A DNA stretch of 64,000 nt. It comes from Lentimicrobium sp. Lineage in GTDB: Bacteria > Bacteroidota > Bacteroidia > Bacteroidales > Lentimicrobiaceae. Shown in pieces: positions 1 to 64,000 of this stretch (its first letter is position 1; each line of letters starts with the position of its first letter). Below the pieces are notes generated by a model. The model searched no databases, was not told the DNA's origin, and saw nothing but the letters and a program-made list of their open reading frames with translations. The translations under genes were made by a program, and so were the position numbers. The stretch is taken from NCBI GenBank assembly GCA_019429275.1, contig JAHYJC010000016.1, forward strand, positions 1-64,000, read 5' to 3'.

Positions 1-120
1 TGCCGCCAGCTTCCTTCAGATTCCATCTCGCGATGGACACCCTTGCTCTTGGCTAACACTCCTTACTGTGAAGCGTGTTCGGGACTTGCACCCTATAGCT
101 GATATACATGCCTGACGCAC
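1..120 (-). mobile_element. Group II intron, class C (group IIC), 5' end of the ribozyme; rest lies beyond the window
   Basis: Read on the minus strand from position 120, the sequence begins GTGCGTCAGGC, the GUGYG start typical of group II introns. It continues with segments I recognise from domain I of the Oceanobacillus iheyensis group IIC intron: CTATAGGGTGCAAGTCCC, then GTTAGCC, GCAAGGGTGTCC and GGAATCTGAAGGAAGC. The first base falls immediately after the T run of a factor-independent terminator, which is the insertion site preferred by group IIC introns. Domains II-VI and any reverse transcriptase/maturase gene would lie to the left of position 1 and cannot be seen, so activity cannot be judged. 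Confidence 0.88.
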
Positions 121-147
121 AAAAAAAACCGCCGGAAAGCCCGGCGG
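121..147 (-). terminator. Intrinsic terminator of the DUF349 gene, occupied by the group II intron
   Basis: A 7-bp GC-rich stem (CCGCCGG at 129-135 with CCGGCGG at 141-147, 5-base loop) is followed on the minus strand by eight T residues at 128-121. It lies 11 bases after the stop codon of the DUF349 gene. The intron starts at the next base, 120. Confidence 0.9.
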
Positions 148-158
148 AAATTCAGATT

Positions 159-2645
159 TTACTGATTGGTTTCGCGAAGCATTTTCAGTTTTTCACCTAA
201 CAACCGAAGTTCTTCCTTGGCTTTTTCAATTTTCTTTTCAAACTCTTGTTTCAGCAGATTCGCTGTTTTTGAGTTTGCAAAGAATCCAATGTTATTTTCC
301 CATGTTTTAATTTCGTCCTGCAATTGCTGGATTTTTCCCTGCACAAAACTGCGCTCTTTGCTGATTATCTTACCTGCATCTGGCGAATCCTTTGTAATCC
401 GATCAACCCGCGCACGATAGTTCATAGTTCCAATCGAAACACTATCCATTTTGAGTTTTTCAAAATGTTTGTTGATGATTGCCCTGAATTCAGTCTGTAG
501 CTTTTCCTTTTCTTTTATGGGTACATGACCAATTCCCATCCATTGACGCTGGAATTCTTTGAGAGTGTCAATGGCTTCATTTCTGCTTTCACCAATTTCA
601 AATGCTTTTGCTTTTTCAATCAATTCAAGCTTGAGCTTCATATTTTCTTCTTCGTGTCCTGAAACATTTTTGAAGTATTCATTTTTTGCTGCAAAAAACT
701 CATCACAAGCAGCCCTGAACCTTTTCCATATTTTATCACTTTGCTTCCTTGGTACAGGCCCTAACTTCTTCCATTCATTCTGCATATTGATCAGTTCACG
801 GCTGGTATTGCGCCAATCGGTACTGGTTCTCAACGCTTCAGCCTGAAGGCATAAGTCAAGCTTAAGGTTGTAGTTATGCATCTGCTGCTCTTTCAGCTTA
901 TTATAGAAATCTTTCTTTGCATTGAAAAATGCGTCAAGCGATTTCTTAAATCGGGCCCAGATTTCATTGTTCTGCTTTTTGGGCGCTGGTCCCAGCGTCT
1001 TCCATATCTTAAGCAGTTCCGTCATCTGGTTTGTTGAATCCTGCCACGACTTTAGTGAATCATACTCAGAAGCAATGATTTGCTCTGCTTTTTCACATAA
1101 AATGGTTTTGGCCGAAAGGTTTTGTTCCAAACCCTCCTGCATTTCATTGTAATACTCTCTTCGCCTGTCATTTATCTTATCAGTTGCACTGCGGAAACGT
1201 TCCCACAATTCATCCTTTTTATCCTGTGGAACCGGACCAATCTCTTTCCATTCCTCATGATATTGTTGCAGATTCTTAAACGATTTTATAATTGATGTCT
1301 CAAGCAACAGTTCTTCGGCTTTGCCACAAAGTTCAATTTTTGCTTCAAGATTTTTCTTTAGATCAAGGTCCTTTAACTCTTTATTGATTTTAACTTTGTC
1401 GAAAAATTTCTCAACCAGAAAATGGTAATTCTGCCAAAGGTTATTTATTTCGGCTTTGGGAACCATTCCAACCGCTTTCCAGCGATCCTGTAATATTTTA
1501 AATTCGTCGTAGGTTTTCTTCAGGGTTTCTTCCGAACTAATCAATGCCTTCAGTTCTTCAAGAATTTTATTTTTGGCTTCAAGGTTCTGAATTTTCAGCT
1601 TTTCCTGCCCTTCATTAAACCTGAATTTATTCTGCTTGTAGATTTGAAAAGCAGCTTTAAACTTTTCTTCAACTTCATCATCAGGTATAACGGTTACCTC
1701 AATACTTTCAACATCAGGATTATTCGTTGATTCTACAAGTTTTTGATAAGCTTCGTGCTTAAATTCCTTGTTGAGTTTCAGAAACGCTACCTTAATCTTC
1801 GAAACATCATCTTTGATCTTGTTAACATCTTCTTCTTTTACCAGCTCTTCAAGTCTGGCAACCAACTCCTCACGCGTCATTCCATCCAGATCATCCACAT
1901 TTTCTTCCTCTGCTTCTTCCTCCTGATCATCTGACTCTTCATCGTCGGTTTTATCACCTTCGGGAGTTTTTGGAGTTTCATCAACTATAACCTCAGTGAC
2001 TTCACTTGCTTCAATTAGAGTTTCGCTAATTAATTCGGCAGTTGATGCTACTTCTGCGACAGGAAGCATTGAATCAACCCCATCAGCACCTTCGGCCTCC
2101 TCCAGAGGCTCGGGAGAACTATTATCGGCCATTAGCTCAGGTTCTTGGACGGCCTGAATTTGATCAGGTTCATCTGCAACTGAAAGTTCAGCTTGTTCAG
2201 CAACTTCAGATACAGCATCCGCAATCACTTCTGGAACAGTCGCTTCAACCTCCGGTTGTGCTGATTCTGCCACAATTATATCCTCAGAATCTTCAGCCAA
2301 AACGGGTTCAATCGGTTCATCAGTATCCGATTTAACTTCCACTATAGTTTCTGCAACACTCTCTTCAACTTCATTTTCAATTTTTTCAGTTAAAGCAGGT
2401 TGCTCAGGTTGATCCGAAACATTTAATTCCATTACAGGCATTTTACCGGGTTCTTCAGGACTCATTTCATCAGGTAGCGGCTCATTGTCTTTAGAAGGCA
2501 AAGACTCTATCGTATCAGTCAATAGTTCTGATTCATCAGGATTTGCTGAAATGTTTTCGAAATTGGAGTCGGAGGCCAAAGAATCTTGTTCCGGGAGGGA
2601 ATTAATTTTTTCTGATGACTCATCAGATTGTGGTTTGGTTTTCAT
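159..2645 (-). CDS. DUF349 repeat protein with long acidic N-terminal region
   Basis: This 828-residue protein has two parts. The first third, to about residue 260, is very rich in Glu, Asp, Ser and Pro and looks disordered. The rest is a highly charged helical region with five DUF349 repeats. Each repeat carries a W-K-x-hydrophobic-G-x-x-P core (for example WKAVGMVP, WKEIGPVP, WKTLGPAP, WKKLGPVP and WMGIGHVP) followed by LW-x-x-F and a basic helix. DUF349 proteins of this architecture are common in Bacteroidota, but their role is not established. No signal peptide is present, so it is probably cytoplasmic. The ATG at 2645 gives the expected acidic start. It is a single-gene unit with its own terminator. 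Confidence 0.85.
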   Translation of the reverse strand: MKTKPQSDESSEKINSLPEQDSLASDSNFENISANPDESELLTDTIESLPSKDNEPLPDEMSPEEPGKMPVMELNVSDQPEQPALTEKIENEVEESVAETIVEVKSDTDEPIEPVLAEDSEDIIVAESAQPEVEATVPEVIADAVSEVAEQAELSVADEPDQIQAVQEPELMADNSSPEPLEEAEGADGVDSMLPVAEVASTAELISETLIEASEVTEVIVDETPKTPEGDKTDDEESDDQEEEAEEENVDDLDGMTREELVARLEELVKEEDVNKIKDDVSKIKVAFLKLNKEFKHEAYQKLVESTNNPDVESIEVTVIPDDEVEEKFKAAFQIYKQNKFRFNEGQEKLKIQNLEAKNKILEELKALISSEETLKKTYDEFKILQDRWKAVGMVPKAEINNLWQNYHFLVEKFFDKVKINKELKDLDLKKNLEAKIELCGKAEELLLETSIIKSFKNLQQYHEEWKEIGPVPQDKKDELWERFRSATDKINDRRREYYNEMQEGLEQNLSAKTILCEKAEQIIASEYDSLKSWQDSTNQMTELLKIWKTLGPAPKKQNNEIWARFKKSLDAFFNAKKDFYNKLKEQQMHNYNLKLDLCLQAEALRTSTDWRNTSRELINMQNEWKKLGPVPRKQSDKIWKRFRAACDEFFAAKNEYFKNVSGHEEENMKLKLELIEKAKAFEIGESRNEAIDTLKEFQRQWMGIGHVPIKEKEKLQTEFRAIINKHFEKLKMDSVSIGTMNYRARVDRITKDSPDAGKIISKERSFVQGKIQQLQDEIKTWENNIGFFANSKTANLLKQEFEKKIEKAKEELRLLGEKLKMLRETNQ

Positions 2646-3006
2646 TTAGAATTCAATTGAATGATTAATACTGGGTTAAACTACATTCCAACTAAACCCT
2701 GCGCAATATACTTTTTGGTTCACTTTCTAAAAATCAAAGTGGGTTTGAAAAGCATTTTTTTACAGAATCAGTGGCAGGAACATTAACTGATAATTTTTCA
2801 GTTAATTTGGTTCGCTATCTAAAAATTGGTATGCAAAAATAAGAATTATTGTTTGATAATGATGATTTTCTGCGGATTCATTCTGAGAATAGATACAAAA
2901 AATGGAGGATATTTCATGTCACAGTATGCACACAAAAAAAGGCGATAGAAATATTCATACATTCTCCGAAACTATTTTTAATTTTTGGCAAAAAAGCAAA
3001 CAATAA
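2646..3006. other. 361-bp intergenic region with no supported gene
   Basis: This gap lies between the patatin-like gene stop and the DUF349 gene start, both on the minus strand. It is AT-rich. The only structure seen is a 9-bp inverted repeat, ATTAACTGA (2782-2790) with TCAGTTAAT (2798-2806) and a 7-base AT loop, without a T run on the minus strand. It presumably holds the DUF349 promoter, but no clean TAnnTTTG box stands out. Confidence 0.5.
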
Positions 3007-5334
3007 TCAGAAAGGCCTTTTATTGAAGATAAGATATCCGAATTTCATAAAAAAGGAGAACGGTTCCGGTTCTTTATAGAAATAATTCAGATTCAGGCTT
3101 ATGGGCCCTATCGGAGAATGATAGACCAAAGCAGATGTTCCCATGCCATAAATGAAAAACTCGTCTGCAGATTTTGCCTGCCTCGTTAAATAATCTTGTT
3201 GAATGGCCCAGATCGGAGCAAACAGATGAGTTTCAATCCGGAAATCAATATTTTTACGGATTTCTACAATATTTTTTGAGCCTAATGCAACAAACCGGCT
3301 TGCCCTGAACTGAGGCATAAATCGTATGAGGGCTTCGGGAAATGGCTGATATGCCTTTACCGACAATATAGTGGAGGTATAATTCAGGAAATATTCCTGC
3401 GATGAATAGAAGGCTTGTATTGAAAAACCAAAACTCAAGGGATGCAATTGTTTAAAATAATTCTCATATAAAAAATTCGCCTGAATCCATTTGTGATTTT
3501 TATTCATAAACTCCTTGAAAGGCGCCGTACTTCCAGGTGAAAATTTTTCTTTTCCACTTATGAAACGAACATCAGCAAGCAACCTGACTCCGCTACTGGC
3601 ATATTCTTTCCTGTTAAGCGAATTAATTTCCAGGCCAACTCCGGGCGAAAAGTAGGAAAAAGTAGTTTTGTCAAGTGTATCGAGGCGATTGTAAAAGTTA
3701 ACCTGAAAATAATCATCCCGGTTTCGGCCTGAAACGAAATCAACCAACAAAATTCCTCGGTTTGAAATGGGAAAACCTCCCAATAAGGTTAAAAAATTTT
3801 CCTTTTCAATGAGGAAAAATGGATCCTCATCTTCAAAGAAATAAGTATTTGTTTTAAAATAATTAAACTTATTGTAAGTAAACCGGGCTTTAAGAAAAAA
3901 TGGACTGTACCCCGGTATATCCATTCTGCCTTCAATCATAGCTGAGTTGTAAAACCTGCCAAAGTATGCATTGGCATTAGCCTGATAGGCCAATCGCGTC
4001 CAGTAATTATATTGAAGCTTAACGAATAACTCGTTTACAGAGCTTGAAGTTACAGCACCTCCTACTCCGGTAATCAGTTGGTTTTCGCGCTGAACATTAA
4101 GGTAAAGATCAAATAATCCTGATATAGAATCATAAATAAGCTGTGGATATATGTGCTCAATTTTATCTTCTGCAATTAGTTTAAAATACTCGGGTTTTAT
4201 CTTCTTTAATGTTATCCCTTCTGGTTTTTGTCCAAATTCAGAATCAAGCCGTAGAACTTTGCGTGTGCTAATCTGAAGAAGCTGGTTTACATATTCATAT
4301 TGTCCGCCCTTTAAACCAGAAACCTTGAGATTTCCTATATTAAGTTGAGGTTTCTTGCTTATAAATGTTGCCCGTTTAATTGCAATCTCTTCCTTGTCAA
4401 CAATGTCAACAACAAATTTTCGAATCTCGGGCACCCAACGTTTTGCCATAGCGTATCCTGAATCTATAAAAGCCGGCGTATAACTAAAATCGATAACATT
4501 CACATTTTGCAGAATCGGCCTGATTAAAACGCCATTCTCACACATTACAGAATAATCCTGCCTTTGCATGAGCATACTCTGAAGCTGCGACATCACATCA
4601 TCATCTTTAGGTTCTTCATAATTGGCGGCAACCTGACTTCCAATGATGATATCAGGGAAGAACTGTTCATACATTATATCTGCTGGGAAATTATTATACA
4701 TTCCACCATCAAAAAGCAATTTTCCGTCGATTCTAATTGGCTTGAAGAAAAAAGGAAAGGTCATAGAAGCCCTCACTGCACTTCCAAGGTCTCCGTTTTT
4801 TAAAACCAAAGCTTCTCCCCGCGAAACATCGGCAGCAATGCAACGGTAAGGAACCATCAGGTTGTCGAAATTATAACCTGATGCAGCTCCGGCATCGGAA
4901 AAAATCTCAAGAAAAGCAAAATCCATTACAACAGGTGAAACGAGGTTGGTGGGAAAGAAGGGGGTAAATACCGAATCAATACGGAATTTAAATTCAGCCC
5001 AACTGGCATCAGGAATGGATTTCTTGAACAGATAAGTATATTGTTCATCAACTTTACCTGATACCCATCCGGCAAAATCTGCAGATTTTACTATCTTTTC
5101 CATCTCATCGGGCGAATAGCCCGAAGCATATAAGGCTCCAATAATGGCACCCATTGATGTTCCTGTAATATAATTGATAGGAATTCCTTCCTCTTCAAGT
5201 GCCCTGATGACCCCGATATGCGCAACACCTTTTGCCCCGCCCCCGCTAAGAACCAAACCAACCTTCTGGGCAGAAAGGCTTACTGACATAAATGCCAGAC
5301 ATAAAACGATAACCAGAGAAAAGCGAAATCTCAT
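3007..5334 (-). CDS. Patatin-like phospholipase with C-terminal outer-membrane barrel-like region
   Basis: A signal peptide (about residues 1-22, ending SLSAQ) leads into a patatin domain. That domain has the oxyanion loop GGGAKG (31-36), the nucleophile elbow GTSMG (Ser60) and the catalytic Asp in DGG (Asp209), so the Ser-Asp dyad is intact. A POTRA-like stretch follows around residue 340. The remaining roughly 350 residues alternate aromatic and polar residues and end in Phe, as expected of an outer-membrane beta-barrel. This matches the PlpD/RssA-type patatin autotransporter architecture. Likely role: lipid acyl hydrolysis at the cell surface or periplasm. I chose the ATG at 5334 over an upstream one at 5361 because it places the signal peptide at the N-terminus; the protein is 775 residues. 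Confidence 0.88.
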   Translation of the reverse strand: MRFRFSLVIVLCLAFMSVSLSAQKVGLVLSGGGAKGVAHIGVIRALEEEGIPINYITGTSMGAIIGALYASGYSPDEMEKIVKSADFAGWVSGKVDEQYTYLFKKSIPDASWAEFKFRIDSVFTPFFPTNLVSPVVMDFAFLEIFSDAGAASGYNFDNLMVPYRCIAADVSRGEALVLKNGDLGSAVRASMTFPFFFKPIRIDGKLLFDGGMYNNFPADIMYEQFFPDIIIGSQVAANYEEPKDDDVMSQLQSMLMQRQDYSVMCENGVLIRPILQNVNVIDFSYTPAFIDSGYAMAKRWVPEIRKFVVDIVDKEEIAIKRATFISKKPQLNIGNLKVSGLKGGQYEYVNQLLQISTRKVLRLDSEFGQKPEGITLKKIKPEYFKLIAEDKIEHIYPQLIYDSISGLFDLYLNVQRENQLITGVGGAVTSSSVNELFVKLQYNYWTRLAYQANANAYFGRFYNSAMIEGRMDIPGYSPFFLKARFTYNKFNYFKTNTYFFEDEDPFFLIEKENFLTLLGGFPISNRGILLVDFVSGRNRDDYFQVNFYNRLDTLDKTTFSYFSPGVGLEINSLNRKEYASSGVRLLADVRFISGKEKFSPGSTAPFKEFMNKNHKWIQANFLYENYFKQLHPLSFGFSIQAFYSSQEYFLNYTSTILSVKAYQPFPEALIRFMPQFRASRFVALGSKNIVEIRKNIDFRIETHLFAPIWAIQQDYLTRQAKSADEFFIYGMGTSALVYHSPIGPISLNLNYFYKEPEPFSFFMKFGYLIFNKRPF

Positions 5335-5376
5335 TTCAAGCTGATAGAATTTACAAAACAATGGCTAAAATTGCAG

Positions 5377-5384
5377 CAAAAATA
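5377..5384 (-). promoter_or_regulatory. Bacteroidota -7 box TATTTTTG for the patatin-like gene
   Basis: TATTTTTG matches the TAnnTTTG consensus and lies 42 bases before the ATG at 5334. It overlaps the T-rich tail of the terminator that closes the upstream trans-sulfuration gene. A TTTT about 20 bases upstream is the only candidate -33 element, so that half is weak. Confidence 0.55.
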
Positions 5385-5420
5385 AAGCCGCAGATTTGTT
5401 TTTAAAACGAAATCTGCGGC
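5377..5420 (-). terminator. Terminator of the trans-sulfuration enzyme gene
   Basis: A perfect 11-bp stem (GCCGCAGATTT at 5387-5397 with AAATCTGCGGC at 5410-5420, 12-base loop) is followed on the minus strand by TTTATTTTTG. It sits 21 bases after the stop codon at 5441. Confidence 0.8.
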
Positions 5421-5440
5421 ATATTGTTATAAATTAAATA

Positions 5441-6622
5441 CTAAATTCTGTCTAATGCCTGTTTAAGGTCAGAGAGTAGATCATTTACATCCTCAATACC
5501 CACTGAGTATCGAACAAGCCCTTCGCTAATACCGGCTTTCTCCCTGTCGCTTGCATGCATTTTAGAGTGGGTCATTGATGCCGGATGCTGAATAAGCGTT
5601 TCAACTCCACCTAACGATACTGCAAGGATTGAGAGGTGTACATTATTCATCAAAATTTTACCGGCTTCTAATCCGCCTTTCAGCTCAAAACTTATCATTG
5701 TGCCAGATCCTTCCATTTGTGTCTTTGCAAGTTCATGCTGTGGATGAGATTCAAGTCCGGGATATCTGACCCAGGCTACTTTAGGATGTGCCTCCAGAAA
5801 TTTTGCTATCTCCATTGCATTTTGCTGCGCCCTGTCAATTCGAATACCCAGAGTTCGTATGCCACGGATGACCATGTAAGCCTGGTGGGGATCCATATTA
5901 CAGCCCATAGTAACCATCATACTGCGGAGTTTTTTGCCCAGGGCCTTATCTTTTGTAATAATTATTCCGGCAACAATATCAGCATGCCCGTTCAGAAACT
6001 TGGTCATAGAATGCAAAACTACATCGGTCCCAAACTCAAGCGGTCTTTGCAGGTATGGGCTGCAAAAAGTATTGTCAACCACAACTATAGCACCATGTTT
6101 ATGAGCCAGTTCGGCGCATGCTTTAATATCTGTGATGTCAATCGTTGGGTTGGCAGGTGTTTCAATATAAAGCATTTTGGTATTTGGACGAAATGCTGCT
6201 TCAACTGCCTTAATATCAGCAGTATTTACGTAAGTAGATTCAACTCCGAACCTTGACCAATGTTGTTCGATTACCACCCTTGACGGGCCGTAAACGGCTG
6301 AAGAACTTACAATATGATCGCCCTGATTCAGCATGGCCATGTAAATCGTATTTACTGCAGCCATACCCGAACTTGTTGCTATGCCTTCAGCTCCACCCTC
6401 AAGATCTGCAACCAGAGTTTCAAGAGCATGAATTGTCGGATTGGCTATTCTGGTATAAATATATCCGTGTTCTTCGCCCGAAAAACACCTTGCACCATGA
6501 TCAGCATCTTCAAAAATAAAAGTTGAAGTTTGATAAATTGGGACTGTTGCGCTTCCCAGCGGATTTTCGAACTCACCACCATGCACCATTCGGGAATTAA
6601 TTCCCAGATTTTCATTTTTCAT
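5441..6622 (-). CDS. PLP-dependent trans-sulfuration enzyme, probably methionine gamma-lyase or cystathionine gamma-lyase type
   Basis: This 393-residue protein has full Cys/Met-metabolism PLP enzyme features. The PLP-phosphate contacts are Y-x-R (Tyr56, Arg58) and SSGMAA (84-89). Tyr111 stacks on the cofactor, Asp183 in VVDNTF binds the pyridine nitrogen, and Lys208 in SMTKFLNGH is the Schiff-base lysine. The C-terminal SLGGVETLIQHPASMTHS segment is typical of methionine gamma-lyase and cystathionine gamma-lyase/synthase. The family degrades or builds sulfur amino acids in the cytoplasm. The Cys that marks classical methionine gamma-lyases (Cys116 of the Pseudomonas enzyme) is Pro113 here, so exact specificity is uncertain. 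No other sulfur-metabolism gene is adjacent. Confidence 0.85.
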   Translation of the reverse strand: MKNENLGINSRMVHGGEFENPLGSATVPIYQTSTFIFEDADHGARCFSGEEHGYIYTRIANPTIHALETLVADLEGGAEGIATSSGMAAVNTIYMAMLNQGDHIVSSSAVYGPSRVVIEQHWSRFGVESTYVNTADIKAVEAAFRPNTKMLYIETPANPTIDITDIKACAELAHKHGAIVVVDNTFCSPYLQRPLEFGTDVVLHSMTKFLNGHADIVAGIIITKDKALGKKLRSMMVTMGCNMDPHQAYMVIRGIRTLGIRIDRAQQNAMEIAKFLEAHPKVAWVRYPGLESHPQHELAKTQMEGSGTMISFELKGGLEAGKILMNNVHLSILAVSLGGVETLIQHPASMTHSKMHASDREKAGISEGLVRYSVGIEDVNDLLSDLKQALDRI

Positions 6623-6708
6623 TTTTTTTATTTAAAAATTTGACATTCTCAATATATTTTCACATCAATCAGGTTAAGAAAAAACAATTCTGTTCAAAAC
6701 AATATTGC

Positions 6709-7311
6709 CTATTTATTCTTTTTTAATCTAAATGACAGGTGATTAAATATTGTCGATTTTCGTGTGTGCTTAAAAATTCCTTCATTGATGGCTTTAACAT
6801 CTTCAATGGTATAAAAAGCATTTGGATTAAACTTATTAATTATGGAAACCACATGCTCAATATCTTTGCGTTTAATGATGGTAAAAACTATATCAACCTG
6901 ACCTTTACTTCCTTCGGCCTTTACCGAAGTAACGCCATAGTTACTTTCCCTCAGGAAACTGATAAGGTCACTTGTGTCTTTTTTAGGTATTATGCGAATG
7001 AGAACATTTCCGATGGAAAGCTTTTCTTCCAGCGCCATTCCTATGTAGTTTCCCATAGCAAATCCGCCACCATAGGCTACATAAGCAAGCACATTGTCAA
7101 GGTGCTTCATAATCTGGCTAACGGCCAGTAGCCATATTATCACTTCAAAAAATCCCAGGAAAGGAGCCAGAAGTTTCTGGCCTTTCGAAATAAAGATTAA
7201 ACGCAATGTGCCAATCGTCTGATCGCTTATGCGGGCAATAAATATTAAAAGAGGCAGTACAATCCAGGTAAAAACAGGAGAACCAGCCTCAAACAATTGT
7301 GAAAAGTCCAT
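6709..7311 (-). CDS. UPF0316 / DUF2179 membrane protein
   Basis: A 200-residue protein with about three N-terminal membrane segments (residues 14-32, 45-65 and 70-90) carrying the ISDQTIGTLRLIFISKG motif characteristic of UPF0316. A cytoplasmic DUF2179 domain follows (about residues 100-175, beginning VLIRIIPKKD). The family's function is unknown; DUF2179 domains also occur in other small membrane proteins. The last 20 residues are basic. It lies 86 bases upstream of the trans-sulfuration gene on the same strand, and no evidence beyond proximity links the two. Confidence 0.85.
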   Translation of the reverse strand: MDFSQLFEAGSPVFTWIVLPLLIFIARISDQTIGTLRLIFISKGQKLLAPFLGFFEVIIWLLAVSQIMKHLDNVLAYVAYGGGFAMGNYIGMALEEKLSIGNVLIRIIPKKDTSDLISFLRESNYGVTSVKAEGSKGQVDIVFTIIKRKDIEHVVSIINKFNPNAFYTIEDVKAINEGIFKHTRKSTIFNHLSFRLKKNK

Positions 7312-7323
7312 TGGTTTTTATTA

Positions 7324-7331
7324 CAAAAATA
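7324..7331 (-). promoter_or_regulatory. -7 box TATTTTTG for the UPF0316 gene
   Basis: The box matches TAnnTTTG and lies 12 bases upstream of the ATG at 7311, implying a very short leader. No clear TTTG at the -33 position was seen. Confidence 0.5.
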
Positions 7332-7414
7332 AATCTTTATCAGGCAATAGGGAAAACAGTCAGCAGCAAAATTTAATTAACTCTATCTCGTTAAAATCAA
7401 ATAGTGAACTTTAG

Positions 7415-7422
7415 TATCTTTG
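7415..7422 (+). promoter_or_regulatory. -7 box TATCTTTG for the small membrane protein gene
   Basis: It matches TAnnTTTG and ends only four bases before the ATG at 7427. Transcription would start at or next to the start codon, so the mRNA may be leaderless, or the second ATG at 7445 may be used. Confidence 0.5.
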
Positions 7423-7426
7423 AACC

Positions 7427-7720
7427 ATGAATCAGGAAATAAACATGGAAAACGAAAATGAGGGCATTGCGGTTATATCAACCTCCGATTGGCTGATAAC
7501 TATTCTACTATTATTTATTCCAATTGCAAACCTGGTATTATTACTCGTATGGTCATTCCGAAAATCGACCAACCCAAGTAAATCAAATTTCAGCCGGGCA
7601 GTTTTATTATTGCTCATCATAAGTTTTCTGTTATTTGCACTGATTCTTACTATTTCCGGTGTCACCATTTTCGAAATTATGCGTGAAGGAGCTGATTTTA
7701 TTGATATTCCTTCCTATTGA
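7427..7720 (+). CDS. Small two-helix membrane protein of unknown function
   Basis: This 97-residue protein has two clear hydrophobic segments (about residues 22-42 and 54-78), separated by a short basic loop (RKSTNPSKS). It has acidic ends and ends IDIPSY. I do not recognise a family, though it resembles short uncharacterised membrane proteins seen across Bacteroidota. It is one of few plus-strand genes here, transcribed divergently from the UPF0316 gene and convergently with the DUF3467 gene. The adjacent TATCTTTG box supports it being real. The alternative start at residue 7 would give 91 residues. Confidence 0.65.
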   Translation: MNQEINMENENEGIAVISTSDWLITILLLFIPIANLVLLLVWSFRKSTNPSKSNFSRAVLLLLIISFLLFALILTISGVTIFEIMREGADFIDIPSY

Positions 7721-7837
7721 GGTAAAATCTTTAAGTTTTCATTTTCTGTTTAGTTCTGGCTTTTTAAGAAATTTTTCTTCATTTAAAATCGGGAAGTATA
7801 AGAATGTTTTTAAGTTTCACCAACAGTCATTTGTATT

Positions 7838-7880
7838 CAATAGCGGAAATAACCGGAGTTGCCGGCAATTCCCGCTGTTG
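7838..7880. repeat. Nested inverted repeat between convergent genes
   Basis: Outer arms CAATAGCGG (7838-7846) and CCGCTGTTG (7872-7880) can pair with one G-T wobble, and an inner CCGG pair (7853-7856 with 7862-7865) stacks inside. It lies between the stop codons of the plus-strand membrane protein gene and the minus-strand DUF3467 gene. There is no clear T run on either side, so it is at best a weak bidirectional terminator. Confidence 0.35.
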
Positions 7881-7896
7881 ATATTTCAATTAAAAA

Positions 7897-8202
7897 TTAA
7901 GCCTGAGCGGTTGGGCCTCCCATGGTGAAAGGCATATTTGATTCGCTTTCCTTAATTGTACCATGGACCGCCTCAAATTTGGAAATATTATCACGTAGAG
8001 CCCCCATAAGTCGTTTGGCATGCTGGGGTGTCAGTATAATTCTCGACTTTACTTTAGCTTTGGGAACCCCAGGCATCATTTTTACAAAGTCAATGATAAA
8101 TTCTGCATTTGAGTGAGTGATAATTGCAAGGTTGGAATAAATTCCTTCGGCAGTTTCGTCACTCAATTCAATGTTAATCTGGTTCTGTTTGTTGTCGCTC
8201 AT
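7897..8202 (-). CDS. DUF3467 family protein
   Basis: A 101-residue soluble protein matching DUF3467: an N-terminal NQINIELSDETAEGIYSNLA stretch, then HSNAEFIIDFVKMMPG, then a RIILTPQHAKRLMGAL helix and a disordered Gly/Pro tail. The function is unknown. The gene is habitually found immediately downstream of rpoC in Bacteroidota, as here (86 bases after rpoC), but a strong terminator separates the two. An AAAGGA purine tract lies about 8 bases before the ATG. Confidence 0.9.
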   Translation of the reverse strand: MSDNKQNQINIELSDETAEGIYSNLAIITHSNAEFIIDFVKMMPGVPKAKVKSRIILTPQHAKRLMGALRDNISKFEAVHGTIKESESNMPFTMGGPTAQA

Positions 8203-8234
8203 GTTTATATCCTTTCTAAAATCATTTTAAAAAT

Positions 8235-8266
8235 AAGGGCGACAGGCTAAGATGCCTGTCGCCCTT
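8235..8266 (-). terminator. Strong terminator after rpoC
   Basis: A perfect 13-bp stem (AAGGGCGACAGGC at 8235-8247 with GCCTGTCGCCCTT at 8254-8266, 6-base loop) is followed on the minus strand by ATTTTTAAAAT. It lies between the rpoC stop at 8289 and the DUF3467 start at 8202. It should end most rpoBC transcripts, with DUF3467 receiving read-through or its own promoter. Confidence 0.88.
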
Positions 8267-8288
8267 TAAAAAATACACTCATTTTAGT

Positions 8289-11200
8289 TTACAACTCATC
8301 AGCTTTAGATGCCATGAGTTTTTCATACTCTTCCTTAGATCCGACTATCAGATCATCGTATTCACGAAGACCGGTACCGGCAGGAATAAGGTGTCCAACG
8401 ATTACATTTTCTTTCAAACCAAGCAGGGCATCGCTTTTTGCATTGATTGAAGCAACAGTCAGAACCTTTGTGGTTTCCTGGAATGATGCTGCTGAAATAA
8501 AACTTTTGGTCTGCAAGGAAGCCCTGGTTATACCCTGAAGCACCTGCTTAGCAGTTGCCGGTTGGGCATCTCTGGACTCAATAAGTTGAAGATCGCGACG
8601 CTTTAGCAATGAATTTTCATCGCGTAATTTGCGGGCAGTAACTATTTGACCAGGTTTTAGATTGGTTGAATCCCCTGGATTAGTAACTACCTTTTTACCA
8701 AATATCCAGTCATTTTCATCATGAAAATCGATCTTATTTACCAACTCACCTTCAAGGAATTTGGTATCTCCCGGATCAGCAACATCAACCTTGCGCATCA
8801 TTTGACGCACAATCACCTCATAGTGTTTGTCGTTAATTTTTACTCCCTGTAAACGATAAACCTCCTGAATTTCATTAACAATGTACTCCTGAACTTCCAT
8901 AGGGCCTTTAATGGCAAGGATGTCGCGTGGCGTTTTGGCACCTTCTGAGAGTGGAGTACCTGCTTTAACATAGTCGTTCTCCTGGGCAAGAATCTGCTTT
9001 GAAGTAGGAATAAGATAGCTTTTTTCTTCACCTGTTTTTGACGTAATGATAACTTCTCTGTTTCCTCTCTTAAGTTTTTTACCAAAAGAAACAACGCCGT
9101 CGATTTCAGATACCACAGCCGGATCAGAAGGATTACGAGCTTCAAATAACTCAGTTACCCGTGGCAATCCTCCGGTAATGTCTCCGGATTTTCCAACAGC
9201 ACGCGGAATTTTAACCAGTATTTCACCAGCCTTTATCTTCCGTTTTTCATCAACAATAATATGTGATCCAACCGGAATGTCATATACTCTAAGGTCAGAA
9301 CCATCTTCTGCAATAATCCGGATACTGGGATTCTTCGCTTTTTGACGAGATTCAATAATTACTTTATCATGATATCCTGTCTGCTCATCAGATTCCACCC
9401 TGAAAGTTGTTCCTTCAATGATATTGTCATAGACTACTTTTCCGGTAACTTCTGAAAGAATAACAGCATTGTATGGATCCCAGTCGCTGATGAGGCTTCC
9501 TTTTGTTATTGCTGTTCCTTGCCTGAAATACAGGTTTGCTCCATAAGGGATATGGGCTGAAGCAAGAATGATTCCGGTCTTTTTGTCAACAATTCTCATT
9601 TCAGCTGAGCGGCCGATGACAATGTCATATTTTTTACCTTCAGCATTCTCATATTCAACAAACCTGAGTTCATCAATTTCCAGAATACCATCATATTTGG
9701 CTTCAATTCGCGATGCAACTGAAATGTTTGAAGCGGTACCTCCAACATGGAATGTACGGAGTGTAAGCTGAGTACCGGGTTCTCCGATAGACTGTGCAGC
9801 AATAACGCCAACTGCTTCGCCCTTTTGAACCATACGTCCTGAGGCAAGATTACGTCCGTAGCATTTAGCACATACTCCTTTCTTCGATTCACATGTAAGT
9901 ACCGAGCGTATCTCAACAGTTTCAATTGGTGATTCCTCAATAACCTTGCTGATGTCTTCAGTAAGCTCTTCACCGGCAGTTGCAATGATTTCTCCTGTAT
10001 GAGGATGATAGATATCATGTAAAGTTACCCTGCCAAGAATACGGTCATACAATGTTTCAACAATTTCCTCATTTTTCTTGAGCGATGAAGTTTCAAGTCC
10101 CCGAAGTGTTCCACAATCAGGTTCTGTAATTACCACATCCTGAGCAACATCAACCAAACGGCGGGTAAGATAACCAGCATCGGCAGTTTTCAGAGCGGTA
10201 TCGGCAAGACCTTTACGAGCACCGTGAGTTGAAATAAAATACTCAAGAACAGAGAGACCTTCTTTAAAATTAGAAAGAATCGGGTTCTCAATAATCTCTC
10301 CCCCGGTTGCACCTGATTTCTGTGGTTTTGCCATAAGGCCCCTCATACCTGAGAGCTGACGAATCTGCTCTTTAGATCCACGGGCGCCGGAATCAAGCAT
10401 CATATATACTGAGTTGAATCCTTGCTTATCCTTAGTAAGATTCTCCATCACAGTATAGGTTAAACGGGAGTTGGTGTGAGTCCAGATGTCAATAATCTGA
10501 TTGTACCGCTCATTATTGGTGATGAATCCCATGTTATAATTGGCCATTACTTCATCGACTTCCTGATTGGCCTGATTAACCATATTTTCTTTAACATCAG
10601 GAACGATTACATCACTCAGAGTAAACGAAAGTCCACCCTTGAAAGCCATGGAATAACCAAGATCTTTGATATCGTCAAGGAATCGGGAAGTCTTGGCGGT
10701 TCCGGTCTTCTTCACTATATCTCCGATAATGTCACGAAGCGCTTTCTTGGTAAGCAGTTGGTTTATGTAACCATATTCTTCAGGAACAACCTGGTTGAAT
10801 AGCACCCTACCAACAGTAGTTTCAATTAACCGTTCTACCTTTACTAAATTTTCAACTACAGGAATACGTACTTTAATAAAAGCATGTAAGTCTGCAACTC
10901 TCTCATTGTAGGCGATGATAACTTCCTCAGGTGAATAGAATGTCATTCCTTCGCCTTTAACCGGATTCTCAGGAATCGAAGTACGACCCTTAGTCATGTA
11001 GTATAGGCCCAAAACCATGTCCTGTGAAGGAACAGTAATTGGTGCGCCATTCGCCGGATTAAGAATATTGTGTGAAGCCAGCATCAGAAGCTGAGCCTCC
11101 AGAACGGCAGCATTGCCCAGTGGAACATGCACAGCCATCTGGTCACCGTCAAAGTCGGCATTGAAAGCAGTACAAACCAATGGATGAAGTTGAATTGCTT

Positions 11201-12593
11201 TTCCTTCGATCAGCTTGGGTTGAAATGCCTGAATACCTAAACGGTGAAGCGTTGGAGCACGGTTAAGCATTACCGGATGTCCTTTGAGAATACTCTCAAG
11301 AATATCCCATACTACCGGGTCTTTTCTGTCAACTATCTTTTTGGCTGACTTTACGGTTTTAACTATACCCCTCTCCAGCATCTTTCGGATAATGAACGGC
11401 TTAAACAATTCAGAAGCCATATCTTTGGGAAGTCCGCACTCATTAAGCTTGAGTTCTGGTCCTACCACAATTACCGAACGGCCAGAGTAGTCAACACGTT
11501 TTCCAAGCAAATTCTGACGGAAACGTCCTTGTTTGCCTTTTAGGCTATCACTCAAAGATTTAAGAGCTCTATTAGATTCAGTTTTAACTGAATTTGCCTT
11601 CCTTGAATTGTCAAACAATGAATCTACAGCCTCCTGAAGCATGCGCTTTTCGTTACGCATAATTACATCAGGTGCTTTTATTTCGATAAGTCTTTTCAAC
11701 CGGTTATTGCGAATGATTACCCTGCGGTATAAATCATTCAGGTCGCTGGTTGCAAAACGGCCACCATCCAGAGGCACCAAAGGCCTGAGTTCAGGTGGTA
11801 TGACAGGCACTACTTTAACAATCATCCATTCCGGATGATTTTCGATACGGCCCTGAGCATCGCGGAAAGCTTCAAATACCTGAAGGCGCTTGAGAGCATC
11901 TGCTTTACGCTGTTGTGAGGTTTCAGTATTTGCTTTGTGTCTCAGCTCATATGACTCATGGTCAAGATCGAGACCTTTAAGTAAATCATACAGTGCCTCA
12001 GCACCCATTTTTGCAACAAATTTTTGAGGGTCTGTATCGTCAAGGTACTGATTATCACGGGGAAGTGCATCTAGCGCTTCAAAATATTGCTCCTCTGTGA
12101 GCAATGCCATCTTTTCAACCTTAACATCTTCCTTGAGCATCACACCATCCATTACGCCGGGTTGTACCACAACATAACGCTCGTAGTATATGATTGAATC
12201 AAGTTTTTTTGTGTTTTGATTTAATAAGGCACCAATTTTATTGGGCAATGATCTGAAATACCAGATATGGGCAACCGGTACAACAAGCTGAATGTGCCCC
12301 ATACGTTCACGTCGAACTTTCTTCTCGGTAACTTCTACTCCGCATCGGTCACATACAATTCCTTTATACCTGATTCTCTTGTATTTCCCGCAATGACATT
12401 CCCAATCTTTTACCGGACCGAAAATACGTTCGCAAAACAAGCCGTCACGTTCAGGCTTATAGGTGCGATAATTGATGGTTTCGGGTTTTAAAACCTCTCC
12501 ACTCGATCGTTCAAGGACCATTTCGGGTGAAGCTAAACTTATGGTAATCTTGGAAAAATTACTGGAAATTGTGCTGTCTTTTCTGAAAGCCAT
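8289..12593 (-). CDS. rpoC: DNA-directed RNA polymerase subunit beta'
   Basis: The 1434-residue largest catalytic subunit of RNA polymerase. The N-terminal zinc ribbon has Cys66, Cys68, Cys81 and Cys84. The active-site motif NADFDGD (residues 478-484) carries the three Mg2+-binding aspartates Asp480, Asp482 and Asp484. The bridge-helix and trigger-loop region ([15 protein letters not shown], then [36 protein letters not shown]) is intact, as is the second zinc site (CxxxxxxxCxxC in [11 protein letters not shown]). The length is usual for Bacteroidota. It follows rpoB by 96 bases containing a stable hairpin and is followed by a strong terminator. Confidence 0.99.
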
Positions 12594-12643
12594 ATTTTGT
12601 TTTCTAAATATTTACAAATGATTGATCAACCGGTAACTGTAAT

Positions 12644-12670
12644 CCGGTAATCTTATGTAGAGATTACCGG
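12644..12670 (-). promoter_or_regulatory. Hairpin in the rpoB-rpoC spacer
   Basis: A perfect 10-bp stem, CCGGTAATCT (12644-12653) with AGATTACCGG (12661-12670) and a 7-base loop, lies 20 bases after the rpoB stop. There is no T run, so I read it as an mRNA stability or processing element rather than a terminator. Confidence 0.55.
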
Positions 12671-12689
12671 AAGCAGAATTCCGTTATAA

Positions 12690-15600
12690 TTAATCGAACG
12701 TTATGTTCAATCCAAGGCCTCGCAGTTCATGAACCAAAACATTAAATGATTCAGGAATTCCTGGTATTGGCATATTATCGCCTTTGACAATGGCTTCATA
12801 AGCTTTGGCGCGACCCATAACATCATCAGATTTCACAGTAAGTATCTCCTGAAGGATATGAGATGCTCCGAATGCTTCGAGTGCCCAAACTTCCATCTCA
12901 CCAAAACGCTGACCACCAAACTGAGCTTTACCTCCGAGTGGTTGCTGAGTGATAAGTGAATATGGTCCAATTGAGCGGGCATGCATTTTATCATCAACCA
13001 TATGGTGGAGTTTCAGCATGTAAATAAATCCTACTGTAGCAGCCTGGTCAAATCTTTCCCCGGTGCCACCATCGTATAAATATACTTTTCCATTTTCAGG
13101 AAGACCAGCCTTATGCATGTACTCATTGATCATATCATTGGATGCACCATCAAAAATAGGTGTGGCAAAATTTAATCCAAGGGTTTTACCAGCCCATCCC
13201 AGAACAGTTTCGTAAATCTGACCAAGATTCATACGTGAAGGTACACCAAGTGGGTTCAGTACGATGTCAACCGGCGTCCCATCGGCCAAAAATGGCATAT
13301 CTTCCTCTCGAACAATACGGGCAACTATGCCCTTATTACCGTGTCGGCCTGCCATTTTATCACCAACTTTAAGTTTACGTTTCTTGGCAATATAAACCTT
13401 CGCCATTTGTACAATTCCATTGGGAAGATCATCACCGACTGTAGCTACAAATTTTTTGCGGTTAAAAACGCCAAGTATTTCCTTGTACTTGATAATGTAG
13501 TTGTTAATCAGGGTTTTAATCAGTTCATTTACATCTTTATCAGTAGTCCATTTGCCCGGGTTAATATTGATGTAGTCAATACCCATCAGCATTTTTTGGG
13601 TGAACTTGATCTTTTTGGGAACAATTTCTTCTTTAAAATTATTGTAAACCCCCTGAGATGTTTTTCCTGAAACCAGAACAGTAAGCTTGTCAACAAGCTT
13701 AGCCTTAAGTTCCTGAGTGTTTTTAGCAAACTCATCCTCAAGAACTTTCACGATATCCTTTTCCTTCGCTTTTACCTTGCGGTCTTTAATCATCCTTGAG
13801 AATAGCTTTTTATCAAGAACGACACCCTTCATTGAAGGAGGGGCCTTGAGAGATGCATCTTTCACATCTCCGGCTTTATCACCAAATATTGCCCGCAGCA
13901 GTTTCTCTTCAGGTGTAGGATCGCTTTCTCCTTTAGGAGTGATCTTACCAATAAGTATATCACCTTCAGTTACTTCTGCACCTATACGGATCAAACCGTT
14001 ATCGTCAAGATCTTTTGTTGCTTCGGTACTTACATTAGGAATATCATTCGTCAGCTCTTCAACACCACGCTTGGTATCGCGAACTTCCAGAGTGAATTCT
14101 TCAATGTGAATTGAAGTAAAAATATCCTCTTTAACAACCTTTTCAGAAATAACAATGGCATCCTCAAAATTATATCCTTTCCAGGGCATAAAAGCAACCA
14201 TAAGATTTCGGCCCAGGGCCAGGTCTCCCATGCTGGTAGCATAACCTTCGCACAATACCTGACCTTTTTTCACCCTGTCGCCTTTGCGGACAATCGGGCG
14301 AAGGTTTATGCAGGTATTCTGGTTTGTTCGGGCAAATTTGGTAAGTGGATAATGAACCACATCGTCATCGAAGCTTACAAGTTTTTCATCTTCAAGGCGG
14401 GTGTGTCGGATGATGATTTCTCTTGCATCAACATATTCAACCAGTCCATCTGATTCAGCAGTTACAAGCACACGGCTATCGAAAGCCACACTTTTCTCAA
14501 TACCTGTTCCAACAATCGGAGACTCGGGATTTAAAAGTGGAACAGCCTGACGCATCATGTTTGATCCCATAAGGGCACGGTTGGCGTCATCATGCTCAAG
14601 GAACGGAATCAAGGAAGCAGCGATTGAAGCAATCTGGTTCGGAGCAATGTCAATAAGGTCAACTTTTTCTTTTTCAACAATAGGATAATCAGCCAGATAA
14701 CGTACTTTTATCTTATCATTGGCAAAATTACCGTGCTCATCAATGGGTGTCGTTGCCTGAGCGATGATCTTATTTTCTTCTTCTTCAGCACTGAGATAAA
14801 TAGGGTCCTCCTGGAGATTAACCTTACCGTTTACTACCTTTTTATAGGGTGTTTCTATGAAACCTAATCTGTTGATTTTTGCATAGACGCACAAAGAAGA
14901 AATCAAACCGATATTCGGTCCTTCAGGTGTTTCAATTGTACATAAGCGACCGTAGTGAGTGTAGTGAACGTCACGAACCTCAAATCCGGCACGTTCGCGC
15001 GACAATCCACCAGGCCCCAAAGCTGAAACTCTCCTTTTATGAGTTAATTCAGCCAACGGATTGGTCTGATCCATAAACTGAGACAACTGGTTGGTACCGA
15101 AAAATGAATTAATAACTGAAGATAATGTTTTGGCGTTGATCAAATCGGTTGGAGTAAATACTTCGTTATCCCTTACATTCATTCTCTCACGAATGGTACG
15201 GGCCATACGGGCAAGTCCAACTCCAAACTGATTATATAATTGTTCTCCTACAGTCCTGATTCTACGGTTACTCAGGTGATCGATATCGTCAACTTCAGTA
15301 CGTAAGTTTATAAGGCTGATCAGATACTTAATGATAGAGATAATGTCCTCCTTTGAAAGTACACGTGTTTCCATACTCGTGTCAAGGTTGAGTTTTTTGT
15401 TGATCCTGTAACGGCCAACATCACCAAGGTCATACCTTTTATCAGAAAAGAAAAGTTTTTCGATTATACCGCGTGCCGTTTCCTCATCAGGGGGTTCAGC
15501 ATTACGCAACTGCCTGTAAATAAATTCAACTGCCTCTTTTTCGGAGTTAGCTGTGTCTTTCTGCAGTGTATTAAATATAATGGAATAGTCAATATTATCG

Positions 15601-16496
15601 GGGTCCACTTTATGAAGCAGGACAGTTTTTGCACCAGATTCAACAATCAGGTCAATATGATGGGTTTCAAGAACTGTTTCGCGGTCAATAATAACCTCAG
15701 TTCTTTCAATAGAAACAACCTCACCGGTATCTTCATCCACAAAATCTTCAATCCAGTTCTTTAGAACTCTGGCGGCAAGGCGGGAGCCAACAACTTTTTT
15801 CAATCCGGCTTTCGAAACCTTAATTTCTTCGGCCAGGTTAAAAATTTCTAAAATGTCTTTATCAGTTTCATAACCGATAGCCCTGAGCAGGGTGGTTACG
15901 GGTAGCTTTTTCTTACGGTCAATGTAGGCATACATCACATTATTGATGTCAGTTGTAAATTCCATCCAGGAACCCTTAAAAGGAATAATCCTGGCAGAAA
16001 ACAACTGCGAGCCGTTTGCGTGATAGCTTGTTCCGAAAAATACACCCGGTGATCTGTGTAACTGAGAAACAACAACCCTTTCGGCGCCATTGACCACAAA
16101 AGTACCTTTTGGAGTCATGTACGGTATCATACCAAGATAAACATCCTGAATGATGGTTTCAAAATCCTCGTGCTCCGGATCGGTACAATATAATTTGAGC
16201 TTGGCTTTCAGAGGAACACTGTAGGTTAAACCCCTCTCGATACACTCCTCAATTGAATAACGAGGAGGATCAACAAAATAATCGAGAAATTCAAGCACAA
16301 AATTATTTCTCGAATCGGTAATGGGGAAGTTTTCGGAGAAAACCTTGAACAAGCCTTCAGAAGCCCTGTTTTCAGGGTTGGTTTCCAATTGGAAAAAATC
16401 CTGAAATGACTTGACTTGAATATCAAGAAAATCAGGATATTCGGATTGATTCTTTGTAGTTGCGAAACTAATTCTTTCTATCTTTTTTGAAGCCAA
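12690..16496 (-). CDS. rpoB: DNA-directed RNA polymerase subunit beta
   Basis: The 1268-residue second-largest RNA polymerase subunit, which forms one side of the active-site cleft. The rifampicin-binding region ([39 protein letters not shown]) keeps the residues of sensitive enzymes at the positions equivalent to E. coli 513, 516, 526, 529 and 531. The C-terminal [19 protein letters not shown] and [18 protein letters not shown] signatures are complete. It lies downstream of rplL across a 143-base spacer with two hairpins, and upstream of rpoC. Confidence 0.99.
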
Positions 16497-16544
16497 GGTC
16501 GTAAAATTTAAAAGTAAAAACTATGAATAAATTAAACAATTAAT

Positions 16545-16563
16545 CCCGGTCATCATAACCGGG
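16545..16563 (-). promoter_or_regulatory. Short hairpin upstream of rpoB
   Basis: A 6-bp stem CCCGGT/ACCGGG with a 7-base loop, lying between the larger 18-bp hairpin and the rpoB start. Part of the structured rplL-rpoB spacer. Confidence 0.4.
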
Positions 16564-16569
16564 AAACAA

Positions 16570-16609
16570 CAGATTCTTTACCTACGCATACGCGTAGGTA
16601 AAGAATCTG
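16570..16609 (-). promoter_or_regulatory. Perfect 18-bp hairpin in the rplL-rpoB spacer (attenuator or RNase III site candidate)
   Basis: CAGATTCTTTACCTACGC (16570-16587) and its exact complement (16592-16609) flank a four-base loop, ATAC. On the minus strand the hairpin is followed by TGTTGTTTCCC, not a full T run. In other bacteria the L7/L12-beta spacer hosts partial termination and RNase III processing that lowers rpoBC output relative to L7/L12. The same role is inferred here. Confidence 0.7.
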
Positions 16610-16639
16610 CATGTATAATTGCAAATTAGCCGCATTTAC

Positions 16640-17020
16640 TTATTTTACTTCAACCTCTGCACCAGCTTCTTCAAGTGATTTTTTGAGTGCTTCAGCTTCG
16701 TCTTTAGTAACGCCTTCTTTCAGTGCTTTGGGAGCTGCGTCAACGAGCTCTTTTGCTTCTTTAAGTCCAAGGCTGGTAAGCTCTTTAACGAGCTTAACAA
16801 CGGCCAATTTAGCCTGACCAGCTGATTTAAGGATTACGTCAAACTGCGTTTTTTCTTCAGCTACAGCGGCTTCGCCTGCTCCAGCTCCACCAGCCATCAT
16901 TACAGGGGCTGCGGCTGCCGGCTCGATACCATATTCGTCTTTGAGAATCTGGGCGAGTTCGTTAACTTCTTTAACAGTCAGGTTAACCAATTGTTCTGCA
17001 AAAGCTTTTAAGTCTGCCAT
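16640..17020 (-). CDS. rplL: 50S ribosomal protein L7/L12
   Basis: 126 residues. The N-terminal dimerisation helices ([22 protein letters not shown]) are followed by an Ala/Gly-rich hinge (residues 34-54). The C-terminal factor-binding domain contains [20 protein letters not shown]. It forms the stalk that recruits EF-Tu, EF-G and other GTPases. It lies 76 bases after rplJ, and the hairpin-rich spacer before rpoB follows. Confidence 0.99.
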
Positions 17021-17096
17021 TTTTTATTGTTGTTTAAATTGTTTTACAAAGAAATTATTTGATTTTTTTTATTTCGTGCTTCCTAATGAAGTGTGG

Positions 17097-17612
17097 TTAT
17101 CTCTCTGAGAGAGTTTTGAGAACTCCGCTGATGGTATGGCCACCTGACTGCAATGCTGAAATAACATTGATTGTTGGTGTTTTAAGTGCCAGAATTATAT
17201 CAGCGATAAGTTCATTTTTCGATTTGATGCTGACAAGTGCGTCAAGATTCTGATCCCCAATGAACGACATTTCCTCTACATAAGCTCCCTTAAGTATTGG
17301 TTTCGTACTGGTTCTTCTGAATTCCTTGATCAACTTGGCCGGCTCATTGTTAACTTCCGACAACATGATGGAAGTTGCTCCTTTGAGTGAGCCATAAAGC
17401 GCTGAAAAGTCCTTATTGGTTTTTTCCATTGCTTTACGCAACAATGTGTTTTTTACTACGATCAACTTAACATCCTTTTTGAAACACAACCTTCTCAATT
17501 TACTGGTTTTTTCAACATTTAAGTCGGAGATATCAGTAATATAGATATGATCGTAGTTCTGCAACTGCTCAGTCAGGGTGTCGATAAGTTGACTTTTTTC
17601 TTCTTTTCTCAT
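17097..17612 (-). CDS. rplJ: 50S ribosomal protein L10
   Basis: 171 residues. It anchors the L7/L12 stalk to 23S rRNA and in other bacteria regulates its own operon by binding the mRNA leader. The N-terminal RNA-binding half contains KLRRLCFKKDVKLIVVKNTLLRKA, and the C-terminal helix recruits L12 dimers. It lies 38 bases after rplA. Confidence 0.98.
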   Translation of the reverse strand: MRKEEKSQLIDTLTEQLQNYDHIYITDISDLNVEKTSKLRRLCFKKDVKLIVVKNTLLRKAMEKTNKDFSALYGSLKGATSIMLSEVNNEPAKLIKEFRRTSTKPILKGAYVEEMSFIGDQNLDALVSIKSKNELIADIILALKTPTINVISALQSGGHTISGVLKTLSER

Positions 17613-17650
17613 GATATTTTTTGTTTACGAGGAAAGTTCCACAAATTAAC

Positions 17651-18346
17651 TTATACAGTGATTGATTTCTGATCAACTCGGATACCCGGGCCCATAGTAC
17701 TTGACATGAACAATGATTTCATATAAGTACCTTTAGCAGCAGTAGGTTTCAGTTTAATGATGGTATTGAGAAGCTCCCGGGCATTTTCCAAAAGTTTCTC
17801 ATCTTCAAATGAGGTTTTTCCAACAGCAGCATGAATGATTCCATATTTATCAACTTTGAAATCAATCTTACCAGCCTTTGCCTCCAGAACTGCCTTTCCA
17901 ACTTCCATTGTAACTGTACCGGTTTTTGGATTAGGCATCAGTCCGCGAGGTCCCAGGATTTTTCCAAGTGCACCTACTTTGGGCATTACACTAGGCATGG
18001 TGATAATAACATCCACGTCAGTCCAACCTTCCTTGATTTTCTGAATATATTCATCCAGTCCATAAAAATCAGCGCCGGCAGCTTTGGCTTCATCCTCCTT
18101 GTCGGGAGTACATAAAACCAACACTCTGACAGTTTTTCCAGTACCGTGAGGAAGCATAACCGTGCCCCTTACCATTTGATTTGCTTTGCGGGGGTCGACG
18201 CCTAATCGGACATCAACATCCACAGAACTATCAAACTTGGTATTAGAAATTTGCTTAACAATTTTTATGGCATCATTCAGGGTAAAGGTGGCGTTTTTAT
18301 CGAACTTTGCCAGAGCCTCTTTCCTTTTTTTTGTTAATTTAGCCAT
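17651..18346 (-). CDS. rplA: 50S ribosomal protein L1
   Basis: 231 residues. It forms the mobile L1 stalk that helps deacylated tRNA leave the E site. The family signature around [20 protein letters not shown] is intact, as is the N-terminal [21 protein letters not shown] segment. In many bacteria L1 represses the rplKA mRNA. It lies 60 bases downstream of rplK. Confidence 0.99.
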
Positions 18347-18406
18347 TTCGCGCCTTGTTAAATTTTATTTTTCAATGATAAACCCTGCATTCGCAGTGTT
18401 ATTGAT

Positions 18407-18853
18407 TCAGTCATTTGCAAAAGGAGGGGTTCCCGATACCGTTAATCCCATACTTCTTGCTGTTCCGGCAACCATTCGCATTGCTGATTCAATGGTAAAT
18501 GCATTTAAATCCACCATTTTTATCTCGGCAATTTCCTTAACCTGGTCCCACGTAACTGATCCAACTTTTTTACGGTTGGGTTCAGCAGATCCGCTCTTAA
18601 GTTTGGTAGCCTCTAACAACTGAACTGCAACAGGCGGGGTCTTGATGATGAAATCAAAGGATTTGTCTTTGTAAACAGTTATGATAACCGGTAGGATTTT
18701 TCCTGCCTGATCCTGCGTACGTGCATTAAACTGTTTGCAAAATTCCATGATGTTCACACCCTTGGATCCCAATGCAGGCCCAACAGGTGGAGAAGGATTA
18801 GCTCCTCCGCCCTTTATCTGCAGTTTAATTAAACCGCTTACTTCTTTTGCCAT
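18407..18853 (-). CDS. rplK: 50S ribosomal protein L11
   Basis: 148 residues with the N-terminal [20 protein letters not shown] loop and the C-terminal 23S rRNA-binding domain ending [10 protein letters not shown]. It forms the GTPase-associated centre with L10/L12 and is the thiostrepton-site protein. It lies 44 bases after nusG. Confidence 0.99.
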
Positions 18854-18897
18854 TTGATGTGTAAACTTAGTGAGTTAATTGACTACACTTTCCCGAC

Positions 18898-19440
18898 TTA
18901 ATCTTTCTCTACCTGCATAAAGCCAAGTTCCAATGGAGTTTTACGACCAAAAATTTTGACCATAACTTTCAACTTCTTTTTTTCCTCGTTTATCTCTTCG
19001 ATAATTCCGGTAAAACTATTGAAAGGCCCATCGATCACGGTTACGGTTTCGCCGACAATAAAAGGAACGCTGGCTTCTTCGCCTTGTTCTGTCAACTCAT
19101 CGACTTTACCCAAAATGCGGTTTATTTCGGCAGGACGCAAGGGAACGGGTTCTCCCTTTGATCCTAAAAAGCCTAAAACCCCAGGCACACTTTTGATCAT
19201 GTGTGGAATTTCACCAGTCAGCAGAGCTTCAATCAGTATATATCCCGGAAGATAATTCCGTTCCTTACTGATCTTCTTACCTTTACGCACCTGATACACC
19301 TTTTCGGTAGGAATAAGTACCTGCGATATATAATCACCATAGCCTAAGCGCTTGATTTCATTTTCAAGGTATTGCTTTACCTTTTTTTCATTGCCGCTTA
19401 TGGCTCTGATTACGTACCACTTTTTTACTTGATCGCCCAT
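18898..19440 (-). CDS. nusG: Transcription termination/antitermination factor NusG
   Basis: 180 residues. The NGN domain starts [19 protein letters not shown] and includes [10 protein letters not shown], which contacts the RNA polymerase clamp. A C-terminal KOW domain (about 125-180, [19 protein letters not shown]) binds Rho or S10. No insertion is seen. The gene follows secE, the usual pairing. Confidence 0.99.
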
Positions 19441-19514
19441 ACAGACTGACGTAATTGATAAGATTGAATATCAAACAACTGATATTAAATTAATAGAGAA
19501 AGTTGGTTACTATT

Positions 19515-19712
19515 TTAAAACAGCAGGTAGAACCGCTCTAAAATAGTTTGGAAAGACATATCCATCAAATAAACGACAAATGCGATTATAAGGGAAGCGA
19601 TGGATACAACTATTGCACTGTTCTGGAGTTCATTCCAGGTGGGCCAGGAGGTTTTATTTACCAACTCGTCGTAACTTTCGTTGATGTAATCCTGAATTTT
19701 TGTCTTTGCCAT
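19515..19712 (-). CDS. secE: Preprotein translocase subunit SecE
   Basis: 65 residues: an amphipathic helix containing the conserved SYDELVNKTSWPTWNELQ segment, then one membrane helix (about residues 34-56). This is the short single-span form typical of most bacteria. It clamps SecY in the translocon. It sits between tRNA-Trp and nusG. Confidence 0.97.
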   Translation of the reverse strand: MAKTKIQDYINESYDELVNKTSWPTWNELQNSAIVVSIASLIIAFVVYLMDMSFQTILERFYLLF

Positions 19713-19730
19713 TTACCATTATTTTAATTG

Positions 19731-19803
19731 CACGGGAGGAGAGACTCGAACTCCCAACCAACGGTTTTGGAGACCGCTACTCTACCAATTGAGCTACACC
19801 CGT
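19731..19803 (-). tRNA. tRNA-Trp (anticodon CCA)
   Basis: A 73-nt cloverleaf with the loop CTCCAAA giving anticodon CCA, a T-arm with TTCGAGT, and discriminator G, as expected for tRNA-Trp. The acceptor stem has one T-T mismatch at pair 6-67. No CCA is encoded. It lies between tuf and secE, a position often held by tRNA-Trp. Confidence 0.96.
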
Positions 19804-19860
19804 TTGAGAATCATCGCAACAGAGATTATCTCCGCCAACTATATTATTTAATATGACAGA

Positions 19861-19899
19861 AATAAAGGCATCCTGTTCAATTACAGGATTACCTTTATT
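19861..19899 (-). terminator. Hairpin downstream of tuf, probable partial terminator or processing site
   Basis: AATAAAGG...CCTTTATT outer arms with ATCCTGT/ACAGGAT inner arms form a long stem with a one-base bulge on each side. On the minus strand it is followed by TTTCTGTC, a weak T tract. It lies 16 bases after the tuf stop and upstream of tRNA-Trp. Confidence 0.5.
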
Positions 19900-19914
19900 G
19901 CTGTTTTGTGTGTA

Positions 19915-21102
19915 TTAATCCAGAATCTCTGTTACCTGACCGGCACCAACTGTTCTTCCACCTTCACGAATAGCGAAGCGAAGGTTTTTCTGCATAGCGA
20001 TAGGTGCAATCAGCTTAACATTTACTGAAAGGTTGTCACCTGGCATCACCATTTCAACACCTTCAGGAAGATGTACTTCACCGGTTACGTCAGTAGTTCT
20101 GAAGTAAAACTGAGGACGATACCTGTTGTGGAAAGGAGTGTGACGTCCACCTTCTTCTTTTTTCAGGATATAAACTTCAGCATTAAAATCTTTGTGAGGA
20201 GTGATTGAACCTGGTTTCGCGATAACCATTCCACGACGAATTTCGTCTTTGTCAATACCACGAAGCAACAAACCTGCATTATCTCCAGCCTCACCGGTAT
20301 CAAGAATCTTACGGAACATTTCTACTCCTGTAACAACTGATTTTAGTTTGTCAGCATCAAGACCAATGATATCAACAGGATCTCCTGTGTGAATAACTCC
20401 GGTTTCGATACGACCGGTTGCAACTGTTCCACGACCGGTGATTGAGAACACGTCCTCAACAGGCATCAGGAATGGTTTGTCAACATCACGCGGAGGAAGT
20501 GGAATCCAGGTATCAACTGCTTCCATAAGTTCCATTACTTTTTCAACCCATTTTGGTTCTTTGTTAAGTCCACCAAGAGCTGAACCCTGAATAACAGGAG
20601 TGTTGTCACCATCAAAACCGTAGAAAGTAAGAAGATCGCGAATCTCCATTTCAACTAGTTCAAGAAGTTCGGGATCATCAACAAGGTCAACCTTGTTCAT
20701 GAATACCACCAAACGGGGAACACCCACCTGACGAGCAAGAAGAATATGCTCGCGGGTTTGAGGCATAGGACCATCAGTAGCAGCAACTACGAGTATAGCG
20801 CCGTCCATCTGGGCAGCTCCGGTAACCATGTTCTTCACGTAGTCAGCGTGACCTGGACAGTCAACGTGCGCGTAGTGACGATTCGCGGTTTGATACTCGA
20901 TGTGAGCAGTATTAATGGTAATACCCCTTTCTTTTTCTTCCGGAGCATTGTCGATTGAATCAAATGACCGGTATTCCGATAACCCTGCATCAGCAAGGAT
21001 GAGAGTGATTGCAGCGGTTAAGGTGGTTTTACCGTGGTCTACGTGACCAATGGTACCTACGTTAACGTGCGGTTTCGAACGATCGAATTTTTCTTTTGCC
21101 AT
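19915..21102 (-). CDS. tuf: Elongation factor Tu
   Basis: 395 residues. The G domain has [10 protein letters not shown] (P loop), the [12 protein letters not shown] switch I region, DCPGH and NKVD. The beta-barrel domains 2 and 3 end [15 protein letters not shown]. It delivers aminoacyl-tRNA to the ribosome. It lies 61 bases after a four-tRNA cluster and is probably co-transcribed with it, the tufB-like arrangement. Confidence 0.99.
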
Positions 21103-21163
21103 ATTAATAATTGTTAATAATTGTAAACTGTTGAACTTACGGTCAGTCAGATAAAAAAATCTG

Positions 21164-21235
<72 letters not shown>

Positions 21236-21282
21236 TTGTTTGACCAGAATAACCCAGATTGCGGGAGATTCTGAATCTTTTG

Positions 21283-21355
21283 AGCGGAAGACGGGGCTCG
21301 AACCCGCCACCTATAGCTTGGAAGGCTATCGCTCTACCAAATGAGCTACTTCCGC
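21283..21355 (-). tRNA. tRNA-Gly (anticodon TCC)
   Basis: A 73-nt cloverleaf. The acceptor GCGGAAG/CTTCCGC is perfect, the anticodon loop CTTCCAA gives TCC, and the discriminator is T. It is in the tuf-upstream tRNA cluster. Confidence 0.97.
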
Positions 21356-21395
21356 ATAATGTAACAGGAGTTTGATGTCCTTTACATTTATTGTG

Positions 21396-21477
21396 TGGGG
21401 GGAGGAGGATTCGAACCTCCGAAGGCTTAGCCAACAGATTTACAGTCTGCCCCATTTGACCGCTCTGGTATCCCCCC
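21396..21477 (-). tRNA. tRNA-Tyr (anticodon GTA)
   Basis: An 82-nt class II tRNA with a GGGGGGA/TCCCCCC acceptor, an anticodon stem CAGA/TCTG around CTGTAAA, a long variable arm (GGCTAAGCC region) and discriminator A. Confidence 0.97.
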
Positions 21478-21508
21478 ATGTTTTACTTTTCCAATAAATA
21501 AAGAACTG

Positions 21509-21582
21509 AGCCGATGGAGGGATTCGAACCCCCGACCAGCTGATTACAAATCAGCTGCTCTGGCCAACTGAGCTACATCGGC
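21509..21582 (-). tRNA. tRNA-Thr (anticodon TGT)
   Basis: A 74-nt cloverleaf with a perfect GCCGATG/CATCGGC acceptor, anticodon stem CTGAT/ATCAG, loop with TGT, and discriminator T. It is first in the four-tRNA cluster, so the cluster promoter should lie between 21583 and the hpf terminator at 21699-21731. Confidence 0.97.
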
Positions 21583-21698
21583 ATTTTGTCTAAGCAGATA
21601 ATCTGCCTTATGCTCTTTTTCTAACTGGCCGTTCAGGTTAATTTTTTTCTGAAATATCCCCTAAATAAACGACTTTCTATTGAACTTAATACTGCCAC

Positions 21699-21731
21699 AA
21701 AAAAAAACAGTCCTTCTTTTCAAAAGGACTG
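21699..21731 (-). terminator. Terminator of the rpsU-xer-hpf operon
   Basis: CAGTCCTT (21708-21715) and AAGGACTG (21724-21731) form an 8-bp stem with an 8-base loop, followed on the minus strand by nine T residues. It separates hpf from the tRNA-tuf unit. Confidence 0.88.
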
Positions 21732-21795
21732 CAAAAATACTAACTATTTTGACACCAACAAATACTTTCTGATTTTTTTTTCAGAATATTAAATT

Positions 21796-22092
21796 TTATT
21801 TCAGAAACCGCCCTTTATGCTTGTCTAATTGCTTGCGAAGTGCATCAACTGCATTATCCGTTGCCTCTTCAAATGTCTTACTTTGCTTTTTTGCAAAGAG
21901 GTCATTCCCCTTTATTTGTAACCTGATTTCAGCAATTTTGTTGTCTGGCGTTTCTACATTGTCAATTTTTAAGGTTACTTCACTACCAATTATACCATCG
22001 TAAACACCTGAAAGCTTATCAACTTTATCATTGATAAAATCTTCCAGTTTTTTGTCTGTTTTAAACTTTACAGCGTTGATGTTTACATTCAT
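21796..22092 (-). CDS. hpf: Ribosome hibernation promoting factor, short form (HPF/RaiA/YfiA family)
   Basis: 98 residues with the beta-alpha-beta-beta-beta-alpha fold expected of the family: MNVNINAVKFKTDKKLEDFI at the start, the central VTLKIDN and IAEIRLQIKG strands, and the ATDNAVDALRKQLDKHKGR helix. It lacks the C-terminal dimerisation domain of long HPF. The family binds the 30S subunit and silences ribosomes in slow growth. It lies 16 bases after the xer gene and is preceded by an unusually good Shine-Dalgarno sequence. Confidence 0.93.
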   Translation of the reverse strand: MNVNINAVKFKTDKKLEDFINDKVDKLSGVYDGIIGSEVTLKIDNVETPDNKIAEIRLQIKGNDLFAKKQSKTFEEATDNAVDALRKQLDKHKGRFLK

Positions 22093-22096
22093 AATT

Positions 22097-22104
22097 ACCT
22101 CCTT
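22097..22104 (-). promoter_or_regulatory. Strong Shine-Dalgarno sequence of hpf
   Basis: AAGGAGGT on the minus strand ends four bases before the hpf ATG. Most genes in this window lack such a site, in keeping with the known masking of the 16S anti-Shine-Dalgarno in Bacteroidota ribosomes. Confidence 0.75.
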
Positions 22105-22108
22105 GGTT

Positions 22109-22996
22109 TTATGCCCTTGGATGGGCTGATTTATAGATAGATTTTAATTTTTCTACACTTACATGCGTATAAACCTGCGTGGCGGCAAGGCTTGCATGTC
22201 CCAATAACTCTTTGATCGCATTCAGGTCAGCCCCTTCATTCAACATGTGAGTTGCAAAAGTATGGCGTAACACATGAGGACTTTTACGGCCCCGAACTCC
22301 TGCTTCTCCGAGATATTTTGTAACTGTACGGTAAATAAACACAGAATAAGCCTTTTTTCCTTTATTCGTTATGATTATTTCTGAAATATTCGGTTTCACA
22401 ACCTTTTCCCTCTCTTTCAAATAGTCATCAACCAGGTGTATCAATAAGGGTGCAACAGGAATTATCCGTTGTTTGTTGCCTTTACCTTTAACTCTGAGGG
22501 TTGAAGTTGAACGGTCAATATCAGATATCTTAAGGTTGATAAGTTCAGACAAACGAATACCGGTCGAATAAAGCAGTTCCATAATCAGCATATCCCTCGA
22601 AAGGTTGAAATCATTTACATCAGATTTTTTTTCAGGATGAAAGACCTTTTGCATTTCAGCCTTTGATGCCGAAACGGGAAGCCGTTTCGGAAGTTTTAAA
22701 GTACTTAAGCGCGCTACAGGATTTGATTTTATTTTCTTAAGCCTCAACAGATAGTTGAAATAAGCCCTGACTGATGAAAGTTTTCGGTTTACGCTACTAT
22801 GGGTTTGACCGGCCTCAATCAGTGAAGCAAGCCATGAACGAACCATTGCCTGTGAAACATCAGCAGGATCTTCAACCTCATAACCTGATTTCAGATAGTC
22901 AGTAAACTGAACAAGATCAGACTTATAAGCACTTATCGTGTGAAGTGAATAACGTTTGACAAACTGGAGGTTATCGTAGAAAGAGTCGAGTACCAT
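22109..22996 (-). CDS. Tyrosine recombinase, XerC/XerD type
   Basis: 295 residues. The N-terminal SAM-like core-binding domain covers roughly residues 1-90. The catalytic domain carries the complete set: Arg148 (STGIRLSEL), Lys172 (VKGKGNKQR), His241 and Arg244 (HVLRHTFATHML), His267 (LLGHASL) and the nucleophile Tyr276 (QVYTHV). Length and motifs fit the Xer proteins that resolve chromosome dimers at dif. Its place between rpsU and hpf is a conserved housekeeping locus in Bacteroidota, so it is not a mobile integrase. Whether it is XerC or XerD cannot be decided here. Confidence 0.93.
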   Translation of the reverse strand: MVLDSFYDNLQFVKRYSLHTISAYKSDLVQFTDYLKSGYEVEDPADVSQAMVRSWLASLIEAGQTHSSVNRKLSSVRAYFNYLLRLKKIKSNPVARLSTLKLPKRLPVSASKAEMQKVFHPEKKSDVNDFNLSRDMLIMELLYSTGIRLSELINLKISDIDRSTSTLRVKGKGNKQRIIPVAPLLIHLVDDYLKEREKVVKPNISEIIITNKGKKAYSVFIYRTVTKYLGEAGVRGRKSPHVLRHTFATHMLNEGADLNAIKELLGHASLAATQVYTHVSVEKLKSIYKSAHPRA

Positions 22997-23103
22997 AGAA
23001 AATTAAAAGAAGAAAATCTTGCTTCTGAATAACGTCTAAATGTAAGACTTTATTTTCAGAAAAACAAAATTTTCTTCCTTAAATCGCACTTAAAAAAGGC
23101 GGA

Positions 23104-23298
23104 CTACATATCCTGATCTTGATGCATCTGTTGCACATATATGGCATGCAACTTCTGCTCACGCTTAACAATCGATGGTTTGGTAAATTTCTGCCTTTCA
23201 CGAAGCTCTTTAACAACGCCGGTTTTTTCGAATTTCCTTTTGAGTTTCTTCAAGGCACGGTCGATATTTTCGCCTTCTTTCACGGGTACGATAATCAT
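23104..23298 (-). CDS. rpsU: 30S ribosomal protein S21
   Basis: 64 residues, starting MIIVPVKEGENIDRALKKLKRKFEKTGV, with the basic RERQKFTKPSIVKREQK helix. S21 binds beside the 3' end of 16S rRNA; in Bacteroidota it helps hide the anti-Shine-Dalgarno sequence. It heads the rpsU-xer-hpf operon behind a near-perfect promoter. The leader has AGAAAGAGAG about 11 bases before the ATG, only a weak Shine-Dalgarno match. Confidence 0.97.
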   Translation of the reverse strand: MIIVPVKEGENIDRALKKLKRKFEKTGVVKELRERQKFTKPSIVKREQKLHAIYVQQMHQDQDM

Positions 23299-23352
23299 AC
23301 GAAATACGCTCTCTTTCTGTTAGTGGTTATTAAAACAATATTTTTAGGGGTG

Positions 23353-23383
23353 CAAAAATACAACCTTTATTTTATTTTCCAAA
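23353..23383 (-). promoter_or_regulatory. Promoter of the rpsU-xer-hpf operon
   Basis: The -33 TTTG (23380-23383) and -7 TATTTTTG (23353-23360) are separated by exactly 19 bases, a textbook match to the Bacteroidota housekeeping promoter. The predicted start near 23347 gives a leader of about 50 bases. Confidence 0.85.
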
Positions 23384-23401
23384 AATATAAATCACTTTTT
23401 T

Positions 23402-25606
23402 TTAAAGATTTCGATTCAAATAAGCTTCTATCATCTGATAAAGATGCATTCTGGTGTTGCCACCATAAATCCCATGGTTTCTATTTGTGTATAGCATCTG
23501 GTCAAATTGCTTACCTGCCTGAACCAGCCTTTCAGAAAACTCAAGGGTATTCTGCACATGCACATTGTCGTCGGCGGTTCCGTGTATCAGGAAAAGCTTT
23601 CCTTTCAATTGATCGGCAAAAAACAGGGGCGAGTTCTGATCATAACCATCGGGGTTATTCTGGGGCTTGCGCATAAATCTTTCTGTGTAAATATTGTCAT
23701 AATACCGCCAATTTGTAACTGGTGCCACTGCAATGCCCAAGCTATAAACGCCATCGCCCTTGACCATGCAGGATGAAGAAATATAACCTCCATAACTCCA
23801 GCCCCATATTCCAATGCGGCTTGCATCAACATATGGAAGGCTGGCTGCAAATCCGCCGGCCTCTATCTGATCGATGGTTTCGTACTTTCCCAACTGCAGA
23901 TAAGTAACTTTTCGGAAAGCTTCTCCCCTGGCACCGGTCCCTCTTGGGTCAACACACATGATGATATAGCCCTGATTTGCCAGATATTCGTCAAACCCAA
24001 ACCCCCAACGATCGAGCACCTGCTGAGAATTGGGGCCACTGTATTGATTCATAAGCAATGGATATTTGCGGGTTGAGTCAAAATCGGGAGGATAAATCAC
24101 CCATCCGTTCAACATGTTTCCTTCACTTGTTTTGAAAGTAAAAAACTTTTTCAACGAAGGATTGTATTCCGCCAACCGCTCTTTAAGCTTGTTGTTCTCT
24201 TCAAGAATTCTGATTTTTATGCCTTTTGCATCACACAATGCAATAACCGTAGGGTCTTCGGCCGATGACCACCTGTGAATAAAATACTTAAATGTATTGC
24301 TGAAATCGGCAGAATGAGTGCCTCTACCTTTCGTCAGAAGAATGGTTTTCCCTTTTAATGACACTGAGTAAACTTCGCGGCCAAGCGGAGATATTCCGGC
24401 TGCCTGGTAATAAAATAATTTCTTTTCAGGGTCGTAACCGTAAAAAGAAGTTACATCGAAGGAACCCTCGGTCAGTTGCCTGACAAACTTACCTTGAATA
24501 TCAAACAGGTACAAATGATTCCAGCCATCACGTTCACTGGTGATAACAAAATGTTTTCCATCCTGCAGAAAACGAATGTTATCGAAGGTACTTTCATCAA
24601 TATAGTATTTGTTGATTTCTTTATGCAAGAGTTCAGTTTTTCCGGTACTTGCATCCGCGTTAAGTATTTCAAGTTCATTTTGAAGGCGGTTCATTCTTAA
24701 AACTGCCAGTTTTGAAGGATCCCGGGTAAAATATATGCGGGGAATGTACTGATCGGTTTCCTCTCCGAGATCAACATTCACGCTTTCTTCTGTTTCAAGA
24801 TTATACACAAGCACACTAACCAGTGAGTTATCTTCACCGGCTTTGGGATACTTAAACTGCGAATTGGAAGGGTATAGTATATTTTCATCCAGAGAAGGAT
24901 TCTGCCCCTGGTACATAGTCATATTGAACATCTTAACATTTCTTTCATCAAACCTCATAAATGCCAGGTACTTGCTGTCATCAGACCAGTCGAAGGCCTT
25001 GCTGAACCCGAATTCTTCTTCATACACCCAATCGGGTGCCCCATTGATGATTTCATTAAACCTTCCATCGTTGGTTATTTGCTTTTCGTTATTTGTATCC
25101 AAATCTTTTACAAACAGGTTATTATCCCTGACAAAAGCAATTTTTGTCCCATCGGGCGAAAAAGTTGCCAACTGCTGCATTCCGTTTTCTGAGAGAGGCG
25201 CAAAAACTTTTTCCTGAATCTTATAAATGAAATAGTTCGCCTTGAAAGAATGCCGGTACAGCTGTTCATAATCAGCCTGAATAAGAAGTCTACCTTCATC
25301 AGCACTAAACTCATAACCTACAATTCTTTTAACCTCAGCTTCGGTATGTTGCGAAAGATCCAGAATTTCGGCAACCTTTTCGCCTGTTTGATAACTGAAT
25401 TTTTCAATCCGGCTATAATCACGGCTTAGTGCGGTATAATGAAGACCATCGTTCATAGATTGCAAACCAATTACCGATGCTGAGGCAAAAATCCTTTTGT
25501 TAAGCATATCTTCAAGCGTAAATGGTTTACTTTGCTGAGCTGAAACCAATTTATTTGCCGTTAAAACTAAAATAAGCAGGATGCAGATTGAAGCCGTTTT
25601 TTTCAT
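23402..25606 (-). CDS. Dipeptidyl-peptidase IV-like serine peptidase (family S9B)
   Basis: 734 residues. A signal peptide (about residues 1-23, ending VSAQQ) is followed by an eight-bladed DPP IV N-terminal propeller domain and a C-terminal alpha/beta-hydrolase domain. The catalytic triad is Ser604 (GWSYGGY), Asp679 (GTADDNVH) and His711 (NRNHG). The Glu-Glu pair in DWVYEEEFG matches the motif that holds the substrate N-terminus. It should release X-Pro or X-Ala dipeptides from peptides in the periplasm or at the surface. It is a single-gene unit upstream of rpsU. Confidence 0.95.
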   Translation of the reverse strand: MKKTASICILLILVLTANKLVSAQQSKPFTLEDMLNKRIFASASVIGLQSMNDGLHYTALSRDYSRIEKFSYQTGEKVAEILDLSQHTEAEVKRIVGYEFSADEGRLLIQADYEQLYRHSFKANYFIYKIQEKVFAPLSENGMQQLATFSPDGTKIAFVRDNNLFVKDLDTNNEKQITNDGRFNEIINGAPDWVYEEEFGFSKAFDWSDDSKYLAFMRFDERNVKMFNMTMYQGQNPSLDENILYPSNSQFKYPKAGEDNSLVSVLVYNLETEESVNVDLGEETDQYIPRIYFTRDPSKLAVLRMNRLQNELEILNADASTGKTELLHKEINKYYIDESTFDNIRFLQDGKHFVITSERDGWNHLYLFDIQGKFVRQLTEGSFDVTSFYGYDPEKKLFYYQAAGISPLGREVYSVSLKGKTILLTKGRGTHSADFSNTFKYFIHRWSSAEDPTVIALCDAKGIKIRILEENNKLKERLAEYNPSLKKFFTFKTSEGNMLNGWVIYPPDFDSTRKYPLLMNQYSGPNSQQVLDRWGFGFDEYLANQGYIIMCVDPRGTGARGEAFRKVTYLQLGKYETIDQIEAGGFAASLPYVDASRIGIWGWSYGGYISSSCMVKGDGVYSLGIAVAPVTNWRYYDNIYTERFMRKPQNNPDGYDQNSPLFFADQLKGKLFLIHGTADDNVHVQNTLEFSERLVQAGKQFDQMLYTNRNHGIYGGNTRMHLYQMIEAYLNRNL

Positions 25607-25665
25607 AGGGCAGTTTGTAGATTCTTTGATTTAAAAATAATGTACGATTTTAAAATTATAATCGC

Positions 25666-25673
25666 CAAAGATA
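25666..25673 (-). promoter_or_regulatory. -7 box TATCTTTG for the DPP IV gene
   Basis: It matches TAnnTTTG, 59 bases before the ATG at 25606. No clear -33 TTTG was found. Confidence 0.45.
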
Positions 25674-25735
25674 TAAAGACATTTGATATTACGTGAAACA
25701 TAGTCAAAACAACCGGTGAAACAAAATGCATAAAA

Positions 25736-25769
25736 TTTGGTGCTGATATCAGTGAAATTATTATTTTTG
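25736..25769 (+). promoter_or_regulatory. Promoter of tRNA-Val
   Basis: TTTG (25736-25739) and TATTTTTG (25762-25769) lie upstream of the tRNA with a 22-base spacing, slightly long. The mature tRNA begins nine bases after the box, so the 5' leader is very short. Confidence 0.65.
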
Positions 25770-25777
25770 CACTCCCC

Positions 25778-25852
25778 GGGATGTTAGCTCAGTTGGTTCA
25801 GAGCATCGCCTTGACAGGGCGGGGGTCACTGGTTCGAGTCCAGTACATCCCA
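25778..25852 (+). tRNA. tRNA-Val (anticodon GAC)
   Basis: A 75-nt cloverleaf with a GGGATGT/ACATCCC acceptor, anticodon stem CGCC/GGCG, loop TTGACAG, a T-arm with TTCGAGT, and discriminator A. It has its own promoter and a terminator 15 bases downstream. Confidence 0.96.
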
Positions 25853-25866
25853 CTCATTTTTTATCG

Positions 25867-25892
25867 GAGAGTTTGACACTCTCTTTTTTTTT
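25867..25892 (+). terminator. Terminator of tRNA-Val
   Basis: GAGAGT (25867-25872) and ACTCTC (25878-25883) with a 5-base loop, followed by nine T residues. Confidence 0.88.
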
Positions 25893-25934
25893 GCAACTAT
25901 TCCCCTTCCTGATTTCAAGAAAACCGTTCAAAGT

Positions 25935-26966
25935 CTATTTTACAATTTCCCTGAGAATGGCTCTCTGGCTCCATCCCAATACCAGCAATGTTGTTACTAT
26001 TACGACACCTGCAAACCAAAAAGGCAGGCTGAAGGTAGTCTGTGTTTTGTAAAGGGCAGTACCCAGATTTCCAATAATCAGCCACTGAAAAACATAAAAG
26101 GAGGTTAAATTTCTTCCTGTCCAGCACAAATATCTGACTACCAGGGATTCAGAATATTTTTCAGCAGTGAAACTCAGTGCTGTGACCATAAAAATCAGAA
26201 AGACGGCTGCCCATAGTGCGAAAGTGATTCCATGGTGGTAATATTGAGGCAAGTCAGCTGAGACGCTGAATCCAAACCTGAAAGTCAGGACAATCAGAAA
26301 AAAAGAAATTGCGGTAATAATAAGTCTGTACTTCACAAGGCCCGGGAGTTGATTTTGCCTGCTCATGATGATGCCAGCGATAAAACCCAACAAAGAATAA
26401 GTTACCCATGGGAAAACTGGAAAATACGACCACCAGGCTGAGCCATAGAAATATGCCTGCACATAAGTGATCCATGCTTCGTGTCCGGAATAGCCTGGTA
26501 AAAAAGTACCTGCTGAAGCAGCGAGCAAAGTCAATATTGTCCATACAAAAATATTTTCTCTGAATAATTTCCTAAACAGGCTGATTATTATAATGCTCAA
26601 TCCCGCCAGAAAGAGAATATCAACGCCAAAAAGGTAAGGCAAAGGGTCAATGATAAGTGTGCGATAAAATATTTTACTCAGCAGGTGAAAATTGAGTCCG
26701 ATGTTCAGCATCAGTCCCCAGAGAATCAATTTGAAACCACGGAAAATATCAGTTTTTAAATTGCCGGGGGTTTTGGAAATAAAGAACCCCATTACTGCCA
26801 TAAAAAGCGGTGCAGCCGGTACCCCTCCCAGAAACAGCGAAAACCGGCCGGGCAGGCTTGTGAAAAATGCTTCTATCGCAAACAACTCCGTAAGGTGAAC
26901 CTGTATCATCAGTAAAACTGCTACTCCTTTCAACAGATCAGGAAGAACAAGCCGTTTATTTGTCAT
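25935..26966 (-). CDS. Multi-span membrane protein, DUF1624 / heparan-alpha-glucosaminide N-acetyltransferase-like
   Basis: 343 residues with about nine or ten hydrophobic helices. The N-terminus RLVLPDLLKGVAVLLMIQVH resembles the R-x-x-x-x-D-x-x-x-G-hydrophobic-x-hydrophobic-x-x-M-x-x-H start of DUF1624/YeiB and acyltransferase-3-like membrane acyltransferases. That His in the first helix is the proposed acyl-transfer residue in these families. The substrate is unknown. No carbohydrate gene is adjacent. It stands alone on the minus strand with its own promoter. Confidence 0.65.
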   Translation of the reverse strand: MTNKRLVLPDLLKGVAVLLMIQVHLTELFAIEAFFTSLPGRFSLFLGGVPAAPLFMAVMGFFISKTPGNLKTDIFRGFKLILWGLMLNIGLNFHLLSKIFYRTLIIDPLPYLFGVDILFLAGLSIIIISLFRKLFRENIFVWTILTLLAASAGTFLPGYSGHEAWITYVQAYFYGSAWWSYFPVFPWVTYSLLGFIAGIIMSRQNQLPGLVKYRLIITAISFFLIVLTFRFGFSVSADLPQYYHHGITFALWAAVFLIFMVTALSFTAEKYSESLVVRYLCWTGRNLTSFYVFQWLIIGNLGTALYKTQTTFSLPFWFAGVVIVTTLLVLGWSQRAILREIVK

Positions 26967-26989
26967 GAAATCAAAAATAATAGTACATG

Positions 26990-26997
26990 CAAACTTA
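26990..26997 (-). promoter_or_regulatory. -7 box TAAGTTTG for the DUF1624-like gene
   Basis: It matches TAnnTTTG, 23 bases before the ATG at 26966. The -33 element is not evident. Confidence 0.45.
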
Positions 26998-27082
26998 ACT
27001 CTTCTGAAATGATTTTAAGCCAGTAACGGCAATAATTTCATAAAACTAAAATTAATATTGAAAAATATCGATATGAAAGTTT

Positions 27083-27090
27083 TAGATTTG
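27083..27090 (+). promoter_or_regulatory. -7 box TAGATTTG for the T9SS cargo gene at 27116
   Basis: It matches TAnnTTTG, 25 bases before the ATG. A TTG at 27058-27060 lies 22 bases upstream. Confidence 0.5.
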
Positions 27091-27115
27091 CAGCTTCAAA
27101 AAATTATTTCAATCC

Positions 27116-27904
27116 ATGAAAAAACTTGCATTTGTAATATTTCTGGCCATTCCCCTGCTTTCGCCGGGGCAGATTAGTCTTGAGAACACCTACAATTATT
27201 CAGGAACTTATACAAACCTAAAGGTTTCGGGTGACAAATTCTTCATCATGGATGTTGTCAACAGCCAGTGCAGGATTTACAATACCGATCACTCGTTGTG
27301 GAAAACTATCAATCTGAGCGTTCCCTCAAATAACTACGTGTATGACATCAAATTTGTAAGCGAAAATCTCTTCACTACTGATAACACACTGTGTCTTGCT
27401 TATGTATATTACTATTATGATGAAGTGAATCAGTTTTACACTTACAATGCAAAAATTATCCGCGAAAATGGTTCCTTGCTTTTGACAATTCCGGGTTGTC
27501 AACACCTTAACCTATATAGAACCAAAGATGGAGCAACCAAACTCATTACTTATAGTTATGATTATTCTCTGCTATTTTACACCATAACAACCCGTATTTA
27601 CAGCCTTCCGGGAACTATTACTTCAATAGCAGAAGGGGAAACAGGCTTGCCGGTGCTCTCAAACCTGCCAGCATTTCCAAATCCGGCTTCAACCGAGGTA
27701 TCTATTCCTTATTCATTGCCTGCAGGTTCGGCTCCAGCAAGACTCAGCCTGATAAATGAGGCAGGTCAGGTTGTGAAAGAGACTATCATTTTACCCGAAA
27801 ACAACAAATGCACATTAAATATTCAGGGAATGAAGTCTGGAGTTTATCTCTATCGAATTGATGCTGCCTCGGGTTCACACACGGGTAAAATTGTTGTAAA
27901 CTGA
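27116..27904 (+). CDS. Secreted protein with T9SS C-terminal sorting domain
   Basis: 262 residues. A signal peptide is clear (MKKLAFVIFLAIPLLSPGQ). The middle (about 20-175) is rich in Tyr, Asn and Thr with beta-strand character and matches no family I recognise. The C-terminal 80 residues form a type IX secretion sorting domain: FPNPASTEVSIPYSL, then LSLINEAGQVVKE, MKSGVYLYRID and a final GKIVVN. It is therefore likely exported across the outer membrane and anchored or released by T9SS. It lies on the plus strand and converges with the decayed cargo gene at 27929. Confidence 0.85.
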   Translation: MKKLAFVIFLAIPLLSPGQISLENTYNYSGTYTNLKVSGDKFFIMDVVNSQCRIYNTDHSLWKTINLSVPSNNYVYDIKFVSENLFTTDNTLCLAYVYYYYDEVNQFYTYNAKIIRENGSLLLTIPGCQHLNLYRTKDGATKLITYSYDYSLLFYTITTRIYSLPGTITSIAEGETGLPVLSNLPAFPNPASTEVSIPYSLPAGSAPARLSLINEAGQVVKETIILPENNKCTLNIQGMKSGVYLYRIDAASGSHTGKIVVN

Positions 27905-27928
27905 AAACTTTCAAAGGATAAGCAACAA

Positions 27929-28853
27929 TTACTCTTTCACAACTTTACTTTCCGTCCATTTCCTGCCATTCCAAACCCTTAAGAGGTAGAGACCTGGGGT
28001 GAGCTTCAGAACAGGAATCAGTGTAATGGCTGAAACGGGAGTTGCATGGTAAACAAGCCTGCCCGCAGTATTATAAAGCTCAACTTCACAGTTTTCATAC
28101 CACCCATTTTCAGGCATCTCAACATAGAGAAGATTTTTTGCAGGGTTGGGATAAACCGATATGCCAACTGGTGCTGGCAACGTATTTGATGAAACAATAA
28201 AAGGACATACAGAGGTGGGGCAGTAAAATTGAAGGCTTGTCTCCAACACATATCTTCCCTTAAAAGGAGTAACCATCTTCTCAAATAATCCATAAGAGGA
28301 ACCTATACCTTCGTAGAAGGGACCAAAAGAGCAACCGCTATGTGCCACGATATACCTGGTGTTTATGCCATAGAATTCTCCGACTCCAACTTCCTCAACA
28401 ATCAGATCGCCGCAACCTTCATGACTAACACAAAGATGGTTAGCGGTATCGCCTGTTGAAAGTGAAAAATCATAATACAGCACATCCTACCCAAAGAACA
28501 ATACCCAAATGGATGAACATGTTCATAGACAATTGCATATACCCGCCGGGCTTCGATATCATCGCGCATCAGGGCAAAAAGTGTATAGGGAGAAACAGCA
28601 TAGTAAGGCGGGTTGTGGTTGTCTGTTTCCAGATCGCGTCTGTATATTTTTTTTACACCATTTCATTAACCACTGTATCGCCCAGCGCATAATACTCCCA
28701 AAAAACGTCTCCAAATCAGGGTATTTGCATATCATCAAGTTGCACTATCCACCGCGCACTGTCAACTTCCATGGGGCGGTAGTCCTAAGCAGTGGACCTG
28801 ACAAAATTTAATACAGTCAATAAAACAAAAAGTATTAATCCGTAAAGTTTCAT
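27929..28853 (-). pseudogene. Decayed T9SS cargo gene (two stops, two frameshifts)
   Basis: The original start is the ATG at 28853, followed by a signal peptide (MKLYGLILFVLLTVLNFV). Reading on, the frame meets TAG right after the signal sequence (about 28785), then TGA (about 28717). It then loses one base near the A-run around 28651 (VVNEMV, then YKKIYRRDLETDN in the next frame). It loses another near 28486 (PFGYCSLG, then DVLYYDFSLSTGD). The only long intact piece is the last 184 codons from 28483, which end in a T9SS sorting domain (VYPNPAKNLLYVEMPENG, LTPGLYLLRVWNG, ESKVVKE). Four independent lesions make sequencing error an unlikely explanation. Confidence 0.88.
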
Positions 28854-28922
28854 AATATTTAACTGAATTGGTGGTCAAAAATCTTATATCCTGCTCAGGA
28901 TTTTGTGATATTGGTGCGATTG

Positions 28923-30827
28923 CTAAAACCTGTAAGGATTCTCCAGATTCTGCTCAGTGCCGTCGCTCAGGTGCACTTTGAGCTGGGGTTCATTCAGTTG
29001 GTTAATAATTTCATCTTTACTGGTAATTTCCGAAACATAAATTAAACTGAGCATAAAACCGCTATCTGAAGGGTTGATTTCAAATTTTATTACACCCCGG
29101 TTGTTGCTGATGTGGCTAAGCAGATACCAGGGCATATCAGGTATTGAAGGATCAGCAGCTTTGGCAAAAGGAATCAACAGGTTGTCGGTTTGGGCAGCAT
29201 TGTATTTGTCAAAGCCATTGAATGTCATTGAAACCGGCTCATACATTTTCTCCAGATAATTCTTCAGATTTAAGCCCTCATTCGAAACGACCGAAGCTAC
29301 TTTAAATCCGGCACTGGCTTCTCTTTGCTCTCCACCGGATTCCCATTTTACTTTCTTTTCCTCAATTATTTTACTAATTTCTCCGGTTGAAACAAGGGTG
29401 GAATCAAAATATATCAAGGTATGCACCGGCTCACCAAACATAGTTTCAAAGGCCAGGATTCCAGGTTTTTGCGATAATTTTATTGACAGAAGTCCGGCAT
29501 CGGAAGGATCGAAGAATTTATCCACGGCAAATTCAGCAACAGCAACTTTACCAATGGTTTGCGCAGGAGCTGCAATTACCCGTGAGACCGGAGTAAACAT
29601 AAATTCCTTGATCACCGTTTCGCTGGTAGTTGCCTGATCGTAGTAGATTTTAACACTGTTGTCAGACACAAAAGCTTCAACCCCCAAAACACCGGGTAAC
29701 TCTTTCATATGATTGGCAAAAGACATGGAACTGCCAAAACATTTCACACTTTTCAGTCCCGATTGCTGGTAAATACCGGCTTCTCTCATTTGTTCACTTG
29801 TTCCCCATTTGAGGCTGATGGTCGGGATATCGGTGACGGATGCAAATGCAAGTCCAAGTGCAATCAGCGCAACCGTGGCGGCTGCCGGCAGCCAATTGAT
29901 TTTTCTTTTGCTGAACTGCAGGGTTTCTGGCTCCGGGCATTTGGTCACACAATCGCCGCATAGGTGACAGTCGATGTGCTGAACTTTGGGGATATCAGAA
30001 ATTTTTATTGCCATTGGACACACTTTGTCGCAAATACGGCATGAAGTGCAGGTATCGGCTTTGCGTGTCACCCTAACAATAGGAAATATTCCGAATTTCA
30101 GGCGGGTAGTTTCAACGATCACACCAGCCAGACAAAGAGCCCCAAGCAACCATATCCAACCGATTGAAAGTCCGAAACCCACTGTTAGAAGCGCATAAAC
30201 AGCCGCAATCCCAAGAAATACAAAACCAAAACTAAAGATATTTGATGCAGCACTCAGCGGGCAGATGTATTTGCACCAGAACTGCCTTACAAAAAAAGAC
30301 CCCGGGATTGCAAGCAATAAGGCCATAACAGCATATCCCATCACAACATCAGAGCTGAAACCAGAAAAGAGAGCATAATAAGGATCAAATGTCTTGCAGA
30401 AAAGTTCGCTGCTGCTGATGGTGAAGTAAAATGTGATAAATAAAATTGCATATTTTAAAACACGCAGTAAACGATCGGCAATTCCTGTGATCACAAAATT
30501 CATTTTGAAGCGTTTGCCCTGCCAGCCCAACCATTCGGTAAAAGTACCAATGGGGCATATATAACTGCAGAATAGCTTGCTGAAAAGAAAAACTCCGGCC
30601 AGCAATGCCAAACCCATTGCAATCTGGGTGGTGGTCATTGAACAGGCTAAAGAGTTACTTGCCAGATATGATGATAAGGCCTGTAAGCCGCCAAACGGAC
30701 AATAAGCCTCAAAATCAGCGATATACGACTTATCAACAAATGGCCTGATAACCATATATAACAGCAGTCCAAGGATTATCCACTGAAGTGCAATTCTGTA
30801 ATAATTTCTTTTTTTTGCTTTTGCCAT
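28923..30827 (-). CDS. Membrane polyferredoxin (NapH/NosR-like) with extra C-terminal domains
   Basis: 634 residues from the ATG at 30827. About six membrane helices fill residues 12-240, with two CxxxCP motifs (Cys87/Cys91 and Cys185/Cys189) of the NapH/NosR/CcoG superfamily. Two ferredoxin motifs CxxCxxCxxxCP follow, at Cys260-Cys270 and Cys287-Cys297, for two [4Fe-4S] clusters. After one more helix (about 312-330) comes a region resembling a heavy-metal-associated fold (about 356-420) with one Cys (Cys363) instead of CxxC. The last 210 or so residues are unassigned. It is probably a membrane electron carrier; the partner is unknown. A longer frame reaches 30887, but a TATTTTTG promoter box inside it favours 30827. 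Confidence 0.8.
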   Translation of the reverse strand: MAKAKKRNYYRIALQWIILGLLLYMVIRPFVDKSYIADFEAYCPFGGLQALSSYLASNSLACSMTTTQIAMGLALLAGVFLFSKLFCSYICPIGTFTEWLGWQGKRFKMNFVITGIADRLLRVLKYAILFITFYFTISSSELFCKTFDPYYALFSGFSSDVVMGYAVMALLLAIPGSFFVRQFWCKYICPLSAASNIFSFGFVFLGIAAVYALLTVGFGLSIGWIWLLGALCLAGVIVETTRLKFGIFPIVRVTRKADTCTSCRICDKVCPMAIKISDIPKVQHIDCHLCGDCVTKCPEPETLQFSKRKINWLPAAATVALIALGLAFASVTDIPTISLKWGTSEQMREAGIYQQSGLKSVKCFGSSMSFANHMKELPGVLGVEAFVSDNSVKIYYDQATTSETVIKEFMFTPVSRVIAAPAQTIGKVAVAEFAVDKFFDPSDAGLLSIKLSQKPGILAFETMFGEPVHTLIYFDSTLVSTGEISKIIEEKKVKWESGGEQREASAGFKVASVVSNEGLNLKNYLEKMYEPVSMTFNGFDKYNAAQTDNLLIPFAKAADPSIPDMPWYLLSHISNNRGVIKFEINPSDSGFMLSLIYVSEITSKDEIINQLNEPQLKVHLSDGTEQNLENPYRF

Positions 30828-30854
30828 GACAACTTCATAATATGAATGAATGTT

Positions 30855-30862
30855 CAAAAATA
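30855..30862 (-). promoter_or_regulatory. -7 box TATTTTTG for the polyferredoxin gene
   Basis: It matches TAnnTTTG, 27 bases before the ATG at 30827. It lies inside the longer upstream frame, so it helps fix the start. Confidence 0.5.
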
Positions 30863-30952
30863 GGAACTTAAAAAAACCATAACACACAGAAAGCTAATTC
30901 ATATTGATTTTAAACAACATCACAAATTGCTCACGATAACCTTAAAAATGAT

Positions 30953-30960
30953 TAAGTTTG
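30953..30960 (+). promoter_or_regulatory. -7 box TAAGTTTG for the endonuclease/exonuclease/phosphatase gene
   Basis: It matches TAnnTTTG, 18 bases before the ATG at 30979. It overlaps a TTG at 30958 that would otherwise be a possible start, which rules that start out. Confidence 0.55.
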
Positions 30961-30978
30961 TCAGTAAATGTTTCTAAA

Positions 30979-32028
30979 ATGCCAAGAAATTTTAAACTGA
31001 CTCTTATTGCCCTGCTATTTTGCACATTGGCAGGAATTAATATTGCCGTTGCTCAGGATGATAAACCAAAAGCGGAAGAATTCCGGATTATGTTCTATAA
31101 TGTTGAGAATCTTTTTGACCCATTTGATGACACCCTGAAAAACGATGCAGAATTTCTTCCAGGAGGAATGCGCGGATGGACTTGGAGAAAGTTTGAGAAA
31201 AAGCTTCAGAATACTGCAAAGGTCATTATTAGTACCGGAGGATGGCGTCCGCCTGAAATTGTCGGCTTTTGTGAAGTCGAGAACCGATTTTCGCTTATCC
31301 AATTGTTAAAACGAACACCTCTGGAACGATTTGGATACCAAATAGTTCATCAGGAATCGCCTGATTTCAGGGGTATTGATGTTGCTCTCATCTACAGGCC
31401 CGACAAATTCACCAAGCTATTTCATAAGGCTATTCCGGTGTTTTTCGACTCTGACACTATTTCGACAACTCGTGACATCCTCTATGTAAAAGGGCTAGCC
31501 GGTACAGATACTTTACACATTTTTGTGAATCACTGGCCTTCAAAATATGGAGGAGCAACTGCCACAATTCCCCGGCGAAGAGACGCTGCCCTTGCTTTGA
31601 AAGCCAGTATAGATTCGCTTTATGCTGTTGTTAAAAATCCTTTAGTTGTTATTACAGGTGATTTCAACGATACTCCGGTTGATGAAAGTGTGGAAATCCA
31701 TCTTGAAGCCCGGTTGAAAGTTCCCGAAAGCAACGGATTCTACCTGTACAATTTAATGACCCCGTTTATGGATAAATGGGATACCGGCACTCACAAATTC
31801 AGGGAAGAATGGAGCATTATCGATCAATTCATCATTTCTTCACCATTATTGCTTAAAAAAGAAGGTTTAAGACTTGCTGAATCACCTGTAGAAATCGTGC
31901 GTTTCCCATTTATGGTAGAAGAGGATAGAACGCATAACGGAACAAAACCATTCCGCACTTTCAACGGAATGCGCTACCAGGGAGGCTTCAGCGACCACTT
32001 GCCAATACTTTTGCGGCTAAAATATTAG
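30979..32028 (+). CDS. Secreted endonuclease/exonuclease/phosphatase family protein
   Basis: 349 residues. A signal peptide ends near INIAVAQ. The EEP fold motifs are present in order: FYNVENLFDP (Asn), GFCEVENR (metal-binding Glu), IDVALIYRP, VNHWPSK (His), ITGDFNDTP (Asp and Asn) and the C-terminal SDHLP (Asp-His). All catalytic positions appear intact. Members cleave phosphodiesters in nucleic acids or inositol phosphates; substrate is unknown, and export suggests a role in extracellular nucleic acid or phosphate scavenging. It diverges from the polyferredoxin gene. Confidence 0.9.
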   Translation: MPRNFKLTLIALLFCTLAGINIAVAQDDKPKAEEFRIMFYNVENLFDPFDDTLKNDAEFLPGGMRGWTWRKFEKKLQNTAKVIISTGGWRPPEIVGFCEVENRFSLIQLLKRTPLERFGYQIVHQESPDFRGIDVALIYRPDKFTKLFHKAIPVFFDSDTISTTRDILYVKGLAGTDTLHIFVNHWPSKYGGATATIPRRRDAALALKASIDSLYAVVKNPLVVITGDFNDTPVDESVEIHLEARLKVPESNGFYLYNLMTPFMDKWDTGTHKFREEWSIIDQFIISSPLLLKKEGLRLAESPVEIVRFPFMVEEDRTHNGTKPFRTFNGMRYQGGFSDHLPILLRLKY

Positions 32029-32044
32029 GCTAATTTTGCCTGGC

Positions 32045-34150
32045 CTACAGTTCTATTATCATTGCTCCTTTATCATAAACCGAATAAAACGGAATATTTT
32101 CTTTCGAAAAATCCTCCTGCCATTTCATTGTCCGGCGCTTTGAACTGGAAGCATCCATAATAAATAATGCTCCGGGAAAGGCACTTATCAATTCTGAAGC
32201 TGTTACATAAGCATTCGATCGTAAAACAACATAATCAACATTGATTTGCTTTCCAGTTTCAGGCAGGCAGTTTTTATCAGAAACTATTGCAATTCTTGTA
32301 CCTCCGGCTAATATAAAACCTTTGTAAGCCACTGCCATTTTTTCGTTGTTAAATGAAGAAGTAACTTCAACCATTTCGAATGGCTTCATACCCTTTTCAA
32401 TGATGTAGCCTTCGAGAGGATAGGAAAGTTTTTCAGGGCTTGACATCAGCGCAGAATCGGCAAACAATAAATGTTGCTGCCCATGAACCAGGCTTATGGC
32501 CGTGTGACTGCGGATATGGTGCACCACAAGTTCATGACGGGTAATGCGCTCTGTGTTTCTATAAGTATTTCCTGCAAGAAACAAGATCAAAAAAGCCACA
32601 CCCATCCTGAACCAGATTCGCTTTTTATCCAGATACCAGGCAAAAAGCATCAAAATAACCAAATAAACAAGAAATGTTGAAATCCAGGGAAGGTAGATAT
32701 TCCTGACAACAGCGCCCGGCAATCCCTCAATAAGCCCGACTGCAGTATTCAGAAATTTGAATTCCCAAACCAGAAGAGTTGCTGCATAGCCGGCAACAAC
32801 AGGGATTTTGGAAAGAATAATAAATGCCAGCCCTGAATAAATCAACACTCCCGCAAGAGGGATAACGAGGAGGTTAGTAAGAAGAAAGTAGCTCGGAAAC
32901 TGGTGAAAATACATAAGGGAGATTGGCCCTGTGGCAATCTGAGCAGCCAGGGAAACTGTTATGATGTCCCAGAGATACTTTTGAAACTTGTTTGCAGGTA
33001 CAAACAATTTTTGCAGATGAGGTTGAAGTATCACAATGCCAAGCACTGCAGCATAGGAAAGTTGAAAACCCAGTTCAAAAATGATGGATGGCTGTATCAA
33101 CAGCAAAATAAATGCAGAGGCTGCCACTGAATTGATAATGTGAGATTTACGGTTAAGTGCCCCACCAATGGTAACCAGTGAAAACATAAGTGATGCCCGC
33201 ATAACTGAAGGAGCCAGCCCGGTTATAAGTGCATAAAACCAGATAACCAGAAGAATAAGGACCGGGCGGAGCCAATTCCCGTTTTTTCTTTTCCTTAGAA
33301 AAAAGAAAAGTTTATCGGCCAGCAAAAATATAATCCCGACATGTAATCCGGAAACACACAAGATATGCATTGCTCCAGCTCCGGCAAATTCCTTGCGCTG
33401 ATCTGCATCCAGAAGATCTCCATAACCTATGAGAAGGGCCGCTGCCAAGGCATATTCGCGACCATCAATTCCCGCATCCCGGAATAAGGTCAGAAACCCA
33501 TTTCTGACCTGATAAGCAAATTTTTGTAAAAAATTACCTCCTACATTGTGTATGACTTCATACCTGCCACTCTTCAGAAAAACCTGATGATGAATCCCTT
33601 TGTTGGCAAGATAAGCAGCATAATTAAACTCTCCAGGATTACCCGGTCCGGGAATTGGAAAAGGCTGTTCGGAAAAGATAATTCTGTCGCCATAGCTGAT
33701 TTGCCTGCCCGCCGAGTCTTTGGAAACATAAACCATGATGCGCCCCTTTACATTTTTGTGCAGACCATTGACCAATGCAACTTCAGATTTGACCGTAAAA
33801 CGTATTGAATTTGCTCTCTCGGCCGGCTCATCAGCTACTATTGCTGAAATGGCTTCAATATCAGAAGCGCCAATTCCTGTAAAATGATTCCGGTGATTGA
33901 TTTCCGCTTTTGTATCGGCCAGCAAAAATCCAAAAATTATAAGAAATAAATTCACCAGAAGACCATAAATCCATCGGCCTGCGTAAGCAGATTTGGTATT
34001 GAGCAAATTTCGCAGCGGAATTATAGCAAGTGGTACAAAAACCAACCAAATTGGAATATCAGGCCATTCATCTGATAACCGGTGCAATATAATGCCGGCT
34101 AAAAGTGGAATTACCAACCTGACGAATGGATATCTGGTCCAGGTTTTCAA
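32045..34150 (-). CDS. ComEC/Rec2 family DNA-uptake channel protein
   Basis: 701 residues. Two or three N-terminal membrane helices precede a DUF4131/OB-like periplasmic domain (about 90-200: ASDIEAISAIVADEPAERAN, RIMVYVSKD, SYGDRIIF). The competence domain follows with about eight helices (about 240-510) and the signature GAGAMHILCVSGLHVGII. The C-terminal part (about 540-701) aligns in shape with the metallo-beta-lactamase-like domain of ComEC but shows no HxHxDH motif. It is expected to pass single-stranded DNA across the inner membrane. It follows lpxB by 120 bases. Confidence 0.9.
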   Translation of the reverse strand: MKTWTRYPFVRLVIPLLAGIILHRLSDEWPDIPIWLVFVPLAIIPLRNLLNTKSAYAGRWIYGLLVNLFLIIFGFLLADTKAEINHRNHFTGIGASDIEAISAIVADEPAERANSIRFTVKSEVALVNGLHKNVKGRIMVYVSKDSAGRQISYGDRIIFSEQPFPIPGPGNPGEFNYAAYLANKGIHHQVFLKSGRYEVIHNVGGNFLQKFAYQVRNGFLTLFRDAGIDGREYALAAALLIGYGDLLDADQRKEFAGAGAMHILCVSGLHVGIIFLLADKLFFFLRKRKNGNWLRPVLILLVIWFYALITGLAPSVMRASLMFSLVTIGGALNRKSHIINSVAASAFILLLIQPSIIFELGFQLSYAAVLGIVILQPHLQKLFVPANKFQKYLWDIITVSLAAQIATGPISLMYFHQFPSYFLLTNLLVIPLAGVLIYSGLAFIILSKIPVVAGYAATLLVWEFKFLNTAVGLIEGLPGAVVRNIYLPWISTFLVYLVILMLFAWYLDKKRIWFRMGVAFLILFLAGNTYRNTERITRHELVVHHIRSHTAISLVHGQQHLLFADSALMSSPEKLSYPLEGYIIEKGMKPFEMVEVTSSFNNEKMAVAYKGFILAGGTRIAIVSDKNCLPETGKQINVDYVVLRSNAYVTASELISAFPGALFIMDASSSKRRTMKWQEDFSKENIPFYSVYDKGAMIIEL

Positions 34151-34270
34151 AATGAGAAATTTCTTTTTTAATCGGAAAATAAAAATATAAATTTAATTTC
34201 AGATTATGGCTTAAATTCTTTTGAGCTTCAGAAAATGGCATGGAGACAAGAGAAAATTTTTCAGGATGGT

Positions 34271-35389
34271 TCAGTCGGCCTGAGAAAAGGTTTTTGTTTT
34301 CATAAATTGGAGCACCGAATTTGCAGCCCTTTTAGAAGCACCTTTACCTCCAAGTTTCAGCAGAAGATCTGAATAATCTTTTTCCAGTTGCTGCTTTATT
34401 ATTTTTTCATTGAGCAGCAAATCGAGTTCCCGGGTTAAATTTGCTGCAGACATCTCGTTTTGAATCAGTTCTTTTACAATAACTCTATCCATGATAAGGT
34501 TAACCAGTGAAATGTACTTCACTTTGATCAGTTTCTTTGCAATATAGTAGGAAACAGTTCCTCCTTTGTAGCAAACCATTTCAGGCGTGCCGATAATAGC
34601 GGTTTCGAGTGTTGCTGTGCCCGAAGTTACAATTGCAGCTTTTGCCTGTTTTAGCAAATCATAAGTCCGGCCTGTTACCACAGGAATATTGGCATGGCCG
34701 GCAATTTTATGATAAAAATCTTCATTATAAGAGCCAACACCTGCAATCACAAAACGTACATCAGGGAAATTGCCAGCTGCCTGGACCATTGCCGGAAGGT
34801 TTTTTTGTATTTCTTGTTTCCTGCTGCCAGGCAATAGCGCAACAACCGGCCGCTGCTCATCGGGAAAAACAGGTTTGAAATTGCTTTGTTCCAGGACATC
34901 AAGCAAAGGATGACCATGGAATTCAACTTCCATACCATGTTGAGCATAAAATTCCTTTTCAAAGGGCAGGATGACCATCATTTTATCAACCACTTTTCGG
35001 ATGGTTTTCATGCGTGATTGCTTCCATGCCCAAACCTGGGGAGAGATATAATAGATAACCGGAATTTTTCGAAGATGCAGAAACTCTGCTATTTTAAGAT
35101 TAAAACCCGGGTAATCTATCAAAATTACAGCATCGGGTTTATATTCAAGAATATCTTTTTTGCAAAAAGCGAGATTACGCAGAATGGTTCTAAGATTAAG
35201 CACAACTTCCAGAAACCCCATAAAGGCTAATTCGCTGTAATGTTTTACCATTACCCCACCCTGCTGAGCCATCAGATTACCACCCCAGCAGCGGAACTCC
35301 AACTTTTTATTGATGGAATTCAGTTCTCTCATAAGATTGGAAGCGTGAAGATCGCCTGAAGCTTCGCCTGCAATTATATAAAACTTCAT
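34271..35389 (-). CDS. lpxB: Lipid-A-disaccharide synthase
   Basis: 372 residues, a glycosyltransferase family 19 enzyme that joins UDP-2,3-diacylglucosamine and lipid X to make the lipid A disaccharide at the inner membrane. Visible motifs: IAGEASGDLHASNLM at the N-terminus, SPQVWAWKQSR, LLPGSRKQEI and TSGTATLETAIIGTPEMV. The MKFYIIAGEASGD start at 35389 is canonical. An upstream in-frame ATG at 35521 would overlap the preceding gene and add 44 residues without family support. It lies in a run with SurE and ComEC. Confidence 0.97.
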   Translation of the reverse strand: MKFYIIAGEASGDLHASNLMRELNSINKKLEFRCWGGNLMAQQGGVMVKHYSELAFMGFLEVVLNLRTILRNLAFCKKDILEYKPDAVILIDYPGFNLKIAEFLHLRKIPVIYYISPQVWAWKQSRMKTIRKVVDKMMVILPFEKEFYAQHGMEVEFHGHPLLDVLEQSNFKPVFPDEQRPVVALLPGSRKQEIQKNLPAMVQAAGNFPDVRFVIAGVGSYNEDFYHKIAGHANIPVVTGRTYDLLKQAKAAIVTSGTATLETAIIGTPEMVCYKGGTVSYYIAKKLIKVKYISLVNLIMDRVIVKELIQNEMSAANLTRELDLLLNEKIIKQQLEKDYSDLLLKLGGKGASKRAANSVLQFMKTKTFSQAD

Positions 35390-35397
35390 GATTAAAA

Positions 35398-35703
35398 TTA
35401 AAAGACAAAAATGCTGAATGGTTTTCCGTCGATCAACACAAAATACAATATGATAGATAGAAAAATCACTACCAAAACTCCCGATCCGGCTTTTGAAAAT
35501 TTCATTTTTTTCATGTACCATCGCATCAGCAAAACGCCAGGGATAAAGGCCAGCAGCAACAGCTTGTTTTCAGGCTGATTTTCAGAAAAAATGTTATAAA
35601 TCAATGGACCGGCAAAAATAATAAGCGCAGCAGTAAATAAAGTCAAAAGCAGGCCTGCCAGAAAGCCAATAAAAAAGTTGTCGTTTTTCCACATATCTGT
35701 CAA
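35398..35703 (-). CDS. Small membrane protein between surE and lpxB
   Basis: 101 residues with three predicted membrane helices (about 10-33, 46-60 and 73-92) and a basic MRWYMKKMKFSKAG loop. I do not recognise a family. It lies 8 bases before lpxB and 99 bases after surE on the same strand, so it is probably co-transcribed, which suggests but does not prove an envelope role. An alternative ATG lies three codons in. Confidence 0.7.
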   Translation of the reverse strand: MTDMWKNDNFFIGFLAGLLLTLFTAALIIFAGPLIYNIFSENQPENKLLLLAFIPGVLLMRWYMKKMKFSKAGSGVLVVIFLSIILYFVLIDGKPFSIFVF

Positions 35704-35802
35704 CAGCTAAATCAAATTTCCGGTAATTCGCATTGTTCAGAACAGCAAAACGAAGTGAGCCAGGAAATTAAGTTTTCATGTTCAAAATGAGCTAACCAGG
35801 AG

Positions 35803-36579
35803 CTAATTGAGATTTCCGGTTTCCCAGTCTCTTAACAAAGGTATGGTTTTATGTGATGTCAGATCAAAATGCATAGGGACAACCGATACAAAATTGTTGC
35901 GCAAAGCCCATTCATCAGTATCTTCGCCCTCGTCGCTATTGCGGAATACTCCGGTAAGCCAGAAATAATCCCGCATATGAGGATCCTGCCTGTGGTCAAA
36001 TTTTTCATCCCAGAATGCCATGGCCTGGCGTACAATTCGAATCCCTTTAATCGGTGAACCATTTACTGAAGGAATATTGACATTCAGACAAGTATAATCA
36101 GGAAGGCCACATTTAAGAACATTTTCAGCAATTGACCTGATATAGGGTGCACATTTACTGAAATCGGCAGAAAAAGAATAGTCATCAAGCGAAAAACCTA
36201 TTGAAGGAATATTATCAATTGCTCCCTCGATGACAGCGGCCATGGTTCCGGAATAAATTACATTGACCGAAGCGTTTGATCCATGGTTGATTCCTGATAC
36301 CACCAGATCAGGCTTTTTACCAAGAATAGCTTTTTGACCAATTTTTACGCAATCGGCCGGAGTACCACTGCAGGAAAATTCCCGGAAGCCTGTCTCTTCT
36401 CTTAGCTTTTGAATCCTCAGGGGAGATGTGATGGTAACAGCATGTCCGGTGGCAGACATAGGTTTATCGGGTGCAACAACAATTACATCTCCAAGTTGGC
36501 GCATAACATCGGTAAGAATTTTGAGACCCGGAGCATGTATTCCGTCATCATTGGTAATCAGTATTAACGGTTTATTCAT
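35803..36579 (-). CDS. surE: 5'/3'-nucleotidase SurE
   Basis: 258 residues. The N-terminal LITNDDGIHAPGL has the metal-binding Asp-Asp pair, and VSGINHGSNASVNVIYSGT supplies the Asn and active-site loop. The family dephosphorylates nucleoside monophosphates and short polyphosphate in a divalent-metal-dependent way. The surE-lpxB neighbourhood is common in Bacteroidota. Confidence 0.97.
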   Translation of the reverse strand: MNKPLILITNDDGIHAPGLKILTDVMRQLGDVIVVAPDKPMSATGHAVTITSPLRIQKLREETGFREFSCSGTPADCVKIGQKAILGKKPDLVVSGINHGSNASVNVIYSGTMAAVIEGAIDNIPSIGFSLDDYSFSADFSKCAPYIRSIAENVLKCGLPDYTCLNVNIPSVNGSPIKGIRIVRQAMAFWDEKFDHRQDPHMRDYFWLTGVFRNSDEGEDTDEWALRNNFVSVVPMHFDLTSHKTIPLLRDWETGNLN

Positions 36580-36684
36580 TGAAATTCAAATTTTTCTATT
36601 AATGTATTATTGTATTAATGGTTCGTTTCATTTGCAGGATGCGACCTGATTGCATTTTCGAAACAATAAACTCATTCATGATCA

Positions 36685-37305
36685 TTAAGTTCCACTCTCA
36701 GGAGGTGTTTGTTTATGATCAATACTGGTTAGTCCGGCAGTAACAATAAACTTCATAACCTCTGCTGGTGGTGCGTTCAGTGGGGTAATATTTTCAACAG
36801 GAACTATAAAAAGATTGCCTGAAAAGTTATAGGAATGAGGCAGATAAACAGCCACCCTTCCACTTAAAATCCCAAGGTTACTTAAATCCCGCTGCGTAAT
36901 AAATCCCATTTTTTCGAGATTGGCATCGCGGCTTACCTTAACCAAAACGGGTTCGGTAAATCTTTTTTCCTTGCCTACAAAGGCTGACATAAAATCCTTA
37001 ATGGAAGTATAAATCACCTTAACCAATGGAGCCTGACTGATGAGTTTGTCAAAATACTGTAGTAAAGGCTTAAAAACAATGGATGAACCCAGAAATCCAA
37101 TTAGCGTAATTACCAGAAAAATAACTACAATTCCAAGTCCAGGAATGCGGTAACCTGTTATATTGGTGAGGGTATCGGTAAGAATTCCATCAACAAAATT
37201 AAAGGAAAGTACCAATATATAAACGGTGAGAGCAAATGGGGCAATAAAGAGCAAACCCTGCAAAAACCACGACAGAATTTGTTTACTATTTCTTATCTTC
37301 TTCAT
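36685..37305 (-). CDS. DUF502 family membrane protein
   Basis: 206 residues from the ATG at 37305 (MKKIRNSKQ). Two membrane helices (about residues 12-38 and 60-85) are followed by a soluble domain with PLVKVIYTSIKDFMSAF, the RDLSNLG stretch and VAVYLPHSYNFSGNLFIVP, all typical of DUF502. Function is unknown. A longer frame to 37422 exists, but a TACCTTTG promoter box at 37374-37381 falls inside it and no family sequence lies there. It is 105 bases upstream of surE. Confidence 0.85.
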   Translation of the reverse strand: MKKIRNSKQILSWFLQGLLFIAPFALTVYILVLSFNFVDGILTDTLTNITGYRIPGLGIVVIFLVITLIGFLGSSIVFKPLLQYFDKLISQAPLVKVIYTSIKDFMSAFVGKEKRFTEPVLVKVSRDANLEKMGFITQRDLSNLGILSGRVAVYLPHSYNFSGNLFIVPVENITPLNAPPAEVMKFIVTAGLTSIDHKQTPPESGT

Positions 37306-37624
37306 AACCAAATTACTAACAAATTTACATGCAGAATGAATACCACCCTGAAGCCAGACTTCAAAAATCTTTGCAAAGGTACGCATTATGAAGGAATAGG
37401 TGAAAAATGAGGTATGAGCCAATTAGAATTTGAGTCTATAGAGGAACTTTCGAAAAAGCGTTCTGAATATTGCAAGACATCCTACCCGGGGAAACGTTGG
37501 GAAATGAGCGTATACCAATAAATCAGGCACAAGTTGCACCAAACGAAACAGTCGTTAAAATTCTACCAACCTATATAGTTTCACACTCAGGGAGAGAAAA
37601 GCAGTATTTTTATTAAAAAACCCC
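37306..37624. other. 319-bp intergenic region
   Basis: It holds the probable DUF502 promoter at 37374-37381. Nothing else of note is seen between there and the T9SS cargo gene stop; no RNA gene or repeat was recognised. Confidence 0.5.
37374..37381 (-). promoter_or_regulatory. -7 box TACCTTTG for the DUF502 gene
   Basis: It matches TAnnTTTG, 68 bases before the ATG at 37305. The -33 region has only TTTT. Confidence 0.45.
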
Positions 37625-38851
37625 TTACCGCCTGACCAACTTAATGGTTTCTTTCCTGCCATAGCGGGTAATAATCTGGCAAAGATAAATTCCCGGCTTC
37701 AGATTATTTGCCGGCAAGCTAAATTGATTGACTGGTCCATCAATTTGCTGGTTCAACAATTCCCGACCGGCAATATCGGTGAGGGTTACCTGCAAAGGAA
37801 ACCCAAAACCAGGTTCATTCACCCGAATATTTATAACGTCAACAAAAGGGTTGGGAGCGACTGAAAAGGATGGTGAATTTAATCCATTAGGAAAAAATGA
37901 GGTGGCGGTTATTCCGCCTGAAGTCGTTTTTAAAACCAGTCCACCATTACCCAATACAATCCCTTCTTCATCATTGAAAAACCAAACGGCATTCAACCCG
38001 GATGTAGAGAAGTTATCCAGTGGGAACCACGAATTCCCGCCATCGATTGTTTTTAGCATATTGGCAAAATCACCAGTTCCCACAACATAACCCACCTGAG
38101 GTGATGGGAATGACAAAGAGCTCAAAATTAACGGATCAGGGTTAGAAGAAGTAGCCTCACTCCAGGTTTGTCCATTATCATCTGATTTATAAATAGCTTC
38201 CCGGGTATTAATCACAATGGACTGCTCATCGGGAAGCGCAATATCTAAGATGGGACCTGTATCCCCCTCATAAACGGTTTCCCAGGTGTTTCCACCATCG
38301 GTTGATCGTAACAATTGGGTATCGTAACCGAAACCGGGGCCGCCAATGTAAACTTCCTGTTGAGATCGGTATTCAATGGTATTATAAGAGCCTGACAGTA
38401 TTGAATTCCAGGTCTGCCCACCATCATCTGTTTTGATGGCGCCTGATCCGACCATCATTCCATGATTTTCATCATAGAATTTTATATCATTGCGTGAAAA
38501 GCCAGGCCGCGTGGGCATGTCGACCCAGGTGTTCCCTCCATCGGTTGTCTGTTTCAAAATACTTACATGATCAACATTCTCAGTAATACAGAATCCTACA
38601 TCGGCATTAACAAAGTAAAAGTCTATTTTTTCAGCCCAGGGAACTCCATAGATCAGGGACCAATGCTGACCACCATCCGCTGTTTTTTTAATACCAATTG
38701 CATCAGACCCAGATTCACTCAGATCTGCAAGAGCATAGCCAACGGCCTCGTCAGTGAATTGAACTTCAAAAATTCTGCCGGGAAAGTATCTGTTATACCC
38801 GGCTTGCCAGGTAAGTCCGCCATCGGTTGTCTTGAAAATTCTCCCATCCAA
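37625..38851 (-). CDS. T9SS cargo with BNR/Ycf48-like repeats, C-terminal part of a frameshifted gene
   Basis: 408 codons from the first in-frame ATG, but homology-like sequence in this frame extends upstream to about 38946 (GITWSEVSHPW, LLYINENVVFSAG), joining the frame of the gene part at 38878-39825. It carries at least seven repeats of the K-T-x-D-G-G-x-T-W type, each a blade of a sortilin/Ycf48-like propeller. It ends with a T9SS sorting domain (APNPFVDVINIRV, LKPGIYLCQI, KETIKLVRR). With the upstream part it would make one secreted protein of about 730 residues. Alone it lacks a signal peptide and could not be exported. Confidence 0.85.
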   Translation of the reverse strand: MDGRIFKTTDGGLTWQAGYNRYFPGRIFEVQFTDEAVGYALADLSESGSDAIGIKKTADGGQHWSLIYGVPWAEKIDFYFVNADVGFCITENVDHVSILKQTTDGGNTWVDMPTRPGFSRNDIKFYDENHGMMVGSGAIKTDDGGQTWNSILSGSYNTIEYRSQQEVYIGGPGFGYDTQLLRSTDGGNTWETVYEGDTGPILDIALPDEQSIVINTREAIYKSDDNGQTWSEATSSNPDPLILSSLSFPSPQVGYVVGTGDFANMLKTIDGGNSWFPLDNFSTSGLNAVWFFNDEEGIVLGNGGLVLKTTSGGITATSFFPNGLNSPSFSVAPNPFVDVINIRVNEPGFGFPLQVTLTDIAGRELLNQQIDGPVNQFSLPANNLKPGIYLCQIITRYGRKETIKLVRR

Positions 38852-38877
38852 GCCTGCTGAAAAGACAACATTTTCAT

Positions 38878-39825
38878 TTATATAGAGGAGGGTGTTGTTT
38901 GTCCACCAGATGATCCAGGGATGCGAAACCTCACTCCAGGTAATGCCCCATCACCGGTCAGCATAACTTTAACCTGATAATCATAAGTAGCACAGGTAAC
39001 CATGCCTTGTTGATCATCAAAAAATGCGAATTTCCCGTCGTAAGCAAAGTGGTCAGAGAAAATCCCGGTCCAGGTCTGACCAGCATCAGTAGTTTTAAAG
39101 ATTAGTCCGACATCCAGAGGAGCATTCGCATAAATAAAGACAAAACCGGTGGTATCATTTATAAAATAGCCATCTTCAAAATGGCCTGGTGGTATGTCCG
39201 GCGAAATAAGTCCCCAATTCCAGCTTAATCCGCCATTGGTCGTTTTAAGGCATTCATTCCCATTGGAAAAAATAAATCTATGCATATCATCAGCAAAATC
39301 AATCTGCATAAGATTGGACTGCACTCCACTTTCCACCAATTGCCATGTCTCACCTTCATCTGAGGATAGCAGAAGTTTGCCACTTATACCAACAGCAAAT
39401 CCCATTGTTTCGTTCACAAAACAAATATCGTTGAAGCATTGCGAAGCAATATTAGTAGTTCCCTGATATTTAAGTACCCAGGTGTGGCCGGCATCGGTGG
39501 TTTTTAGAATGGTTTCCTTTCCACCGTTAATAAAGCCGGTGGTTTCATTCACAAAGTGAATTCCTTTGCACTGGTAACTGTTGTTCATCCTTGCCGGGTT
39601 TATGCTGATATCCCAGGTTTCACCGGAATCGTCTGAACTCATTATCGTAGAACCATCACACACTGCTATTAATCTATCGGTTCCTGGAATTTTAATAATC
39701 TCATCGATTGTTTTTTCCTGAGGAAGTGGATCAACGCGGATCCATGCAGATTGGGACAAACTAATAATAGGTAACTGCAATAATAAACAGATTAATACCA
39801 AACAGGAATTTCTCATCATTTTCAT
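38878..39825 (-). CDS. T9SS cargo with BNR/Ycf48-like repeats, N-terminal part of a frameshifted gene
   Basis: 315 codons. A signal peptide (MKMMRNSCLVLICLLLQLPIIS) is followed by about five BNR/Ycf48-like repeats (SSDDSGETWD, KTTDAGHTWV, SSDEGETWQ, KTTNGGLSWN, KTTDAGQTWT). After LTGDG the frame slips: adding one G to the four-G run at 38946-38949 restores GDGGITW and continues into the downstream part. The last 19 or so codons before the stop at 38878 are therefore out of frame. This may be a real mutation, a phase-variable tract or an assembly error. Confidence 0.85.
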   Translation of the reverse strand: MKMMRNSCLVLICLLLQLPIISLSQSAWIRVDPLPQEKTIDEIIKIPGTDRLIAVCDGSTIMSSDDSGETWDISINPARMNNSYQCKGIHFVNETTGFINGGKETILKTTDAGHTWVLKYQGTTNIASQCFNDICFVNETMGFAVGISGKLLLSSDEGETWQLVESGVQSNLMQIDFADDMHRFIFSNGNECLKTTNGGLSWNWGLISPDIPPGHFEDGYFINDTTGFVFIYANAPLDVGLIFKTTDAGQTWTGIFSDHFAYDGKFAFFDDQQGMVTCATYDYQVKVMLTGDGALPGVRFRIPGSSGGQTTPSSI

Positions 39826-39895
39826 TTTAGAAAAGATCTACGTATAACAGGATAAAAGGAACTCAATTAGTAACTATAGGCGTTTAAGAAAATTT

Positions 39896-39903
39896 CAAAC
39901 CTA
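39896..39903 (-). promoter_or_regulatory. -7 box TAGGTTTG for the BNR-repeat cargo gene
   Basis: It matches TAnnTTTG, 70 bases before the ATG at 39825, with a TTTG 17 bases upstream. That TTTG is itself part of a second TATATTTG box at 39921-39928, so two overlapping promoters are possible. Confidence 0.5.
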
Positions 39904-39980
39904 AGAAATTATGAAATACTCAAATATATACCATAACGGGCATTAGCTATAAATATTTCCAAAAAAAGACAGAAAACTAA

Positions 39981-40580
39981 TCAAGTCCCGGATGCCAAGA
40001 ACTGTTTCAATTCACAATACAATCGCTGTACCGGAAGCCCCATCACATTAAAGTAAGAACCTTCAATCCGTTCAACACCAACATAACCTATCCATTCCTG
40101 AATTCCATAAGCGCCTGCTTTGTCAAGAGGTTTACAGGTTTCAACATAATGGCGAATTTCGGCCATCTCCAGTTGCCTGAAATACACATCTGTACTTACA
40201 AAAAAAGTGTGAAACCTGTGGCGGGTCTGCAGACAGACAGCAGTATAAACAGTATGCATGTTGCCTGATAATTTTGCAAGAATATCAATGGCATCAGCTT
40301 CATCTTCAGGCTTGCCCAGACACCTTCCATCCATCCAGACTATGGTATCCGCGGTAATAAGTAAGGTGTTTTCAGGAAGTTCGTCAAAGTTGAAAACTTC
40401 GGCTTTTTTTTTGCTGACGTACAAGGCTATTTCTTCGCGATTAAGGTGTGGAGGATAATACTCGTTGATGGTTTTTACCAAAACCTCAAATTTCAATCCG
40501 ATTTCTTTGAGTAAGCTCTGCCTTCTGGGCGATTGGGATGCCAGAATAAAATGATAACCGGTATTGTTTAATTCTATCAT
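39981..40580 (-). CDS. maf: Maf family nucleotide pyrophosphatase
   Basis: 199 residues with the Maf signatures in order: ILASQSPRRQSLLKEIGL, LLITADTIVW, LGKPEDEADA and the C-terminal GSYFNVMGLP. Maf proteins hydrolyse noncanonical nucleoside triphosphates such as dTTP/UTP or modified forms; earlier work tied them to septum formation. It follows the UbiA gene by 99 bases on the same strand. Confidence 0.95.
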   Translation of the reverse strand: MIELNNTGYHFILASQSPRRQSLLKEIGLKFEVLVKTINEYYPPHLNREEIALYVSKKKAEVFNFDELPENTLLITADTIVWMDGRCLGKPEDEADAIDILAKLSGNMHTVYTAVCLQTRHRFHTFFVSTDVYFRQLEMAEIRHYVETCKPLDKAGAYGIQEWIGYVGVERIEGSYFNVMGLPVQRLYCELKQFLASGT

Positions 40581-40679
40581 AAAATTTTTTTAACAGCGAT
40601 TGAATTTATGGTAATGAAAATACTCTGCTAATGTTTTGAGATTTTTTTTTGAGTCCCAGTTTGCGCGATTTAATATTTA

Positions 40680-41645
40680 TCAAAGCATAAATGAAAGTGG
40701 CACCATGCTTAAGATTCCTGCCAGCATCAGCAATTTCCACAAGTTACTTAACAGACTAAAATCCCGCTTCTCTGTCGCAGATTTTAACCTGAAAAGAATA
40801 AAAACCAATGGTAACAATGCGGCTATGATCAGGTAAATCGCCACAGCCAGAAACTCTAATCTAAAAAACCACCAAATCGCTAAAATTAAAAGAACTAGTG
40901 TGACAATGGAAAGATAAAGAGCAAGCATTCTGGCAGCACCCTGACCGTAAACTACTGGGAAAGTAAGGCAACCCGTCTGGCCATCTCCCTTGATATCTTC
41001 GGCATCTTTAATCACTTCTCTAATGAGGCTTACCATAAATGCGAAAAGTGCATATGCAATGATAAATCTGGTTATCAATCCCATGGAACCCATCAATGCA
41101 ACAAATGTTTCGGGCAGGCTTCTTAATGCAAGAAACTCAAAAAGCCACACAACAATTATTACAAATGCTGAAAGAAATGCTACGACAATGTTACCCCACA
41201 AAACCATGCGCTTGTACCTGACAGAATAAAGCCACAGCAGAAACGCTGTCATTGGGAAAATAAAACCGATGCTTAGTGAGCCTGATTCCCAGGCGACATA
41301 AAAACCGGCTATTATGGCCAGAAAATTCAGCACTATGTGAAAAAATATAGCTCTCCGGCGGCTGAAGTATTGTCCCAACAAAACACGATCAGGTTTATTG
41401 AACCGATCTGTTTTGAGGTCGAAATAATCGTTGATGATATAGCCTGCTCCAGCAATCATAACAACTGACAGCACCAACAACGCAAAAACAAGATTGTCCA
41501 TTGAGGGGGCATACCCTGCATTGCCATAAATGGGCAATATAATCGCGAAACGCAGCAAATACATGGTAATGATAATCACCAGAAGATTGGGAAATCTAAT
41601 CAGGCGAAAAAACGGAAATAGTTTATTGGTTAAAAAATCGTTCAT
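40680..41645 (-). CDS. UbiA-family prenyltransferase, possibly geranylgeranylglycerol-phosphate geranylgeranyltransferase
   Basis: 321 residues with about nine membrane helices. The first Asp-rich motif is NDYFDLKTDRFNKPDR (N-D-x-x-D) and the second is DAEDIKGD; both bind Mg-diphosphate in UbiA enzymes. Bacteroidota members of this type are often named after the archaeal lipid enzyme, but the substrate is not proven. It sits 11 bases after the KdsC-like gene and before maf. Confidence 0.85.
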   Translation of the reverse strand: MNDFLTNKLFPFFRLIRFPNLLVIIITMYLLRFAIILPIYGNAGYAPSMDNLVFALLVLSVVMIAGAGYIINDYFDLKTDRFNKPDRVLLGQYFSRRRAIFFHIVLNFLAIIAGFYVAWESGSLSIGFIFPMTAFLLWLYSVRYKRMVLWGNIVVAFLSAFVIIVVWLFEFLALRSLPETFVALMGSMGLITRFIIAYALFAFMVSLIREVIKDAEDIKGDGQTGCLTFPVVYGQGAARMLALYLSIVTLVLLILAIWWFFRLEFLAVAIYLIIAALLPLVFILFRLKSATEKRDFSLLSNLWKLLMLAGILSMVPLSFML

Positions 41646-41656
41646 TCAGAATGATA

Positions 41657-42178
41657 TTACCAGTGAAAAGCCTTTCCATTCATCCATTTACCCTGCACTT
41701 TCATCACCTGTTCGATCACATCGCGCACGCAACCTTCGCCACCGTTAAAATGTGAAATATAACGACTAATGTGTTTGATTTCTACTGAGGCATCAGCAGG
41801 GCATACTGGCATCCCTACCTCCAGCATCACCTGATAATCAGGTATGTCATCGCCCATGTACAACACTTCTTCAGGCATGAGTTGGTTGTTTTTGATGTAG
41901 TCTTTAAAAACCTCCATTTTATTTTCAACACCCAGAAAAACATCCTGAAGTTTGAGGGCATTACAACGGTGACGCATAGATTCTGAGTATCCTCCCGAAA
42001 TTACAGCCACCCGAAATCCGCTCTTAATGGCCAGCTGAAGCGCATAGCCATCCTTAACATGCCCGGTTCTGAGCTGATCGCCGGAGTTGGTAATTAAAAC
42101 TACTCCATTGGTAAGCACGCCATCGTAATCAAAAATTAAAGTAGTAATGCCTGCAAGGTCTTCTTTGTAGTTATTCAT
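41657..42178 (-). CDS. HAD phosphatase of the KdsC type (3-deoxy-manno-octulosonate-8-phosphatase-like)
   Basis: 173 residues, a cap-less HAD subclass III protein. Motif I FDYDGVLTNG carries the nucleophile Asp and the acid Asp, the AVISGG stretch is motif II, and GDDIPDYQVM is the metal-binding motif IV. KdsC makes Kdo for the lipopolysaccharide core, consistent with an lpxB-bearing organism, although relatives act on other sugar acids. Its start overlaps the upstream DUF2520 gene by 8 bases. Confidence 0.88.
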   Translation of the reverse strand: MNNYKEDLAGITTLIFDYDGVLTNGVVLITNSGDQLRTGHVKDGYALQLAIKSGFRVAVISGGYSESMRHRCNALKLQDVFLGVENKMEVFKDYIKNNQLMPEEVLYMGDDIPDYQVMLEVGMPVCPADASVEIKHISRYISHFNGGEGCVRDVIEQVMKVQGKWMNGKAFHW

Positions 42179-43001
42179 GTTGGTCCAATGTAGTATTTAA
42201 TCTGTTGTTAATGTGCCATTTAACAATGCTTTCGCTGATCTGGCGGTAAATTGGTATCAGTTCCGGAAAATCATTCAGCAGCTGAAGTTGAAAATTGAGG
42301 GTTGAAGCATCGCCCCTGACAGCTGGTCCGGTTTGCAAAAATCCAGGATGTGTTGGCCCCAGTCTGTTGGCAGTTTCAGTTATGAGGGAGCTCAGAATAT
42401 CTGGTTTAATTCCGGCCATTTGTAAAATATCTGAAGCCAGCGCATACATATGATTGGCAAAGTTACATGCAAAAACTGCAGCCAGGTGAATCATTGCCCG
42501 CTGCTTTGAATTGATCAAACGTACATCCTGTGAAATCAATCCTGCCAATTGGCATAAACCTTCTTCATGGTCGGGTGATGAGGCTTCGATACAAAATGGC
42601 ACCTCACTTAATACCGGATGGCTGAATTTGCTGAACGTTTGCAGAGGATAAAAAACACCTGAATGAGGGAACAAATTACTCAGTACGGAAAGAGGTTGAG
42701 AACCTGAAGTATGAGCAATAAGGCCTGTAAAACTGCCATTATTCTTAAGGGAAAAAGCAAATTCAGCAATGGCCTGGTCGGGGATAGCAATAATCAGGCA
42801 TTCGGCTGAATTATCAAATAAAGCCACATCATTTATTGGAACAGCTCCGATTGTATTTGCCAGTAATGAAGCATGATTGGGATTTGGACTATAAATATTG
42901 ATAATTTCTATTCCAGCCAAGGCAAATGCCGGGGCAAGATGGCTTGCCACGTTGCCCGACCCGGCCAATGAAATTTTTTTAATCTTTCCCATATAAGACA
43001 A
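42171..43001 (-). CDS. Rossmann-fold and DUF2520 domain protein
   Basis: 276 residues. An N-terminal NAD(P)-binding Rossmann domain starts KISLAGSGNVASHLAPAF (G-x-G-x-x-x). A helical DUF2520 domain (about 130-260) contains QRAMIHLAAVFACNFANH and LGPTHPGFLQTGPAVRGD, which resembles the dimerisation domain of ketopantoate- or prephenate-type reductases. The substrate is unknown. It overlaps the KdsC-like gene and lies 27 bases after the CcmF gene. Confidence 0.87.
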   Translation of the reverse strand: MSYMGKIKKISLAGSGNVASHLAPAFALAGIEIINIYSPNPNHASLLANTIGAVPINDVALFDNSAECLIIAIPDQAIAEFAFSLKNNGSFTGLIAHTSGSQPLSVLSNLFPHSGVFYPLQTFSKFSHPVLSEVPFCIEASSPDHEEGLCQLAGLISQDVRLINSKQRAMIHLAAVFACNFANHMYALASDILQMAGIKPDILSSLITETANRLGPTHPGFLQTGPAVRGDASTLNFQLQLLNDFPELIPIYRQISESIVKWHINNRLNTTLDQHE

Positions 43002-43028
43002 TATGTGTTAAACTCTGCCCTGATTTTC

Positions 43029-45404
43029 TTAATCTGCTGCCAGCCTGGCTTTAACAGCCCTTCGCCATACTCCGATTGTCAGTCCCAGAAACATAATTAT
43101 TGAGCCAGCCCAAACCACGATTATCCAAGGAAAATACAATATTTTAACCACAATAAATTCAAGCTGTTTCTCATAAATACTCAATTTTATTGTACGAGGA
43201 TTAGCTGATACTCCATCGAACTTAAGCCTGGTCCCATCAATTTCCACGAAACCGCTCTCGGCATATTCGCCTGAAACTTTGTAGCTAACCGGATAATTTT
43301 TTTCTTGTCCAAAACTATCGGTAGCCCTCAACATGGCAGTAATTTCAAGTTCAATAGACTCTTCGTTGAACCCGGAAACGAGCAGGGTATCAAAAATCAC
43401 TCTGGTTTTACCCAGCATCAGGGTATCTCCCATAGAAATTTCAGGGTTATTTGAAAGTACATATCCATCGGGCATAAGTTTTGCAGGATCTTCAGCAAAA
43501 GTAATATACATATATACATCACCCCGGATCATGTTCCGCGTATCCGGATTGTGTACATTACCCATCATAGAATTATATTTCACAGTTGGGTAGAGAGAGA
43601 ATTTATGGATCATTTCATCGTTGGTGGTCATTTCAAGAAAATCAACCCGATGAAAAACTTCATCCCTTTGGGTTTTTGAGTTCACATAGTTGACATAATA
43701 AGTGCCCAAAGGTTTTGGCTGCCCTTTAAATAACATAATATTGTCGCCACCACCAGGCATTCCGGCAACCCCGCTTTTTGAAAGAACTTCAGTATTTGAA
43801 AAAGTTATTAAAACACCCAGAAGGAAAATCCCGAAGCCGACGTGGGTGATGGCTGCTGCAGTATTGGTTTTTCCGTTTGTAAACCTGAACAGGTAGGTTA
43901 TTGATGTGAGAATAGCAAATACAATACTGAACAGGAAAACACCATTTATGGCACTCATATCAGTATCATAAATAAAGCCCGCAACAGCAATAATTAGTGC
44001 AAGGATAGCCGGATAAAAAATATTTTTCAGGAATGAACGGGAATCATTTTTACCATAGGTAATATACTGACCAAGCCCCAGAATAATAGCAATTATGATT
44101 GCAAAAGGAGTTTGCCATGTATTATAGAAATTTACTACATCGGAAGGCGGGGCCAGGCTAGAGCCAAACACTTTATTTACAACAGGAACCGAAGTAGTGC
44201 TGATGATTTGGAATGCAGCCAGCAGTATAATAATGGCTCCATACAGCATCATGAACTCGCGTGTAAAAAGAGGAGGTAAATCATTTGCCTTCAACCATTT
44301 GCGACTCTTAAAAAGTAAGACTGCAGGAACTAATACTGAAAGCAGTGTAAAGAAAATCATTTGAAAGCTTCGGCCGTCATCACCAAAAGCATGCACAGAA
44401 GTTTCTCCAAGTACACCTGAACGTGTCAGGTAACTCGCATAAACAACCATTATAAAGCCCAGGAAAGAAAAAATGTAACTACCCACATAATATTTATCCC
44501 TTTTATAAGATAAAAGCACATAGTGAAGGGCTGCCAAAAGAACCATCCAAGGTATAAGTGAAGCATTTTCAACAGGATCCCAGGCCCAGAAACCACCGAA
44601 AGTAAGTGATTGGTATGCCCAGGCACCACCCATCAGAAGCCCGGTACCCAACAATCCAATGGTAACTGAGATCCACGGAAGAACCGGTTTCAGCCAATAG
44701 CGTTTATCACCTTGTATAAGTGAAGCTACAGCAAATGCGTAAGGGAATATTGCAGTTGCATACCCCATAAACAGTAGTGGCGGGTGTATTACCATCCAAG
44801 GATTTTCAAGCAAAGGATTCAATCCATTACCATCCCTGATTAAACTCACATAATTTGGATTCTTAAAAAAATCCATTGCCATATTCTGCGGCACTTCTCT
44901 AAGCAGTATGAATGGATCACTTCCAATAGTAATTCCAAAGAAATTAATGCCGAGTATCATCGACATCAGAATAATCTGTGCCACAACCACAACACTCATT
45001 ACACCGCCTTCAAGTTTGCGGGCAGTCAGCATTGCACCTATACCAAACAAGGCAATAAAAATAGCCCAGAGAAGAAAGCTGCCCTCTTGCCCTGCCCAGA
45101 AACTAGAGATGATGTACTTGTGGGGCATCAGGGTAGATGAGTGTTTATAAACATAAGCAAATTCAAAATAATGGCTTGTAATCAGATAGAAAAGCAGAAG
45201 GCCAACCCCCACAATGGAAAAAGTCTGTAAAGAATAGAAAAACCGGCCCAAAAGTCGGTTTCTCAAGTCTGGTTTCGCCTGAACTTTCAGCAATTTTGAA
45301 TAGAAAAACAGTGAAAAAAGTCCTGCTATTAGCGAAAGGTAGATCAAAATCCTCCCCAAAATGGCAGGTGTCAGATGCTCTCCAACATATGCAATTTCAT
45401 TCAT
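43029..45404 (-). CDS. ccmF: Cytochrome c assembly protein, CcmF/CcsA type
   Basis: 791 residues with about fifteen membrane helices. The tryptophan-rich haem-handling motif is in the segment GGFWAWDPVENASLIPW (about residues 270-290). Haem-ligand His candidates occur in the flanking helices, and a periplasmic beta domain follows (about 580-750). This is the CcmF arrangement, which attaches haem to apocytochrome c outside the inner membrane. It is longer than the roughly 650-residue E. coli protein. No other ccm gene lies beside it. It starts on the far side of a 192-base divergent region. Confidence 0.92.
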   Translation of the reverse strand: MNEIAYVGEHLTPAILGRILIYLSLIAGLFSLFFYSKLLKVQAKPDLRNRLLGRFFYSLQTFSIVGVGLLLFYLITSHYFEFAYVYKHSSTLMPHKYIISSFWAGQEGSFLLWAIFIALFGIGAMLTARKLEGGVMSVVVVAQIILMSMILGINFFGITIGSDPFILLREVPQNMAMDFFKNPNYVSLIRDGNGLNPLLENPWMVIHPPLLFMGYATAIFPYAFAVASLIQGDKRYWLKPVLPWISVTIGLLGTGLLMGGAWAYQSLTFGGFWAWDPVENASLIPWMVLLAALHYVLLSYKRDKYYVGSYIFSFLGFIMVVYASYLTRSGVLGETSVHAFGDDGRSFQMIFFTLLSVLVPAVLLFKSRKWLKANDLPPLFTREFMMLYGAIIILLAAFQIISTTSVPVVNKVFGSSLAPPSDVVNFYNTWQTPFAIIIAIILGLGQYITYGKNDSRSFLKNIFYPAILALIIAVAGFIYDTDMSAINGVFLFSIVFAILTSITYLFRFTNGKTNTAAAITHVGFGIFLLGVLITFSNTEVLSKSGVAGMPGGGDNIMLFKGQPKPLGTYYVNYVNSKTQRDEVFHRVDFLEMTTNDEMIHKFSLYPTVKYNSMMGNVHNPDTRNMIRGDVYMYITFAEDPAKLMPDGYVLSNNPEISMGDTLMLGKTRVIFDTLLVSGFNEESIELEITAMLRATDSFGQEKNYPVSYKVSGEYAESGFVEIDGTRLKFDGVSANPRTIKLSIYEKQLEFIVVKILYFPWIIVVWAGSIIMFLGLTIGVWRRAVKARLAAD

Positions 45405-45502
45405 AAGTCGATATTTATCAGTGTTTAAGCATAAAGCAGCAGATTTTCTGCAGCCAACCGATTGTCAAAACAATCAAGCTACTAAATTACAATTTAGTTT
45501 CA

Positions 45503-45534
45503 TTTGTTTTTGAGAAAGAATAAAACCATCTTTG
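45503..45534 (+). promoter_or_regulatory. Promoter of the GNAT-like gene
   Basis: TTTG (45503-45506) and CATCTTTG (45527-45534) are separated by 20 bases; the -7 box differs from TAnnTTTG at its first base. It lies 62 bases before the ATG at 45597. Confidence 0.5.
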
Positions 45535-45596
45535 TATTGCATTGAGAAACGGAAGAAATTCATCAGGTTAACTTTCAAAAATTACATCTTTTTTAT

Positions 45597-46727
45597 ATGG
45601 GAATCGAAATCAGGATTGTAAATTCAAGGAGACTTCGGAATGAGTTTATTCATCTTCCCGCAAAAATTCACCAGCATCATTCAGGGTGGCTCCCTCCCAT
45701 TTACGAAGATGACAAAAAGTTTTTTAACCCAAAGTCAAACAATTCGTTTAATCATTGCGAAACCGTGATGGCTCTGGCTTATTCAAACGGAATTCCCCGT
45801 GGCCGGATAATGGGCATTATCCATCACAACTACAATACATTAAAACAAGAAAAGACTGCTCGTTTTGGTTTTCTAGAGTGCTTCAATGAACCCGAAACGG
45901 CCTCAGCGTTGCTTGGGTTTATTGAAACCTGGGCAATTGAAAAAGGCATGAATAAGGTGGCCGGCCCTTATGGTTTCTCCGACAAAGACCCTCAGGGCTT
46001 TATGATTGAAGGATTCGATGGAATTCCACTGCTGAGTGCATCGTGTAATCAATCATACATGATAGAGTTGACTGAACAGAATGGATATTCAAAACTGCTT
46101 GACTGCTTTACCTATTGTTTTAATATTAACATTCCTATGCCCGATATTTATCAGCGGGTGCAGCAAAGGGTTGTTAGAGCCAACCGTTACCAAATAATTG
46201 AATTCAGCAATAAAAAGCAATTGAAGCCTTATGTTATTCCCATTCTGGAACTGGTAAATGAAACCTACAATCACCTCTATGGTTTTTACCCCTTGAATAA
46301 GGCAGAGATGAAAGAATTTGCTGAGCGGTATATGCCGGTTCTTGACCCAACGTATGTTAAAGTTGTGTTGCTTAAAAATGAGGTGGTCGCTTTCGTAATA
46401 GGCTTGCCAAATATGTCAGAAGGGATTATTAAGGCTAAAGGAAATTTATTCCCGTTTGGATGGATTCATATTATCAGATCCATCAAACGCGCAACCCAGC
46501 TTGATCTGATGCTTGGAGCAGTTAAACCCGAACACCAGGGACTTGGACTGGAGATAAGCATGGGAATGCGTTTGCTTGATTCCGCATCAAAAGCCGGAAT
46601 AAAAACCATAGAAACTCATCTCATACTTGAAGAGAATACCCAAATGAGGGCAGTGATTGAACGGTTAAATGCACCCATAGTAAAGCGTTTCAGGGTTTAT
46701 AAGAAAAACCTGATTGACTTTGAATAA
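45597..46727 (+). CDS. GNAT-fold N-acetyltransferase-like protein
   Basis: 376 residues without a signal peptide. The N-terminal part (FIHLPAKIHQHHSGWLPPIYEDDKKFFNP) and the repeated acetyltransferase-like folds match a family of Bacteroidota proteins annotated as GNAT or simply hypothetical. A late LMLGAVKPEHQGLGLEISMG stretch resembles the acetyl-CoA-binding R/Q-x-x-G-x-G/A loop. The substrate is unknown. It is transcribed on the plus strand, divergent from ccmF and convergent with the next T9SS cargo gene. Confidence 0.75.
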   Translation: MGIEIRIVNSRRLRNEFIHLPAKIHQHHSGWLPPIYEDDKKFFNPKSNNSFNHCETVMALAYSNGIPRGRIMGIIHHNYNTLKQEKTARFGFLECFNEPETASALLGFIETWAIEKGMNKVAGPYGFSDKDPQGFMIEGFDGIPLLSASCNQSYMIELTEQNGYSKLLDCFTYCFNINIPMPDIYQRVQQRVVRANRYQIIEFSNKKQLKPYVIPILELVNETYNHLYGFYPLNKAEMKEFAERYMPVLDPTYVKVVLLKNEVVAFVIGLPNMSEGIIKAKGNLFPFGWIHIIRSIKRATQLDLMLGAVKPEHQGLGLEISMGMRLLDSASKAGIKTIETHLILEENTQMRAVIERLNAPIVKRFRVYKKNLIDFE

Positions 46728-46759
46728 AAACTCAGGAGGCCATTTCAGAGACTTATAAA

Positions 46760-47599
46760 TCAGCCACCAAAAATAACTTTATGCATAAATAATTTTTCAC
46801 CGTAAACAATCCGGATAAAATAAATCCCCGGGTTGATTCTTTTTCCACCATCAACATCGCCTTCCCAAATAAAATTATTAACACCCTGAGGAAGTTTTTC
46901 ATTTACCAGTTCTGCAATACGTTTTCCGCTCAGATCATAAACGCTTATATTGATAAAACTGCTGATTGGCAACTCAAAACAAACATGAAGTCTATCGTTG
47001 AAAGGATTAGGAAAAGTATTAAATTTTAATAAGGGCTTCAGATTTTCATCCACTCCGACGTTCAAAGGACTATAATTCAGGCTCATATTACTGAAATAGG
47101 CTTCATCCGGTGGATTGATAGAAACAACTTCGGTTCCCTTGGTGAATGTTACTTTCGTTGAGGGCCCGACGGCTCCTCCGCTGGCTGAGTTTCTCTCTGT
47201 AAACTCCACCCAAATCTCATAAAGCCCGTCGGACATCAGATTCCCGACATCATTTCGACAGTCCCAACTTATATTGTGTAGCTGATGATTTGGCAAAGTA
47301 GCACCAGTAATTGCGGTTACACTATTATTATTTGAAGAGGCCACCCATTTTACCAGATGTTGCTTTCTTGATGCAGCCATAACTTTTCGTGAAACTACAA
47401 AATTACCCTGAGCATCTTTTACCCAAATGGCAAGAACATTCTTTGGAGAGTAAGTGGCATTATTGGTGATAGTTAAAACGGAAAATGTGAGTATGCCATC
47501 TGTGTTTAAAGCCTGGACTCCTGTCTGACCCATTGAAGAAATTGAAATCAGGAACAGAAACAGGATTGGGCTAAATGTTTGTAAAAATGAAAATTTCAT
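46760..47599 (-). CDS. Secreted protein with T9SS sorting domain
   Basis: 279 residues. A signal peptide (MKFSFLQTFSPILFLFLISISSMGQ) is followed by a beta-rich domain with FlgD-like features (LPNHQLHNISWDCRNDVGN, SDGLYEIWVEFTE) to about residue 165. The T9SS C-terminal domain contains NTFPNPFNDRLHVCFELP, VYDLSGKRIAELVNEKLP and NPGIYFIRIVYG, and ends MHKVIFGG. The middle resembles DUF2271-like domains, but I cannot confirm this. It lies downstream of the enolase terminator with its own promoter. Confidence 0.83.
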   Translation of the reverse strand: MKFSFLQTFSPILFLFLISISSMGQTGVQALNTDGILTFSVLTITNNATYSPKNVLAIWVKDAQGNFVVSRKVMAASRKQHLVKWVASSNNNSVTAITGATLPNHQLHNISWDCRNDVGNLMSDGLYEIWVEFTERNSASGGAVGPSTKVTFTKGTEVVSINPPDEAYFSNMSLNYSPLNVGVDENLKPLLKFNTFPNPFNDRLHVCFELPISSFINISVYDLSGKRIAELVNEKLPQGVNNFIWEGDVDGGKRINPGIYFIRIVYGEKLFMHKVIFGG

Positions 47600-47630
47600 A
47601 TTTTTAAGTTTCTCCGTTTAAATGTACAAA

Positions 47631-47638
47631 CAAATATA
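47631..47638 (-). promoter_or_regulatory. -7 box TATATTTG for the T9SS cargo gene at 46760
   Basis: It matches TAnnTTTG, 31 bases before the ATG at 47599 and just after the enolase terminator. Confidence 0.5.
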
Positions 47639-47646
47639 ATGTTCTG

Positions 47647-47685
47647 AAAAAAAAATCCCCGGAATCATATTGATCGGGGATTTTT
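47647..47685 (-). terminator. Terminator of eno
   Basis: ATCCCCG (47655-47661) pairs with CGGGGAT (47675-47681), with a 13-base loop. Nine T residues follow on the minus strand, and flanking A/T bases extend the stem. It lies 17 bases after the eno stop. Confidence 0.88.
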
Positions 47686-47701
47686 AGAGAAACAGGAAAA
47701 T

Positions 47702-49012
<1,311 letters not shown>

Positions 49013-49068
49013 TTAGTTAATTGTTATTTTACAAACACTCCATTAGGAATCAGATATTTTCTATAACA

Positions 49069-49105
49069 AGAATGAGGACAAAGTGAACCACTTTACCCTC
49101 ATTCT
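49069..49105 (-). terminator. Hairpin after rplQ at the end of the ribosomal cluster
   Basis: AGAATGAGG (49069-49077) pairs with CCTCATTCT (49097-49105), with an inner AAAGTG/CACTTT pair. The minus-strand sequence after it is TGTTATAG, not T-rich, so it may be a processing or stability hairpin rather than an efficient terminator. Confidence 0.5.
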
Positions 49106-49122
49106 GAAAATTTAGATTTCAA

Positions 49123-49659
49123 CTATTCCTTTGTTTCAGCTGAATCTTCAGTAGTGGGTTCTTCGGTAACTTCATCTGTTGCTTTGGTTTCTACTTTAGC
49201 TTCGATAGGTTCTCCGGCTACTGCTCCGGTTTTAGTTTTTGAAGTTTTTCCTCTGCGGGTTGTTTTAACTTTCGGAGCTTCTTTTGCTGCCAGCATGTTC
49301 TCGTTGAAGTCCACCAATTCCACCATACACAATTCAGCATTGTCGCCCAAACGATTTCCTGTTTTCAGAATTCGTGTATAACCTCCCGGGCGATTTGCAA
49401 CTTTTACAGATACCTCGCGGAATAAAGCAATCACAGCTTCTTTATTCTGCAGATAACTAAAAACCATGCGGCGCGAATGAGTTGTATCTTCTTTTGAACG
49501 GGTAATCAGAGGCTCAACATATACCCTAAGCGCTTTGGCTTTGGCCAGGGTAGTATTAATCCTTTTATGAAGGATAAGCGACGCAGCCATATTAGAAAGC
49601 ATAGCTTTGCGATGGGCGCTTGTTCTTCCAAGGTGATTGACTTTCTTTCCGTGTCTCAT
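49123..49659 (-). CDS. rplQ: 50S ribosomal protein L17 with acidic C-terminal extension
   Basis: 178 residues. The L17 core ([25 protein letters not shown] to about residue 118) is followed by about 55 extra residues rich in Lys/Thr then Glu/Asp ([18 protein letters not shown], then an acidic end [10 protein letters not shown]). The E. coli protein is about 127 residues. It is the last ribosomal gene of the cluster, five bases after rpoA. Confidence 0.98.
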
Positions 49660-49664
49660 TTCAG

Positions 49665-50657
49665 TTAATCCTTATCAAGTTTATATTTTGTAATATTCAT
49701 TCCGAATTCCAGATTCTTTGACTTTACAAGCTCTTCGAGCTCTGTAAGTGATTTTTTTCCAAAATTCCTGAATTTTAAGAGGTCGTTCTTGTTATAGGAA
49801 ACAAGCTCTCCCAATGTTTCAACATCAGCAGCTTTCAAACAATTCAATGCACGAACCGAAAGATCCATATCAACAAGTTTTGTTTTTAACAACTGCCTGA
49901 TATGCAATGATGTTTCATCAAATTCTTCAGCTACTGCTTTCTCTTCAGTATCGATTGTAATCTTTTCGTCAGAGAATAACATGAAATGATGAATCAAAAT
50001 CCTGGCCGATTCCTTAAGGGCATCCTTAGGATTGATTGATCCGTCAGTTACTATTTCAAGAATGAGTTTTTCGTAGTCGGTCTTTTGTTCAACGCGGAAA
50101 TTCTCAATCGTGTACTTAACGTTTTTTATTGGAGTGTGAATAGAGTCAATGGCAATAGTACCAAGCGGAGCATTAGGCTGCTTATTTTCTTCTGCTGGTA
50201 CATATCCACGTCCTTTATCAATAGTAAGCTCGATGGTTAATTTAACCGAAGGCTCCATATGACAAATCTCAATTTCTGGATTCAAAACTTGAAACACAGA
50301 AAGATATTTGTTGAAATCGCCTGCAAGAAAAACATCCTGACCGGTAATAACCAGCCTTACCTTTTCACTGGTTTCGGTATCTAATAGCCTTTTAAACCTA
50401 ACTCTTTTGAGATTAAGAACGATATCTGTAACATCCTCAACAACACCTTTTATTGAAGAGAACTCCATGTCAACACCTTCAATCTTCACTGAAGTTACAG
50501 CAAAGCCTTCAAGAGAAGACAACAAAATTCTTCTGAGGGCGTTACCAATCGTAATACCGAATCCTGGTTCAAGAGGCCTGAATTCGAATGTGCCTTTTGA
50601 ATCATCAGCTTCGATCATAATAACCTTTTCAGGTTTTTGAAATGCTAATATTGCCAT
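49665..50657 (-). CDS. rpoA: DNA-directed RNA polymerase subunit alpha
   Basis: 330 residues. The N-terminal assembly domain contains [23 protein letters not shown] in two pieces around the conserved RRILLSS. The C-terminal DNA-binding domain (about 245-315) has [20 protein letters not shown] and [15 protein letters not shown]. It nucleates RNA polymerase assembly and contacts upstream promoter DNA. An AGAGGAA tract lies about 6 bases before the ATG. Confidence 0.99.
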
Positions 50658-50698
50658 ATATTCTTCCTCTTGTGTTATGAATAATAAATCTTTAAAAC

Positions 50699-51304
50699 TT
50701 ATTTAGAGTACAACTCTACGATAAGCTGTTCTTTGATATTCTCGGGGATATCCTCACGCGAAGGCAGAGTAGTAAATTTTCCTGACATAAGTGTGCTGTC
50801 CCATTCAAGCCATGGATAGGTATTCCGTTTAGAGGCCAGAGCATCCTGAATAACTTCAAGAGACTTGGATTTTTCTCTGACAGAAATGGTGTCACCGATT
50901 TTTAACTCATAAGATGGCACATTGACTATTGATCCGTTTACAAGAATATGACGATGAGAAACCAACTGACGTGCACCATTTCTTGAAGGTGCAATACCCA
51001 GACGATAAACAACATTGTCTAACCTTGACTCTATCAACTGAAGAAGTACTTCACCCGTGATTCCTTTTTTACGGCTGGCTTTGTGAAAAACATTCTTAAA
51101 CTGTTTCTCAAGAATACCGTATGTATATTTGGCTTTTTGCTTCTCCTGAAGCTGAATGCCGTATTCTGAAAGTTTTTTACGCCTCCTCGAGTTGCCGTGC
51201 ATACCGGGAGCGTAGTTCTTTTTTTCGAAATACTTATCCGGCCCGTAAATCGGATCTTTGAATTTGCGTGCAATTTTGGTTTTTGGACCTATGTACCTGG
51301 CCAT
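50699..51304 (-). CDS. rpsD: 30S ribosomal protein S4
   Basis: 201 residues with the S4 N-terminal domain and an S4 RNA-binding fold (about 92-155: [21 protein letters not shown]). S4 starts 30S assembly and in other bacteria represses the alpha operon. The N-terminus lacks the Cys cluster of zinc-binding S4 forms. It follows rpsK by 79 bases. Confidence 0.99.
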
Positions 51305-51383
51305 AATTACTTATTGTTTTATTTTCAATTAATTTTCAGTTTTGTCTCAGAGATTTCATCATCATGTATTGAAACACCCGGGA

Positions 51384-51773
51384 TTATACCCTACGTCTTT
51401 TGGGAGGGCGGCAACCATTGTGCGGAAGAGGCGTAACATCCATAATTTCGGTCACTTCAATTCCTGATGCGTGAATGGTTCTGATTGCTGATTCTCTTCC
51501 TGAACCGGGGCCTTTAACAAACACTTTCACTTTGCGCAAACCCATATCAAAGGCAACTTTTGCGCATTCGGTTGCAGCCATCTGAGCAGCATAAGGAGTG
51601 TTCTTTTTTGAACCCCTGAAGCCCATCTTACCTGCAGAAGCCCAGCTTATTACCTGACCTGAGTTATTGGCAAGTGAAATGATAATATTGTTAAACGATG
51701 CGGTTACGTAAGCGCGTCCTATAGGATCAACTTTAACGACCTTTTTCTTTGATGTTTTAGCAGTTTTTGCCAT
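51384..51773 (-). CDS. rpsK: 30S ribosomal protein S11
   Basis: 129 residues with the family core [21 protein letters not shown] and the C-terminal [18 protein letters not shown]. It lies on the 30S platform near the E-site mRNA. It is in the rpsM-rpsK-rpsD-rpoA-rplQ run. Confidence 0.99.
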
Positions 51774-51834
51774 AACAATTTTTTTTCTACAAAATTCTTT
51801 AGTTATTTAAATAGCTATGCTGAAAGCTCAGCTT

Positions 51835-52215
51835 TTAGCCTTTAGTTGCTTTCTTTTTGTTGGCAACCGTTTTCTTCCTTCCCTTGCGGGTGCGGGCATT
51901 GTTTTTTGTACTCTGACCTCTTAAAGGCAAACCCAGGCGGTGTCTTACTCCGCGATAGCATCCAATGTCCATCAAACGTTTTATGTTTGTCTGAACTTCT
52001 GAACGCAAAGCTCCTTCAACCTTTATCTGGTCTCCAATAATCGTACGGATGGCATTTTGCTCATCATCGTCCCAATCCTGAACCTTCTTGTTAAGATCCA
52101 CTCCGGCTGTTTGCAAAATTTTCTGGGCTGTACTCCGCCCAATCCCGTAAATATAGGTTAACCCTATCTCACCTCTTTTGTTTTTAGGTATGTCAATACC
52201 AGCAATACGTGCCAT
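51835..52215 (-). CDS. rpsM: 30S ribosomal protein S13
   Basis: 126 residues. It begins [19 protein letters not shown], includes a helix-two-turns-helix segment, and ends in a basic tail with [20 protein letters not shown] that contacts P-site tRNA. It lies 28 bases after rpmJ. Confidence 0.99.
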
Positions 52216-52243
52216 ATATTGTTTTATTGTTTGTTAAAATCGG

Positions 52244-52360
52244 TTATCCTTGTCTTTGTTTGAACTTAGGGTTCTTTTTGTTGATAATGTACAACCTCCC
52301 TTTACGTCTGACGATCTTACAGTCAGGTGTCCGCTTCTTGACAGATGCTCTTACTTTCAT
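52244..52360 (-). CDS. rpmJ: 50S ribosomal protein L36, zinc-free form
   Basis: 38 residues, starting [20 protein letters not shown] and ending PKFKQRQG. Only Cys14 of the four zinc ligands is kept: positions 11, 27 and 33 are Thr, Asn and Phe, so this is a C-minus paralogue type. It lies between infA (16 bases) and rpsM. Confidence 0.97.
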
Positions 52361-52376
52361 TTTACAAGATGGTTTT

Positions 52377-52595
52377 TTATTTGTATCTGAAAATTATTCT
52401 TCCTTTTGTCAGGTCATAAGGCGACATTTCGAGTTTCACCTTATCGCCTGGCAAAATTTTAATGTAATGCATTCTCATTTTACCCGAAATGTGGGCAGTG
52501 ATGACATGTCCATTCTCCAGTTCAACACGAAACATTGCATTTCCGAGTGATTCGGTAACTGTCCCGTCCTGTTCTATCGAAATTTGTTTTGACAT
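52377..52595 (-). CDS. infA: Translation initiation factor IF-1
   Basis: 72 residues, a single OB fold: [20 protein letters not shown], then [20 protein letters not shown] and [16 protein letters not shown]. It blocks the A site during initiation. It lies 10 bases after map. Confidence 0.99.
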
Positions 52596-52605
52596 TTATT
52601 TAAAT

Positions 52606-53385
52606 TTATTTAATTGATTCAAGTACTTTTTCAATCTCTTCAAAAGAAGAAAGAATGTCTGTTTTTCCCTCATTTATTGCAATTGCATGCTCAAAATGTG
52701 CTGATGGCATTCCATCAGAAGTTCTGATTGTCCAACCGTCTTTATCCTGTTTAATCTGTTTTCTGCCCAGATTAATCATTGGCTCTATACATATAACCAA
52801 TCCAGGTTGCAGCATTGTGCCTACACCTCGTTTTCCATAGTTAGGAACCTCAGGTTTTTCATGCAAATTACGTCCCAGACCATGTCCGACCAAATCACGA
52901 ACCACAGAATAACCAAAACTCTCAACATAGGTTTGTATTCCGAACCCAATATCTCCTATCCTTTTTCCAGCTTTCGCAGAATCAATTCCGAGATATAAAG
53001 ATTGTTTTGTACGTTCCATCAATAATTTTACTTCTTCGTTTACTTGGCCAACTGCAAACGAGTAAGCCGAATCTCCGTAAAATCCGTTCAGGATAGCACC
53101 GCAGTCTACAGATACAAGATCACCATCTTTTAACACCTGTTTACCTGGTATGCCATGCACAACCACATCATTTACCGATACACAAAGTGTTCCGGGAAAA
53201 CCACCGTATCCTTTGAAACCAGGAACTGCTTTGTGATCTCTGATAAAGGTCTCAGCAATCTTATCCAATTCAAGTGTTGTAACACCAGGTTTGATATGTC
53301 TTGCAACTTCAGCAAGAGTTTTGCCAACAAGCAAAGAACTTTTTCTTATTAATTCAATTTCTTCGTCAGTCTTATAATAGATCAT
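52606..53385 (-). CDS. map: Methionine aminopeptidase, type I
   Basis: 259 residues. It removes the N-terminal Met from new proteins. Metal and catalytic residues are visible: His in VVHGIPG, Asp in VSVDCGA, Asp in FYGDSAYSF, His in GHGLGRNLHE, Glu in CIEPMI and Glu near SAHFEHAIAI. There is no N-terminal SH3 or zinc-finger extension. It follows secY by 28 bases in the spc operon. Confidence 0.98.
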   Translation of the reverse strand: MIYYKTDEEIELIRKSSLLVGKTLAEVARHIKPGVTTLELDKIAETFIRDHKAVPGFKGYGGFPGTLCVSVNDVVVHGIPGKQVLKDGDLVSVDCGAILNGFYGDSAYSFAVGQVNEEVKLLMERTKQSLYLGIDSAKAGKRIGDIGFGIQTYVESFGYSVVRDLVGHGLGRNLHEKPEVPNYGKRGVGTMLQPGLVICIEPMINLGRKQIKQDKDGWTIRTSDGMPSAHFEHAIAINEGKTDILSSFEEIEKVLESIK

Positions 53386-53413
53386 TATTCAAAAATCTAT
53401 CATTTAAATAAAA

Positions 53414-54772
53414 TTATCCCATATTTATTGATGAACGACCTTTGATGCGACCCGATTTGGTCAAACCATCATAGTGTCTCATCAACAAATGGCTTTCAAT
53501 CTGCTGAAGCGTATCAAGCACTACTCCAACCAGGATGAGCAGAGATGTACCACCAAAAAACTGGGCAAACTGACCTGTTACACCCATTAACGCTACAAGA
53601 GCCGGCATAATGGCCACAAAAGCCAGAAATATTGAACCAGGTAACGTAATACGCGACATAATCTGGTCGATAAACTCAGCAGTTTTTTTACCAGGTTTAA
53701 CCCCTGGAATAAATCCATTATTTTTCTTCATATCCTCTGCCATTTGATTAGGGTTAATCGTAATAGCAGTATAGAAATATGTGAATAAAATGATCATCAA
53801 AGCAAAAACAAAATTATACCAAAAGCCATTTACATTGGTAAAAGCTGCAGCAAATCCGGTTAAGGTTTCTGATTCAGCAAATCCAGCAAGAGTAAGAGGT
53901 AAAAACATAATTGCCTGGGCAAAAATGATAGGCATTACCCCTGCTGCATTGACTTTAAGAGGAATGTATTGTCTTACTCCACCATACTGTTTATTACCAA
54001 CAATTCGTTTGGCGTATTGAACAGGTATTCTTCGTGTCCCCTGCACCAGCAGGATGCTGATAAGAATAACAGCTATTAAAACAACCAATTCCACAATAAA
54101 GATTACTAATCCGCCTCCTTTCTGTTCCATACGTGAAACGAGTTCGCCAAAGAGCGCAAAAGGAAGCCTGGCAATAATACCAATCATAATGATCAGCGAA
54201 ATACCATTACCAATACCTTTATCTGTAATTCTTTCGCCAAGCCACATAACGAATAATGTTCCGGAAACCAGAATAATTACAGAAGAAACCCAGAAAAAAG
54301 TAGTTGGTGAAGTAATAGAGGGATCGAAAGGTGAGATGGCCTCGGCCGGAAGTTGAGTGATAAGGTTGGCAATATACGCCGGAGCTTGAAAGCCTGTAAT
54401 CAAAACCGTCAGATATCGTGTAATCTGATTGATTTTTTTCCTTCCACTTTCACCTTCCTTTTGTAACTTCTGGAAATAGGGAATTGCCATTCCTAAAAGC
54501 TGAACAACAATGGATGCCGAAATATAGGGCATAATTCCCAGAGCAAAAATTGAAGCATTTGAAAATGCTCCACCTGAGAACATGTTAAGCAGGCCAAGCA
54601 AACCGCTGCTGGTTTGATTCTGTAAACTGGCAAGCTGATTGGGATCAACTCCGGGCAGAACAACATAAGAACCTAACCTGTAAAGTAATATGATACCGAT
54701 TGTGTATCCTATACGCTTACGAAGATCCTCGATCTTATATATGTTCCTAATTGTTTGTATGAAACGTTTCAT
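53414..54772 (-). CDS. secY: Preprotein translocase subunit SecY
   Basis: 452 residues with ten membrane helices, starting FIQTIRNIYKIEDLRKRIGYT. The LGIMPYISASIVVQLL helix lines the lateral gate, and a cytoplasmic loop includes GTRRIPVQYAKR. It forms the protein-conducting channel with SecE and SecG. It lies 7 bases after rplO, the usual coupling. Confidence 0.99.
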   Translation of the reverse strand: MKRFIQTIRNIYKIEDLRKRIGYTIGIILLYRLGSYVVLPGVDPNQLASLQNQTSSGLLGLLNMFSGGAFSNASIFALGIMPYISASIVVQLLGMAIPYFQKLQKEGESGRKKINQITRYLTVLITGFQAPAYIANLITQLPAEAISPFDPSITSPTTFFWVSSVIILVSGTLFVMWLGERITDKGIGNGISLIIMIGIIARLPFALFGELVSRMEQKGGGLVIFIVELVVLIAVILISILLVQGTRRIPVQYAKRIVGNKQYGGVRQYIPLKVNAAGVMPIIFAQAIMFLPLTLAGFAESETLTGFAAAFTNVNGFWYNFVFALMIILFTYFYTAITINPNQMAEDMKKNNGFIPGVKPGKKTAEFIDQIMSRITLPGSIFLAFVAIMPALVALMGVTGQFAQFFGGTSLLILVGVVLDTLQQIESHLLMRHYDGLTKSGRIKGRSSINMG

Positions 54773-54779
54773 CTATTAT

Positions 54780-55226
54780 TTAGAGTTTAATAGCCTGACC
54801 ACCATTTGATTCAATAGCCTTAGCAGCAGAAGCAGAGAAAGCATGCGCCTTTACATCAACTTTAGCCTTCAATTCGCCGCGCCCCAGAATTTTAACTTTA
54901 TCATTTTTTGATATGTAACCACTTGCAATCAGCAGTTCAACATCAATGACCTCTAAATTCTGACTTGCAGCAAGTTGCTGAATAATATCAATATTGATAC
55001 TTCGGTATTCAACACGGTTAATGTTGCGGAAACCATATTTTGGCACCCTTCTGTACAATGGCATCTGGCCGCCTTCAAAACCAATCTTCTGACTATATCC
55101 TGAACGCGACTTTGCTCCTTTATGACCACGGGTAGAAGTTCCACCCCGGCCAGAACCCTGTCCGCGACCAATTCTCTTGTTGTTCTTAACAGAACCCTCT
55201 GCAGGCTTAAGATTGCTTAAATCCAT
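54780..55226 (-). CDS. rplO: 50S ribosomal protein L15
   Basis: 148 residues. The Gly- and Arg-rich N-terminal arm (RIGRGQGSGRGGTSTRGHKG) threads into 23S rRNA, and the C-terminal globular part contains VKILGRGELKAKVDVKAHAF. It lies 29 bases after rpmD. Confidence 0.99.
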   Translation of the reverse strand: MDLSNLKPAEGSVKNNKRIGRGQGSGRGGTSTRGHKGAKSRSGYSQKIGFEGGQMPLYRRVPKYGFRNINRVEYRSINIDIIQQLAASQNLEVIDVELLIASGYISKNDKVKILGRGELKAKVDVKAHAFSASAAKAIESNGGQAIKL

Positions 55227-55255
55227 AATATCTTTACAATTAAGGTTGTGTACGT

Positions 55256-55435
55256 TTAGATTTCTTCAACTTTCAAAAGATGATTCAGCTTAGCGATCAT
55301 TCCCTGAATCTGAGGGGTCGCAACCACTTCAATAGGCCTGTTCATCCCTTTGATGCCAAGCGCTTTTAGTGTACGCTTCTGACGTTCTGGCTGTTTGATG
55401 CCACTTTTTATCTGGGTAACTTTTAACTTTTTCAT
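55256..55435 (-). CDS. rpmD: 50S ribosomal protein L30
   Basis: 59 residues, MKKLKVTQIKSGIKQPERQK onward, with the conserved TLKALGIKGMNRPIEV core and HLLKVEEI end. The gene is small but complete, 14 bases after rpsE and just before rplO. Confidence 0.97.
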   Translation of the reverse strand: MKKLKVTQIKSGIKQPERQKRTLKALGIKGMNRPIEVVATPQIQGMIAKLNHLLKVEEI

Positions 55436-55449
55436 TTTTGTCAGTTGAA

Positions 55450-55968
55450 TTAACCATTAAAAACTTTATTCAGGTCAATTCCACGCAGTTGAGCTATGGT
55501 GTATGCATCACGCATATGAACCAGCGCATCAATTGTTGCTTTAACAACACTATGTGGATTTGAAGATCCCTTTGACTTGGCAAGCACATCCTTTACGCCA
55601 ACGCTTTCAAGAACTGCACGCATAGCACCACCTGCAATTACGCCGGTACCTTCTGTTGCTGGCTTCAGAAACACAAGGGCTCCCCCGTATTTACCCAACT
55701 GCTCATGAGGAATTGTGCCTTTTAAAACAGGAACTTTAACCAGATTCTTTTTTGCATCGTCAACACCCTTGGCAATTGCAGCAGTAACTTCTTTAGCTTT
55801 TCCCAAGCCATAGCCCACTACACCATTTTCGTTTCCAACCACAACAATGGCAGAAAAACTAAAGGTTCGACCTCCCTTGGTTACTTTTGTAACCCTTTGA
55901 ATGCTGACCAGCCTGTCTTTAAATTCAATTTCGCTGGATTTAACTCTTTTTATATTTGCGTTTGCCAT
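55450..55968 (-). CDS. rpsE: 30S ribosomal protein S5
   Basis: 172 residues. The double-stranded RNA-binding-like N domain ([20 protein letters not shown]) is followed by the C domain ([19 protein letters not shown]). It acts in decoding fidelity with S4. It lies 5 bases after rplR. Confidence 0.99.
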
Positions 55969-55973
55969 ATTCG

Positions 55974-56336
55974 TTAAAATTTAAGGCCCCCTTCTCTTGC
56001 TGCTTCGGCCAGGGATTTGATTCTACCATGATAGAGGTAACCATTGCGATCGAAAACTACATTCTCGATTCCGGCTTCCAGGGCGCGCTGGGCAATTAAT
56101 TTACCAACTTCTTTTGCCTGCTCAATTTTGGCCATTGGAGTTCCCGAAAATTCAGGAACACGTGATGACGCAGATACAAGAGTTTTACCCTCCAGATCAT
56201 TGATGATCTGTGCATATATCTGTTTGTTGCTTCTGAATACAGTCAACCTTGGCTGCTCTGCAGTGCCGGAAATCAATTTTCTGACTCTGAGTTTAATCCT
56301 GTTTCTTCTGTACTCTTTTCTGTTTTTGATAGCCAT
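55974..56336 (-). CDS. rplR: 50S ribosomal protein L18
   Basis: 120 residues; it binds 5S rRNA. The basic N-terminal arm [17 protein letters not shown] is followed by the conserved [18 protein letters not shown], and the C-terminal [20 protein letters not shown] is intact. Confidence 0.99.
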
Positions 56337-56389
56337 TCTTATCTTAAGAATTTTTTTCGGTTCTCCGAAAAGGTTTTTATTACTGTTTT

Positions 56390-56947
56390 TTATTTATCAG
56401 ATGCAGATTTCCCTGCTTTTTTCTTCACAACTTCGCCCATAAACCTGATTCCTTTGCCTTTATATGGCTCAGGTTTGCGCAAAGAACGAATTTTGGCAGC
56501 CACTTGTCCAAGCAATTGACGATCATGAGACTTCAGTGTAATGGTCGGATTCTTTCCTCTTTCAGTAACTGTGACCACACTCACTTCGGAAGGTATTTCA
56601 AACAAAATACTGTGAGAGTATCCTAAAGCGAGTTCAAGCAAATTATCAGTTGCTGAAGCTTTGTAACCCACACCAACCAATTCCTGAACAACTGTAAAGC
56701 CTTCTGAAACACCTTTAACCATATTGGCAATCAATGATCTGTATAGACCATGTTTTGACCTGGCTTCCTGAGTTTCATCAACCCGTCCTACCAACAAATG
56801 ATTTCCTTCAACTTTCATTGTAATTAAAGGAGATACCTGTTGGGTCAATTTTCCTAATTTACCCTCTACAGTAACTATATTGTCATCCGACACAGCGATT
56901 TTTACGTTGGCAGGAACTTCTATAGGCAATTTTCCAATTCTTGACAT
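56390..56947 (-). CDS. rplF: 50S ribosomal protein L6
   Basis: 185 residues with two similar L6 folds and the C-terminal signature [22 protein letters not shown]. It sits near the sarcin-ricin loop. A good Shine-Dalgarno sequence (AGAGGAGA, 56954-56961) lies six bases before its ATG. Confidence 0.99.
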
Positions 56948-56953
56948 AATAAA

Positions 56954-56961
56954 TCTCCTCT
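56954..56961 (-). promoter_or_regulatory. Shine-Dalgarno sequence of rplF
   Basis: AGAGGAGA, six bases before the ATG, in the short rpsH-rplF gap. Confidence 0.55.
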
Positions 56962-56964
56962 CAA

Positions 56965-57363
56965 TTAGCTAATGTAACACAAGACTTCACCACCAATTTT
57001 AAGGGTTCTGGCTTCCTTATCAGTCATAAGTCCCCTGTTGGTCGACAGTATAGCAATACCAAGGCCATTTAAAACCCTTGGAAGCTCATCGGCGCCGACA
57101 TAACGACGGAGTCCGGGCTTGCTGATTCTATCGAGTTTTGAAATAGCCGGTACCTTAGAAACCGGGTGATATTTCAACGCGATTTTTATTATTCCAGGAA
57201 TGCTTTCGTCCTCGAATTTATAATTCAATATGTAACCCTTTTCAAATAAGATCTTAGTAATCTCTTTCTTCATATTCGAAGTAGGAATCTCCACGATCCT
57301 GTGGTTGGCCATCACGGCATTTCTCACACGGGTCAGATAATCTGCAATAGGATCTGTTACCAT
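56965..57363 (-). CDS. rpsH: 30S ribosomal protein S8
   Basis: 132 residues. It begins [20 protein letters not shown] and keeps the late [20 protein letters not shown] signature. It binds helix 21 of 16S rRNA and in E. coli represses the spc operon through an mRNA mimic. It lies 38 bases after rpsN. Confidence 0.99.
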
Positions 57364-57401
57364 TTTATCCTTAAGTATTTCGTTTTGTTCAATTAATTTT
57401 A

Positions 57402-57671
57402 TTACCAGCTTGCTTTCTTAATTCCCGGAATCAGACCATTGAGTGCCATGAAACGGAAATTGATACGCGAAATTCCAAACTGACGCATGTAGCCTTTGGG
57501 ACGTCCTGTTAATTTGCAACGATTGTGCAGTCTCACCGGTGAAGCGTTCTTTGGCAGTTTTTGCAGTCCAACATAATCTCCGGCTTCTTTTAGCTCAGCG
57601 CGTTTGGCTGCGTATTTTTCAACAAGGCGTTCTCTTTTGCGTTCCCTTGCTTTCATTGATTCTTTTGCCAT
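57402..57671 (-). CDS. rpsN: 30S ribosomal protein S14, zinc-free long form
   Basis: 89 residues from the ATG at 57671 ([16 protein letters not shown]). It has [28 protein letters not shown] and lacks the CxxC pairs of the zinc-binding short form. An in-frame upstream ATG at 57704 overlaps rplE and adds sequence unlike S14, so the later start is used, four bases after the rplE stop. Confidence 0.98.
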
Positions 57672-57675
57672 ATCG

Positions 57676-58230
57676 TTATTTCTGATTTTTGAATGGTAAA
57701 CCAAATTCTTTTAAGAGTGCCAGGCACTCATTGTCGCTACGTGCGCTCGTTACAAAGGTAATGTCCATGCCATTAATCTTTGAAATCTTGTCAATCAGGA
57801 TTTCAGGAAAAATGATCTGTTCAGTTACACCCAATGTGTAATTTCCGCGTCCGTCAAATCCTTTTTCATTGATTCCGCGGAAGTCTCTGATACGTGGAAT
57901 TGCAACAGATACAAGGCGATCAAGAAATTCATACATGCGGTCTCCGCGAAGGGTAACTCTTACACCGATCGGCATACCTTTACGAAGTTTGAAATTGGAA
58001 ATATCTTTCTTCGATTTGGTGGCTACAGCTTTTTGCCCAGACAATGCAGTAAGTTCATTAATACCTGCTTCGATTAATTTTTTATCAGCTATTGCTGTAC
58101 CGAGCCCCTGGTTGATGCTTATTTTTAGCAAACGTGGAACCTGCATAACTGTTTTGTACTGAAACTTTTCAGTAAGAGCCGGAATTACTTCTGCTCTGTA
58201 TTTATCTCTTAGGCGTGGTGTATAGTTCAT
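57676..58230 (-). CDS. rplE: 50S ribosomal protein L5
   Basis: 184 residues, a 5S rRNA-binding protein of the central protuberance. It contains [34 protein letters not shown] and [19 protein letters not shown]. Its ATG overlaps the rplX stop by one base (TAATG), a sign of translational coupling. A GGGGGAGG tract inside the end of rplX (58241-58248) can serve as its Shine-Dalgarno. Confidence 0.99.
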
Positions 58231-58553
58231 TATTTAATTACCTCCCCCGACTTTTTAGAATAACGGACTGATTTATTGGTTTTGGCATCAAGCTTCCTCC
58301 CAACACGGGTTGGATTGCCGGTATTGTCTACAACCATCAGGTTTGAAACATGAATACCTGCCTCTTTTTTCTCAATACCTCCCTGAGCATTTTTAGCATT
58401 GGGTTTGGTATGTTTAGAAATCAGGTTTACTCCTTCTACTATGGCTTTCTGTTTATCAACATCAACCTCAAGGACTTTTCCCTGTTTCCCCTTTGAGTCA
58501 CCGGTAATAACCTTAACGGTATCGCCTTTTTTTATAATTAGTTTTGTGTTCAT
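58230..58553 (-). CDS. rplX: 50S ribosomal protein L24
   Basis: 107 residues with an N-terminal KOW motif ([20 protein letters not shown]) and basic C-terminal half. It is an early 50S assembly initiator. It ends in the TAATG overlap with rplE. Confidence 0.99.
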
Positions 58554-58568
58554 ATTCTGCCTGACACT

Positions 58569-58937
58569 TTAAAGCACCTCGGGTGCCAATGAAACAATTT
58601 TCATGTATTGCTTTTCACGCAGCTCCCTGGCAACAGGGCCGAAAATACGGGTACCTGACATTTCACCGGTAGCATTCAGCAACACAACTGCATTATCATC
58701 AAAACGGATATAGGAACCATCGTTACGACGAATTTCTTTTTTGGTTCTGACCACAACTGCTTTTGCAACTGTACCCTTTTTTATGTTTCCGGAAGGAAGA
58801 GCATTTTTAACAGTTACAACTATTTTATCGCCTATAGAGGCATATTTTTTGCGTGTACCACCAAGTACGCGAATGCAAAGAACTTCTTTGGCACCACTAT
58901 TATCGGCTACTGCAAGTCTTGATTCCTGTTGTATCAT
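58569..58937 (-). CDS. rplN: 50S ribosomal protein L14
   Basis: 122 residues, starting [20 protein letters not shown], with [18 protein letters not shown] and the [13 protein letters not shown] signature. It forms an intersubunit bridge and is the binding site of the silencing factor RsfS. It lies two bases after rpsQ. Confidence 0.99.
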
Positions 58938-58939
58938 AA

Positions 58940-59203
58940 TTACTTGGCCTTTTCAATGATTTCGACTAATCTCCAGCATTTATTTTTGCTCAGCGGACGA
59001 GTTTCAGATATACGAACTGTATCACCAATTGTACACTCATTATTTTCGTCGTGTGCGGCAAACTTGGAGGTTTTTTTTACAAATTTTCCGTATTTGGGGT
59101 GTTTTTCACGGCGCTCAACCTGAACGATGATTGATTTCATCATTTTGTTACTAACAACAACCCCAATTCTCTCTTTTCTCAGATTCCTGGTTTCCATTTC
59201 CAT
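58940..59203 (-). CDS. rpsQ: 30S ribosomal protein S17
   Basis: 87 residues, an OB fold: [20 protein letters not shown], then the conserved [20 protein letters not shown]. It binds the 5' domain of 16S rRNA. It lies 11 bases after rpmC. Confidence 0.99.
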
Positions 59204-59214
59204 TGCTTTTCCTG

Positions 59215-59448
59215 TTATTTTTTGTTAACGGTAGCCGTACCCTGAGCCGCAATCGCTACATCTGCTTTGCGTTTGTGCAATTCGGTGAGCATGCGGGCAA
59301 TGGTTCTGCGGTAACTTTTTATTTTATTGGGATTCTCGAGAGGAGAAACAGCATGGTTAAGCTTTAACTTGATAAGCTGTTTGCGCTCTTCCTCGAGCCT
59401 TTCAGTGATTTCGGCTGTTGAAAGCTCCCTTATGACTTCTTGTTTCAT
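59215..59448 (-). CDS. rpmC: 50S ribosomal protein L29
   Basis: 77 residues, a helical hairpin ([20 protein letters not shown], then [19 protein letters not shown]) with a short Ala/Thr-rich tail. It lies beside the exit tunnel with L23. It is six bases after rplP. Confidence 0.98.
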
Positions 59449-59454
59449 TGCTTT

Positions 59455-59883
59455 TTATATTGTTTCTTCAACATAATCTCTTCTAACCACAAACTTTGTG
59501 GCTACAGGAAGTTTCTGAGCTCCCAGGCGAAGTGCTTCTTTTGCTATTTCTTCAGTTACTCCTTCTGCTTCAAACAAAATACGTCCGGGGCTGATACGTG
59601 CTACAAAATATTCAGGAGCACCTTTTCCTTTACCCATACGTACCTCAGCAGGCTTTTTTGTAACTGGCTTATCCGGAAAAATACGAATCCAGATCTGGCC
59701 TTCACGTTTCATGAAACGGCTGATTGCCTGACGGGCTGCTTCTATCTGCCTTCCGGTTATCCATGCCTCTTCCATGGTTTTAATACCGAATGAACCAAAT
59801 GAAAGTTCTGCACCACGCTTGGTGTTGCCTTTCATCTTGCCTTTCTGCATTTTCCGGTATTTGGTTTTCTTTGGCTGTAACAT
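59455..59883 (-). CDS. rplP: 50S ribosomal protein L16
   Basis: 142 residues, starting [20 protein letters not shown], with [20 protein letters not shown] and the [17 protein letters not shown] end. It supports A-site tRNA placement. The RMGKGKG loop holds the Arg that is hydroxylated in E. coli (Arg81). Confidence 0.99.
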
Positions 59884-59928
59884 TATTATCGTGTATTGAG
59901 CGTGTTTTCTTACTCGTTAATTCAATAT

Positions 59929-60681
59929 TTATTTTTTACCACGGCTGCGGTTTCCGCCACCCCTTGGAGGCCTTCCACCTCCAGGACGCTGTGGAAATGA
60001 TTTTTCGCGTAAATTACCAGCTGGAACGCTTTCAGATGAAGGAGTAAGATCGACCTTACCATAAATTTCACCTTTACATATCCAAACTTTAATGCCAATA
60101 CGGCCATAAGTTGTATGGGCTTCAGCAATAGCATAATCGATATCAGCACGAAGGGTATGAAGCGGGGTCCTTCCTTCCTTGATCATCTCACTGCGAGCCA
60201 TTTCAGCTCCGGCAAGACGACCCGAAATAAGAACCTTAATTCCTTCTGCTCCGATTCTCATTGTTGATGCAATCGCAGTTTTGATAGCCCGGCGATAGGA
60301 AATCCTGCCTTCAATCTGACGAGCAATTGCATTGGCTACAATAACGGCATCCATTTCAGGACGTTTAATCTCAGAAATATTGATTTGAATCTCCTTCTTG
60401 GTGACTTTTTTTAATTCTTCCTTGAGCTTGTCCACTTCCTGGCCGCCTTTACCAATAATGATACCCGGACGTGCTGTATGTATGGTTACGGTTACAAGTT
60501 TGAGTGTGCGCTCAATTATTATTTTTGAGACGCCTGCCTTGGATAAACGAGCATTCAGATATTTACGAATCTGATCGTCTTCAACAAGTTTATGCTCAAA
60601 TTTTTTACCACCATACCAGTTGGAATCCCAACCTCTGATGATGCCTAACCTGTTACCTATTGGATTTGTCTTTTGTCCCAT
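59929..60681 (-). CDS. rpsC: 30S ribosomal protein S3 with Gly/Arg-rich tail
   Basis: 250 residues. The N-terminal KH domain has the GKGG loop ([20 protein letters not shown]), and the C domain contains [20 protein letters not shown]. Past the normal end is a disordered tail rich in Arg, Gly and Pro ([20 protein letters not shown]). It lines the mRNA entry channel and unwinds mRNA. It is 11 bases after rplV. Confidence 0.99.
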
Positions 60682-60692
60682 TCAACAAATAA

Positions 60693-61130
60693 TTATTTGA
60701 TTGTTAAAGCCTGCTGTGCAGTTTCGTTTGTTTCAATTATCCTATTGTCAATCAGCAACGTTACATGATTTGAACGTTTGCGAATCCTGTGTGCACGTCC
60801 CTGTGGGGCTGTACGTATCCTTTTAAGCTGACGACCTCCATCAACACCTACCTCTTTAATATACAAGCTGGTATCTTCGATCCGAACATCTTCGTTTTTG
60901 GCTTGCCAGTTGGCAAGTGCCGACAAAAGCAGTTTATGCATTCTGCCACTGGCATCCTGAGGTGAATGTTTGAGAACATGAAGTGCCTGTTCTACTTTCA
61001 TACCCCTGATCAAATCAGCCATCAGGCGCATTTTCCTGGGAGATGTAGGACAATTTCTGAGCGTGGCAAAAGACATGCTCTTCTTTTTTTCCTTAATCTG
61101 CTCAGCTTTAATATGTTTTCGTGATCCCAT
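60693..61130 (-). CDS. rplV: 50S ribosomal protein L22
   Basis: 145 residues with the core LRNCPTSPRKMRLMADLIRG and the long beta-hairpin near KRIRTAPQGRAHRIRKRSNH that lines the exit tunnel (macrolide-resistance hot spot in other species). It lies 14 bases after rpsS. Confidence 0.99.
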   Translation of the reverse strand: MGSRKHIKAEQIKEKKKSMSFATLRNCPTSPRKMRLMADLIRGMKVEQALHVLKHSPQDASGRMHKLLLSALANWQAKNEDVRIEDTSLYIKEVGVDGGRQLKRIRTAPQGRAHRIRKRSNHVTLLIDNRIIETNETAQQALTIK

Positions 61131-61144
61131 TGTTAAATCCCTCT

Positions 61145-61423
61145 TTATTTTTTACCTTTATCTTTACTACCAGCATGACCCCTGAAAATCCTTGTAGGAG
61201 CAAACTCACCGAGTTTGTGACCTACCATATTTTCAGTTACATAAACCGGAATAAATTTATTTCCATTGTGGACAGCAATTGTCTGACCAACAAAGTCGGG
61301 TGATATCATCGAAGCACGCGACCAGGTTTTAATAACAACCTTTTTGTTGGTGCTAATGGCATCCAGTACTTTTTTTTCCAATTTGTACTCGATATATGGG
61401 CCTTTTTTAAGCGAACGACTCAT
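61145..61423 (-). CDS. rpsS: 30S ribosomal protein S19
   Basis: 92 residues, starting [19 protein letters not shown], with [20 protein letters not shown] and the [19 protein letters not shown] signature. It is in the 30S head, in contact with L5 in the bridge to the large subunit. Confidence 0.99.
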
Positions 61424-61446
61424 TTTTTATGCTGTTTAAGGGTCAA

Positions 61447-62271
61447 TTATTTCTTCCGTTTTTCAATAATGTACTTGTTCGAAGCCTTCTTCGGGTAGCG
61501 GGTTTTAAAGCCCTTTGCAGGTAAACCTTTGCGTGAACGTGGATGACCACCGCTTGCGCGACCTTCTCCACCACCCATAGGGTGATCAACAGGATTCATA
61601 ACCACAGCCCTTGTACGGGGTCTGCGTCCTAACCAGCGGCTACGACCAGCTTTTCCTGATACTTCGAGGTTATGCTCAATATTAGAAACATTTCCGATGG
61701 TAGCTTTGCAGGTTTGCAAAATCATGCGGGTTTCACCTGAAGGAAGTTTAATGACGGCGAATTTACCATCACGTGACATAAGCTGAGCCGAAGATCCTGC
61801 ACTGCGGGCCATCTTGGCACCTTGTCCGGGTCTGAGTTCAATGTTATGAATCACAGTTCCAAAAGGAATCTCACTTAAATAAAGTGTGTTGCCAATTTCA
61901 GGCTGAGCACCTTTACCACTGATAACTTCCTGTCCAACTTTCAGCCCATTGGGAGCAACAATATAGCGTTTCTCTCCATCGGCATAAAAAAGCAATGCAA
62001 TCCGTGCGGTACGATTAGGATCGTATTCAATGGTTTTTACTGTGGCAGGAATGTTTTCCTTTTCCCTTTTGAAATCAATCAAACGGTATTTCTGCTTGTG
62101 GCCACCACCAATAGACCTGATAGTCATTTTGCCGGAGTTATTTCTGCCTCCAGAGCTTTTCAATGGCTGCAGCAAGCTCTTTTCGGGGCCTTTCGCAGTT
62201 ATGTCATTCAGCGAGCTTACAACTTTGAAGCGCTGACTTGATGTGGTCGGTTTGAATTTTTTTAAAGCCAT
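61447..62271 (-). CDS. rplB: 50S ribosomal protein L2
   Basis: 274 residues. The OB and SH3-like folds carry the key region [19 protein letters not shown], whose His is near the peptidyl transferase centre. The basic tail ends in [16 protein letters not shown]. It lies 23 bases before rpsS and 5 bases after rplW. Confidence 0.99.
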
Positions 62272-62276
62272 TATCT

Positions 62277-62567
62277 TTAAATATTGCTATAAAAATCTAT
62301 TGTTTCACCTTTAGCTAAAGTAATTATAGCTTTTTTGTATGAATTTGCCCTTCCTTTAACCATCCCGGTTTTGGTAAACCTTGATTTGTTCTTTCCAGCA
62401 TAATTCAAAGTGTTCACTTCGGCAACTTCAACACCATAGATGTCTTCAACAGCCTTTTTAATCTGAAGCTTGTTGGCGTCTTTCTGAACGATAAACCCAT
62501 AGCGTTGAAGCTTCTCGCCTAAGGCTGTCATCTTTTCCGTAACTACCGGTTTTATTATGATACCCAT
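62277..62567 (-). CDS. rplW: 50S ribosomal protein L23
   Basis: 96 residues: [20 protein letters not shown], then [21 protein letters not shown]. It docks trigger factor and SRP at the tunnel exit. It is 48 bases after rplD. Confidence 0.98.
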
Positions 62568-62615
62568 CTTTTTTTTTGTTAATGGTTCTTAATCTCAGCG
62601 CTTTAAGCGTGATTA

Positions 62616-63245
62616 TTAATTCGCAAAAGTTTTCTCAATTTCGGTAACTGAACTCTCGAGAATGATCAATTTATTGGCCTTAAGAATTTCGTATGTATTT
62701 AAATCACAAGCTCTTATGACCTTTGCGCGTTTCAGATTTCGGGAGGACAAATATACGTAATTATTGGTTTCTCCAAATACCATAAGTGTCTTTTTTTCTG
62801 AAAGTTGCAAATTACCCAGCATTTCAACAAAAAGTTTGGTTTTAGGTTTTTCAAAATCAAAATCCTCAATAACCACAATGCTGTTTTCACGTGCTTTATA
62901 ACTCAAAGCTGATAAACGTGCCAGTTGTTTAAGTTTTTTATTCAATTTGAATGCATAATCGCGGGGCTGAGGGCCAAAAACCCTTGCTCCACCACGCAGC
63001 AATGGCGATTTTATACTTCCCGCGCGGGCTCCACCAGTACCTTTTTGATTTTTCAACTTCCGGGTACTTCCTGATAATGTTGATTTCTCTTTTGAACTGT
63101 GAGTGCCCTGGCGCTGATTCGCGAGATACTGTTTGGTATCAAGGTAAATAGCGTGGTCATTTGGATCAACTCCAAAAACCGAGTCATTCAGGGATATCGT
63201 TCTGTTGGTTTTCTCCCCTTTGATGTTATAAATTTCTAGTTCCAT
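62616..63245 (-). CDS. rplD: 50S ribosomal protein L4
   Basis: 209 residues. The tunnel-lining loop includes [20 protein letters not shown] and [19 protein letters not shown], and the globular domain ends FANs-like. L4 is the repressor of the S10 operon in E. coli. Its start overlaps the end of rplC by 10 bases. Confidence 0.99.
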
Positions 63246-63865
63246 CTTTCAATAATTATATATGATCCGTTTGATCCGGGAACTGAACCTTTAACAACCA
63301 AAAGATTTTTTTCTTTTACGATTTTGACAATCTGAAGGTTGATGGTTTTAACCCGTCTATTTCCCATTTGTCCGGCCATGCGCATGCCTTTGAAAACCCT
63401 GGATGGCCATGATGATGCGCCTACCGAACCCGGAGCTCTTAACCTGTTATGCTGTCCGTGGGTTGCTCCCCCTACACCACTGAATCCATGACGGCGCACA
63501 ACACCCTGAAAACCTTTTCCTTTGGTTGTTCCTACCACATCTACATATTCTCCCTCTGTAAAAACATCAATACCAACTTCGTCTCCAAACTGTTTACGGT
63601 GATCCGCTTCAAAACGGGTAAACTCAACCAATTTGCGTTTTGGCGAAATCCCGGCTTTAGCAAAGTGTCCTAACTCTGCTTTGGTGGTATGCTTCTCCTT
63701 CTTGTCATCAAACGCAAGTTGAATAGCATCATAACCATCAATTTCTTTAGTTCTGATCTGGGTGACGAAGCAAGGGCCGGCCTGAATTACCGTACACGGT
63801 ATATTCTTGCCATTGGCATCGAATATGCTGGTCATCCCGATTTTTTTTCCTATAATTCCTGACAT
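63236..63865 (-). CDS. rplC: 50S ribosomal protein L3
   Basis: 209 residues, starting [20 protein letters not shown]. The central extension toward the peptidyl transferase centre contains [20 protein letters not shown] with the conserved Gln that is methylated in E. coli (about Gln150). It lies 68 bases after rpsJ. Confidence 0.99.
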
Positions 63866-63933
63866 TGCAGTATCATGTTAATTTGTTGATTCTTTTTTCT
63901 TGAGTTTAAAAAACGTCTGTATCGGTTTTCGAG

Positions 63934-64000
63934 TTAGACTTTGATTTCAACCTCAACACCACTTGGCAACTCAAGTTTCATGAGTGCATCAATTGTTTTG
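63934..64000 (-). CDS. rpsJ: 30S ribosomal protein S10, C-terminal end only (runs off the window)
   Basis: The last 21 codons before a TAA stop, reading KTIDALMKLELPSGVEVEIK then V. This matches the end of S10 (which also serves as NusE). The N-terminal part, and probably fusA-rpsG-rpsL, would lie to the right. Confidence 0.95.
   Translation of the reverse strand, partial: KTIDALMKLELPSGVEVEIKV

Follow-up and report, generated by a model that had tools for sequence, protein, structure and literature searches.

The left end of the window, the 64,000-nt stretch of DNA analysed here, very probably carries a mobile group IIC (bacterial class C) intron, one of at least 17 copies that have arisen recently in its genome, which is of Bacteroidota type to judge by its gene content. 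Read on the minus strand from 147, a stem-loop (147-129) runs into eight T residues (128-121) and then into GTGCGTCAGG from 120 (Table 1). Both the 7-bp stem with its T run and the intron start behind it are found where the original prediction had put them, and the sequence blocks listed for the 5′ domain of a class C intron are present as described. Rfam family RF02001 (group-II-D1D4-3) matches window positions 37-1 (minus strand) with 32.6 bits (gathering score 32), a value that is marginal by itself and belongs to a match ended by the contig edge; the longer copies on contigs C16 and C2 score 147.7 and 147.0 bits, and the covariance search that had been proposed as a check thus supports the prediction. 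Contig C19 begins with the window, and the element runs off it at window base 1. The contig stops within the element because the latter is repetitive and, since it stops there, the maturase and domain V sit on other contigs. The neighbouring DUF349 gene is intact, in agreement with the claim that the element lies downstream of it without disrupting it.

Table 1 Features at the left end of the window
Feature	Position	Strand	Remarks
Probable group IIC intron, first 120 nt; start of domain I	1..120	-	5′ end GTGCG at 120; RF02001 match 37-1; 17 genome copies
T8 of the terminator, 5′ exon with putative IBS1; T's -1 to -4 can pair with EBS1 AAAA	121..128	-	
Terminator stem-loop CCGCCGG-GCTTT-CCGGCGG, 7-bp stem, dG -13.9 kcal/mol	129..147	-	Stem-loop at the same place, intron-free, in relatives
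DUF349-repeat protein gene, 828 aa, intact, upstream of the terminator	159..2645	-	PF03993, 5 stretches

Copies, boundaries and coding content

A search of the 4.19-Mb genome (108 contigs) with the 160-nt 5′ end returns 17 matches, and the 3′ end is present in 16 copies. Fifteen of the 17 5′-end matches lie at most 11 nt from a contig end; the copies on C16 and C2 extend for 730 and 734 nt before their contigs end, and both reach the start of the reverse transcriptase (RT) frame. C35 holds the complete RT frame (424 aa) with domains V and VI behind it, the last part of the RT is also present on C51, and positions summed across contigs give an element of about 1986 nt (~1.99 kb). The 5′ end reads GTGCG in 16/17 copies (GTTCG in L016) and the 3′ end ...CGAT in 15/16 (...CAAT in C35) when the following T is taken as exon, which corresponds to the GUGYG and AY ends of class C introns. 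Fourteen of the 17 5′ ends are identical as far as they can be compared, at most 118 nt (117 in L012 and 83 in L017), and the window copy shares its 5′ 120 nt with most other copies; from this lack of difference the burst looks recent. Seventeen copies of a 160-nt end in one genome rule out a chance match, and the normal domain order rules out circular permutation. That the copies in this genome lack an ORF is likewise rejected, as all 15 of the 15 3′ ends, and C35, hold the last RT codons directly before domain V. The intron accounts for 33 contig ends of the draft genome (17 5′ and 16 3′). A T homopolymer directly before the RT start codon differs in length between L004 and L009 (9 against 11).

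The maturase and the domain V hairpin that were to be sought beyond the contig edge are both found on other contigs of the genome. The RT/maturase of C35 scores 408 bits against TIGR04416, and its Pfam matches at E ≤ 0.001 are RVT_1 (PF00078) and GIIM (PF08388) only, with no endonuclease domain seen at this threshold. Compared with solved structures, it matches the GsI-IIC RT (6ar1) best in the PDB (434 bits, residues 1-414 of 424), followed by the RT of 7uim (396 bits), which we take to be that of the Eubacterium rectale IIC intron (the record gives the molecule name only), and LtrA (126 bits). It thus aligns over nearly its full length with two IIC enzymes from other hosts and of diverged sequence. 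By its scores against these references it is a probable class C RT without a visible endonuclease domain. The nearest named relatives found, in Oceanobacillus, Paucisalibacillus and Gracilibacillus, are 57-58% identical. Domain V scores 44.9 bits against RF00029 (cut-off 40) at 15 of the 16 3′ ends and 37.8 bits, below the cut-off, on C35. Domains V-VI fold at -41.9 kcal/mol (z = -7.84) into a hairpin with a 2-nt bulge and a second hairpin with a bulged A, placed by the predicted fold 7 nt from the 3′ end; these are the domain V and domain VI hairpins of the class.

The DUF349 gene is present in 19/19 genus genomes searched, own included, and this allows us to look for the far side of the window copy. 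Among the 16 3′ flanks, only that at the right end of C57 (L029) matches the regions downstream of DUF349 in relatives (E ≤ 1e-5, 58/58 rows, 18 relatives). The match is to one gene, present in 14/18 relatives. Its distance downstream of DUF349 is 270-432 nt in five of them (L083, L086, L089, L091, L093) and ~1.1-1.4 kb in the other nine; on C57 this gene starts ~150 nt past the intron, and the last RT codons, domain V and domain VI adjoin it. On the strength of this synteny we place C57 across the gap as the probable 3′ side of the window copy. A stem-loop of dG -13.6 or lower stands right behind the DUF349 stop in 15/18 relatives, mostly with a T-rich tail, a count that comes without a control of its own; L088 and L095, in which the frame runs past the aligned end, are outside this scoring. 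In L093 the stem-loop is without a clean T run, and in L099 it has four T's only; L096, which is not among the 15, has a stem-loop that lacks a T run. The intron motif is absent behind DUF349 in 18/18 relatives (L096 offers 132 nt only).

Target sites and exon recognition

The 17 copies constitute a natural set of target sites. A hairpin of dG ≤ -11 kcal/mol ending at most 15 nt from the insertion is found in 15/17 5′ flanks (L014 reaches only -5.8, and L011 has none), as compared with 54/300 T-rich and 48/300 random control sites from the window (Fisher p = 3e-9 vs T-rich); since ~18% of control sites pass the threshold, the test rests on this contrast. Insertion directly behind intrinsic terminators, which had been anticipated for other copies, is therefore seen at 15 of the 17 sites. 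A same-strand stop-free frame of at least 90 codons ends at most 125 nt upstream at 10/17 sites, and in L006 and L016 the insertion closely follows a tRNA gene. Position -2 is T in 17/17 5′ ends and +1 is T in 16/16 3′ ends. The proposed location at the terminator T run holds, but the intron does not begin after the last T, as had been claimed: the T at +1 means that it lies inside the run. Related introns also start right behind a hairpin, as judged by eye, in seven cases in genome G002 and in one each in G005 and G006.

Two of the sites, L009 and L017, are at copies of one dispersed palindrome and hence are not independent. This palindrome is 33 nt long, GACCTAACAAG...CTTGTTAGGTC, and the intron sits directly behind these two copies of it. 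A genome search allowing up to 3 mismatches gives 10 matches, and the reversed control gives 0.

Pairing score alone could not be used to find EBS1, since a T run will pair with every purine run; for this reason we took EBS1 from the Rfam RF02001 alignment, in which the loop was read by eye. In the alignment that scores 147.7 bits, the putative EBS1 loop AAAACAA faces the exon TTTT. In relative G007 the loop reads CUAACAAA and the 5′ exon ends in TTTTTTAG, i.e., both sides differ together, and this apparent two-sided change, seen against one relative, is consistent with an EBS1-IBS1 pairing. It is worth noting that IBS1 position -4 mismatches EBS1 in 6/17 sites, and that the C of EBS1 would lie opposite position -5, which is T in 15 sites and A in 2.

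Class assignment, proposed mechanism and alternatives

The class C reading is supported by the RT scores, the lack of an endonuclease, the Rfam D1-D4-3 and domain V matches, the EBS1 loop and the placement behind hairpins. Insertion behind intrinsic terminators is described for class C (group IIC) introns of the B.h.I1 type, for which PMC4424553, PMC7161350 and PMC3522654 cite Robart et al. 2007. With these introns, as presented there, the present one shares the terminator hairpin with short putative IBS1/IBS3, the small ribozyme, the multiple copies and the endonuclease-lacking RT in domain IV. Passages of PMC7161350, PMC4424553, PMC3522654 and PMC8919778 further characterize IIC introns by stem-loop recognition at the 5′ splice site, the use of EBS1/EBS3 only, no endonuclease, a position behind terminators and rare transcription. 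The anatomy and target choice observed here fit these published introns; the sequence is new, and no new mechanism is seen. Circularly permuted group II introns (PMC8637638) have the same domains, whereas here their order is normal, with the 5′ end by the terminator and domains V-VI at the 3′ end.

Based on published IIC work, we propose that read-through transcription would supply the intron RNA, from which the ribozyme (domains I-VI) and its own maturase/RT could excise the intron by splicing with branching. The resulting ribonucleoprotein would recognise the DNA terminator stem-loop together with a few base pairs, namely EBS1 AAAA with IBS1 TTTT and a putative EBS3 with the T at +1. Reverse splicing into the T run may then be followed by copying of the intron by the RT, probably primed by the replication fork, which we suggest because no endonuclease is present.

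Several other readings of the element must be weighed. It could belong to a sister RT class (g6, U1 or U2) that also targets terminators instead of to class C proper: according to PMC8919778, nearly half of the introns directly behind terminators had other RT types such as these, which are close to class C on its tree. The near full-length match to the GsI-IIC RT, the best among the solved structures compared, and the identity to the RTs of Oceanobacillus, Paucisalibacillus and Gracilibacillus argue for class C, and we regard a sister class as quite improbable. A dead or 5′-only fragment in the window is also unlikely. Such a reading could draw on the 120 nt that alone are visible at the contig end, the middle of the copy being outside the assembly, and on a decayed relative on C65 whose RT frame is interrupted by stops; against it stand the flank on C57, where the end of the RT and domains V and VI lie beside the syntenic gene, and the identity of the 120 nt to most other copies.

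That all 17 5′ copies leave a contig end inside the element might instead suggest an assembly artefact, yet every end has its own flank and all share one common intron boundary. Stubs of 117-130 nt, present on 14/17 contigs, are typical of k-mer assemblies broken at a repeat, and related introns are whole within contigs of other genomes, which makes an artefact exceedingly improbable. The class C intron remains our preferred reading.

ORF-less relatives and other introns

The 120-nt intron end matches 7/60 genomes, and the RT matches 10/19 genus genomes (E ≤ 0.001), own included in both counts; the best RT identity outside the own genome is 48%. In G007 we find a 676-nt ORF-less intron with GTGCG...CGAT ends (L101, C82 2143-2818, minus strand) and, at a different site, a second, 5′-cut copy (L132, C72) with 465/474 aligned nt identical. 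This genome (89% complete) has no RVT_1 match and no match to the RT. The G007 5′ exon is known for 8 nt only and stands outside the hairpin comparison. The lack of an RVT_1 match in G002 is uninformative, as this genome is 79% complete and contig ends interrupt its introns.

The G007 intron has matches in 78/295 genomes of the order. We took 14 regions from 13 of the 78 and scanned 8 of them with Rfam; L169 was read, L167 and L174 served as RT-bearing comparisons, and L162, L166 and L170 were left out. Two further intact ORF-less introns were found, in G235 (L163, 650 nt) and G097 (L172, 686 nt with one exon T included in the cut), both right behind strong terminator hairpins. The ORF-less introns of G007, G235 and G097 (650-685 nt) keep domains I-VI and both ends, and their longest stop-free frames are 104, 63 and 80 aa, respectively. 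In G007 and G097, domain IV can be aligned with its counterpart in the RT-bearing G153 intron until close to the RT of the latter, so that the loss of the RT looks like a clean removal. RT genes or fragments are found elsewhere in the G235 and G097 genomes. The G007 intron keeps a domain IV hairpin at the site of maturase binding. It is possible, and we suggest it tentatively, that relatives of the intron in this order have shed their RT cleanly, either repeatedly or once with later spread, and form a lineage that is not autonomous and would depend on maturases acting in trans, although in G007 no such helper is visible. A literature search for such introns gave, among the papers listed, general ones on ORF-less introns, and Bacteroidales was named in none of a set of 12, which is not proof of novelty.

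Other candidates were rejected as intact ORF-less introns: decay or internal deletion has affected the copies in G238, G202, G099 and G299, and in the G230 copies a partial, broken RT is still present. Miniature relatives with internal deletions, 228-374 nt long and with both intron ends preserved, occur in G299 (L164), G202 (L165) and G099 (L171), and G202 has two neighbouring miniature copies.

A second, related intron type starts with GTGTG and is represented by L019 (C65, decayed), L110 (G006) and L111 (G009). In the three genomes these introns have a very similar 100-nt upstream flank holding CTTGTTGTACGC, possibly an integron attC-type target. The own genome holds two other group II introns, one on C59 (L022; RF01999 87.6 bits, RF00029 63.9 bits) and one on C9 (L020/L038), where the RT has 436 aa and the domain V score falls just short of the cut-off.
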